This document shows, piece by piece, positions 1-36,560 of a stretch of DNA of 36,560 nt (its first letter is position 1; each line of letters opens with the position of its first letter). The stretch is from a virus. Below the pieces are notes generated by a model. That model did not search any database. It was not told where the DNA came from and saw nothing but the letters and a program-made list of their open reading frames with translations. The stretch covers positions 1 through 36,560 of the IMG/VR virus record IMGVR_UViG_3300036827_000356; one strand, written 5' to 3'. Both the position numbers and the translations under genes were made by a program.

Positions 1-1074
1 GTGCCGGACAGGGACACGATTCATGACATGCAAGTTATGAATCAGCGGTTTATCCTCTTTCGACGGGCCGGGGTTTTCTACTGCGAAGACACGACCACCG
101 GCAAACAACTCAGCCTGCGAACCAAGGACGAAGGCGAGGCCGAGACCCTCCTCCACGCCAAAAACGAATCCTTCCGCCAGCCGATCCTCAACCTCCAGAT
201 CGCCCGCACCTACATGGCCGCGTCCGATCCGTTGGTGAGCAAACGCACCTGGCAATCGCCCATGGACGAAATGACCCGGACCAAGACAGGCTCCACACGA
301 ATTCGCCACGAGCGCGCAATGATGGACGAAGCGTTCGACACCATCCGCAACCTCCCGATCGTCGAAACCAACTCGACCCACTTCCTGGACGCACTCGCCG
401 CCGGCACCGTCGCCACCAACGTCTTCCTGCGCCGCATCCACAACTTCGCCCTCGACATGGGCTGGCTCCCGTGGCCCGTGCTGCCCAAGAAGCAGTGGCC
501 GAAAATCAGGTTCAAGGAAAAGCGCGCAGTCACCGCCAAAGAGCACCAGGCCATCGTCGCCGCTGAGAAGAACCCGGAGCGCCGCGCCTTCTACGAACTC
601 TGCTGGCACCTGGGGGGCGCTCAATCCGACGTGGCGAATCTGGTCGCCGAAGATATCGACTGGCAGACCAAGACCGTCAGCTTCTACCGCAAGAAGACCG
701 GCACCGCCTCAATCATCCGCTTCGGCGCCGAACTGGAAGCCGTTCTGCAAAACCTGCCCCGCTCGGGCGCCTTGTTCCCCAATCTCAAGCCGATGCGCGA
801 GGCACACCGCGCAACCGAGTTCCGCCGCGCCTGCAAGCGCCTCAAACTTTCAGGCATCACCCTTCATTCCTACCGTTACTCCTGGGCCGAGCGTGCTCGC
901 TCCTGCGGCTATCCAGAGCGCTTCGCGCAAGAAGCCCTCGGCCACCAGTCCAAAGCTGTCCACCGCGCGTACGCGCGCAAAGCCCAGGTCACAATCTCAA
1001 CCTTGGAAGAATACGAGAAACGGGCCGCGGCAACCACCATCCTGCCCTTCCCGAAAGTCGCCAGCGCCGCCTAA
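1..1074 (+). CDS. Tyrosine recombinase (phage-type integrase)
   Basis: Site-specific recombinase that would integrate and excise the element occupying the next 22 kb. The C-terminal catalytic domain is visible: HxxR at H289-S-Y-R292, LGH with H315, and the nucleophile candidate Y324 in HRAYAR, with a beta-hairpin lysine near K231. The first catalytic arginine, normally in a TGLRxxE box, is Q208 in GGAQSDVANL. The N-terminal 170 residues form the core-binding part. The first codon is a GTG at the window edge; ATGs at 28 and 37 are equally good, and the paralogue at 31848 begins at a position matching the region just after 37. The stop TAA overlaps the stop of the convergent 117-aa gene. The family call is firm; activity without Arg I is uncertain. 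Confidence 0.9.
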   Translation: MPDRDTIHDMQVMNQRFILFRRAGVFYCEDTTTGKQLSLRTKDEGEAETLLHAKNESFRQPILNLQIARTYMAASDPLVSKRTWQSPMDEMTRTKTGSTRIRHERAMMDEAFDTIRNLPIVETNSTHFLDALAAGTVATNVFLRRIHNFALDMGWLPWPVLPKKQWPKIRFKEKRAVTAKEHQAIVAAEKNPERRAFYELCWHLGGAQSDVANLVAEDIDWQTKTVSFYRKKTGTASIIRFGAELEAVLQNLPRSGALFPNLKPMREAHRATEFRRACKRLKLSGITLHSYRYSWAERARSCGYPERFAQEALGHQSKAVHRAYARKAQVTISTLEEYEKRAAATTILPFPKVASAA

Positions 1075-1424
1075 GAAGCTACCGCCACGCCAAGCAACGC
1101 CGCCCGGCCGTTCTGCCGCACCTCGGCAGGACGGCCTTTTCGTCGCTCATTCTGGCCTCGCCAATGATGGCTCACCGCGTTGGTGACCTTCACCAACCAC
1201 GTCCGATCCTTGGCGTGCTCCAAAACATCGGCCGTGCCGAAGAACTTGACCGCATTGGCCTGCGGGCTCCCCAACGGCTTCAGGAGCCGCGTCGAAACCA
1301 AAATCGGAATGTCATGCGCCTGACAATTCAGCACCCAGGCGGCCTGCTCTGCTGTAAGGCGTGCCGGCAAATGCCCGAGCAACGCCAAAAACCGTTGTTG
1401 GTCCTCGCTCATATCAAAATCCAA
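1071..1424 (-). CDS. Small HTH-like protein of unknown function
   Basis: A 117-aa soluble protein, convergent with the integrase and directly downstream of the membrane lipoprotein gene: its ATG at 1424 abuts that gene's stop. Residues 18-60 (LTAEQAAWVLNCQAHDIPILV... to FFGTADVLE) have the rhythm of an excisionase or MerR-like winged helix: helix, turn, recognition helix, then a short strand with a dipeptide before a final helix. Short proteins of this look are common in Verrucomicrobiota, as far as I remember. Its place next to the integrase would suit a recombination directionality factor or regulator, which is inference only. The C-terminus is basic (NERRKGRPAE). Confidence 0.65.
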   Translation of the reverse strand: MDFDMSEDQQRFLALLGHLPARLTAEQAAWVLNCQAHDIPILVSTRLLKPLGSPQANAVKFFGTADVLEHAKDRTWLVKVTNAVSHHWRGQNERRKGRPAEVRQNGRAALLGVAVAS

Positions 1425-2108
1425 CTAGCCTCCGACCTCAATCGACCTGGTCGCATCGTTCTTGCTCGATTCCACTGCTCCTCGTAACTGCCCATGCCGA
1501 TGCGCCAGGAACCAGCCGCCCACTGCCAGCCCGACCGCGCCCAGAATCAACAACTCATTCCCGACAATCAGCGACGGCAGCACCATCAGCGCAACACCGC
1601 CTAACACCATGGCAGCGCCGGTCGTTACACTCCCGATGATCAGCTTCAGCGGCGGATAAAACAGCGAAGCCAGGCCAAACAGAAACAATCCCAGCCCGAC
1701 CCAAACAACCCCTTTCAAACTCGCCAACTTGGCGCCCACCTCCCGCGCCGTGTCCTTTTGTGCGGCACCCAATTCCGTCCTTGCTCGCGTCTCCTCGCGC
1801 TCCTGAACCGGCATCGGCGCGCTCACCACAACGGCCTGGACATTCGTGACGGGCGCTCCACCAGCCTCGCCCATCCGCACACGCGCCTCCTCAATTCGTG
1901 ACCCCGCCGGCAAAGTGTAACTCCGGACCCTCACTGTCTCCTGGTCCTGCTTCGTCACCTGCGCCGGATTCTCGCCCTGAACAATGGTTTGTTCTACGCC
2001 GCCGGTCGGCCGCGGCGAAGTTACCGCCCGTCCGCCCCTAAGCGGTCGCATCGCGCAACCATTCACCACCAAGCACAACAAACCCACGCACAAAAACACT
2101 CGCCTCAT
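1425..2108 (-). CDS. Membrane lipoprotein with three hydrophobic segments
   Basis: A 227-aa protein starting with a lipoprotein signal: residues 1-18 are hydrophobic and end in a lipobox-like LVVNGC. A proline- and arginine-rich linker and a charged helical region (about 110-130) follow, then three hydrophobic segments at about 132-150, 155-178 and 183-202 separated by short turns. The start overlaps the end of the upstream 103-aa gene by ATGA, so the two are probably translationally coupled. In the element order it follows the head-tail connector, where tail or lysis genes are expected. A holin or envelope-spanning lysis role is possible but not shown by any motif I recognise. Confidence 0.6.
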   Translation of the reverse strand: MRRVFLCVGLLCLVVNGCAMRPLRGGRAVTSPRPTGGVEQTIVQGENPAQVTKQDQETVRVRSYTLPAGSRIEEARVRMGEAGGAPVTNVQAVVVSAPMPVQEREETRARTELGAAQKDTAREVGAKLASLKGVVWVGLGLFLFGLASLFYPPLKLIIGSVTTGAAMVLGGVALMVLPSLIVGNELLILGAVGLAVGGWFLAHRHGQLRGAVESSKNDATRSIEVGG

Positions 2109-2416
2109 TTCGCACCTCCACCCTGCGACCGCACTCCGGTGTGTTCATCGAGCACAATGCTCATTCTATCCACCGTCCGCCCCAGCACCGCTTGATTGTC
2201 GACCAACGTTGCCAGGCTCTTCTTCACGTCCCGCCGCTCCTCGGCGGCAAAGGTCTCGCGCAGCTCCACGGCCGTCAGCCGCTTGTCCATGTTGGTCCAC
2301 ATTGCCACCAGGGCGACGACGAATGACCCCAGCTGAAGCAAATTGCCGAGCGTGATTTCCCGATTGAACCGAAACAAACGGCCGTTCCCATTCCCGCTTT
2401 CAGTTTCCTCTTTCAT
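2105..2416 (-). CDS. Small membrane protein with coiled coil, phage lysis-region type
   Basis: A 103-aa protein with an N-terminal cytoplasmic stretch, one transmembrane helix (GNLLQLGSFVVALVAMW) and a C-terminal helical region with regular hydrophobic spacing (KRLTAVELRETFAAEERRDV). This shape is typical of small phage proteins encoded near holin and endolysin genes. I chose the ATG at 2416 because AAAGGCG lies just upstream; a GTG at 2455 would add 13 residues and overlap the connector gene. The stop overlaps the next start (ATGA at 2108-2105). No enzyme or structural family can be named. Confidence 0.55.
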   Translation of the reverse strand: MKEETESGNGNGRLFRFNREITLGNLLQLGSFVVALVAMWTNMDKRLTAVELRETFAAEERRDVKKSLATLVDNQAVLGRTVDRMSIVLDEHTGVRSQGGGAK

Positions 2417-2442
2417 ACTTCGCCTTTGTTTGCCCTTGGTTT

Positions 2443-3039
2443 CTAAACCACCCACCTCTGGTACCGCCTAATAACGGCGCTCACCTCCGGCAACAGCGGA
2501 AGCTGGCTCAAAGACAAGTAAGTGCCGCCGCTGGGCCACTCGCGCAGGAGGCCCACCTTATCGCGCTGCTGATACCAGCCGGCGACCTCTTCCACCGCCG
2601 CCCATTCCAAGTCCGCGGGCAACGCCGTCTGCCCAGGTGCCAGCACCGTTCCCGGCAACACATAACCGCCCGTATAAGTAACCTTCGCCACAGAAGGCAC
2701 CGACGCCGGCGGATGCGGCACCAACGGCACCGTCAGCGAGATGACGCAACCGCCCCGCACGTTGTAATCCACCGCGGCCTGCTCAATCCATCCTGCCCTC
2801 ACCGTGCTCCTCAGCTCAAACCGAGTAACACTCTCGATCGGGTAACAAACCGCAGGGATTTCGATTTCATCGGCGCAGAACTCCTGCGTGACGTCGACCG
2901 TGCGCGCCAGCGCCCGATTGCACTCGCGGTCAAACCTGGCGCTGATGGCCACAATCGCGCGCGTGAGCGCCTCGTCATAAGTAACGTCAGCCAGGGCGAG
3001 ACCAAGCCGGTTTTTAACCGTGACCAGTTGAGTTAACAT
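2443..3039 (-). CDS. Phage head-tail connector (gp6-like)
   Basis: About 198 aa. The sequence has the features of gp6-like connector proteins of HK97-type phages: an N-terminal helical part (TVKNRLGLALADVTYDEALTRAIVAIS), a central beta segment with a YPIESVTRFEL strand, the VTYTGGYVLPG hairpin, and a final helix built on LPADLEWAAVEEVAGWYQQRD. Such proteins form a ring under the portal where the tail joins the head. It follows the capsid gene in the usual order. The ATG at 3039 is preferred over a GTG three codons upstream because a GGTGGTGG stretch precedes it. No tail gene follows it, which is notable for a connector. Confidence 0.75.
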   Translation of the reverse strand: MLTQLVTVKNRLGLALADVTYDEALTRAIVAISARFDRECNRALARTVDVTQEFCADEIEIPAVCYPIESVTRFELRSTVRAGWIEQAAVDYNVRGGCVISLTVPLVPHPPASVPSVAKVTYTGGYVLPGTVLAPGQTALPADLEWAAVEEVAGWYQQRDKVGLLREWPSGGTYLSLSQLPLLPEVSAVIRRYQRWVV

Positions 3040-3115
3040 AACCACCACCAGCCGAAACTGAGGCGTCCGAACAGAACCTCGCGGGCCCGTCCTGCCGCCT
3101 CAGCCCGGCATTAGC

Positions 3116-4339
3116 CTATTCCTCCGCCGTCAACAGTGCCGCCGTCGCATCCGGCGCCGCATAATCGAAGTCAATTTCTTCGATGAACCGCACCGCGAGC
3201 TGGTCGTTGGCGAACCACACATGCTCCGAAGTGTCGATGCGCGGCGTCCCATGCTCGCCCATCCACCAGAACGACATCGCGCCGAACACCGCCAACGGCT
3301 CGTCCACCGCGGCGGCCGTGCCGTAAGGCGTCAGCACGTCGGTCCAGACAATCGGATACCCATCCAGGATGGCCGAGCCATCCGGCAGCCGCTGATAAAC
3401 ATTCGGCTCCGCGGCCGTGCGAAACGCCGGCAGCCGCGTCTCCCACGTGCTGTCCAGGTAATACGCCGAAATACGGCCGTTAAGCGCCGCCTTGTTGACC
3501 GCAGTCCGGAGCGCCCGGAAATCGTCCAGCGTCGCATCGCTGGGTTTGGTCTTGCCGGCACCCAGGACATGCGTGCAGTCGTTGTCGCGCGCGATTTTGA
3601 CGACCCCTTTGACAGTCTCATAAGTGACGGCCGAGCCGTCCGCCAGAAAGCCCCACGTGTCCTCGACGCGCGCGAACTCAACGGCGCCGTAGCGGGCCAG
3701 GAACTGGCCCATTGCAACGATGCTCTGCTCGTCGATTTCGCGCGGCAGCCGGACGATGCCGCCAATCTTGTGCGACTCGAGCGAAGCGAAGCTGATGGTG
3801 GGCGACTTCTCCGGGAACGCAGCCGACATCGCAATCGAGCCGAAGGCGGGCCGCGTCCCCATGCGGGCCGGCCGGGCCGTGCCCATCCCGATCGGATAAG
3901 GCGCCATGCACCGGCGAACCACGCCGAACTCCGAGATGAGCTCGCGAATCTCACCCCCGAATTGCACCGGCAGGTTGATATCCACGGTCGTCAGAGCCGT
4001 CCGCGTCGACAGGTTCAAAGTGTCGCGAGCGAACGTGATCAGCGCGTCGCGCTGCGCGGGCACAGAGCACAGCGCATCCAGCTTGTCACTGCGCTCGCAA
4101 TGAACAATGAACACGCTCGCCATATGCCGAGCACAACCCTCGCTCACCTGGCCCACCCGCCGCGGGGCCAGCACCGTCTGCCGGGACGCCAACTGCCGGC
4201 GCACATCCTTTAAATCCGTCGCCAGCCTGTCACTGCCCTCACGCAACGCCTTCACCTCGGCCGGCAACGCGCTCACGCCGGACCATCCGGTCTTGATTTC
4301 ACTCAGGAGACCCTGAATCTCTGCAGTTTGTTCGGTCAT
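3116..4339 (-). CDS. Major capsid protein, HK97 fold
   Basis: A 407-aa coat protein. Residues 1-55 are helical with coiled-coil spacing (LLSEIKTGWSG to DLKDVRRQLASRQ), matching the short N-terminal delta or scaffold part that the prohead protease removes in HK97-type heads. The rest reads as an HK97-fold capsid: ELISEFGVVRRCM near the N-arm, then IVRLPREIDEQSIVAMGQFLARYGAVEFARVEDTW (spine helix region) and a C-terminal P-domain ending AVRFIEEIDFDYAAPDA. A good ribosome site (AGAAGGGAT) precedes the ATG. It lies directly downstream of the protease, separated by a stem-loop at 4361-4383. Confidence 0.88.
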   Translation of the reverse strand: MTEQTAEIQGLLSEIKTGWSGVSALPAEVKALREGSDRLATDLKDVRRQLASRQTVLAPRRVGQVSEGCARHMASVFIVHCERSDKLDALCSVPAQRDALITFARDTLNLSTRTALTTVDINLPVQFGGEIRELISEFGVVRRCMAPYPIGMGTARPARMGTRPAFGSIAMSAAFPEKSPTISFASLESHKIGGIVRLPREIDEQSIVAMGQFLARYGAVEFARVEDTWGFLADGSAVTYETVKGVVKIARDNDCTHVLGAGKTKPSDATLDDFRALRTAVNKAALNGRISAYYLDSTWETRLPAFRTAAEPNVYQRLPDGSAILDGYPIVWTDVLTPYGTAAAVDEPLAVFGAMSFWWMGEHGTPRIDTSEHVWFANDQLAVRFIEEIDFDYAAPDATAALLTAEE

Positions 4340-4360
4340 TTACTTATCCCTTCTGATTGC

Positions 4361-4383
4361 GACCGGCTGCACGCGAGCCGGTC
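4361..4383 (-). promoter_or_regulatory. Stem-loop between prohead protease and capsid genes
   Basis: Perfect 8-bp arms GACCGGCT and AGCCGGTC enclose a 7-nt loop. On the transcribed strand it falls after the protease stop and about 20 nt before the capsid start. There is no T run, so an intrinsic terminator is unlikely. An mRNA processing or stability element favouring high capsid expression is possible. Confidence 0.4.
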
Positions 4384-4396
4384 TCACTTGTTTGCG

Positions 4397-5125
4397 CTAT
4401 GCCCTTTGCATAACGCGCCGAAACTCGCGTGCTAAATCGAGCCATCCATCAGCTTGGTGCTCCGGCACCGTCCCGACCAAAGCCCGAAGCACCTCGAACA
4501 TCTCTTGCACATCGGACCTGGAAACCGCTCCCGACTTGAGCCCCAGCGCCAAAGCATCCGGGTTAGCCGGAATCGCCACCGCCGAAACCTCCAGCAACTC
4601 CTGCTCGAGATACCGCCTCCGCGGCGTCCCACTTGCCGCGCCGGAGCCGCCAGGCGGAGGCGGGTCCTCCCACCGCAGCGGAATGAACCCCACCGACACC
4701 GCATTCAGAAATCCGCCCTTATAAAGCCCGTAAGCAATCCGCGCCACCGGGCTGACCTCGGTGGCAAATTGGATCCTCTGGCAAAGCGCCTGGCGGTCGC
4801 CAACCGCGCGCACTTCAGTCACGAGCGCCTTGCCCAACGTGAAAACGATGTCCCCGTAATTGTGCGCATTTTGGAAAACCGGGTTTCTGCGGTACGAATC
4901 CAGCCGCCAACCCGCCGGCTCGATAATCTCGTGATACCGGTCGAGCGTCGCCGTGCTCGCAATAAAATCCAGCACAGAGCCCGATGCACCAGGTGCCGGT
5001 GTAGAGACCCCCGCTTCGCGCGCTTCAACCTGCATCAGCGCGCGAACGCCCGCCCGCCCATCATGAAGAGTGGTTAAGAGCGGAGCCGCACTTACTACAG
5101 TTGAAGGAATGGTGCCGTCTTGCAT
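4397..5125 (-). CDS. Prohead protease, HK97 family (peptidase U35)
   Basis: A 242-aa maturation protease that cleaves the capsid N-arm. The family core is clear: VLDFIASTATLDRYHEIIEPAGWRLDSYRRNP, the catalytic histidine in QNAHNYGD (H88), and the catalytic serine in LNAVSVGFIP (S144), with LEVSAVAIPANPDAL closing the domain. Between residues about 152 and 165 a Pro/Gly stretch ending GGSGAASG interrupts the fold; it is encoded by the repeat at 4632-4655, also found in the DUF4055 gene. Its ATG at 5125 lies 11 bp from the divergent HEAT-like gene. Family and role are firm. Confidence 0.88.
   Translation of the reverse strand: MQDGTIPSTVVSAAPLLTTLHDGRAGVRALMQVEAREAGVSTPAPGASGSVLDFIASTATLDRYHEIIEPAGWRLDSYRRNPVFQNAHNYGDIVFTLGKALVTEVRAVGDRQALCQRIQFATEVSPVARIAYGLYKGGFLNAVSVGFIPLRWEDPPPPGGSGAASGTPRRRYLEQELLEVSAVAIPANPDALALGLKSGAVSRSDVQEMFEVLRALVGTVPEHQADGWLDLAREFRRVMQRA
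4632..4655 (+). repeat. Short dispersed repeat inside protease gene (copy 1 of GSGAASG repeat)
   Basis: The first 17 bases, CTTGCCGCGCCGGAGCC, are identical to 7970-7986 in the DUF4055 gene. Both copies sit in frame and encode GSGAASG on the - strand. The rest of each protein is unrelated, so a shared insertion is the simplest reading. A looser version occurs near 21750-21800. Confidence 0.6.
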
Positions 5126-5136
5126 AGAATGCTTTA
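5101..5136 (+). promoter_or_regulatory. Predicted promoter giving a leaderless HEAT-like mRNA
   Basis: TTGAAG (5101-5106) and TAGAAT (5125-5130) are separated by 18 nt. The -10 ends 6 nt before the GTG start at 5137, so the expected transcription start coincides with the start codon. No ribosome site is visible. The promoter lies within the 5' end of the divergent protease gene. Confidence 0.45.
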
Positions 5137-5838
5137 GTGAAACGCCGCCAGGTCATCATGGTCGCAGCCGCAGCGATCATCCTGAGCGTGCTCTGGTTCA
5201 CCTGCACCACCCACCGTGAGCCCCGTTACAACGGAAGATCGTTGTCCCAGTGGCTGGATCTTTGCGCTGGGAGGTCGGAAGCGTCCCAAGAGGCTGCCGA
5301 TGCAGTCCGCCACATCGGAACGAACGCCGTGCCTTTCCTCGTTACCTGGACTCAACAAACCCAAGGTTTGACACCTTGGAAGCAGCGCTTCTTGGTAAAG
5401 GTCTTGAGTTGGAAATCTGGGGCGCCGGGCAAGGAATTGCTGCTGAAATTGATCACCGCCCGACAGCCTCAGGAATGGCGTGCCGCCTGTGGCTTTGCAA
5501 TTTTGGGCGAGACTGCTCGAGCTGCCGCTCCGGACTTGGCGCGCGTCGCGACTCATGGAGACGCCGCTAGTGCAGATCTCGCAATCAACGCCCTCACGCT
5601 CCTTGGGAGAGACGGTCTCGAGTCCCTGTTCTCGGTCATCACAAACACCGCTGCCCCACAACGAACCAGAATCGTAGGGATGGATTCGCTCAGGCATGTC
5701 GTTCCAAGTGCCCGGGCAGCCTTCGTTCCCGAGCTTACCAAACTGCTGAGCGACCAGGACGCTTTTGTCCGAAGCCAAGCGACAAACGCCATTAATGCTA
5801 TCGCACCTGAAGTGCTGCAACAAAGCTCGTTTCCGTGA
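5137..5838 (+). CDS. Membrane-anchored HEAT-like repeat protein
   Basis: A 233-aa protein with an N-terminal hydrophobic anchor (VIMVAAAAIILSVLWFTC, with a cysteine that could be lipidated) followed by YNGRSLSQWLDL and helical repeat units: ASQEAADAVRHIGTNAVPFLVTW, CGFAILGETARAAAPDLARV, LAINALTLLGRDGLESLFSVI, HVVPSARAAFVPELTKLLSDQD. These are HEAT/armadillo-like scaffolding repeats. It runs against the head-gene operon, with its own promoter. A paralogue with the same motifs lies at 14816. It has no phage function I know of, and is best read as host-type cargo or a moron gene. Confidence 0.75.
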   Translation: MKRRQVIMVAAAAIILSVLWFTCTTHREPRYNGRSLSQWLDLCAGRSEASQEAADAVRHIGTNAVPFLVTWTQQTQGLTPWKQRFLVKVLSWKSGAPGKELLLKLITARQPQEWRAACGFAILGETARAAAPDLARVATHGDAASADLAINALTLLGRDGLESLFSVITNTAAPQRTRIVGMDSLRHVVPSARAAFVPELTKLLSDQDAFVRSQATNAINAIAPEVLQQSSFP

Positions 5839-5861
5839 CCATTGGTAGCTCGTAAGCATAG

Positions 5862-7148
5862 TCACACAATTATTCCTGGCCTCCGACTTCGGGTTTCGGA
5901 TTTCGGTCTTCGGGTTTCGGATTTACGGCGTCTGCCGCCTGCATCGCACCCGGCACATACCCCTTGTCCCCCCAAGGCAACTGCTTTAAACCCAAGGTCA
6001 AAAGCCCGGTTCAATTCATTGAACGGAATCCCCATGTCAAAACCAGTCCGCGCCGCAGCCAGCCGGTCGCGCCTGGCCGCCGCCATGACTGGATGGTCCT
6101 CCGGGTCAAACCAACCGTCCGCCTTCGGGTCAATGGCCTTGACGGTCACATCGTCCTCCGCCTCCAGCCGCCGGCACAAAGGCACCACCCGGTTCTCAAT
6201 GAAGTTGAGCCGCGCGCCCGACATCACGTCATACTTCGCCGCGTTCGTGGTCGTGATGATTTCCTCCGGCACTCCGAACGCCGCGCAAATCTCCGTGCAG
6301 GAAAACTTCCGATTCGCCAAAAACTGCAAGTCACTGCTCGCAAGCTTCGGCGTCACCACCTCCGCCCCGCCCCAAAGCAGCACCGGCCGGTCCGCCGTGC
6401 CGGCGTGCCGCTTGCGCTCGCGCAAGGCAGCCAGGATTTGCTCCCGCTGCTCCGGGTCAAGCTGCTCGCTCGTTCGCAGAATCGTGCCGGCATCGCCGTT
6501 ATTCTCCATGATGCCCTTCATGAAGAGCGAAGCCGCGTAATCAGTTCCGGCGGCAGTCGCAGCGACCGCCAGCGGCGCCATGCCGCGCCAAAAGTCGAAC
6601 GGATTGGGCAACCTCTCATGCCACACCTCCTCCGGCAGGAATACCTGGCTGGACAGCGGACTGTTCCGGGCATAATCGATATACCGCCAGCCCATCAGTC
6701 GATTGTCCTCGACGATATGCTGGAACCGCGCCGGATCTAGGATGAGCACCGCCTTCAGTGCCGGTCGGCCGGACACTGAATCAAAAATCGGCACTCGGAA
6801 ACATTCCCCTCGCAGCATCAGCCAGATGACCCGCAGCTCCCAATACTGAAACCGGTTCATATACGGATGCGGCCGATTGTAAAAGTCCACCAGCGGCCCG
6901 GTCGTGATGAGTTTCTCACCCTCAGAACTCGTGGTGGAGAACCGGAAAGGAATATTCGAAACCTGCTCCGCCAGCGCATTGATGGCGCGATACACCCACA
7001 CCACCTGCTGATAAGCATTCGACAGCACCGTCCCATTCGCTACGTCGTCCGGCCAGACGGCCGCCGACAGCGGATACTGCGTCGCGTCCTTCACCTCCGC
7101 ACGCGGAGCCCCTCGGTGAATCGAAATGTTGAACCCAAAGATTTTCAT
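5862..7148 (-). CDS. Phage portal protein, HK97 family
   Basis: A 428-aa portal that would form the DNA-entry ring of the head. Family features: VYRAINALAEQVSNIPFRF near the N-terminus, PHPYMNRFQYWELRVIWLMLRGECFR, VLILDPARFQHIVE, the WRGMAPLAVAATAAGTDYAASLFMKGIMENNGDAG region (clip and stem), and IPEEIITTTNAAKY-type motif near the end. The last 35 residues are low complexity (SETRRPKSETRSRRP), encoded by a degenerate direct repeat of TTCGGGTTTCGGATT at about 5888-5923, so the C-terminus is probably extended by repeat DNA. Fragments of a second portal of the same type lie at 35488. Confidence 0.88.
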   Translation of the reverse strand: MKIFGFNISIHRGAPRAEVKDATQYPLSAAVWPDDVANGTVLSNAYQQVVWVYRAINALAEQVSNIPFRFSTTSSEGEKLITTGPLVDFYNRPHPYMNRFQYWELRVIWLMLRGECFRVPIFDSVSGRPALKAVLILDPARFQHIVEDNRLMGWRYIDYARNSPLSSQVFLPEEVWHERLPNPFDFWRGMAPLAVAATAAGTDYAASLFMKGIMENNGDAGTILRTSEQLDPEQREQILAALRERKRHAGTADRPVLLWGGAEVVTPKLASSDLQFLANRKFSCTEICAAFGVPEEIITTTNAAKYDVMSGARLNFIENRVVPLCRRLEAEDDVTVKAIDPKADGWFDPEDHPVMAAARRDRLAAARTGFDMGIPFNELNRAFDLGFKAVALGGQGVCAGCDAGGRRRKSETRRPKSETRSRRPGIIV

Positions 7149-7212
7149 AGCTTAACCGGAGCGCCGGCCTCCGCCCGGCTTTGGTCGTACCTTCCTGCTT
7201 CCGTGTAACCTC

Positions 7213-8643
7213 TCACAAACCTTTAACCCTCCCATGAATCAGCGCCCGCTCCTGCGCGATCGTCCGTCCATCCGGCAGCACCTCACCGCGCTTGAGCCGC
7301 TCCAGCATGCTGTCACGGCTAATTGCACCAGCACGCCAGGCCGCAACTACCGCGGTAATCTCCTCGCCCGACATGGCGCACGCGCCCAGGTCAGTGTTCA
7401 TCGCGAAACTCACCTGGCCGGCGATCGCATCCAGGTCCCCGCCCTGAATCCACCACTGAGCAAACTGCAGCACGCGCGACAGCGAACGATTCAAACTCTC
7501 CACAATCGCCCCCAGCCCACACAGCTCCCCTCCCACGCCTGTCGCGGCCGTCAGGCCGGTGGCCCCCACGCCAGTGGATTCCAACATCCGGGCGCCGAGC
7601 AGGGCCATCCTGCGCTCCACCTTCTCCATCGCCCTTTCCAAATGCGCCAGGCCCGCACCAGTGAACTCAAGGAATCCAGCCGAGGCACCAGGCACCTCCG
7701 AAACCCAAGCTGCACTTGAACCGATGCGCAACGGCGCCGCCTTATCGAACCCACTCACCCAAGCAGTCGGCAACGCCGCGAAATGCAGCCCGTGCTTGTA
7801 GTCAGCATCCAGCCGGTAATGGTCCAGGTTCGCGGCGATGATATCCGCCAACGGCAACTTGCCTCGCTCAGGCAGCGAACCCTTCGGCCCATGAAACACA
7901 AACGGAATGAAATCCAGCGCAACCCCATCGCGCTTCAGGATGACACTCTCATCCAGCACCCACGCGCCGCTTGCCGCGCCGGAGCCATCAGGCGAAGCCA
8001 GGTCGCCGCGCTTCCAAACCTCCATCACACACGCGCGAGCCCCATCGGTCCTATCCGTCCTATTGGTCCTCTCCAACCCAAGCACGCGCAACCCGTCCGC
8101 TTCACGCAGCACCACCTCCGTCAACACGACCTCTTGCCCAATCCGCTCGACAGTCCAGTCCAGCACGTCCTCCGCCCGGAAGAACGAAACGCACGGCCGA
8201 CTCGAAGTACTGTCCTGCAGCACCAGCGAACCACCACGTCCCACGGATAACACCTCACTCACCACGCCCCGCGCATACGCAACAAACTCAGTCCCCCACC
8301 GTTCGCAATCAGCCACAAACTTCTCCAACCCACCAGCGGGCCTGCCCGCCGTAGCGCCAAGCGCCAACCCACCAGTGGGCCTGCCCACCGTAGCGCAGAG
8401 CGCGAAGGTGGGCGCCCGTCGAAACACCAAATCCAAATACTCCTCCAACGTCCGCGCAGTCGCGCCAAAGAACGAAGCACGCGCCTTGTAAGCTCCATAC
8501 TCCTCGTCACTCTGCGAATCCAACCGCGGCAGATACTTCGCCCCCGCCGCCTTCACCGCATCCTCGCCCGCCAACACATCCCTCGCCCGCGCCCATTCCC
8601 CCGCGCTCGAATCGTATTCCCGATGAGTCCCACCTACGGCCAT
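7213..8643 (-). CDS. DUF4055 phage structural protein (portal-like)
   Basis: A 476-aa protein whose N-terminus (HREYDSSAGEWARARDVLAGEDAVKAAGAKYLPRLDSQSDEEYGAYKARASFFGATARTLEEYLDLVFRR) fits the DUF4055 family, usually found at the portal position next to terminase in tailed phages. The C-terminal VSFAMNTDLGACAMSGEEITAVVAAWRAGAISRDSMLERLKRGEVLPDGRT is also typical. It lies immediately upstream of a separate HK97 portal, so the element has two portal-like proteins. Three repeat insertions are readable in it: a 13-aa tandem repeat (ALCATVGRPTGGL / ALGATAGRPAGGL), a GSGAASG insertion, and a mini-hairpin at 7546. Confidence 0.82.
   Translation of the reverse strand: MAVGGTHREYDSSAGEWARARDVLAGEDAVKAAGAKYLPRLDSQSDEEYGAYKARASFFGATARTLEEYLDLVFRRAPTFALCATVGRPTGGLALGATAGRPAGGLEKFVADCERWGTEFVAYARGVVSEVLSVGRGGSLVLQDSTSSRPCVSFFRAEDVLDWTVERIGQEVVLTEVVLREADGLRVLGLERTNRTDRTDGARACVMEVWKRGDLASPDGSGAASGAWVLDESVILKRDGVALDFIPFVFHGPKGSLPERGKLPLADIIAANLDHYRLDADYKHGLHFAALPTAWVSGFDKAAPLRIGSSAAWVSEVPGASAGFLEFTGAGLAHLERAMEKVERRMALLGARMLESTGVGATGLTAATGVGGELCGLGAIVESLNRSLSRVLQFAQWWIQGGDLDAIAGQVSFAMNTDLGACAMSGEEITAVVAAWRAGAISRDSMLERLKRGEVLPDGRTIAQERALIHGRVKGL
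7546..7577 (+). repeat. Mini-hairpin element, two-stem copy in DUF4055 gene
   Basis: GGCC-GTCA-GGCC hairpin, then GGTGGCC, then CCAC-GCCA-GTGG hairpin. It encodes a Gly/Ala/Thr-rich stretch (TGVGATGLTAATG) on the - strand. The second stem differs from every other copy but still pairs perfectly. Confidence 0.6.
7970..7993 (+). repeat. Short dispersed repeat inside DUF4055 gene (copy 2 of GSGAASG repeat)
   Basis: Shares its first 17 bases with 4632-4648 in the protease gene and encodes the same GSGAASG peptide in the same frame. It falls in a variable loop of the DUF4055 protein (ASPDGSGAASGAWV). Confidence 0.6.
8327..8415 (+). repeat. Tandem 39-bp repeat encoding a 13-aa repeat, with covarying stems
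   Basis: Two units start at 8327 and 8366 (AACCCACCAG...). Unit 1 contains GCGGG-CCTG-CCCGC and unit 2 GTGGG-CCTG-CCCAC: a C-G to T-A double change that keeps the stem. Unit 2 continues into a larger palindrome GCCCACC...GGTGGGC (about 8384-8414) whose loop has the GTAGC...GCGAA layout shared with 19218-19243. The period of 39 keeps the DUF4055 frame. Confidence 0.7.
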
Positions 8644-8694
8644 CGGCGCAACAATACCACGCGTTCTTCAGAAAAATTCACCTCCGCCAACCCC

Positions 8695-8743
8695 GACCTG
8701 CACCAGCGGGCACCAACGACCCTTTGACCTGCACCAGCGGGCA
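8695..8743 (+). repeat. Pair of 18-bp direct repeats upstream of DUF4055 gene
   Basis: GACCTGCACCAGCGGGCA occurs at 8695-8712 and 8726-8743, 31 bp apart, in the 213-bp gap between the divergent DUF4055 and pseudopilin genes. The ACCAGCGGGC core recurs at 8334 and 10211. These could be regulatory half-sites or repeat debris; the sequence does not decide. Confidence 0.5.
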
Positions 8744-8856
8744 AAAAAATCCTCACAAACCCCTTGACGACCCTACACCACGCCGCAACTTTGCAGGTTA
8801 GATTCAAGCCACGGACGCCGTGACATAACACCCAGTTAACTGTCCAAATAACCGTG

Positions 8857-9648
8857 ATGAGAAAACGGCATGTCGAAAAGGCCTTCACCCTAATCGAGCT
8901 ACTGGTGGTGATCGCCATCGTTGGCATTTTGGCGGGGCTACTTATACCAGCAGTCGCGTACGGGAAGTTCAGAGCGCGCGTGACCACCTGTACCAACAAT
9001 TACAGGCAACTCGCACTGGCCGCCGCAATGTACGCAGGCGATGATTCGAAGGGTCGACTACCATCGTTTGCGGTTCCCAGCTCTAAACTAATGAGCTTTC
9101 GCAATCTATACCCATGGATCATTGCGTTACCTACCTTCAAGGCAATGGAGACCCACGGGATAACACAGCCGCAGATATGGTTTTGCCCTCTGCATAATAG
9201 ATGGCAAGCCGCTTTGGAAATGTTCCAATGGAAGTTTGGGAGACCGTTGGCTACGATTGACGATCTCGGCAAATACTACATCGACACACAAGGGTGGAAC
9301 TATGCTGGCGTAGACATGAACTGGTGGGTGCCGCGGCAGTTGGAACGCTTCCCTGGCCTGACCTACCCTGATGCTTCCCTTCCCACTAGCCGTTTGAAAA
9401 CACCGTGGCCATCTAAAATGGACGATCTCACTATTTCGACCCGACCAATCGTCTCCGACTGGGCAGATGGCGAAAAAGAGACCTCAGGAGACTCCTTTTC
9501 CAGAGCTAGTGGTGGGCATACCTTCGCGGGCAAGCTCCGAAACGCCAATTCCGGATATGCGGACGGCCACGTGGAAACCCAATCTGCTAACCGCATGAAA
9601 TGGGAACTCAAACTTATCAACGGTGACGATTCTTATATTTTCTACTGA
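8857..9648 (+). CDS. Prepilin-type pseudopilin-like protein (type II secretion style)
   Basis: A 263-aa protein with a class III prepilin signal: basic RKRHVEKA, then FTLIELLVVIAIVGILAGLLIPAV, with the expected Phe+1 and Glu+5. The processed domain ends with SGYADGHVETQ, the DG motif of the large Verrucomicrobiota/Planctomycetota family of H-X9-DG pseudopilin-like proteins. It would be cleaved by a prepilin peptidase and sit in the inner membrane or periplasm. Start at ATG 8857, or GTG 8854. It runs opposite to the phage genes and has lower GC than its neighbours, suggesting separately acquired cargo. Its function is unknown. Confidence 0.8.
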   Translation: MRKRHVEKAFTLIELLVVIAIVGILAGLLIPAVAYGKFRARVTTCTNNYRQLALAAAMYAGDDSKGRLPSFAVPSSKLMSFRNLYPWIIALPTFKAMETHGITQPQIWFCPLHNRWQAALEMFQWKFGRPLATIDDLGKYYIDTQGWNYAGVDMNWWVPRQLERFPGLTYPDASLPTSRLKTPWPSKMDDLTISTRPIVSDWADGEKETSGDSFSRASGGHTFAGKLRNANSGYADGHVETQSANRMKWELKLINGDDSYIFY

Positions 9649-9946
9649 TCCCCACACCGCGCCCCGGAACCTACGCGCCCCCAGAACGAACACGCTCCCG
9701 CTTCGCGCCATTGATACGCCTTACCAATTCCAACCTCCGCTCCGCACCCATCGTGCCATGCTGACGCCTGTCCCGCTGACTGCTTCCGCTCATTCCAATT
9801 CGAACGTCCCTCGCTTCGCCAATTCGAACGCCCGTTTCCGCGTCCTGGCTTTTTGTGCACGTTCGAACGTCCTTGCCGCTCCGGGCCTCGCTGCCCTTCG
9901 GGTGCGCACCATCGGCTAACGCCTCGGTGCGCAGGCTCCGCTAACA

Positions 9947-10061
9947 CCCCCCTCCCCCAATTTTTTGTGCTTCGCAACAGGTTAACTTCGCGCTAACGCG
10001 CGGGGGAGGGGGGCTCGCTGCGCCCAGCTAACCGGCCCGTCGCTCCCCCTCCCCCAATTTT
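9947..10061. repeat. Direct and inverted poly-pyrimidine tracts
   Basis: CCCCCTCCCCCAATTTT occurs at 9948-9964 and 10045-10061. Between them lies the inverse purine tract GGGGGAGGGGGG at 10002-10013, so the tracts can pair or form G-rich structures. Each pyrimidine copy is followed by a T run and preceded by CTAAC-type sequence (GCTAACAC, CAGCTAACC). Confidence 0.55.
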
Positions 10062-10216
10062 CGCGGCCGACGATAATATCAGCTCGCTCCGCTCGAAGAA
10101 CCGATGGATAGAACGCTCCGCTCTCGCTCCGCTACGGCGCGCTGACGCGCGCCCGCCAACAGCCTATCGAGCCGCCGGTGCTTACGGCGCACACAACGCG
10201 CGCCTCCAACACCAGC

Positions 10217-10248
10217 GGGCAAGGCGCCCGGTGGCCGTGCGCCAGCAC
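10217..10248 (+). repeat. Mini-hairpin element, two-stem copy
   Basis: GGGC-AAGGC-GCCC, GGTGGCC, then GTGC-GCCA-GCAC. The second stem carries a C-to-G change balanced by G-to-C relative to the common GTCC/GGAC. Confidence 0.65.
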
Positions 10249-10294
10249 CCTTAACAGCCCGGCAAGAGTCGCGCCTTTCACTCGGCCGTCGCTC

Positions 10295-10313
10295 GATGGC
10301 TGTCCGCCAGGAC
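10295..10313 (+). repeat. Mini-hairpin element, single-stem copy
   Basis: GATGGCT followed by GTCC-GCCA-GGAC. Intergenic. The 5' box departs from GGTGGCC at two positions while the stem and loop are standard. Confidence 0.55.
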
Positions 10314-10586
10314 CTCGCTAGGCCGTGCCTGGTGGCACCGTGAAAGTCGCGACCCTTGCCGGAGGTAAAACGCTGACTTGCTGGCTTTCCCTCCGCTCCA
10401 CATCGCTCCACTCCGCAGCAGCCGACGAAACAGCGCCGCCGGCTCGCTGCTGCGTTGCACTCTGTTTCGCTTCAGGAGACCGTCAAGACAGCGAGAAGCA
10501 AGACCGGCGCGAGAGCAGCCAGCTTTTGTTCCTGTCTACCTCCCACCGACTCCGGTCACAAAATAGAAACGGTCAGGACCTCCGCT

Positions 10587-10605
10587 GGTGGCCGTCCGCC
10601 AGGAC
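10587..10605 (+). repeat. Mini-hairpin element, consensus copy
   Basis: GGTGGCC followed by GTCC-GCCA-GGAC: the commonest form. Intergenic. Confidence 0.65.
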
Positions 10606-10745
10606 CAAAATCTGGCTGCACTCGCGCCTAAAAAGCTAATCAGCCAGGCCCATGGCGCAAAGGGGCCTCCGCTCACCCCGACACCCTTTCGCTGCGGCCA
10701 CTTTGCACCATGCGCCTGGACAGGAACCCGAGGACCCGCGCGCAT

Positions 10746-10764
10746 AGTGGCCGTCTGCCAAGAC
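10746..10764 (+). repeat. Mini-hairpin element, variant stem
   Basis: AGTGGCC followed by GTCT-GCCA-AGAC. The C-G pair next to the loop in the common form is a T-A pair here, a double change that keeps pairing. Confidence 0.65.
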
Positions 10765-10785
10765 TCGCTCCGTTCGGGACCGTCA

Positions 10786-11030
10786 TGAAGGATGCTTCCG
10801 GCTTCCAGACACAAGAGCTGTTATACTCAAAGCCGCCCCAATGCCGTATCCCGCTGAACGCGGGAACCCTCGGCATTTGGTCCCCGCCGCCTCACCGATC
10901 GGCGGCCCGGTTCATTGAGTATAACAGCGTCTTGTGTCCAGAGAGCCTGTCGGGACTGTCACGCTGCCTGCTAAATCCGGCCCCCGCCTCGGCCGGGCAG
11001 GCATCGCGCCAGTCCCTCCCGCATCCTTCA
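10786..11030. ncRNA. Nested inverted-repeat structure, candidate structured RNA or DNA element
   Basis: The outermost arms are TGAAGGATGC (10786-10795) and GCATCCTTCA (11021-11030). Inside is a 23-bp pair at 10808-10830 and 10915-10938 (GACACAAGA-GCTGTTATACTCAA against its complement, one extra base in the right arm). Enclosed are two hairpins: AATGCCG/CGGCATT (10840/10871) with inner TCCCGC/GCGGGA, and GCCGCC/GGCGGC (10886/10901). A second GCCGCC at 10832 could compete for the same partner. To the right GCCTGC/GCAGGC (10966/10997) encloses CCGGCC/GGCCGG (10977/10991). Strand and function are unknown: it could be a small RNA, a replication or packaging site, or a MITE-like insertion. Confidence 0.5.
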
Positions 11031-11250
11031 CGCCAGTTTATCCGCCATAGCCTCCGCCGGGCGAATAGTTAGCTCACGCAGAAAAGTTTGGCGGAGGCGT
11101 CGGCGGAACCCTCACTCCGCTTCCGGATCTTTGATCAGGCGCGGGAAAAGAAAAGGAAACAGCCACGGCTCGCTCCGCTCGCCACCACTTGCACTTACCC
11201 CCATCAAGGTCCAATATAGGAAACAGCTGCATGATAAACGTTAGCCAGTC

Positions 11251-11511
11251 ATGAACCGCGGCGCAGGATTACCACGCGGACTCGCGAACCTCGGTGACAC
11301 CGTCCGAGTGCTCGATGGAGATGGCACGGACTTAGGCCCGATGATTGTGGCACAAGCACAGAAACTCGCCTCCGACCAGGTTGCAGAGCTCTTTGTCACC
11401 GAACCCACAGCCACACCCCCTGTCGTCCGCATCGTCCACCTTCGCAAGCTTCAGGATCTTTTTAAGAAAGAGTTTGGTGGGCATCACTATACCCCCCTCA
11501 ACTTCCTCTGA
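11251..11511 (+). CDS. Stand-alone IF-3 N-terminal-domain-like protein
   Basis: An 86-aa protein. Residues 16-72 match the layout of the translation initiation factor IF-3 N-terminal domain: VRVLDGDGTDLGPM (family VRLIDEDGEQLG), AQAQKLASDQVAELFVTEP (EALKLAEEAGLDLVEISP), TATPPVVRIVHLRKLQDLFKKE (PPVCRIMDYGKYKYE). The C-terminal 30S-binding domain of IF-3 is absent and the protein simply stops. Normal IF-3 is about 170-180 aa. It could bind the ribosome or compete with IF-3, which is inference. It is on the + strand within a - strand phage operon, and its last 25 bp overlap the end of the terminase gene convergently. No ribosome site is evident before ATG 11251. Confidence 0.7.
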   Translation: MNRGAGLPRGLANLGDTVRVLDGDGTDLGPMIVAQAQKLASDQVAELFVTEPTATPPVVRIVHLRKLQDLFKKEFGGHHYTPLNFL

Positions 11512-12869
11512 GTAATCGAGCGCGCTCGCGTCGCCACCAAATACCGCAGCGCATCCGCCGCATCGTCTCCACCAACACCATCCTCGTCGCAATCCACCTT
11601 CAACACGTCCTCCGGCCGATGCGGATCATGCTGCATCGTCGGCAGCGTCTCCACCAGCCGCCCGCACCGTTGGTGAATAAACAAACTAGGCAAAATTTTC
11701 GCACTACCATCACCCAACCGTTGCAAGATTTCGGCCCAACCGTTAACACGGTCCATATTCGCAGGCCGCAATTTGATTCCTTCGCGCAAATACTGCCCCG
11801 CAATCGTCGTCCCATCCGCTTGCCGACTAAACACATCCGTACCTGCCACGAACCGCCGAAGCTGGCTCACCTCCAGCCCGTGTCGGCCCAGCATCGCTTT
11901 GACACCGGCACCATGCCGTTGCGGTAACCACATCCGCTCCGCGTGCTCATCCACAACAAACACGTTTCCGTCTCCATCGGTGCACCCCAGCAGCACAACC
12001 GTGTAGTGAGCAAAACCATAATCCAACGCGCAGAACCATTCCCGCGCCCGCGTCTCATCGAAATCGGCGACGATATGGACATCGCGCCGGAACGTCGTGA
12101 AGAACTGACCTGCGGCCAGGTCCCAATCACCATCCAACCAGGCCCGACGCTGCCACCCCGTCAGACTCTCCAGGACCCGCTGATACTCCGGGTTATTAAA
12201 CGCGTTATCACTCACCCGCGCCGGCACGAACCTCGTCTCGCACTCCCGTTTCTCCAAAAATGGACCAACGAACCTTGTCCGATACCACGCATGTCCAATC
12301 CCGCCAGGATTGCTCGTTGAATAAATCCGTGGCCGCCAATTCGGTTTCGACGTTCGACAACACGTTGTGATGTCCTGATGCTTCCGGCTCGAAAGCGTCG
12401 TCGCCTCCTCGATTCCAATCACGTCGTACTCCAGGCCCAGGTAGGCGTCGATATCCTTCTCCGCTTGAAAATGCCCCGCAATAATCCGCGACCCGTTTCC
12501 GAAAGTGAGCACGCCGCGATAAGCCGAGAACTCATGCGCCAGCCCGGTGAAGATGCGGCGCCGCAGGTCCTCGAAGTGCTCCATGTTGGCTTTGCCAATC
12601 TTTCGCAACAACAAACACTTCAGCCCCGGCACACGCTGACAATCATCCGCCCCCATCTGCGCCAGGAGCCAATGGCTCTTGCCACCACCACGGGCCCCGC
12701 CGTAGCCAACTGCTGTCGGCCCGTCGCCCTGGTCACAGAGCCTTGCGGCGGCTGACGCCGCGAGCTGCCGCTCCTGCAGGATGACCCCAGCCCGCACGAA
12801 CTTGTCCATCTGCTCCGCCGGGCACCCTGCCGCCCGGCCCACCGCAATATATCGCTCCAGCTCAGTCAC
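11487..12869 (-). CDS. terL: Terminase large subunit
   Basis: A 460-aa DNA-packaging motor. The ATPase domain has Walker A GGARGGGKS (57-65), a Walker B-like YDVIGIEEAT (148-157) and STSNPGG after it (sensor/coupling region). The nuclease domain has D283 in ALDYGFAHYTVVLLGC, VVDEH at 305-309, and the late acidic motif GGDDAADALRYLV (433-445). All three metal-binding acidic positions therefore look present. It starts inside the small terminase gene by a 4-bp ATGA-type overlap, implying translational coupling. The family call is firm. Confidence 0.93.
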   Translation of the reverse strand: MTELERYIAVGRAAGCPAEQMDKFVRAGVILQERQLAASAAARLCDQGDGPTAVGYGGARGGGKSHWLLAQMGADDCQRVPGLKCLLLRKIGKANMEHFEDLRRRIFTGLAHEFSAYRGVLTFGNGSRIIAGHFQAEKDIDAYLGLEYDVIGIEEATTLSSRKHQDITTCCRTSKPNWRPRIYSTSNPGGIGHAWYRTRFVGPFLEKRECETRFVPARVSDNAFNNPEYQRVLESLTGWQRRAWLDGDWDLAAGQFFTTFRRDVHIVADFDETRAREWFCALDYGFAHYTVVLLGCTDGDGNVFVVDEHAERMWLPQRHGAGVKAMLGRHGLEVSQLRRFVAGTDVFSRQADGTTIAGQYLREGIKLRPANMDRVNGWAEILQRLGDGSAKILPSLFIHQRCGRLVETLPTMQHDPHRPEDVLKVDCDEDGVGGDDAADALRYLVATRARSITQRKLRGV

Positions 12870-13573
12870 GCCGCACCTCCTTGTCGCCCCGGAACCCCCA
12901 ACGAAGGCCGACGCCCGTCCCCAATCTGCACTGCCTCCACATCCAGCACTTGGCCGTCAGGCCGGTGGCCGTCCGCTAGGACCTCACCAGCCAAAGGTTG
13001 CCCATAAATCTTTTTTAGCGCCGCCTCTACTTCCACCCGAATCGGCCCGCCCTCCGCTCCGGTCACCTCCAACCGGTGGCCGACCGCCAAGTCCATCGGT
13101 TTCTCACATGCCGAGTGCCCAAGCTTGCTCGCCAGCTCGAGCAACCGGGCGTAACCCTCCAGATTCCCGCACCGCTCCGCCCGCGCCATCCAACGCTTGC
13201 GCACCTCCGCCGCAAACTCCACCAGGTTCTGCCGCTCTTGCCATTCCGCTTCGCGCAGCTCCTGATACCGCTTCGCCCAATCCACCGCTTTCACCCGCGC
13301 GATCGCCTCCGCCGCCTCGCGCTCAACCAGCGCCATATGCGCAGCATAGGCCACCAGCCGGCCTTGCCAATCCCACCGCCGGGACCATTTCTCCATCATC
13401 ACCTTGCTCCGGCCCAGCTTCGCCGCCACCCTCGCCAGCGACCGCTCCGGCCCCTGGCTCAGATAAATACTAAACGCCGCAAACGCCTTCTCGCTTTCCT
13501 TCGCTTGTCTCTCAAATGCAAGTGCCACACATACCTTTCTGTTTATTTGTCCTCTTGGTCCTATTAGTCCCAT
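12866..13573 (-). CDS. terS: Terminase small subunit (DNA-recognition)
   Basis: A 235-aa protein. Residues about 40-75 hold a helix-turn-helix (SLARVAAKLGRSKVMMEKWSRRWDWQGRLVAYAAHM), the type used by small terminases to bind the packaging site. A long helical region (EREAAEAIARVKAVDWAKRYQELREAEWQERQNLVEFAAEV) should form the oligomeric ring. Its position directly upstream of and overlapping TerL supports the call. Start ATG 13573 has GGGGTGG upstream. Near the C-terminus VLADGHRPDG is encoded by the mini-hairpin at 12952, so that tail is probably repeat-derived. A looser copy gives LAVGHRLE. Confidence 0.78.
   Translation of the reverse strand: MGLIGPRGQINRKVCVALAFERQAKESEKAFAAFSIYLSQGPERSLARVAAKLGRSKVMMEKWSRRWDWQGRLVAYAAHMALVEREAAEAIARVKAVDWAKRYQELREAEWQERQNLVEFAAEVRKRWMARAERCGNLEGYARLLELASKLGHSACEKPMDLAVGHRLEVTGAEGGPIRVEVEAALKKIYGQPLAGEVLADGHRPDGQVLDVEAVQIGDGRRPSLGVPGRQGGAA
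12952..12982 (+). repeat. Mini-hairpin element, two-stem copy in terS
   Basis: GGCC-GTCA-GGCC, GGTGGCC, then GTCC-GCTA-GGAC. In the gene it encodes VLADGH and flanking residues. It shares its whole first half with the copy at 7546. Confidence 0.7.
13075..13093 (+). repeat. Degenerate mini-hairpin element in terS
   Basis: GGTGGCC, then GACC-GCCA-AGTC. The stem keeps three pairs with one C/A mismatch beside the loop. It encodes LAVGHR, the counterpart of LADGHR at the other terS copy. Confidence 0.4.
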
Positions 13574-13597
13574 GATGTCCCACCCCAACGGCAGCGT

Positions 13598-13638
13598 GGG
13601 AAGGAACCACCCGACCCCAAGGAGGGTGGTCCTTCCCC
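13598..13638 (-). promoter_or_regulatory. Strong stem-loop upstream of the terminase operon
   Basis: GGGAAGGA-A-CCACCC (13598-13612) pairs with GGGTGG-TCCTTCCC (13624-13637): 14 bp with one bulged A and an 11-nt loop. It lies 25 bp upstream of terS, after the ATPase gene. No T run follows on the transcribed strand, so it may be an operator, a processing site, or a packaging-related site rather than a terminator. Confidence 0.5.
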
Positions 13639-13697
13639 TCTGCCTGTCTCGTGTACAGTCTCATTATCTTTAAAGGGATGTGAGACTGTGAGACTCC

Positions 13698-14735
13698 TCA
13701 TGAATTTTGCCCTCCATTCCGCCAGTAAAGCCCTGCCTCCGTAGTGATTACACCAGCGGCAACCAGCCTTTGCAGATACCGAGACGCCGTAGCCCGGCTC
13801 ATATCAAATTTTTCCCTCGCACTCTCAACAACTTTTGCGAAAGCAATCGCACTATTTGCGAACACCCCCTCCACAAACTCGCTATCCGTACACACCTTGT
13901 TTTTGGCCTGGGGACGTCGCAATGCCTCCGGGTTCAGATCCTTGGCGACCAACATGCGGGGATAATCCCACCGCACCACAAAATCATCCATCGCCGGAAG
14001 ATTCCGGAGGATGGTGCTCACCGTGAAACACGCCTCCTCCTCGTGCGGTGTCAGCACCAAAATACTATCAGGGTCACGGGCCCAGGCGCCCGCTCCGCTC
14101 ATCCGGTCCATCGCGTTCTTGCTTGTGCTGTCCCCCTTGGCGAAATGATGCGCCACCACCAGCGCCGCCCCGGTCCGCTGCACCAGCGCCTCAAACTCAT
14201 TCATCAGCCCGGCGATATCCCCGTTGGCGTTCTCGTCCCGATTCCCCAGCACCTTGTACGCCGGGTCCAACACAATCATGCCGAGCTGGTGCCGGTCCAG
14301 CTGCTCTTCCAACTTCGGCCGGAGCAAAGTCATGTCCGCGTTATGCCCGCGCAAATTCCACACATGCAACGTTTCAGCAATCTGGTGGCCCTCCGCCAGG
14401 AGATCCGGCCTGGCGGCCGCCAAAGCGTTCAATCGCTGCGCGATCGCCCACGCGTGCAGCTCGAAATTGATGTAAAGCACCGGCGCCTTGGTGCAGCGCC
14501 GCCCCCACCAATCACACCCGCTAGCCACGCTCAGGCTCAGGTCCAGCAAACACCACGACTTGTTCGATTTCGACGTGCCCCCAAGGACCATCTTGCACCC
14601 CTGGTGCAACACCCCCTCAATAATCTGCGGCGGCGCTTGCGGCGCCGTCTCCACTAACTGCCGCAGCGTCAAAATCTCCGGCAGAGCCGGCGGCACGACA
14701 CCCAGATCAACGGCGATGTCAATCTGCTCGCTCAT
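13698..14735 (-). CDS. RepA-like AAA ATPase with winged-helix tail
   Basis: A 345-aa RecA-fold ATPase of the AAA_25/RepA type used in phage and plasmid replication. Walker A is GGTSKSNKS (52-60), followed by WCLLDLSLSVASG. VLYINFELHAWAIAQRLNAL is the segment after strand 2, MIVLDPAYKVLG carries the Walker B aspartate, and ALVVAHHFAKGDSTSKNAMDRMSGAGAWARDPDSIL is the typical HH-F-(A)KG region. Residues from about 295 (AKVVESAREKFDMSRATASRYLQRLVAAGVITTEAGLYWRN) form a winged helix. Likely a hexameric helicase or initiator partner of the primase encoded upstream. LLAEGHQ in it is encoded by a mini-hairpin copy. Confidence 0.82.
   Translation of the reverse strand: MSEQIDIAVDLGVVPPALPEILTLRQLVETAPQAPPQIIEGVLHQGCKMVLGGTSKSNKSWCLLDLSLSVASGCDWWGRRCTKAPVLYINFELHAWAIAQRLNALAAARPDLLAEGHQIAETLHVWNLRGHNADMTLLRPKLEEQLDRHQLGMIVLDPAYKVLGNRDENANGDIAGLMNEFEALVQRTGAALVVAHHFAKGDSTSKNAMDRMSGAGAWARDPDSILVLTPHEEEACFTVSTILRNLPAMDDFVVRWDYPRMLVAKDLNPEALRRPQAKNKVCTDSEFVEGVFANSAIAFAKVVESAREKFDMSRATASRYLQRLVAAGVITTEAGLYWRNGGQNS
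14384..14402 (+). repeat. Mini-hairpin element in ATPase gene, variant stem
   Basis: GGTGGCC, then CTCC-GCCA-GGAG, giving LLAEGHQ instead of VLADGH. A reverse-type hairpin GGCC-TGGC-GGCC follows at 14407-14418. Confidence 0.55.
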
Positions 14736-14800
14736 TGAAAAAGCAACCCCTCCCTCAACGCTAACCGTGGCGACGCACCTTTCCCCTGGGCAGCGCTAAT

Positions 14801-14815
14801 GCTATCTTCAATCCA
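14801..14815 (+). promoter_or_regulatory. Predicted extended -10, leaderless start of second HEAT-like gene
   Basis: TGC-TATCTT: an extended -10 (TGN plus hexamer at 14803-14808) ending 7 nt before the ATG at 14816. There is no convincing -35 and no ribosome site. The layout matches those before 5137 and 16841. Confidence 0.4.
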
Positions 14816-15385
14816 ATGCGCAAGCATAAACAGGCCTTGCTCTGCTGCTCTGCCGTGCTCCTGCTTGTCATTCTCGGAGTCTTCGCCGTCACAACGACAC
14901 CAAAGCGCAACAGTCAGCCCGTGTACAAAGGCCTGACCCTGGCGCAATGGCTGGACGTAATAGACCGCCACAGAGTGAATGGCTACGGCCCTGTACTTAC
15001 CTCCCAGATGCGCCAGCCAGCCAAAGACGCAACACCAGAGCAAATCCACGAGGCTGAGGAAGCCGTTCAAGTCATCGGCACAAACGCACTTCCTTTTCTT
15101 CTGGCCTGGATTGACCCTAAACCCAACCCTCTCAAAAGATTCTACAGGGGCGTCCTCGGCCTGCTGCCGATGCCAGAGCACGTGCGCGGGTTTCTCTGGG
15201 GTCTTCCCGGCACCAGGGATGAACGCCAGCAAGAGTTTGCCGTCCACGGATTTCGGGTGCTGAGCACCAATGCGCTCCCTGCTGTCCCAGACCTGTCGAA
15301 CCTGGCAAACCAAACGAACCACCCTTACACGCAGATATTGGCCGCTAAATCCCTCAGCACCGTCACCAACGTTCAGCCCCAATAG
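14816..15385 (+). CDS. Membrane-anchored HEAT-like repeat protein, paralogue
   Basis: A 189-aa protein with an N-terminal anchor (LLCCSAVLLLVILGVFAV) then VYKGLTLAQWLDVI, AEEAVQVIGTNALPFLLAWID and AVHGFRVLSTNALPAVPDLSNLANQTNHPYTQILAAKSLSTV. The (Y)KG-x-(S/T)L-x-QWL and IGTNALPFL blocks match the protein at 5137, so the two are paralogues, though they differ in length. Like the first, it is on the + strand between - strand phage genes (primase and ATPase), has host-like character and a leaderless-type start. Function unknown; HEAT-like repeats usually mediate protein contacts. Confidence 0.72.
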   Translation: MRKHKQALLCCSAVLLLVILGVFAVTTTPKRNSQPVYKGLTLAQWLDVIDRHRVNGYGPVLTSQMRQPAKDATPEQIHEAEEAVQVIGTNALPFLLAWIDPKPNPLKRFYRGVLGLLPMPEHVRGFLWGLPGTRDERQQEFAVHGFRVLSTNALPAVPDLSNLANQTNHPYTQILAAKSLSTVTNVQPQ

Positions 15386-15447
15386 TCCCTTGCGCGCTTT
15401 GCGCCGTTTCCTGGTGACAGAATCCATGTGCATCAGTCCGTACCCGG

Positions 15448-16437
15448 TTAGTCTCTAAGCCAAACTAAGCTCTGCAGTTTCCCTTCCCGCCACGCCCCCG
15501 GCACCCTCACAGGCTGCGAGTACGTGAACACCTTCGGATCGCAACCAAAAGCGACGAGCCCCGCCTTCAATCGATTCTCAAAAACCTTGTTTCGCGGCGC
15601 ATCAAACCACCCATGCAACGACTTGCCAGCCGTATCGATGATGCAGTGCAAATCGTAATGCAGCCGCCGGCGCAAATAGGCAAAAACGGCGCCGACCTCA
15701 TCCCGGGCCAGCGTGTCCGACTCGATAACCATGAACCGGTGCCCGTCCAGGTTTTCATTGCTCCGGCTGTAGACGCCCGGCCTGAACGACGAGCCGCACG
15801 TGAAGTTCCCCATCACGGGCCCGATTTGATACCACTCCGCCATCGACCTAAAATGCGTCCGATGCTCCGGCTGCCCGGAGCTATAAACGTCCCCAATCCA
15901 AACCGTCGAGCAGGCAGGCCAAAGCTTGAGCCAGGTCCGAAACTGGTCCTCAGCATCGCGCCCCGCCACGAGCAACGGTGAGTCCTCAAGAATTTGCGCC
16001 ATCGTCCACCGGAAGAAATCAAACAACTCCGTCTGGAACCGCTCCGCTGCAGCGCGGAGCGATTCCAAAAGCAGCTGCTCCCCCGCTTCGCGGCCCTCGG
16101 CCCGCGCGCGGGCCTTCAGAATCTCCCGCGGTAAAATTACCCCGCCAGCCTGCAGCACATCGCCGCTCCGCAGCGTCCGCCCGTCTGGCAGCCGCAGCTC
16201 CCACGGCGAGGCGTTCAACTCCCGGCGCAACCGCCGGTTTGCGTCGCTGACCGCGCTGACGCACGACGCATGAAAACAAAAAATGGTCGGCGCCCCATCC
16301 ACGTTCACCCGGCAGTCCTTCTTGCCATTGGTGCTGGTATGCAGCGACTCGCCCGGACATTTACAAAATCCACTCACTTCATTCTGCCACTCCACGCGCC
16401 CGACAATCCGCTCCGCAACGTGTTTCGGGTCCAGCAT
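15448..16437 (-). CDS. Zinc-finger primase with Prim-Pol-like domain
   Basis: A 329-aa replication protein. Residues 25-59 form a CHC2-like zinc site: C25-x-C27, H33, C42 and C54-x4-C59, with the CPGESLHTS and DGAPTIFCFHASC wording typical of phage primases. The C-terminal half has a Prim-Pol/RepB-primase pattern: an acidic pair in MVIESDTL (E239, D241), SLH at 273-275 and QPVRVPG around R311. Such enzymes make primers at the element's origin. It is encoded upstream of the RepA-like ATPase, consistent with a primase-helicase pair. Domain names are from motif reading; the zinc finger is more certain than the polymerase fold. Confidence 0.75.
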   Translation of the reverse strand: MLDPKHVAERIVGRVEWQNEVSGFCKCPGESLHTSTNGKKDCRVNVDGAPTIFCFHASCVSAVSDANRRLRRELNASPWELRLPDGRTLRSGDVLQAGGVILPREILKARARAEGREAGEQLLLESLRAAAERFQTELFDFFRWTMAQILEDSPLLVAGRDAEDQFRTWLKLWPACSTVWIGDVYSSGQPEHRTHFRSMAEWYQIGPVMGNFTCGSSFRPGVYSRSNENLDGHRFMVIESDTLARDEVGAVFAYLRRRLHYDLHCIIDTAGKSLHGWFDAPRNKVFENRLKAGLVAFGCDPKVFTYSQPVRVPGAWREGKLQSLVWLRD

Positions 16438-16474
16438 TAGCGTCCATTAGCGTCCATTAGCGCAAATTAGCGGT

Positions 16475-16762
16475 TTAAAACGGCTGCTCAGGCATCGGGG
16501 CCGTCAGCACCAACACCGGTTTGTCATCACCCTTGCGTGCGTTACACACGCCGCACAGCACTTGCAAATTTCCTTCCCGAAACTGCCGCCGATAAAAACA
16601 CATTCGCTGCGACGCATCGCCCCGATGGTGCCGGTGCCCCCTCGGTGAAATGCAATCGAACTCCAGGTCCTCATCCGTACCACAGTGCGCGCATACATTC
16701 CCAAGCAGCACCATCAACTCCTGCCGCTTGCGCCTCGCCCATTCCTTTTGCTCTTTTGCCAT
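16475..16762 (-). CDS. HNH endonuclease, small phage type
   Basis: A 95-aa protein. A zinc knuckle is formed by C24-x2-C27 and C70-x2-C73, and the HNH core reads DCISPRGHRHH (D36, H43/H45/H46), then GNLQVLCGVCNARKGD. HNH proteins like this are encoded near terminase in HK97-type phages and in capsid-forming satellites, where they assist DNA packaging by nicking at cos. Here it is separated from terminase by the primase and ATPase genes. A direct tandem GTCCATTAGC (16442-16461) lies just downstream of the stop. The call is firm; the role in packaging is from family knowledge. Confidence 0.82.
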   Translation of the reverse strand: MAKEQKEWARRKRQELMVLLGNVCAHCGTDEDLEFDCISPRGHRHHRGDASQRMCFYRRQFREGNLQVLCGVCNARKGDDKPVLVLTAPMPEQPF

Positions 16763-16825
16763 CCTCCTTGGCCTTCATCCTTCAGCCTTTCACCACAGCT
16801 CCGGCTTCCAGCAAGCCCCATCCCG

Positions 16826-16840
16826 TGCGATACTACTCCC
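16826..16840 (+). promoter_or_regulatory. Predicted extended -10, leaderless start of small membrane protein gene
   Basis: TGC-GATACT (16826-16834) is an extended -10 ending 6 nt before GTG 16841. No ribosome site is present. Confidence 0.35.
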
Positions 16841-17134
16841 GTGAGCGCACCCAGCCGCAATGCAGCCCGCGCCGAGCATGCCACGTCCCACGACACGCGC
16901 GGGGGCGGACTCATCTGGTTCGTGTGGGCCGCCTCGGCCCTCGTCCTCTACGTGCTCAGCACTGGCCCTGTTGCCAAACTGTACGCAAAAGGCTTCCTGC
17001 CCCAGGCACCTCTGATGTTCCTTTATCAGCCACTCGGACTCCTTGGCGACAACGTCCCGCCGGTTCGGACATTCTTCGAATGGTACATCATTGACGTGTG
17101 GCACTGCTATCCGTCCAGCGCACACACACGCTGA
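16841..17134 (+). CDS. Small single-pass membrane protein of unknown function
   Basis: About 97 aa from GTG 16841. A polar N-terminal 20 residues precede one transmembrane helix (GGGLIWFVWAASALVLYVLSTGPV), then a conserved-looking tail: FLPQAPLMFLYQPLGLLGDNVPPVRTFFEWYIIDVWHC. I recall similar tails in small verrucomicrobial hypothetical proteins, but have no family name. The open frame extends upstream to 16685, though that part is proline-rich and looks like shadow. It sits on the + strand between - strand phage genes and is one of the cargo-like forward genes. Confidence 0.55.
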   Translation: MSAPSRNAARAEHATSHDTRGGGLIWFVWAASALVLYVLSTGPVAKLYAKGFLPQAPLMFLYQPLGLLGDNVPPVRTFFEWYIIDVWHCYPSSAHTR

Positions 17135-17204
17135 TACAACAGTCACGACTTCTCTTTCCGCAAAGTCGATCAGCCTCATTCGTGTCTATCCGCTCCATTA
17201 GTGG

Positions 17205-17438
17205 TTAAATTCCCAGCTCCGGCTCGCAATACCGTTTCGCCCCCCGGATGAAATCCGCCGGCCTTCTCAAAACCTCCGCCGCCACAGACGGTGGCAGGTA
17301 CAACAGACTCCTCGCCGCGTAGCGGGCCCCGATGAAACGAAGGATCTGCTCCTCCGTTACCCCGTCCCCGCCAACGAGCCGCTCAATGCGCTGCACCGTG
17401 GCGGCGCTGAGCCGCTCCTTTGAAATTTCAAATTTCAA
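17205..17438 (-). CDS. Small protein of unknown function in early phage operon
   Basis: A 77-aa protein with helical character (RLSAATVQRIERLVGGDGVTEEQILRFIG then LPPSVAAEVLRRPADFIRGAKRYCEPELG). It lies downstream of the exonuclease gene and upstream, across the + strand insertion, of the HNH gene. Strand, spacing and amino acid composition support it as real. No domain is recognised. Confidence 0.5.
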   Translation of the reverse strand: MKFEISKERLSAATVQRIERLVGGDGVTEEQILRFIGARYAARSLLYLPPSVAAEVLRRPADFIRGAKRYCEPELGI

Positions 17439-17480
17439 ATTCTCAATCCTTGGCCATTGGTCCCACCCGTCCCCTCACTC

Positions 17481-18422
17481 CTACGCCACCAACACAGGCA
17501 ACGCTCTCGGGGCTCCGTCAGGAGCGGTGGCCGTCCGCCAGGACCGCGGGTCGTACGATTTCTCATTCCGCCAGATGACCAGCGCCGCCTCGAAGGATTC
17601 CAAGCCCGCTCGGAGTTCCTCCTCGCTCCAGAGATGCTCAACCGGAGCCATCGGCTCCGCTGAATTCACAATCACACTCAGACACGCCACGCCGCGCCGA
17701 CCCGTCGCGCCGAAGTCAGACGAAGGCTGGATGGCCCGCCGATACGCTGCCAGTTGCTGGCACCATGACTTATACACACGCGGCTCCCAAACCACCGGCT
17801 CACCGCCAGCTCCGTTGCGCCCGCCAGGGCGCGGTGGCCGACCGCTAGGTCCTTGAGTTTTATAGTCGACCAGCGTCAGCCCGTGCGCCTGGTGCTCGAC
17901 CAGCAGATCCGCCGTCCCCGCGTAGCCAAGCTCCGTGTTAACCAGCACCCGCTCCGTCCACACCACGCGAACGCAGTTCGCCTGAAACCAACCCCGGTGC
18001 AGATTCAGCCAAGCCGCATACCGCCCGGCCTGGTCCACCTCCAAAGACCTGGCGACCTGTTCCGCCCCGGCGTGAAACGCCGACCCGAACTCCGCCGCGC
18101 CCTTCACCTGGCTTTGCGCGTCTTCAACAACGCGCTTCGCGAACACGCCCAGGTCCTCGCCTACAACCCGCGGCAACGTCAGCGCGGCCAGCACCGCCTG
18201 CGTCATCTTCCACTCAACCAACTCAGGCTTGTTGATGACGCCCAGAACATTCGTGACGCTCGGAAGCAACCCGAGCTTCCGCGCGTCCCGCAACGTTGTC
18301 GGCCGCATTGATGCCAGTCCGGAAGGACCCGTCTGCAAAGACCCCTTGGCGGAAAGCACGTTGTGCAACGGCTCTCCGTCCCGCCGGTACCAATGTGCAT
18401 TGTCAGCGCTGAACAATTTCAT
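17481..18422 (-). CDS. RecB/Cas4-like PD-(D/E)XK exonuclease
   Basis: About 313 aa. The active site reads AEFGSAFHAGAE (H of motif I), GYAGTADLLVEHQAHGLTLVDYKT (metal-binding D, D and K) and QQLAAYRRAI (QxxxY). This is the phage alpha/RecB-type exonuclease used in recombination and concatemer formation. The ATG at 18422 follows GGGAGG and overlaps the stop of the 88-aa gene by 4 bp. Right after VDYKT the protein carries GPSGRPPRPGGRNGAGGE, encoded by a two-hairpin element at 17817. Its C-terminal SWRTATAPDGAPR comes from another copy at 17512. Whether these insertions are tolerated by the nuclease is unknown. Confidence 0.8.
   Translation of the reverse strand: MKLFSADNAHWYRRDGEPLHNVLSAKGSLQTGPSGLASMRPTTLRDARKLGLLPSVTNVLGVINKPELVEWKMTQAVLAALTLPRVVGEDLGVFAKRVVEDAQSQVKGAAEFGSAFHAGAEQVARSLEVDQAGRYAAWLNLHRGWFQANCVRVVWTERVLVNTELGYAGTADLLVEHQAHGLTLVDYKTQGPSGRPPRPGGRNGAGGEPVVWEPRVYKSWCQQLAAYRRAIQPSSDFGATGRRGVACLSVIVNSAEPMAPVEHLWSEEELRAGLESFEAALVIWRNEKSYDPRSWRTATAPDGAPRALPVLVA
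17512..17544 (+). repeat. Mini-hairpin element, two-stem copy at 3' end of exonuclease gene
   Basis: GCTCC-GTCA-GGAGC, GGTGGCC, then GTCC-GCCA-GGAC. In the gene frame it encodes SWRTATAPDGA. Confidence 0.72.
17817..17851 (+). repeat. Mini-hairpin element, two-stem copy beside the exonuclease active site
   Basis: GCGCCC-GCCA-GGGCGC (6 bp), GGTGGCC, then GACC-GCTA-GGTC. The second stem shows T-A swapped to A-T relative to GTCC/GGAC. Encodes GPSGRPPRPGGR directly after the catalytic DYKT. Confidence 0.72.
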
Positions 18423-18685
18423 CGGGAGGCCCTCCCTTGTAGCGCAGACTTTCCAGTCTGCTGTACCGCAGGTTTCCAACCTGCTCGGCCCCTAATGATG
18501 GCCGTCCGCCAGGACCTCCAGACGGACACTCCGGCCCCCTCCCTCACCAACACGTGGTTAACGTTCGCTCGCCGCATGTCAGCGAGGACCCCGTCCAACA
18601 TTCGCTGCTCGCGCGGCAAATAATACCGGCTCGTTAAGGCCCGATAACCGGCCGCTTCCGCCTCCCGTCGATTCAGCGTAATCAT
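18419..18685 (-). CDS. 88-aa protein of unknown function
   Basis: MITLNRREAEAAGYRALTSRYYLPREQRMLDGVLADMRRANVNHVLVREG is a coherent, charged N-terminal 50 residues. The rest (SWRTAIIRGRAGWKPAVQQTGKSALQG) is encoded by two repeat elements: a mini-hairpin at 18497 and the TTCC-loop pair at 18444-18484. The native C-terminus has probably been replaced or extended by repeats. A strong GGGAGG lies before the ATG at 18685. Start and stop overlap the neighbouring genes by 4 bp each, so FN3, this gene and the exonuclease look translationally coupled. No family recognised. Confidence 0.6.
   Translation of the reverse strand: MITLNRREAEAAGYRALTSRYYLPREQRMLDGVLADMRRANVNHVLVREGAGVSVWRSWRTAIIRGRAGWKPAVQQTGKSALQGRASR
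18444..18484 (+). repeat. Pair of TTCC-loop mini-palindromes
   Basis: GCAGACT-ttcc-AGTCTGC (18444-18461) is followed by GCAGGTT-tcc-AACCTGC (18468-18484). The two differ in the stem but keep pairing, as expected of one proliferating palindrome family. It encodes GWKPAVQQTGKSALQG in the 88-aa protein and covers the sequence just upstream of the exonuclease start. Confidence 0.7.
18497..18515 (+). repeat. Mini-hairpin element, single-stem copy in 88-aa gene
   Basis: GATGGCC, then GTCC-GCCA-GGAC. Encodes SWRTAI, the second reading frame of the element. Confidence 0.62.
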
Positions 18686-19200
18686 TGCGCCTCCCTTTGC
18701 GCTTGGGCCGCTGGTGGCCGCACCGCTAGGTGCCCGTCCGCCAGGACCAACCGGAACAGCCCGCTCGGCGTCTCTGGCCAAACACCCCAGTCCAATCCCG
18801 CATCCGCCCACTCAGCATCATTCGCCGCTGGCTTCCACTGCAGCGACAGCACGATCGGTGGCCGCATATTAGTCGGCGGCGACGGCGGCTGCGCCGGCGT
18901 GAAACTCACCTCGCTCGAAAAGTCACTCTCCAACCCATCGGCCACCGCTGTGGCCGCGAAGAAATAGGTCGCGTTGCGCGACGGTAAAACCACCGTCGCG
19001 TAGTTCGTCGCGCCCATCGCCACCTTGTTCGTGTAAGCCCCAGAGCCTACGCCGTAGTACAGGTTGTAAGTCATTCCGGCCACCAGATCCCAAGTCAGTT
19101 GCACCACTGGCGGCGGATTACTGGGCACCAAATAACCCGTCGCCGCTTGCGCCGGCGCCGCGAGCAAAACAAGCAAAACCAAACACTTTAGAGTTCTCAT
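18682..19200 (-). CDS. Secreted fibronectin type III-like domain protein
   Basis: A 172-aa protein with a clear Sec signal peptide (LKCLVLLVLLAAPAQAATG) and one FN3-like beta-sandwich: VVQLTWDLVAGMTYNLYYGVGSGAYTNKVAMGATNYATVVLPSRNATYFFAATAVADGLESDFSSEVSFTP. The C-terminal tail includes LVLADGHLAVRPPAAQ, encoded by the mini-hairpin at 18713. It is coupled by ATGA overlap to the 88-aa gene inside a replication and recombination operon, an odd place for an exported protein. Host-surface change or superinfection exclusion are possible roles, not supported by a motif. Confidence 0.7.
   Translation of the reverse strand: MRTLKCLVLLVLLAAPAQAATGYLVPSNPPPVVQLTWDLVAGMTYNLYYGVGSGAYTNKVAMGATNYATVVLPSRNATYFFAATAVADGLESDFSSEVSFTPAQPPSPPTNMRPPIVLSLQWKPAANDAEWADAGLDWGVWPETPSGLFRLVLADGHLAVRPPAAQAQREAQ
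18713..18747 (+). repeat. Mini-hairpin element, tandem-stem copy in FN3 gene
   Basis: GGTGGCC, GCACC-GCTA-GGTGC, CC, then GTCC-GCCA-GGAC. Here both stems follow the GGTGGCC box. The 5-bp GCACC/GGTGC stem is unique to this copy and pairs perfectly. Confidence 0.72.
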
Positions 19201-19217
19201 CAGATTATTTCTTCTTG

Positions 19218-19243
19218 TCCGCCGTAGCCTTGGCGAAGGCGGA
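19218..19243. repeat. GTAGC-type palindrome after exported-protein gene start
   Basis: TCCGCC (19218-19223) and GGCGGA (19238-19243) enclose GTAGCCTTGGCGAA. The same loop plan occurs at 8384-8414 with different but matching arms (GCCCACC/GGTGGGC), and in short form at 30789. It lies in the 95-bp gap between the SSB-like and FN3 genes. Confidence 0.55.
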
Positions 19244-19278
19244 TCATGGAACTATATCGTCAGGGTCATGTTGATAAT

Positions 19279-19297
19279 GGTGGCCGACCGCCAGGTC
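19279..19297 (+). repeat. Mini-hairpin element downstream of SSB-like gene
   Basis: GGTGGCC, then GACC-GCCA-GGTC. Stem swapped to A-T/T-A relative to the common form. It begins just past the SSB-like stop and runs into its last codons. Confidence 0.62.
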
Positions 19298-19943
19298 AGA
19301 ACCCGACTTCGGGGTCGAAGTCCGGCGTCTTCGGTGCGGCCTGGCTGGCCGCGCCACTTTTGGGTTGAGGTAGGGGCGGACCGCTGCTGGGCCGTCCGCC
19401 TTCTCCGCTCTGGGGAGAAGGTGGCCGAAGGCCGGATGAGGTGGCGCCGCCAGGCGCTATGGGTGCAGGCTTCGCCTGCTTCCACTCCGCAATGCGCTGG
19501 CGCGCGGCCACCGGGTCATATCCACCCGAAGCCACCAGCTTCTTGGTTGGCTTCGACACCGCGTCAATCGACGCGTAAGTCCGGCCGACCAGGTTTTGCT
19601 GGTGCGAGATAACAAGTGTGCAGTTCGCACCGATGAGCTTCGCCAGGTCGATACTCTCCCCCGGCACGACCGGCCGGCCGCGCCACTTACTCAGGAACTC
19701 GGCCAGTCGCGCCTTCGGATGCAGACTCGCGGTGAAAGTCTTGGTGATGATGCAATTCTTCCCCTCCTCATTCTTTTGCTCCGTTTCGAAGAACACCCGC
19801 ACCTTGTTGACCAGGCGCCTCTCCCCCTGAAACTCCGTTTCCACCAGGCCCAAGTCGATGACATCGACGCACACGGCAGGATGAATGCCCTCAACATGCG
19901 GTTTGAAATCGCCGCCCGGTTTCGATTCAAGAACTAGACTCAT
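19296..19943 (-). CDS. Phage single-strand DNA-binding-like protein
   Basis: About 215 aa from ATG 19943. The pattern matches phage proteins encoded beside recombination nucleases: HPAVCVDVIDLGLVETEFQGERRLVNKVRVFFETEQ, ITKTFTASLHPKARLAEFLSKWRGRPV, DLAKLIGANCTLVISHQQNLVGRTYASIDAVSKPTK. This is an OB-like beta arrangement found in DUF669-type and SSB-like proteins; I am not certain which. The C-terminal 60 residues are Pro/Gly/Ser-rich and contain APGGATSSGLRPPSPQSGEGGRPSSG, encoded by two palindromic elements (19399-19457). The end, FDPEVGF, is acidic with a terminal Phe, as in SSB tails. Confidence 0.6.
   Translation of the reverse strand: MSLVLESKPGGDFKPHVEGIHPAVCVDVIDLGLVETEFQGERRLVNKVRVFFETEQKNEEGKNCIITKTFTASLHPKARLAEFLSKWRGRPVVPGESIDLAKLIGANCTLVISHQQNLVGRTYASIDAVSKPTKKLVASGGYDPVAARQRIAEWKQAKPAPIAPGGATSSGLRPPSPQSGEGGRPSSGPPLPQPKSGAASQAAPKTPDFDPEVGF
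19399..19457. repeat. REP-like composite palindrome inside SSB-like gene
   Basis: CCTTCTCC/GGAGAAGG (19399-19406/19414-19421), then GGCC-GAA-GGCC (19423-19433), then GGTG followed by GCGCC-GCCA-GGCGC (19444-19457). It reads through in frame as GGATSSGLRPPSPQSGEGG. The last hairpin has the loop of the mini-hairpin family. Confidence 0.62.
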
Positions 19944-20424
19944 ATGCTTGTTTGTTTTCCTTTCTGATTTCTTGCTCTGTTTTGTTGCAGGCAGGCACTG
20001 AAGTGCCGGCCAAATTCGTTTCCACAAAAAGGGGAACGTTATCGGCATGGTGGCAGTCCGCCAGGACCGGCAAAGCGCCCCCGAGGAACTTGAAAAATGT
20101 CTCCACCTCCATCGTCACCAGCCAGGGCCGGAACCTGCGCCGATGCGCCACGATCGGGACCTTCCCATTCCCCGTTTCCGCTTTCCCGATTTCCCGATTT
20201 CCGCTTTTCCCCGCATCCCGCCGGGCCTGCTCCATCGCCTCCTCAATGTTCAACCGCTCAACCGCCTTCACCTCGAAATGGATCCAGGGCAAGGAATCAC
20301 AAACCACATCCGGCGACTCCGCCGACCCGCTAAACTGCTGGCCACGCCTGGCGGCGTAGCCGTTGGCGCGCAACTCATCGCGCCACTGCCGCTCGCCACG
20401 TTTCCCTTTCTCGCGCGAGTTCAC
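19927..20424 (-). CDS. PD-(D/E)XK resolvase-like nuclease
   Basis: A 165-aa protein resembling Holliday-junction resolvase or VRR-NUC-type phage nucleases. KGKRGERQWRDELRANGY is the N-terminal helix with the conserved glutamate, SAESPDVVCDSLPWIHFEVKAVERLNIEEAMEQARRDAG carries the PD...ExK active site (PD and EVK), and PIVAHRRRFRPWLVTMEVETFFKFL closes the fold. Its ATG overlaps the stop of the HTH gene by 4 bp and its end overlaps the SSB-like gene start. GALPVLADCHHADNVP near the C-terminus comes from the mini-hairpin at 20049, so the tail beyond the fold is repeat-derived. Confidence 0.75.
   Translation of the reverse strand: MNSREKGKRGERQWRDELRANGYAARRGQQFSGSAESPDVVCDSLPWIHFEVKAVERLNIEEAMEQARRDAGKSGNREIGKAETGNGKVPIVAHRRRFRPWLVTMEVETFFKFLGGALPVLADCHHADNVPLFVETNLAGTSVPACNKTEQEIRKENKQAYESSS
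20049..20067 (+). repeat. Mini-hairpin element in resolvase-like gene
   Basis: GGTGGCA, then GTCC-GCCA-GGAC. Encodes VLADCH, with Cys in place of the usual Gly because of the C-to-A change in the box. Confidence 0.62.
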
Positions 20425-20693
20425 GAACCATTTCCCCCTTTACCCACAAGCACCGTCTCCCTCATCCGCATCAGCGCGTCTTCGACGCGGAAACGCACCA
20501 GGTCCCCGATTTTGAAGTAACTAATCTCCCCCCGTCTCATCATCTCCGTGACAGTCCGCGGACACACCTGCAGCGCCGCCGCCATCTGGGTCTTCGTCAG
20601 GCACACCGCCCCGGCCAGGGAGCCCTCCCCCTGTGGCTTATGTCGTGTGATTACCGGTCTACCTCTTTTGCTCAAATTCGTCGCCATCTTCAC
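20421..20693 (-). CDS. AlpA/excisionase-like HTH protein
   Basis: A 90-aa protein. Residues 32-78 (LTKTQMAAALQVCPRTVTEMMRRGEISYFKIGDLVRFRVEDALMRM) are the HTH_17 winged-helix pattern of excisionases and AlpA-type activators: helix-turn-helix, the basic MMRRGEI wing and the IGDLVRFR strand. In satellites of the PICI type, AlpA-like proteins switch on the replication genes. Here it is the first gene of the coupled cluster that includes the resolvase-like and SSB-like genes. A palindrome (20724-20742) lies 31 bp before its start. Confidence 0.75.
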   Translation of the reverse strand: MKMATNLSKRGRPVITRHKPQGEGSLAGAVCLTKTQMAAALQVCPRTVTEMMRRGEISYFKIGDLVRFRVEDALMRMRETVLVGKGGNGS

Positions 20694-20703
20694 CCCTTAT
20701 GGC

Positions 20704-20742
20704 GTTACAAACCGCGTGCCCTCGGTTACACCCCGTGTAACC
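20704..20742. promoter_or_regulatory. Palindromic operator candidate upstream of the HTH gene
   Basis: GGTTACAC-CCC-GTGTAACC (20724-20742) has perfect 8-bp arms. A further GTTACA half-site occurs at 20704-20709. The location just upstream of an autoregulated-type HTH gene suits a repressor or activator site. Confidence 0.5.
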
Positions 20743-20821
20743 TCAAAAACAAATCGCGAAGGTTTCCCTTCGCGTTCTCAGTCCAATTCCACTCCCCGCC
20801 TCAGCCCTGGTCTTCAGCCCA

Positions 20822-21874
20822 TTATCCCATCCACCTCACGCCCTCCGGCGGCTCGTAAACAAACCGTCCGGCGAGCCCCGCCCGCAATCGCAAATCCCTG
20901 CCTCGCCCCCAGCGCCCGGAAGGCCGCCACAGATATCGCTCCAAATGCTCACCAAACGCCCGCAACACTTCATCCGGAGCGCCCTCTCCATCGCGCGCCG
21001 CCCCCAGCCGGCCGAGCAAACGCCGGATGGCCTGCCGAATCGCCCGCACTTGCCTCTGTTCATTCCCCTCCGTTCCGCGCAAATGTTTGCGAGCCCAGGC
21101 GAGAATTTCCTCCAACTCATCCCTCGCTTCCTGGCGCTCAGCTTCGCTCGTATTGGCATCATCAATTACGCCCTGGCATTTCCTCCTGGCATTCGCCATG
21201 TGTTGCGCGGTCTCCCGGTCATCGCTGGCGATGTTCCGCTGCTCAACCACCGCGTCGCCGAACGCTAGGTTTGCCAGCTCCGATGCATGCAATGACCTAC
21301 CGGACCGGGCTACCAGCACCGCCACGTACGCCAGCCCTTTCGAATCCGACAAAAACCGCTCGACCCCATCGAAAACCAGCCGCCAGTCACCAAATTCCTT
21401 CCGCAACCCGTACGCGTGAGCCATCGGCGCGCCGCCTTCAGAACTGCGCACCTTCTCTGGCGGCCACCCGCCAGCACTAGGCGGCAGCCCGCCCGGGCAC
21501 GGTGGCTGGCCGCTGGTTTTCTTCCCCGATTCCTGCCCCTTAGAATAACCAGGAGGCTTCGCTGCCACCCCACAATCAACCCCGTCGAACTCGTTCCCGT
21601 CTCCGACCCCAATCCCAACGCCGGCTGCGACCAACAACGTCGCCGTGAGCTTCAGTGCCATCCAAATCGCTGGCCGCGCCTTCGATTTCACCGCCGACGC
21701 GCCCGGGTCCTGCAAAAACGATTGAATCGCCTCTTTTTCCGCCTCACTCACGCCTGCCGCGCCGAAGCCAGGCGAAGTCGGGCTCGTCGCGCCGTAGCCA
21801 AGCGAAGGTCGATCCGCCGGACATCCTTGCCCGGCGCCTTCTGGGTCCCCGTCTGCATCACTAACTCCTTCCAT
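20822..21874 (-). CDS. Large helical protein with a winged-helix-like segment, unknown function
   Basis: As called, 350 aa. A hydrophobic segment at about 72-90 (MALKLTATLLVAAGVGIGVG) is followed by a Pro/Gly-rich linker, then YGLRKEFGDWRLVFDGVERFLSDSKGLAYVAVLVARSGRSLHASELANLAFG. That segment resembles a winged-helix unit also seen at the N-terminus of large LuxR/AAA regulators (…W.v.f.g....l.dskGl.yla.Ll..pgr..h...L). A long charged helix and a basic C-terminus follow. The first 45 residues overlap degenerate repeats (SLGYGATSPTSPGFGAAG), and a different frame from ATG 21861 has a better ribosome site (GAAGGAG), so the true N-terminus is uncertain. Confidence 0.5.
   Translation of the reverse strand: MEGVSDADGDPEGAGQGCPADRPSLGYGATSPTSPGFGAAGVSEAEKEAIQSFLQDPGASAVKSKARPAIWMALKLTATLLVAAGVGIGVGDGNEFDGVDCGVAAKPPGYSKGQESGKKTSGQPPCPGGLPPSAGGWPPEKVRSSEGGAPMAHAYGLRKEFGDWRLVFDGVERFLSDSKGLAYVAVLVARSGRSLHASELANLAFGDAVVEQRNIASDDRETAQHMANARRKCQGVIDDANTSEAERQEARDELEEILAWARKHLRGTEGNEQRQVRAIRQAIRRLLGRLGAARDGEGAPDEVLRAFGEHLERYLWRPSGRWGRGRDLRLRAGLAGRFVYEPPEGVRWMG
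21487..21509 (+). repeat. Diverged mini-hairpin element in 350-aa gene
   Basis: GCCC-GCCC-GGGC, AC, GGTGGC, then a degenerate second half (TGGCCGCTGG). Encodes part of the Pro/Gly-rich linker. Confidence 0.4.
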
Positions 21875-21935
21875 GCTTACTAACTTGTCCCTCCTTCCAG
21901 GCCGCTATCCGCCGGCCGCCACAACCGGCGAAAAC

Positions 21936-22166
21936 TTACTCGCGTGGCGCCAACCGTTTCCACGGACACCGTAAACCCAATCGGATCCGGAACGCCGTGG
22001 TCAACCGAAGGTCAATCTCGCCCGCTTCAATTTTTTGCAAATTCCTGGTAGCGATCTCCGATCGCTCCGCCAGTTCCTCCTGTGTCATGCCCCTGCGCAA
22101 ACGCTCTCGGCGTACGTTCACGCCAAACTCCTTTATCCTCGTCCATTCTTTTTTCCTATGAGGCAC
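21936..22166 (-). CDS. XRE-family repressor-like HTH protein
   Basis: A 76-aa protein, essentially one Cro/C1-type HTH: FGVNVRRERLRRGMTQEELAERSEIATRNLQKIEAGEIDLRLTTAFRIRLGL. There is no oligomerisation or cleavage domain, so it is Cro-like in size. A GTG start is used; GGGG precedes it. It marks the right end of the phage-like block and faces away from the restriction gene, with a palindromic operator candidate at 22201 between them. Likely the lysogeny or element-control switch. Confidence 0.78.
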   Translation of the reverse strand: MPHRKKEWTRIKEFGVNVRRERLRRGMTQEELAERSEIATRNLQKIEAGEIDLRLTTAFRIRLGLRCPWKRLAPRE

Positions 22167-22200
22167 CCCATATTAGATCCAGCACCCCCGAAGCTTGTGA

Positions 22201-22216
22201 ACGATACACGTATCGT
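22201..22216. promoter_or_regulatory. Operator-like palindrome between XRE and restriction-nuclease genes
   Basis: ACGATAC-AC-GTATCGT, perfect 7-bp arms with a 2-bp centre, 35 bp upstream of the XRE start. Arm length and position fit a site for an XRE dimer controlling the divergent region. Confidence 0.55.
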
Positions 22217-22396
22217 GAAACGCTTTCTCACTTGCCCTAACTTCGGGTCTCAGGTTTCACCATTTTCATCGGCACGATGCAACTGCGGTGGCGCATACGC
22301 TTTTGGCTCCATCAGAGAACCCACAAGTTTATCTCCGGCTGACTCCCACCAAATCGCCGCTTGAAATCCTGGGCTGGTTTGCCAACCTCCGCACGT

Positions 22397-23281
22397 ATGC
22401 CCCCTGAGGATACTGAACCAACCCCAGATGAAGGCTCAGGCGAGCTCTTCCTAAACGACGCGTCAGGTGGCTACGGAAATCAACGAGACTACATTTCCAA
22501 GGTCTTGCCTGCAGCCAACGCTCGTCAGAAGGAAATTGAGCAAGAACTCCGGTCTGCTTTTTCCTCCTATATCGAGAGTCGCGAAACCGATGTGGTGATT
22601 TTCGAGCGAATGCCGGTTACCGACCTGGCTAAAGCCATACAAGAGCATCCCCTCATCCTGAAATCGCTCTTAGCCGCCTGCAATCTCGCTGGCCGCGCCC
22701 TCAAACGAGACCTAAAAATCGACAACATCGACACTTACGAACCTCGCTTAACAGAAGCCCAGGCGAACGCGGTCGCCGGCTACCTTGTCTCCTTTTTGCC
22801 GCAATCTATCGAGGTTCCCAGCCTCAGCCGGATTGACAGGATTTCATTCATCGACAAAGAAATTCGGAAGGATAAGGGCCGCTGGGAAAAACTGGTGTGC
22901 GACGCACTGAACAAATTCGGAAAAACAGCTTTCAAGAAGCGCAAGTTTGAAGCAGGTGGCCAAGCATTTGAGCTGGACGCCGCTACGCCAGCAAGGGGCA
23001 ATGTGCAAGTCGGTATCGACGTCAAACGCATAGAAGCCCGCCAGGATATCCACAAGCGATGCGATGAGATTGTGAATAAGGCAGCTAAGCTTAAGAGCGT
23101 GTTTCGGAGCGCAAGATTTGGCGCTGTCATTTATTACCCCTTCACCCAGGACCACGCGAATGTATTGAGCCGTCTTGATTCACCGAACGTTGACGCGGTT
23201 GTGTTCGCCTCCAGTTCGGCTGAAACGATTGAAAATGCCGTTCGGCTTCTGCTCGCGAAAGTCGAAGGCAATAAACTCTGA
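22397..23281 (+). CDS. Putative restriction endonuclease (PD-(D/E)XK type)
   Basis: About 294 aa from ATG 22397 (the frame opens at a TTG at 22361). The N-terminal two thirds are helical. The nuclease centre is FELDAATPARGNVQVGIDVKRIEARQDIHKRCDEIVNKAAKL, where ELD and DVK give the D...(D/E)xK arrangement and the following helix resembles many type II enzymes. FGAVIYYPF and VDAVVFASSSAETIENAVRLLLAK complete an alpha/beta fold. It converges on the HEPN gene, 14 bp from its stop, and lies across from a TSPPY methyltransferase in the same block, so a restriction-modification pair is likely. Recognition site unknown. Confidence 0.65.
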   Translation: MPPEDTEPTPDEGSGELFLNDASGGYGNQRDYISKVLPAANARQKEIEQELRSAFSSYIESRETDVVIFERMPVTDLAKAIQEHPLILKSLLAACNLAGRALKRDLKIDNIDTYEPRLTEAQANAVAGYLVSFLPQSIEVPSLSRIDRISFIDKEIRKDKGRWEKLVCDALNKFGKTAFKKRKFEAGGQAFELDAATPARGNVQVGIDVKRIEARQDIHKRCDEIVNKAAKLKSVFRSARFGAVIYYPFTQDHANVLSRLDSPNVDAVVFASSSAETIENAVRLLLAKVEGNKL

Positions 23282-23295
23282 CCTCTTTACACCAA

Positions 23296-24141
23296 TCAGA
23301 GCCCAGCGAGTCGTCGTAGACCCTTCCAGATGGAGTCGATCCAAGCACGGGGGCCCCCCGCCGACCGTGTGACCGTTGTGGGGGCGCTTGTTCCAACCGA
23401 CGGCGCTGGCGTAGCGGAGGCTGGGCCAGGCACCAGCACAGCCAACGAACGATTAAATTCGGGGCTTACTAGATGGTCCTCAAGGGTGTAGACGATGCCG
23501 CGCCCCAATGAAGAGAGGAAACCGGCATAGCCGCGGATGTCGCTCGGGGTGGGGATGGTCGTGGCTCTTCCTGTGTGCGCGCACTCGTTTCGAACAGCGA
23601 CAAAGCTGTCGAGCTGCGTTTGCATTGTGACGGTAGTCAAGCCAGTCTTAACCGAGAGCTTCGCCCAAGGCTTATCCATGCCTAGGGCGCCCAGCAGACC
23701 ACCAATCACCCCGAAGCTTGGGTTTGACTCAGTGTCCGCGAAGGCCTCCCAGAGGAGGTCGTAAGGCACGCTGCTTACGGAAGCCAGGCGGCGAGCGATA
23801 TCATCTGGGGAAGCACTGACCCAGGAAGCTTTGCCTCTGTTATTTTGCTTCGCGGCCAAGACGGCCCCGCCCTTCCCATAATGTGCCTTTTGAATGGATG
23901 TCGGCAAGGCGTTAAATGGTATCCGAAGAGCGGAGACGTCCGCGATAAATGCCTCAGCCATATCTTTCAGAAAAGCTTCGAAAAAGCCGCTGAGGATGGC
24001 GGCGCAGGCGCATTGCATGACTCCGTGGCGTTCCCGTATGGAGCGCTTAGCAAGCGCCGCTGACGCGTTTGCGTCGATGTCGAGAGTGATGCTCCTAACT
24101 CTGACCAGCGCAACTTGAAAATTACGCAGAGCTTTGCGCAA
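23296..24141 (-). CDS. HEPN-domain RNase-like protein (MAE_28990/MAE_18760 type)
   Basis: A 281-aa protein. The N-terminal helices (MRKALRNFQVALVRVRSITLDIDANASAALAKRSIRERHGVMQCACAAILSGFFEAFLKDMAEAFI) and the late RNECAH motif (Rx4H) match RiboL-PSP/MAE-type HEPN proteins, which act as toxin-like RNases in defence loci. This family is commonly encoded directly after a DUF262 gene, as here (16-bp gap). The C-terminal 50 residues are Pro/Ser/Thr-rich and end in a basic helix. The HEPN fold call rests on the motif and neighbour together. Confidence 0.72.
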   Translation of the reverse strand: MRKALRNFQVALVRVRSITLDIDANASAALAKRSIRERHGVMQCACAAILSGFFEAFLKDMAEAFIADVSALRIPFNALPTSIQKAHYGKGGAVLAAKQNNRGKASWVSASPDDIARRLASVSSVPYDLLWEAFADTESNPSFGVIGGLLGALGMDKPWAKLSVKTGLTTVTMQTQLDSFVAVRNECAHTGRATTIPTPSDIRGYAGFLSSLGRGIVYTLEDHLVSPEFNRSLAVLVPGPASATPAPSVGTSAPTTVTRSAGGPRAWIDSIWKGLRRLAGL

Positions 24142-24157
24142 CTTGGCCCCCTAGCTG

Positions 24158-25285
24158 CTAGGCGAGAGCGGTTACGGGTGCGACCCCGCGCACAACAGCC
24201 TTGGCCATCTCTATCCTGGTTCGGATCGCCCCCTTCCCATTTGTCCCACTGCTGATAGCCTTTTCAAACACCTCCTGCTGGATCAACCCGTTGAGCTCAG
24301 TTTTTAAAGATTCTGCCAATGTGGAATCCACATGTTCAGGGTTGAGCAGGCACAAGGAGTTCATCATGGCGTCTGACAGGGGGGCAGATTTCGGCCCACC
24401 TCCCCGCTGGAAGGCCTTGCTTCCGAAAACTCTCCAGCAAACTTCGACCGCTCGTTTGAACGTCGCTTCATCGCGCGCCTCCAGTGCGGCATCTTTCGCG
24501 TAAGCATGATTCCTCAGGCCCATATAAGAGCTCAGGTGATCCTTGAACTTGAGTTCCATCCTCTCAGGCTCTGACAGGGCGAAAAATCTGAGGACAAGTT
24601 CAACGTCTCTCATGGTTCGGTAGGTAAGGTTGGCCTCTCGATCAGTGTCATCGGCTGGTATACCCCAAACCTCGCGGAAACGACGGTCGTCTGAGAGTCT
24701 GTGAAGCAGCGTGTTGAACTTACCCTGGTAGACCGCGTTGCGGATCTCCATCTCGTTAGCGACGACCCCGCCTGTGTTTAGCCGGTCGAAAACGTCATAT
24801 TTCACCTCAGGGGAGGACTCCTTCAGAATAACCACTGCTGGGACGAACCTACGGGTAATGGCCCTATCGAGGCGCTTCTTCTCCAGGTCGGCGAACCGTA
24901 GGCCGTTAAGCTCTTCCCAAACCTTCAGGTCCTTGAGTGAATAAATATTCTTCAGAAAATCGTTCACAGCCGTGAGGCGTTGCCGACCGTCTAGCACGAC
25001 ATAATTGCCGTAATCGTCCTCGCCGAGGAAAACGGGCGGAATTGGCACGTTCATGATGATCGACTCTATGAAGCGGGACTGCTTCTCTACTGACCACCTG
25101 TCCCGTCGCTGAAAATCGGGGCTCAGGTTGATCTGCTTTTCAATCATCCCCGGTAGGGTCGAGATGGGCAGCTCAATTTTTTGAGAGATTATCTGCCGCA
25201 TCTGCTCGCGGTACTTTTCCTCGAGCGGAACTTGTTGGTCCTGCTGTGACTCCTCTCCTAATTCGATATTTTGTTCCTCTGGCAT
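24158..25285 (-). CDS. DUF262 / GmrS-like NTPase-ParB-fold protein
   Basis: A 375-aa protein with the DUF262 signature: LPISTLPGMIEKQINLSPDFQRRDRWSVEKQSRFIESIIMNVPIPPVFLGED, then VLDGRQRLTAVNDFL (DGxQR, D99-R103), VFDRLNTGG, and MEIRNAVYQGKFNTLLHRLSDDRRFREVWG. In GmrSD and related anti-phage systems this ParB-like domain uses nucleotide to control a nuclease partner. The partner here would be the HEPN protein encoded downstream. It follows the methyltransferase gene by 21 bp, so the three form one operon. Recognition of the family is firm. Confidence 0.85.
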   Translation of the reverse strand: MPEEQNIELGEESQQDQQVPLEEKYREQMRQIISQKIELPISTLPGMIEKQINLSPDFQRRDRWSVEKQSRFIESIIMNVPIPPVFLGEDDYGNYVVLDGRQRLTAVNDFLKNIYSLKDLKVWEELNGLRFADLEKKRLDRAITRRFVPAVVILKESSPEVKYDVFDRLNTGGVVANEMEIRNAVYQGKFNTLLHRLSDDRRFREVWGIPADDTDREANLTYRTMRDVELVLRFFALSEPERMELKFKDHLSSYMGLRNHAYAKDAALEARDEATFKRAVEVCWRVFGSKAFQRGGGPKSAPLSDAMMNSLCLLNPEHVDSTLAESLKTELNGLIQQEVFEKAISSGTNGKGAIRTRIEMAKAVVRGVAPVTALA

Positions 25286-25306
25286 AGGGAGAATTCGCTG
25301 GTGGTG

Positions 25307-26326
25307 CTATTCGCGTCCCCGGGCAGCGCTGGTTCTCATCGCATGTTTGCTACGTTTTTGAGACGGCGCTGCTTTGCAGCCGACTGGGGTTTCTTGCAGG
25401 GTCAGGGTAGCGCTGGCTTGTGGCGATACGGTCACCGGAGAGTGGAGCTGGATCTGCAACTCCGCGTGACTGAAGAGGGAGGTGTTTTCGTTCATCAGGC
25501 GCGAAGCCGCCATGCGGCAGTATTCGGTGTCGAGTTCGATGCCTATGCTGTTCCTACGCGTTTTGAGGGCGGCTAGCATTGTGGTCCCGGTCCCGCAAAA
25601 AGGATCCACGACTGTATCGCCAACGAAGGAGAACATCTGCACCAGACGCGATGCCAACTCGAGGGGAAAAGGGGCCGGGTGTTCCTTGGTCGAAGCCCCT
25701 GTCAGATTCCAGAATTGTTGGAACCAGCGGTCGAACTTGTCCTTGGGAATCATGCTTAGCTTGCGCTGCGCTTCCGTGGGCTTGCGGTACCCGCCGGGCT
25801 TTCGCTGCATGAGTATGTATTCAATGTCGTTCTTGATGATGGCGTTTGGTTCGTAGGGTTTGCCGAGAAATTTTGAACCGTTAGAAACCTCGTACGAAGC
25901 ATTCGAGATTTTGTGCCAGATTATGGGGTTTAGATTGTCGAAGCCAAGGCGGCGGCAGATGACGCAAATATCGGCGTGCAGGGGGACAACCGTGTGCCGA
26001 CCAGCGTTTTCGCGGCGGGATAGGCAAACGTCCCCCACTACGCAAACGAGCCGACCACCCGGAACGAGGACGCGAAATACTTCCCGCCAGGTTTTTTCAA
26101 GTTCCTTTATGAATTGCTCATAATCAACTACGTGGCCGAGTTGGCCCTCAGTGTCATTGTAGCGCTTGAGCGTCCAGTATGGGGGCGAGGTAATTATAAG
26201 GTGAACGGATTCGTCCGCGATGAATGAGAGATTGCGGGCGTCACCTTGAACGAGGCGGTGGACCGTGGGGAAATCCTCTGGAAGACCAGTGCCATTTTGG
26301 GACTGGGCTGACGTGGGGTACTTCAT
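25307..26326 (-). CDS. Site-specific DNA methyltransferase (TSPPY, N4-C or N6-A)
   Basis: A 339-aa AdoMet-dependent enzyme of beta-type order: catalytic motif IV TSPPYW near residue 50 comes first, and the AdoMet motif I DPFCGTGTTMLAAL plus SIGIELDTEYCRMAASRL come near the C-terminus. The SPPY form is common in N4-cytosine methylases but also occurs in N6-adenine enzymes. First gene of an operon with DUF262 and HEPN; the opposite-strand nuclease at 22397 is a plausible cognate restriction enzyme. The low-complexity C-terminal 40 residues (SQKRSKHAMRTSAARGRE) lie outside the fold. Confidence 0.88.
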   Translation of the reverse strand: MKYPTSAQSQNGTGLPEDFPTVHRLVQGDARNLSFIADESVHLIITSPPYWTLKRYNDTEGQLGHVVDYEQFIKELEKTWREVFRVLVPGGRLVCVVGDVCLSRRENAGRHTVVPLHADICVICRRLGFDNLNPIIWHKISNASYEVSNGSKFLGKPYEPNAIIKNDIEYILMQRKPGGYRKPTEAQRKLSMIPKDKFDRWFQQFWNLTGASTKEHPAPFPLELASRLVQMFSFVGDTVVDPFCGTGTTMLAALKTRRNSIGIELDTEYCRMAASRLMNENTSLFSHAELQIQLHSPVTVSPQASATLTLQETPVGCKAAPSQKRSKHAMRTSAARGRE

Positions 26327-26430
26327 AGCTCGTGCATATGCCCTGAATCGTTTTCCGGAGCTCGGTTGTTTTTGGAGTTCCTTCGCTCGGCCACAGAACG
26401 CTGAACATTATGTCTCGTGGTTACAGCAGG

Positions 26431-27513
26431 TCAATGAGGTTCAAGCACCGCCCAGAAATCATACTCCTCCAGGGCGCCCTTGGCCGTCACGAACGAGTCC
26501 GCCTGACGCCGCCCCGCGGAAGCCGAACCGGCGCGTCGGCAAGTCTGCAACCGCCAGCTTGTCCCCCTCAGCGAATTGCCAATCATTTCCCGCGCATCAA
26601 CCTTCCGGTCATTGATGGCCCCGAACCGCACCACCATCCGGCACCCCCGCTTCGCGACATTCGCACAGTTTCTCCACACCGTGCGCAGGCCATCGGTAAA
26701 GTCCTCCTCACTCGAGTGCGGCAACTGCCCCTCAGCAGAGTAGTCAACCCGCGACGATCCACCCACGAACCATCGCCGCAGCCACTGGTCCGGGACGTAT
26801 GTCCGCATCCCATAATACGGCGGCGACGTTATAATCCAACCGACCTCTTTCTCGAAATCACCGAAACTCTGGGCATCCTGGCTGTCACCCTCAACCACTT
26901 GGCCATCCGCAACAGTCTCCTCCTCTCCGAAATACCGTTCGCCTCGGCGCAGTATCAAATCAACCACGTCCACCGCCGGCGGCATCATGTTTCGCTCTTT
27001 CCAGAACCTCACCGAGTAGGCCGGCTTCGGCGCGTAAGTCCGCGGACACTGATTTGAGAAGTACGAAGGCCTCGACTTCATCAACGGCCCGTGCAGTCCG
27101 CCAAGGATCACCGCACGCAGGGCCTTGCGGCTGTCCGATCGGCAATTATTCAGCAGCCCCTCGCGCAGTCGGCACAACTGCCCAAGCACCTCTTCGCGGA
27201 AAGCCAGTTCCCAAAATTCGCCCCCAGGTACATCGGCCGCCTCCGGCCACTGCTCCAATATCAGCCTGGCCGCCGCGACCACCCGCCCTGGTGTCGTGTT
27301 CGCCAGCTTCGCTTGCGAAATCGCCGTCGCTACTGGATTAGCATCCACGCCGTACGCCGTCATGCCCAGCAGGCGGCTCGCGTACAATGTCGTTCCTCTT
27401 CCCGCAAACGGGTCCAGGACGGCATCGCCCTTTTCCCCGTGCCGCTTCAGCAGCGCATGCGGGAACCTCAAAGGAAACATAGTGAAGTAGGGACAGATTC
27501 CGTTTAACAGCAT
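26431..27513 (-). CDS. Second DNA methyltransferase (motif I first)
   Basis: A 360-aa protein with the AdoMet motif DPFAGRGTTLYASRLLGMTAYGVDANPVA at about 33-60 and the catalytic TSPPYYGMRTYVPDQWLRRWFVGG at about 230. The motif order is opposite to that of the enzyme at 25307. The middle (SRPSYFSNQCPRTYAPKPAYSVRFW) is typical of prophage-encoded adenine or cytosine methylases that protect the element's DNA. It sits 6 bp downstream of the 218-aa gene, so the two are co-transcribed and probably belong to the mobile element rather than to the DUF262 operon. Confidence 0.82.
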   Translation of the reverse strand: MLLNGICPYFTMFPLRFPHALLKRHGEKGDAVLDPFAGRGTTLYASRLLGMTAYGVDANPVATAISQAKLANTTPGRVVAAARLILEQWPEAADVPGGEFWELAFREEVLGQLCRLREGLLNNCRSDSRKALRAVILGGLHGPLMKSRPSYFSNQCPRTYAPKPAYSVRFWKERNMMPPAVDVVDLILRRGERYFGEEETVADGQVVEGDSQDAQSFGDFEKEVGWIITSPPYYGMRTYVPDQWLRRWFVGGSSRVDYSAEGQLPHSSEEDFTDGLRTVWRNCANVAKRGCRMVVRFGAINDRKVDAREMIGNSLRGTSWRLQTCRRAGSASAGRRQADSFVTAKGALEEYDFWAVLEPH

Positions 27514-27519
27514 GGTGAA

Positions 27520-28176
27520 TCAGCTATTTCCGGGCTTGGGGCCCTTCTTTACATACAACACCAGAGTGCCGCTCACCTTCGAAGCAGCTTTGAAGCTGTG
27601 CCATCCGGTGTTCTGCGGCCCAAAAACCTTCGTCATGACGTGCGGTACCAGCTCGTAAGCCATACTATCACGCTCGTGGCTGTCCATCCCGACAGGCAGC
27701 ACCTCCAGGCACAACGCCTTTAACGATCCCCAGGCCGCCCCCTCGCCGTCCGCCTTCCCGTGCCACTTGCTTGCCTTGAACGCCGTAACAGCCTTCTCTC
27801 GCAGCGCGGCCAGATGGTCTGCCGGAGCCGCCTCAGCCTGTCCCTCCTCCTCGTGGCCATCCACGTTCCCCACGGCAATGAGCTCCGCTTGCGGCTCCCC
27901 ACTTGGCAGCCCGTCACCGGCGACCCCTGGGCCGGCCGGCGCGGCTGGCTCCAACCCTCCCGTTTCCACCATCACAGGCGAAGGTGTCAGCGCCGGAAAC
28001 ATTTCCCTCAGCTTCTTTGCGAACGTTTCGACCGCGGCCGCCTTGCCATCCTTGTCGAGCGGCTTGTACATCCCCTCAAACGAGAGCGCGCGAAACGCTA
28101 CCGGGTAAGGCTTGCCACCAACTGAACTCCAAAAAACGCCCTGCCCCGGAATCGGTTCGTTCAGAATCGAACTCAA
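27520..28176 (-). CDS. 218-aa protein of unknown function
   Basis: Two globular-looking ends joined by a Pro/Ala/Glu-rich linker. The N-terminus (PGQGVFWSSVGGKPYPVAFRALSFEGMYKPLDKDGKAAAVETFAKKLREMFP) and C-terminus (WGSLKALCLEVLPVGMDSHERDSMAYELVPHVMTKVFGPQNTGWHSFKAASKVSGTLVLYVKK) look conserved in style. The called start is TTG 28176, preceded by no clear ribosome site; a later ATG (MYKPLDKDG) is possible. Directly upstream of the second methyltransferase. No family recognised. Confidence 0.5.
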   Translation of the reverse strand: MSSILNEPIPGQGVFWSSVGGKPYPVAFRALSFEGMYKPLDKDGKAAAVETFAKKLREMFPALTPSPVMVETGGLEPAAPAGPGVAGDGLPSGEPQAELIAVGNVDGHEEEGQAEAAPADHLAALREKAVTAFKASKWHGKADGEGAAWGSLKALCLEVLPVGMDSHERDSMAYELVPHVMTKVFGPQNTGWHSFKAASKVSGTLVLYVKKGPKPGNS

Positions 28177-29084
28177 AAGGTCATTCGAATAATGCGCGTT
28201 CGCTTTCGAAACGCTGTACAGGTCGGCGGAGGAAAGCAGATGAGTCTAGGGGTCAGAACAAAGTTTCTCCACTACTTCGTTTCATCCAATAGTCAGCGCG
28301 ACACCAGGCCTACCGCGCTGCCGTGCGCAGAAAACACGTTCGACCGCAACGCGAAACGCTGTCAAATCGGGGAACTGGGTCAGTCCCGCTTCCGAGCATT
28401 GCCGTCCTCCCAACCCCCGAGGTATAACTGCCGAATGGCACTCCCCAGCTTTGTCTCTCCCATGCTTGCCAGGCTTGTCCGCACCCTCCCCGAGGGCCCC
28501 GACTGGGAGTACGAACTCAAACTCGACGGGTACCGTCTCCAAGCCATTAAGGACGGCGAAAAAGTGCGCCTGCTCTCCCGCCGCGGAAACGACTTCACCC
28601 GGAAATTTGCCAAAATCGCCACCAGCGTTTCCAAAATCAAAGTCAGTTCGGTCATCCTCGACGGCGAGGCTGTCGTGGTCGATAACCAGGGAAAGCCATC
28701 CTTCCAGATGCTCCAAAACCGCGCGCGCCTTCCCTCCGGTTGGTCACTCGCGTACTATGTATTCGACCTCCTCCACCTCAACGGCGCCGACCTCAAAGAC
28801 CGCCCACTCCGTGAGCGACGGGCACCCCTTGAAAAACTCCTGGGCGACTCCGGCGTCCTTTTGTCCCAATCATTGCCAGGCACACTCAGCCAAATTATCC
28901 AGGCCGTGAAAGCCCACGGCCTCGAAGGCGTCGTCGCCAAGCGCCTCGATTCCAAGTACCAGCCCGACCGCCGCGGTGACGACTGGCTCAAGCTCCCATT
29001 AACACCCTCCCAATATTTCGTCATTGGCGCGTACCGTTTGGACGGCAAAAGGCTCGACATCCTTCTGGTTGGCCAGTTCGAACC

Positions 29085-29148
29085 GGCGGGGTCAGTGCGA
29101 CACGTTTTTTCACCGTCGTCTGTGAAAAAACTGCGAACTGACCCCGCC
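29085..29148. repeat. Large palindromic element inserted in frame in ligase gene
   Basis: Outer arms GGCGGGGTCAGT (29085-29096) and ACTGACCCCGCC (29137-29148) are perfect. Inner arms TTTTTTCAC (29105-29113) and GTGAAAAAA (29122-29130) enclose CGTCGTCT. A second copy lies at 29501. The insertion length preserves the frame and adds about 21 residues. Confidence 0.8.
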
Positions 29149-29281
29149 GCCAATCATCCCAAACTCCTGTTCGCGGGCAAAGTCCACCAGGGCCTCAACC
29201 CGGCCAACCGCCGCGCCCTGCTCACCCTGCTCCAGCCCCTCGCCATCAAAAAATGCCCCTTCGCCAACCTGCCTACGGGTT

Positions 29282-29338
29282 CCCCTCGCCCGTCCGACGG
29301 GAGAGGGGTCAGGGGTGAGGGGTCAGGGGTGAGGGGCG
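29282..29338. repeat. GC-rich palindrome plus tandem repeat, frameshifting the ligase
   Basis: CCCCTCGCCCGTC (29282-29294) faces GACGGGAGAGGGG (29296-29308), then GTCAGGGGTGAGGG twice. The same plan (CCCTCTCCC... hairpin then GGGGTGAGGG) is found at 35598 in the portal remnant. Confidence 0.75.
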
Positions 29339-29500
29339 GCGGCCAGGCCCCTGGGGCGAAGGCGTCACCGCCGACGAAATGGCCGATTACACCTGGCTCC
29401 GTCCCGAAATCGAAGCCGAAATCAAATTCACCGAATGGACCGCCGGCGGCCTCCTCCGCCACGCCGAATTCGTCTCCCTGCGCGAGCTGTAAAGAAACGG

Positions 29501-29560
29501 GTGGGGTCAGTGCCACACGTTTTTTCCCCGCCGTCCGCGAAAAAACTGCGAATCGATTCC
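29501..29560. repeat. Second, diverged copy of the GGGGTCAGT palindrome
   Basis: GTGGGGTCAGTGCCACACG-TTTTTTC and GAAAAAACTGCG (29539-29550) match the ligase insertion; the right outer arm is replaced by AATCGATTCC. Lies just past the original ligase stop. Confidence 0.65.
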
Positions 29561-29564
29561 TCCG

Positions 29565-29605
29565 GTGCCGGTCGATGCAGTCTGCGCGTCGTGCCGGTCG
29601 ATGCA
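29565..29605 (+). repeat. 15-bp direct repeat
   Basis: GTGCCGGTCGATGCA occurs at 29565-29579 and 29591-29605 between the ligase and the YncE-like gene. No function is evident. Confidence 0.5.
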
Positions 29606-29721
29606 ATAAATAGTAACCAGCAGCGCTACCGCTGCGTCTACTCTTGATAATCCAGCGCAAGAGAGGGTCCGGGGACTCCGTTGCGAGCTACCTTAAACAG
29701 AAGCAATCAAGACTCGTTAAC

Positions 29722-30783
29722 ATGAAGACACACACCTCAACACGAAATCTGGCGATTGGATTTGTAATTGCCGGCGTCTTTCTTCTCGCCATCGACTGCC
29801 CGGCGCAGCAGGAAGATCCCAGCGGTTACAAGGTAATCAAATCCGCTCGAGTCGGCGGCGAAGGTGGTTTCGACTACCTGTCGGCCGATGTCGATGCACG
29901 TCGGCTTTACGTTCCCCGAAATGGACCTGCTGGTGGTCTGACCGTGTGGGACCTCGACACCCTTGCGCCCGTCGGCGACATTCCCGGAGTGGCCTCCGGC
30001 GGCGCGGTGGGCGACTCAAAATCCGGTCACGGCTTCTCGACGACGAGTCCGGTGACGATGTGGGACGCCAAGACACTGAAGGTGATAAAGACGATTCCCG
30101 TTCAGAGCCGCCCCGATGGCATCCTGTTCGATCCTTACAAAGCACGCGTGTGGGTGTTCAGTCATGGAGCACCGCAGGCGACCATCATTGATGCCGTTGA
30201 GGGAACCGTGGTCGGCAGCATCGACCTGGGCGGGGCTGCCGAACAGGCCGTTACCGACGGCCACGGTAAGGTCTACGTAAACCTGACAGACAAGAGCACC
30301 ATCGCGGTGATCGATGCGAACCAACTTGCGGTAACCGCACGCTACGACCTAAGCGGCACAGCTTCCAACGCTGGCGGCCTGGCATTCGATCCCAAAAACC
30401 ACATCCTTTTCTCGTACCTCCACCGACCCTCATCGGTGGCTGTGATCGTCAACGCCGACACTGGAAAGATCATCACCACCCTCCCTACAGGCGAAGGTGT
30501 GGACACCGCTGGATTTGATCCAACAACAATGGAGGCCTTCAGCGCTCAGGGGGATGGCACCATGACGATTATCAAGGAGCGCAGTCCGACGGACTTTGTG
30601 GTGGAGCAGAATGTGAAAACAATGTCAGGCGGTAAGACCCTGGCAATGGATACCAAGCTCCACCGCGCCATCGTGATCGCAGCCGAATTCGGTCCCGCGC
30701 CCTCTCCGCAGCCAGAGGGAGGAAGACGCGGACGTCGCCCCATGGTTCCTGGCTCCTTCACCATCTTGATGGTTGGAAAGTAG
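29722..30783 (+). CDS. Secreted YncE-like beta-propeller protein
   Basis: About 353 aa from ATG 29722, where a signal peptide begins (RNLAIGFVIAGVFLLAIDCPAQQ, with a possible lipobox cysteine). The body is a series of propeller blades of the YncE/YVTN kind: GGLTVWDLDTLAPVGDIPGV, VTMWDAKTLKVIKTIPVQSRPDGILFDP, ATIIDAVEGTVVGSIDLGG, TIAVIDANQLAVTARYDLSG, SVAVIVNADTGKIITTLPTGEGVDTAGFDP, GTMTIIKERSPTDFVVEQNV. Exported or periplasmic; substrate unknown. Probably a host gene rather than element cargo, but its place between two element copies leaves that open. Confidence 0.82.
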   Translation: MKTHTSTRNLAIGFVIAGVFLLAIDCPAQQEDPSGYKVIKSARVGGEGGFDYLSADVDARRLYVPRNGPAGGLTVWDLDTLAPVGDIPGVASGGAVGDSKSGHGFSTTSPVTMWDAKTLKVIKTIPVQSRPDGILFDPYKARVWVFSHGAPQATIIDAVEGTVVGSIDLGGAAEQAVTDGHGKVYVNLTDKSTIAVIDANQLAVTARYDLSGTASNAGGLAFDPKNHILFSYLHRPSSVAVIVNADTGKIITTLPTGEGVDTAGFDPTTMEAFSAQGDGTMTIIKERSPTDFVVEQNVKTMSGGKTLAMDTKLHRAIVIAAEFGPAPSPQPEGGRRGRRPMVPGSFTILMVGK

Positions 30784-30788
30784 GCTGG

Positions 30789-30808
30789 TCCGCCGTAGTC
30801 TTGGCGGA
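30789..30808 (+). repeat. GTAGT-type palindrome right after the YncE-like stop
   Basis: TCCGCC-GTAGTCTT-GGCGGA, a short relative of 19218-19243. It starts 6 bp after the stop codon. No T run follows, so terminator activity is doubtful. Confidence 0.45.
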
Positions 30809-30950
30809 GACGGAAACAGCAAAAGCCCCCGATCGCATTTAGAGTGGCGTGTTTGTCACCTCCCACGTTCCCCGTCTCCGAGTCCCGTTATTCCCGGTCC
30901 TCATCCTTCCACACCCGGAGCATTTAGCCTCTAGCGCCGGCGGCGCACCT

Positions 30951-30969
30951 GGTGCCCGACCGAAAGGTC
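30951..30969 (+). repeat. Mini-hairpin element with GAAA loop
   Basis: GGTGCCC, then GACC-GAAA-GGTC. An upstream GCGCC-GGC-GGCGC hairpin (30934-30946) precedes it. The GAAA tetraloop replaces GCCA while the stem is kept. Intergenic, outside the phage block. Confidence 0.5.
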
Positions 30970-31014
30970 CTCCGCATCCTCTGCTCTGAATCCACTCACC
31001 GCCGTTGGCAATTC

Positions 31015-31443
31015 TCAAATCTCCCACCCCCACCATTTCCGCCGCCGATCGTGCCTGGACTCAGGAGCCTGGTCCTTGCCATAGACGTACCGAATCATCT
31101 TCATCGCCGTCTGTTCACTCTGCCTGGCAATCCATTCTTCCGCCCCTCTCGCATCCTCTTCCAGCTTGCCCGGTTGATACCACGGCGGTTTGCTCAGCAA
31201 TTGCATCTGCTGACCGACGAGAATCAGCGAGATTGCCGCTTCCACTCGCGTCAATCTGTTGATCATTGCCATTCGGTATTTCGTATGCTGCTTTTCGTGC
31301 CCCGCCAGCCACTCGATGAGCTGGGTCAGCAGCTTGAAGTTCGCCTCTGTTAATCCATCGATATGCCTGACAATTTCCGGAGATGTCGTGATCGATCTAG
31401 CATTTCTTCTCATACCGTTGGCATACCACAACCTGCGTACCAT
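31015..31443 (-). CDS. Helical protein of unknown function
   Basis: About 142 aa from ATG 31443 (GGGGTG upstream); ATG 31413 is an alternative. ARSITTSPEIVRHIDGLTEANFKLLTQLIEWLAGHEKQHTKYRMAMINRLTRVEAAISLILVGQQMQLLSKPPW is largely alpha-helical with heptad-like spacing, and the end is very basic (SRHDRRRKWWGWE). It sits between the YncE-like gene and the second integrase, in divergent orientation to the latter. No family recognised. Confidence 0.5.
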   Translation of the reverse strand: MVRRLWYANGMRRNARSITTSPEIVRHIDGLTEANFKLLTQLIEWLAGHEKQHTKYRMAMINRLTRVEAAISLILVGQQMQLLSKPPWYQPGKLEEDARGAEEWIARQSEQTAMKMIRYVYGKDQAPESRHDRRRKWWGWEI

Positions 31444-31537
31444 GGGCACCCCAATTTCCCGGTAGTGAAGGCGTCTCGGGTCACGTGCGGGAACCGAGGC
31501 GACGGGCGCAAACCGACCCTCGCCTACCACAGTTCAC

Positions 31538-31706
31538 TGTCAGTGAAACTGTCAGTGAAAGTAGTCCCGCGTTAACAAAAATAGTCGCGCGTTCACCTCA
31601 ATTCCCGTTGACATGTGCAGTAATACTAATACAATAAGCCTAATGAATCGGTAGCACTTGTCCGATTCCGACCCTCGCCTCCAACTCTTGTGGGCTTACC
31701 CACAAG
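31538..31706 (+). promoter_or_regulatory. Promoter and repeat-bearing leader upstream of the second integrase
   Basis: TTGACA (31608-31613) and TACAAT (31630-31635) with a 16-nt spacer form a strong sigma-70 promoter pointing at the integrase remnant. Upstream are direct repeats ACTGTCAGTGAAA (31538-31562) and TAGTCCCGCGTT/TAGTCGCGCGTT (about 31562-31592). Downstream, in the roughly 200-nt leader, is a perfect hairpin CTTGTGGG-CTTA-CCCACAAG (31687-31706). The repeats could bind integrase or a regulator. Nothing else is seen between 31444 and 31847. Confidence 0.55.
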
Positions 31707-31847
31707 CACTTCCGGAGAGCAGGGGTCCGAATCTTCACCGGAATCTTCACCTAATTCAGAACACGCTCAGAATTCGTCCAGAATCCCTGGAGAATCGTTT
31801 CATTGCTCGCTTATAGCGACAATGCCGACCGCTTCACACTCGCAACC

Positions 31848-32787
31848 ATGAGTGAAGCAATGCAACAACAGTTCGGTTTGATTCGGCGCCCGTGGGGCGT
31901 CTACTACCTCAAAAACAAAACCACTGGAACAGACCAGCCTCAAGACTCGCGACAAAGACGAGGCCCTCCGCCTCCTGGCTGCCCACAACGACACCGAGGC
32001 CCAGCCTCATTTCAACCTCGCCCTGGCCCGCGTCTACATGAACGGCGCCGATCCAAAACTTGGCACTCGCACCTGGCAGGAAGTCATGGAGCACATCGTC
32101 GCCAAGAAAACCGACGAAACCCGCCGGCGCTGGGAAGTCGCTATCAAAGACGCGAACTTCGATTGCATCCGCAACCTCGCCGTTGCGGAGACGCGCCCGG
32201 AACATTTCGACCGCGCCTTAGAGGATGGCAAAGTCTCCAGCAACGTCTACCTCCGCCGGATACATAACCATGCCCTCGGCATGGAATGGCTCCTTAAATC
32301 AGTCATTCCGCGCCTGCAATGGCCACGTCCGGTGTTCGGGCAGAAACGCGCCATCACCGCCGCAGAACATCAGGCAATCGTGGAACGCGAGACCAATCCC
32401 GAGCGCCGCGACTTCTACGAGCTGCTCTGGCACACCGGCGCTTCCCAGACCGACGCGGCCTGCCTCACGGCCGAGGACATCAACTGGAATACGCGAACAA
32501 TCTCCTACTGCCGCAAGAAGCTGAAATCTCGCTCGGGCGTCAAACCCGCCCTCATCCGCTTTGGGAACGAAGTCACCGCCATCCTCCAGCGCCGGCCGCA
32601 ATCAGGCCCGCTCTTTCAGTACCTGCGCACCGTTCGACCAGGCGACCGCGCCACCGAGTTCAAGCAACGCTGCACGGGCCTAAAGATAAATGGCATCTCC
32701 CTCCATTCCTATCGCTACGCCTGGGCAGAACAAAGTTTAGCAACTATGCGGCAGAATGTGGACAACCAGACCTCCACGGGAGCATGA
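31848..32787 (+). pseudogene. Tyrosine integrase remnant, paralogue of the integrase at 1
   Basis: The start (MSEAMQQQFGLIRRPWGVYYLKNKTTG) is followed by a frameshift at about 31925-31935, after which TSLKTRDKDEALRLLAAHND continues one frame over. The remainder (NGADPKLGTRTWQEVMEHI, VSSNVYLRRIHNHALGMEWLL, HTGASQTDAACLTAEDINW, LHSYRYAWAEQ) tracks the first integrase closely, including Gln in place of catalytic Arg I. After HSYR-YAW the homology ends near 32733 and a foreign tail (SLATMRQNVDNQTSTGA) finishes the frame, so the second catalytic His and the Tyr are gone. Not functional. Confidence 0.88.
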
Positions 32788-33104
32788 TTGAGCGTGTGAA
32801 GATTGACCGTTTTGCGTTAATACGACGATTGTGCTGGGTGGTTCTATTCAGCGGACTCATCTGGAACATTGTGCTCACATTAGATTATTTTGACCCACCC
32901 GCCACAGACCCGCTGATGGTCAGGTTCGTCAAGTCAGGCGATTATTTACCGAGCGGGGATACGTTTACCCTAAGGCAGATTGTTCCGTCCCTTTCCCGAA
33001 TACTGGAGGAGGATAGGAAGAGTTATAGGCGGGTCTTTTTTGTCAGTGTGTTAGGTCTCGCTGCTGCCGTTGTCGTAGCAGCAATCCCACGAAGGACTTC
33101 GTGA
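32784..33104 (+). CDS. Small two-pass membrane protein in inserted element
   Basis: A 106-aa protein with hydrophobic helices at about 13-31 (CWVVLFSGLIWNIVLTLDYF) and 86-101 (VFFVSVLGLAAAVVVAAIP); the loop between is polar and probably extracytoplasmic. Its ATG overlaps the stop of the truncated integrase (ATGA), so it may be translated by coupling. GC content drops clearly from here on compared with the preceding sequence, marking the inserted element. No family recognised. Confidence 0.55.
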   Translation: MIERVKIDRFALIRRLCWVVLFSGLIWNIVLTLDYFDPPATDPLMVRFVKSGDYLPSGDTFTLRQIVPSLSRILEEDRKSYRRVFFVSVLGLAAAVVVAAIPRRTS

Positions 33105-33120
33105 CGGTTTAGGCATTGTT

Positions 33121-33408
33121 ATGATGTTGCACTCGTTTACAGTCGCAGATGTGTTTCTGATTGAGGGGCGTGGTTGTGTGCTTGTTCCGGGATTACCGAC
33201 AGAACCCGAATCACCAGTAGTGAAAACGGGGGCACGCATACAGTTGCGAACGCCTGCTGGCAGGGTGATTGACACGAATATCAAAGCGATTGAGATGATT
33301 ACATATCGCAAGAAACCCGAGAAGATTTGTTGTCCGATTTTGCTTCCGAAAAACTTCACCAAGGATGATGTTCCCATCGGAACCGAAGTGTATTTGGTGC
33401 AGGACTAG
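33121..33408 (+). CDS. Stand-alone EF-Tu domain-2-like beta-barrel protein
   Basis: A 95-aa protein whose whole length follows the domain-2 pattern of translational GTPases: HSFTVADVFLIEGRGCVLVPGLPTEPESPVVKTGARIQLRTPAGRVIDTNIKAIEMI, then CPILLPKNFTKDDVPIGTEVYLV (family: F.I.dvF.i.GrGtV..G.v..G.v.vGd.i.l, and the closing G..v). There is no GTPase domain. Single-domain relatives exist in databases as hypothetical proteins, as I recall; their function is unknown to me. It lies 16 bp after the membrane protein gene, and its stop shares a CTAG with the convergent recombinase stop. Confidence 0.6.
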   Translation: MMLHSFTVADVFLIEGRGCVLVPGLPTEPESPVVKTGARIQLRTPAGRVIDTNIKAIEMITYRKKPEKICCPILLPKNFTKDDVPIGTEVYLVQD

Positions 33409-34064
33409 CACGCCGCACACTCTATAACCCGCTTCACGGCGGTTGCTGTCCATGTTCCTCCCCGTGGGGTTTTTTCGCCTCGCTTGTTCATACAGTCAGC
33501 GATGCGGGATAGCGTTTCCACTCCCGTGCTCTGGATTTCACGGATGCTCTTAAGGGCGGTAGCAGCAAACTCCTGCTTCCGTTTGATGTTCGCCTCAACC
33601 GCCTTCCTCAATGACCTCTCGGGATTCGGATTCCCCAAGACAACCCCCCGCTGCTTGGCAACAGCGAGACCCGCTGTCGTCCGTTCGGAAATCAACTGCC
33701 GTTCACGCTGGGCGAGTAGGGCGATGATGCCCACGCTCAACTTGTCGGCATTTGGCATATCGCAAGCGACGAAGTCAACCCCGCTGTCTTGAAGTTGGAG
33801 CAGAAAGGCGGCATTGCGGGAAAGGCGGTCAAGTTTAGCGATGACCAGCACCGCCTTTTTGGATTTCGCCGTTTGGATTGCGGCGGCAAGTTGAGGTCTC
33901 TTGTTGTTCGCTCCGCTCTCTACTTCCTCAAAGGTTCCAACCAGTTCGCAGTCCATTGAAGCAAGGTAACGGGCAACCGATTGCTTCTGTGCCTCAATCC
34001 CGTTCCCCTGCAACCCTTGCTTTTCGGTGCTGACTCGGTAGTAGGATACGAACTTCATTCTCAT
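33405..34064 (-). CDS. Serine recombinase (resolvase/invertase family)
   Basis: A 219-aa recombinase. The catalytic domain is complete: VSYYRVSTEKQ with the active-site serine in RVST, VESGANNKRPQLAAAI, VLVIAKLDRLSRN (catalytic arginine region), FVACDMPNADKLSVGIIALLAQRERQLISERTTAGLAVAKQRG (E helix). A short C-terminal helix-turn-helix (ETLSRIADCMNKRGEKTPRGGTWTATAVKRVIE) binds the site. It probably moves or resolves the small element that split the second integrase. A perfect 18-bp palindrome sits 25 bp before its start. Confidence 0.88.
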   Translation of the reverse strand: MRMKFVSYYRVSTEKQGLQGNGIEAQKQSVARYLASMDCELVGTFEEVESGANNKRPQLAAAIQTAKSKKAVLVIAKLDRLSRNAAFLLQLQDSGVDFVACDMPNADKLSVGIIALLAQRERQLISERTTAGLAVAKQRGVVLGNPNPERSLRKAVEANIKRKQEFAATALKSIREIQSTGVETLSRIADCMNKRGEKTPRGGTWTATAVKRVIECAAC

Positions 34065-34088
34065 GGCACCAAAATGCCAGAAAAACTC

Positions 34089-34130
34089 TAAAATATCAAC
34101 ACGTAACGTTCATTACGTGTTGATATTTTA
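34089..34130. repeat. Perfect 18-bp inverted repeat with 6-nt loop
   Basis: TAAAATATCAACACGTAA (34089-34106), loop CGTTCA, and the exact complement (34113-34130). It is AT-rich in GC-rich surroundings. It lies between the serine recombinase start and the Rep operon's last gene. It could be the recombinase's site, the Rep nicking hairpin, or a bidirectional terminator (a TTATTTT tail follows on the + strand). Confidence 0.75.
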
Positions 34131-34257
34131 TTATTTTGGGAACGTTGGGGCGGTGTACAAGGGTGAGATTGCCCGCAAGATGGCGTTCTGCGGCGTCCTG
34201 AATACCACAGGAGCGACTTTTAGAGCAGTGCGAGGGAGATGGGGCGATTGCCCAAAA

Positions 34258-34500
34258 TCAGCGTTTTCGGGAGTTCTGTTTGTTCTGTCGCTCAATCTCC
34301 CGCTTTCGCCGCTCCTGCTCCTGATGCTTGCGAAGGACGTTCTTTACACGGGCGAGTCTGGTCTGGTAGGTGACGATTTGGTTGCTCAAACTCTCTGTCC
34401 TGCCATCTTCACCCACGAGTTGCGGCATCATTTCCACCATCGCCTCCATCTGTGCCAGAAGCATCTGGAAAACCTGAATCATCTTGGTGGCGTCATTCAT
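34258..34500 (-). CDS. Small coiled-coil protein of Rep operon
   Basis: An 80-aa protein from ATG 34500 (MNDATKMIQVFQMLLAQMEAMVEMMPQLVGEDGRTESLSNQIVTYQTRLARVKNVLRKHQEQERRKREIERQNKQNSRKR), strongly helical with a very basic C-terminus that could bind nucleic acid. Its start overlaps the stop of the 50-aa gene. No family recognised. Confidence 0.5.
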   Translation of the reverse strand: MNDATKMIQVFQMLLAQMEAMVEMMPQLVGEDGRTESLSNQIVTYQTRLARVKNVLRKHQEQERRKREIERQNKQNSRKR

Positions 34501-34645
34501 GCGGAACCTCCACGTCCAGCAAATTGAATAGTCGGATTGCTCGCCTTTGCACTTCTGGATTTCCCTCAAGACACCATACGATGTCGGCGAAATCCATTTG
34601 CATATCGGCGACTTGGTCATCAGTCATTTCAAGTTCAATCTTCAT
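34493..34645 (-). CDS. 50-aa acidic protein of Rep operon
   Basis: MKIELEMTDDQVADMQMDFADIVWCLEGNPEVQRRAIRLFNLLDVEVPHE: small, acidic and helical. The ATG overlaps the Rep stop (ATGA at 34645-34642) and the end overlaps the 80-aa gene, so three genes form a tightly coupled operon. Real by gene arrangement; no function is suggested. Confidence 0.5.
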   Translation of the reverse strand: MKIELEMTDDQVADMQMDFADIVWCLEGNPEVQRRAIRLFNLLDVEVPHE

Positions 34646-35187
34646 AGTGCTTCCTTCTGGTTGGCGTTCCGTAAAATCTGCGTGTGGAGTAGCGTTGACA
34701 TTTTCCAGTGGCAAAACTCGCCGTGGAAGTATCGGGAATGATGCAGCGGCGTTTCGTCGTTCTGGGTCAGATACCAGATGCCGAGGGGCGTCTTGGTTGA
34801 ATCCCACGGCACGATTTCGCAAACAGATTTGCCGATTTTTTGCCATTGGCGGGTGAGGTATCGGCACACAACTTCGGGCGTGGTGCGGATGACATTGTCG
34901 CTGGTGAGAGCAAAATGAAAATGAAACCGCTTCCCGTGCCGACTGCCTTCTTGTTTCAGGAACCATCCAACCCCTTGAAGGTCTCGTCTGCCCGTGAATC
35001 GCTTTGCGAGGTCTCGCATTAGCAGGTGGAACTTTTTCAACCGCTCTTTTTCGTCGCCCTGAAACTCATCTTTGAAACTCAGGTGCCCATACACCATCCA
35101 GTTCGGCACCAAGTCAAGCGATGCGAAGATTGCATCGTGCATGTGCTGATAACGGAGGTCTCTCTTAGTGTCTCCCATGTCTATCAT
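34642..35187 (-). CDS. HUH-type replication initiator-like protein (Rep)
   Basis: About 181 aa from ATG 35187. GKRFHFHFALTSDN (HxH at H94/H96 counting from an upstream TTG at 35202) is the HUH metal site. GIWYLTQ (Y144) gives the nucleophile tyrosine one helix later, as in single-Tyr rolling-circle Rep and relaxase-like proteins. LVPNWMVYGHLSFKDE is the first strand with its conserved aromatic/His context. GVGWFLKQEGSRHGK precedes the HUH strand. This suggests the insertion is a rolling-circle replicating or Rep-transposing mini-element that integrates through the serine recombinase. The motif fit is good but short, so the call is moderate. Confidence 0.6.
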   Translation of the reverse strand: MIDMGDTKRDLRYQHMHDAIFASLDLVPNWMVYGHLSFKDEFQGDEKERLKKFHLLMRDLAKRFTGRRDLQGVGWFLKQEGSRHGKRFHFHFALTSDNVIRTTPEVVCRYLTRQWQKIGKSVCEIVPWDSTKTPLGIWYLTQNDETPLHHSRYFHGEFCHWKMSTLLHTQILRNANQKEAL

Positions 35188-35247
35188 AAATACAGCATTC
35201 AAGGGGAACCCGTCCCCTTACTCGGAACACCGCGACATCGCACGACA

Positions 35248-35463
35248 TCAACTCACCGAACCCGAGGCTCGATGAATCAGCGCTCGCTCCTGGGACACCG
35301 TCCGGCCATCCGGCAGCACCTCACCGCGCTTAAGCAAGTCCAACAAACTCTCGCGGCTGATTGCGCCGGCCTTCCAGGCGATGACCGCGGCATTCAACTG
35401 GTCAGCCGTTATTGCGCGCGACGCCAGGTCAGTATTCATCGCGAAACCTACCTGGTGTTCACC
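35248..35463 (-). pseudogene. C-terminal fragment of a second DUF4055 protein
   Basis: VGFAMNTDLASRAITADQLNAAVIAWKAGAISRESLLDLLKRGEVLPDGRTVSQERALIHRASG aligns residue for residue with the last 65 residues of the DUF4055 protein at 7213. Sequence upstream of this fragment on the - strand is not DUF4055. The DNA similarity is high over about 35270-35450. Remnant of a second element copy. Confidence 0.85.
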
Positions 35464-35487
35464 TCCCGGCTCAGTTCCATCAGTCCC

Positions 35488-35720
35488 CCATCCAAACATC
35501 AACCGTTTCCAGTACTGGGAGCTCCGCATCATCTGGCTCATGCTCCGCGGCGAATGCATGCGCGTCCCCATTTTCAACGACGGCCCCACCTCCTCCTCCC
35601 TCTCCCATCCGATGGGAGAGGGCCGGGGTGAGGGCCAACCATCACTCGCCACTCGTCACCCGTCACTTAAACAGGTCCTCATTCTCGACCCATCCCGCTT
35701 CCAACACATCGTCGAAGGTA
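35488..35720 (+). pseudogene. Inverted internal fragment of a second HK97-type portal
   Basis: PHPNINRFQYWELRIIWLMLRGECMRVPIF and, after a repeat insertion, LKQVLILDPSRFQHIVEG match residues about 88-150 of the portal at 5862. It lies on the + strand, whereas the DUF4055 fragment beside it is on the - strand, so one piece was inverted when the copy broke up. A palindromic repeat (35598-35635) interrupts it. Confidence 0.82.
35598..35635. repeat. CCCTCTCCC palindrome in portal fragment
   Basis: CCCTCTCCCATC (35598-35609), C, GATGGGAGAGGG (35611-35622), then CCGGGGTGAGGG. Same plan as the element that frameshifts the ligase at 29282. Confidence 0.7.
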
Positions 35721-35726
35721 GGGGCC

Positions 35727-36503
35727 CGTTTTGCTCCGAACTCATCACTGCGCAGCCAGTCGCCTGCAAATGCGGCAGATTGTCGCAATCAGGCAACAGA
35801 ACGAACCCCAGGGCGCCCAGGCGCTGGCCCAAGGTCCGCCGGACTCGTTGGGAACGTGTAACCCCTCCCGTCAAGGCACATCTTGTGGGACTTACGCCCG
35901 GCTGGATCAAAGTCAGGACATTGTCGCAGACGGCGTCAAAAAGACCGGCCAGGATGCGCCCACGATCTTCTCCCTTGTTGGCCAAATGGGTCAGGTCGGT
36001 CTTCAGAATCACCGCGCAACGACCCGACAAAGGGGCCGGATCGTTAACCTTTTCGCACAGGACGCTTGCTTCTTCGACCGACAGGGAAAAGCGCTCGATC
36101 AGTTGCTTTAAAAAATTGCCGGTTCCCTGGGAGCAACGGCTGTTTTCGCGGAAGACCGTTTGCCCACTCGACCGTAGTTCCAGGACGGAAATCCGTGCGC
36201 GCCGATATCGATGATGGTGACCGGTTCCAATCCATAAAAGTGTTGATACCCTCGAAGCAGAGCCTGTTTCTGGGAAATGTGCGGCAGGTCGACTCTTTCA
36301 GCAAAGCGACCACACACCGCCGCGGCGGCAACCGAACCCCAGTCCCAGCCCTCGAGCATCTGTCTCAAACTTGAGCCTGGGTTTTTCCGATGCTCGCAGG
36401 TGAGCCTGCGCTGCAGGTGAACCGAGCCGCTTTCGCAATTGAGTTCCACAGCCTTAATCGTTTCGGCACCGGCATCGATCCCGACCAGTCGTCTCGGTTT
36501 CAT
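35727..36503 (-). pseudogene. BadF/BcrA/HgdC-type ATPase (CoA-dehydratase activator family), frameshifted
   Basis: ATG 36503 opens with RRLVGIDAGAETIKAVEL (phosphate-1 loop of the ASKHA ATPase fold), and ALLRGYQHFYGLEPVTIIDIGA is the second nucleotide motif. At about 36195-36205 the frame changes; then ISVLELRSSGQTVFRENSRCSQGTGNFLKQLIERFSLSVEEAS, SGRCAVILKTDLTHLANKGEDRGRILAGLFDAVCDNVLTLI and CALTGGVTRSQRV continue in another frame. The C followed by GTG(N/S)F is the usual iron-sulfur cluster cysteine region. The 3' end runs into the portal fragment. Host gene damaged by frameshift and element debris; a sequencing error at the shift cannot be excluded. Confidence 0.75.
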
Positions 36504-36560
36504 ATATTGCCTGGGTAAACGGTTGAACCTGGAAAAAGCCACCTGACGAACAAGGGTCAT

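Follow-up and report, generated by a model that had tools for sequence, protein, structure and literature searches.

The hairpin-rich segment at positions 10786-11030 of the virus record IMGVR_UViG_3300036827_000356 (IMG/VR; 36,560 bases, positions 1 to 36,560, analysed as a whole and hereafter called the window) is the 5′ domain of a conserved non-coding element of ~1.4 kb, situated between the genes for terminase large subunit (TerL) and portal protein and read from the minus strand, i.e., in the same direction as the terminase-portal operon. As judged from comparison of sequences, this element is very probably a structured RNA of viruses of Verrucomicrobia. Conservation of its structure, the lack of coding, its usual place in the genome and its presence in terminase-less islands are well supported, and the apparent takeover of the element by small parasitic DNA islands from this uncultured virus family suggests a role in packaging.

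Extent and Non-Coding Nature of the Element

All arms named in a preliminary description of the segment were found at the positions given there (Table 1), and its opinion that such order is unlikely to arise by chance agrees with the folding of both strands, which it had proposed as a check. The 245-nt segment reaches -136.9 kcal/mol on the plus strand and -149.4 kcal/mol on the minus strand (z -12.0 and -9.7, respectively, relative to dinucleotide shuffles), each strand thus being far more stable than shuffled sequences, none of which (0 of 200) folded as well as 10786-11030. The limits of the feature had to be moved, since structure runs past 11030 and conservation reaches ~9660; a sliding fold scan of 7-14 kb located the structured region at about 11.1-9.9 kb, with little structure in the rest of the interval. 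The gap holding the element is bordered by the TerL end at 11487 and the portal start at 8643. It had been described as a gene-free interval of 1.6 kb; the long non-coding stretch is indeed there, but a plus-strand ORF with the N-terminal domain of IF3 (IF3_N) occupies 11251-11511, so that the gene-free part starts at about 11251 and continues at least to 9660. This ORF, sitting between TerL and the RNA, encodes the N-terminal domain alone, without the C-terminal one, and no counterpart of it was found in relatives. On the other side of the gap, two adjacent minus-strand genes, 5862-7148 (phrog_12/PF04860) and 7213-8643 (phrog_145/DUF4055), both match portal families.

Table 1. Features of the element, its neighbourhood and the islands carrying it; positions refer to the window if no locus is named.
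Feature	Position	Strand	Remarks
Terminase small subunit (TerS)	12866..13588	-	phrog_6299 3e-15
TerL	11487..12869	-	phrog_2 4e-23; upstream neighbour of the element
ORF of 86 aa, IF3 N-terminal domain	11251..11511	+	PF05198, E 2.3e-9; divergent from the RNA
Conserved non-coding structured element, proposed large RNA, ~1.4 kb	about 9660..11107	-	Approximate ends; nhmmer/blastn
5′ domain (domain 1)	10780..11036	-	P1 closes a multibranch loop holding P2 and P3
P1, 5′ strand, UGGCGUGAAGGAUGC	11021..11036	-	Nearly invariant; pairs with 10780-10795
P1, 3′ strand	10780..10795	-	
P2 hairpin, core CUGGCGCG/CGUGACAG	10952..11016	-	G.A mismatch and G.U in the core
P3 long arm	10804..10942	-	30 bp, two apical hairpins
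Remaining domains	9660..10779	-	Multiple long helices, e.g., 10259-10281/10340-10362, 10506-10526/10608-10628, 9946-9958/10002-10014
Outermost arms	10786-10795/11021-11030		10 bp; extendable to 10779-10795/11021-11037
Outer stem	10808-10830/10915-10938		23 pairs, one 1-nt bulge
Side hairpin	10952-10971/10997-11016		
Inner hairpins	10837-10846/10871-10880 and 10886-10891/10901-10906		
GCCGCC copies	10832-10837 and 10886-10891		
GGCGGC	10901-10906		
Portal protein (DUF4055)	7213..8643	-	phrog_145 8e-84, PF13264; downstream neighbour of the element
p133 (DUF6573) and p185, small antisense genes	L160:6279-6680 and 5516-6073	+	Conserved in clade A phages and the tRNA-Gly island
35-kb tRNA-Gly island	L160/L165, genome G004 contig C6		Not the prophage contig; intact tRNA-Gly and a repeat of the tRNA 3′ end by the integrase
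10.5-kb tRNA-Pro island	L197, genome G616 contig C32		15-nt att repeat at both ends

Relatives were gathered by a TerL search of viral contigs. Similarity at the DNA level (nhmmer/blastn over 11036-9662) covers the element nearly throughout in L004 and partly in L007, L013, and L026. In the nearest relative, L004, identity is equally high for the element (82%) and for TerL (81%), but 20 of the 23 indels of the element are not a multiple of three and therefore break the frame, whereas TerL has no indels at all. Thus, the region is conserved without being coding; the coding explanation was rejected on this ground, and the earlier assertion that no coding accounts for the structure is borne out. 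The record of the window holds no second copy of the element, no sigma-70-like promoter was found, and terminator-like sites do not exceed chance expectation. A search for similar DNA in cultured phages found none, and their TerL relatives are at most ~31% identical among the matches listed. In L016, an isolate-derived contig of a different layout with TerL of 56% identity, the portal gene directly follows TerL with no gap, which shows that this type of motor does not always come with the element.

Secondary Structure and Compensatory Change

The arrangement of P1, P2 and P3 is kept in the 5′ domain of ten relatives, the sequence of P3 being widely divergent, and P1-type pairing of varying sequence is present in most of 26 relatives; several members of the sister clade (clade A) have an extra third arm inside P1. 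The characteristic mismatch and wobble pair of the P2 core are retained in 25 of 26 sequences. Where the preliminary description had advised looking for variation without compensation in homologous loci, the opposite was observed, with heavy compensatory change. In P3, 11 of 30 pairs have changed in a compensatory manner among four sequences. For domain 1, RNAalifold predicts 74 pairs, 37 of them compensatory (at most 29 in 300 shuffles), and a consensus energy of -135 compared with -25 to -40 for column-shuffled alignments. P2 in 26 sequences has 95.6% of cells paired; 18 cells are compensatory, compared with 4.6 after shuffling. The full-length alignment of clade A gives 118 compensatory pairs of 373 (shuffles at most 73) and an energy of -692 vs. 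about -200 after column shuffling, and in 38 copies of the 3′ domain compensatory changes concern 32 of 65 pairs (shuffles at most 27) and 179 cells (at most 79). Shuffle controls leave relatedness of the sequences in, and slide controls were also run for P2, domain 1, and clade A; since relatedness persists in shuffles, the margin together with slide and column-shuffle controls should be given more weight than any single count.

Competition of two GCCGCC copies for one GGCGGC, proposed earlier as a source of alternative folds, is possible in the sequence of the window but is not a conserved switch in relatives. As seen by inspection, GCCGCC/GGCGGC of the window corresponds to GCCGUC/GACGGC in L008 and L010. 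Since the local hairpin changes in step, its arms co-varying in relatives, one main fold fits better, and the switch was rejected as a conserved feature.

Several local peculiarities accompany this architecture. The motif GUNNUGGCNNACRGCCAY occurs four times on the minus strand (10764-10747, 10605-10588, 10313-10296, and 10248-10231), its 4-bp stem covarying between copies and its UGGC loop being able to pair with the following GCCA. Among relatives, a single copy of GUNNUGGCNNACRGCCA was detected in L004 and another in L013, with no others, which makes it lineage-specific. Minus-strand segments 10055-10043, 10013-10002, and 9958-9947 comprise a C-rich strand CCCCCCTCCCCC between two G-rich strands, and alternative pairings are possible there. 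The apex of P2 in both L007 and L013 bears an inserted short GTTGATAGTTGAGAGTTGA-like repeat common to the two.

RNA or Folded DNA

In each of the five alignments, the operon strand has the lower consensus energy. Counted on pairs predicted on both strands, G.U outnumbers A.C in domain 1 (29:7) and clade A (101:57), whereas the two are about equal in number in the 3′ domain (30:32) and the P2 alignment (10:12). Relying on these energies and counts and on the P2 core G.U retained in 25 of 26 sequences, in our judgement RNA appears to be clearly favoured over folded DNA.

Distribution and Genomic Context

The search pattern built on P1/P2 matched 11 viral contigs and, across ~85,000 species genomes, 14 contigs, 13 of which belong to Verrucomicrobiota and one (L102) is titled just “bacterium”. 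A covariance-model search, suggested in the preliminary description as a way to check the structure, was carried out with R1, the model of P1/P2 resting on the P2 alignment, and did find homologous copies in other genomes. Of 320 genomes from the order of G004, 35 contained the element according to R1, with up to seven copies each; in a set of 387 genomes taken from across the phylum, full-length matches were limited to two. Where flanks are present, the usual site is TerL-element-portal, and TerL and the RNA are often separated by p133 (DUF6573) and p185, two small antisense genes, or by one of them. Two solo copies of domain 1 lie beside cellular genes in genome G302 with their fold kept. 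The core hairpin of P2 (CUGGCGCG...GCGUGACAG) is also encountered outside the phage family in Verrucomicrobiota (L155, L156, L157, L158, and L159), forming a four-unit array in L157:8726-9045 (+).

Integrase Islands Carrying the Element

The element also occurs in several islands that have an integrase but lack terminase and portal. The best-delimited of them, L160 and L197 (Table 1), have an integrase, att repeats at a tRNA and, within the proteins tested, no terminase or virion genes, which are the features of satellites; a similar appearance is shown by L205, where the element occurs with an integrase and a primase, and by L214, where it occurs with tRNA-Pro and an integrase. The tRNA-Gly island L160 encodes primase, integrase, Wadjet JetA/C/D, Fic, SNF2/PLD helicase with a type IIG-like RM system and an HNH phosphorothioate-restriction-like gene. 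Apart from the TerL tail, protein search with ORFs of the window of at least 100 aa found no terminase or portal homologue in it. The same genome, G004, contains a prophage (L167) with the order TerS-TerL-RNA-portal, and all blocks shared (blastn) between the island and the examined prophage region fall into the RNA region and its flank. The tRNA-Pro island L197 consists of integrase, two unknown ORFs (402 and 596 aa), the whole element of ~1.47 kb, and Fic; neither terminase nor portal was detected there with TerS, TerL, and two portal proteins as the probes. Its RNA is 92% identical over 144 nt to that of the co-resident prophage (L198, G616).

Both L160 and L197 thus come from genomes that also hold a TerL-positive prophage, these putative helper-satellite pairs being based on metagenome bins. 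In both islands only the last ~63 nt of TerL is retained along with the element, and similar foreign upstream sequence is fused to it. Owing to this common junction, the two were counted as one capture event, and two independent captures were rejected; probably, a single capture was followed by spread with different integrases. A second, partial copy of the element is present in some islands and phages.

Relation to Known RNAs and Satellites

Neither the window nor nine related loci gave a gathering match in Rfam 15, where only sub-threshold miRNA-like chance hits appeared; there is likewise no match to GOLLD (RF02032) or ROOL (RF03087), the region 9400-11500 of the window giving none up to E 5. 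The element was therefore not filed under any family. It has the conserved structure, compensatory changes and non-coding nature of large structured phage ncRNAs as a kind, not as a family, and is best read as a new class within this kind, similar to GOLLD and ROOL in this sense only. GOLLD RNAs exceed 800 nt, are ornate, reside in phages and prophages, are expressed around lysis and have no known function (PMC12286853). The element resembles them in size, ornateness, phage location and unknown function, and differs by its place between TerL and portal, with no tRNA association seen, by Verrucomicrobiota hosts, and by occurrence in terminase-less islands. ROOL is also a large multi-helix phage RNA of unknown function (PMC12286853), but the element is about twice as long as the solved ROOL (659 nt) and has another place and other hosts. 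ICP1 with its ~800-nt ncRNA and PLE with its IIR transcript provide abundant large ncRNAs in ORF-less gaps of a phage and its satellite (PMC7567579); as described, they differ from our case in that phage and satellite use different transcripts there, while the same RNA is carried by both here. Satellites are established to carry packaging sites of their helpers (PMC6092414). The region common to a prophage and an integrase island without virion genes is reminiscent of PICI/P4-type satellites (PMC6092414), although the shared region here is a long covarying structure instead of their cos or pac.

An RNA acting at the terminase-portal motor would have a functional analogue in pRNA of phage phi29. 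The latter is less than 200 nt long, i.e., far shorter than the element, which has no Rfam match, and the parallel concerns function only, the packaging role of the element being a proposal.

Proposed Role and Alternatives

Of the options listed in the preliminary description, structured RNA is strongly supported by the comparative data and a replication origin has gained no support. As to the packaging site, packaging, possibly blended with an RNA function, appears to be the likeliest role, while a site made of DNA only is kept as a rival. It is the place between two packaging genes and the retention of the segment by integrase islands without terminase that point to packaging, and we tentatively suggest, a little short of an even chance, that the RNA takes part in it. 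It would be transcribed from the operon strand during the lytic programme and fold into a large molecule whose 5′ hub is the P1/P2/P3 domain; this RNA may help the terminase-portal motor to select or load DNA. In the cis mode, the nascent transcript or its DNA would mark the start of packaging; alternatively, the RNA may serve as a cofactor of the motor. Islands retaining the stretch that begins with the TerL tail and ends with the RNA could then be packaged by a helper phage. The reading as a whole, a structured RNA of a temperate Verrucomicrobiota phage family, transcribed lytically and helping the motor, seems to us evenly balanced between being right and wrong.

The strongest competitor, though unlikely, is a giant RNA acting in trans in the manner of GOLLD and ROOL, which would be abundant late in infection and would assemble into a particle or bind host machinery such as ribosomes, with no link to packaging and with benefit for the islands. 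Size, complexity and phage or prophage location correspond to GOLLD and ROOL (PMC12286853), ICP1 and PLE satellites both possess abundant large ncRNAs in ORF-less gaps (PMC7567579), and in the window an IF3_N protein is encoded beside the element. However, that ORF was not found in relatives, the usual position is between terminase and portal and not near tRNAs, and the islands keep the TerL tail, with no other phage gene among those tested in L197, which looks more like a captured packaging segment. Somewhat less probable still is a cis-acting DNA site (pac/cos) with extruded hairpins recognised by terminase in place of RNA. The vicinity of TerL and the capture by terminase-less islands would suit it, the strand test is neutral in the 3′ domain, and the second partial copy in some islands and phages recalls satellites known to have two cos sites (PMC6092414). 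Against it, the P2 G.U and the exchange of G-U, A-U, and G-C in P1 favour RNA of the operon strand, and 1.4 kb of covarying structure goes far beyond known pac/cos sites. To our knowledge, all such sites are far smaller.

It is improbable that the element is a long regulatory leader, an attenuator or processing hub setting expression of portal and downstream head genes relative to terminase: it does precede portal on the same strand in most members, yet it is kept in islands without portal, its solo domain-1 copies by cellular genes retain the fold, and it far exceeds in size any leader known to us. A mobile MITE/REP-like inverted repeat or a pile-up of such repeats, the MITE-like option raised at the outset, was rejected as the main explanation and is very improbable despite the recurrence of the P2 core hairpin alone or as an array elsewhere in Verrucomicrobiota and the solo copies in G302, since instead of a short sequence with terminal inverted repeats and many scattered copies we see ~1.4 kb at one usual syntenic site, a single copy in the record, compensatory evolution and co-inheritance with TerL and portal.

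Biological Significance

GOLLD and ROOL remain large phage RNAs without known function, and the family described here offers a clue that they lack: it lies between two packaging genes, and it is the part of the phage that islands without terminase acquired, which makes its function directly testable. In the boldest version, which we hold to be rather doubtful, the giant RNA of ~1.4 kb would be a packaging address or motor cofactor, transcribed where packaging starts and allowing the phage motor to recognise DNA, and satellites, including the 35-kb defence island, would be mobilised through the same RNA; a giant RNA would thereby be linked to mobilisation of satellites and defence islands in an under-studied phylum.
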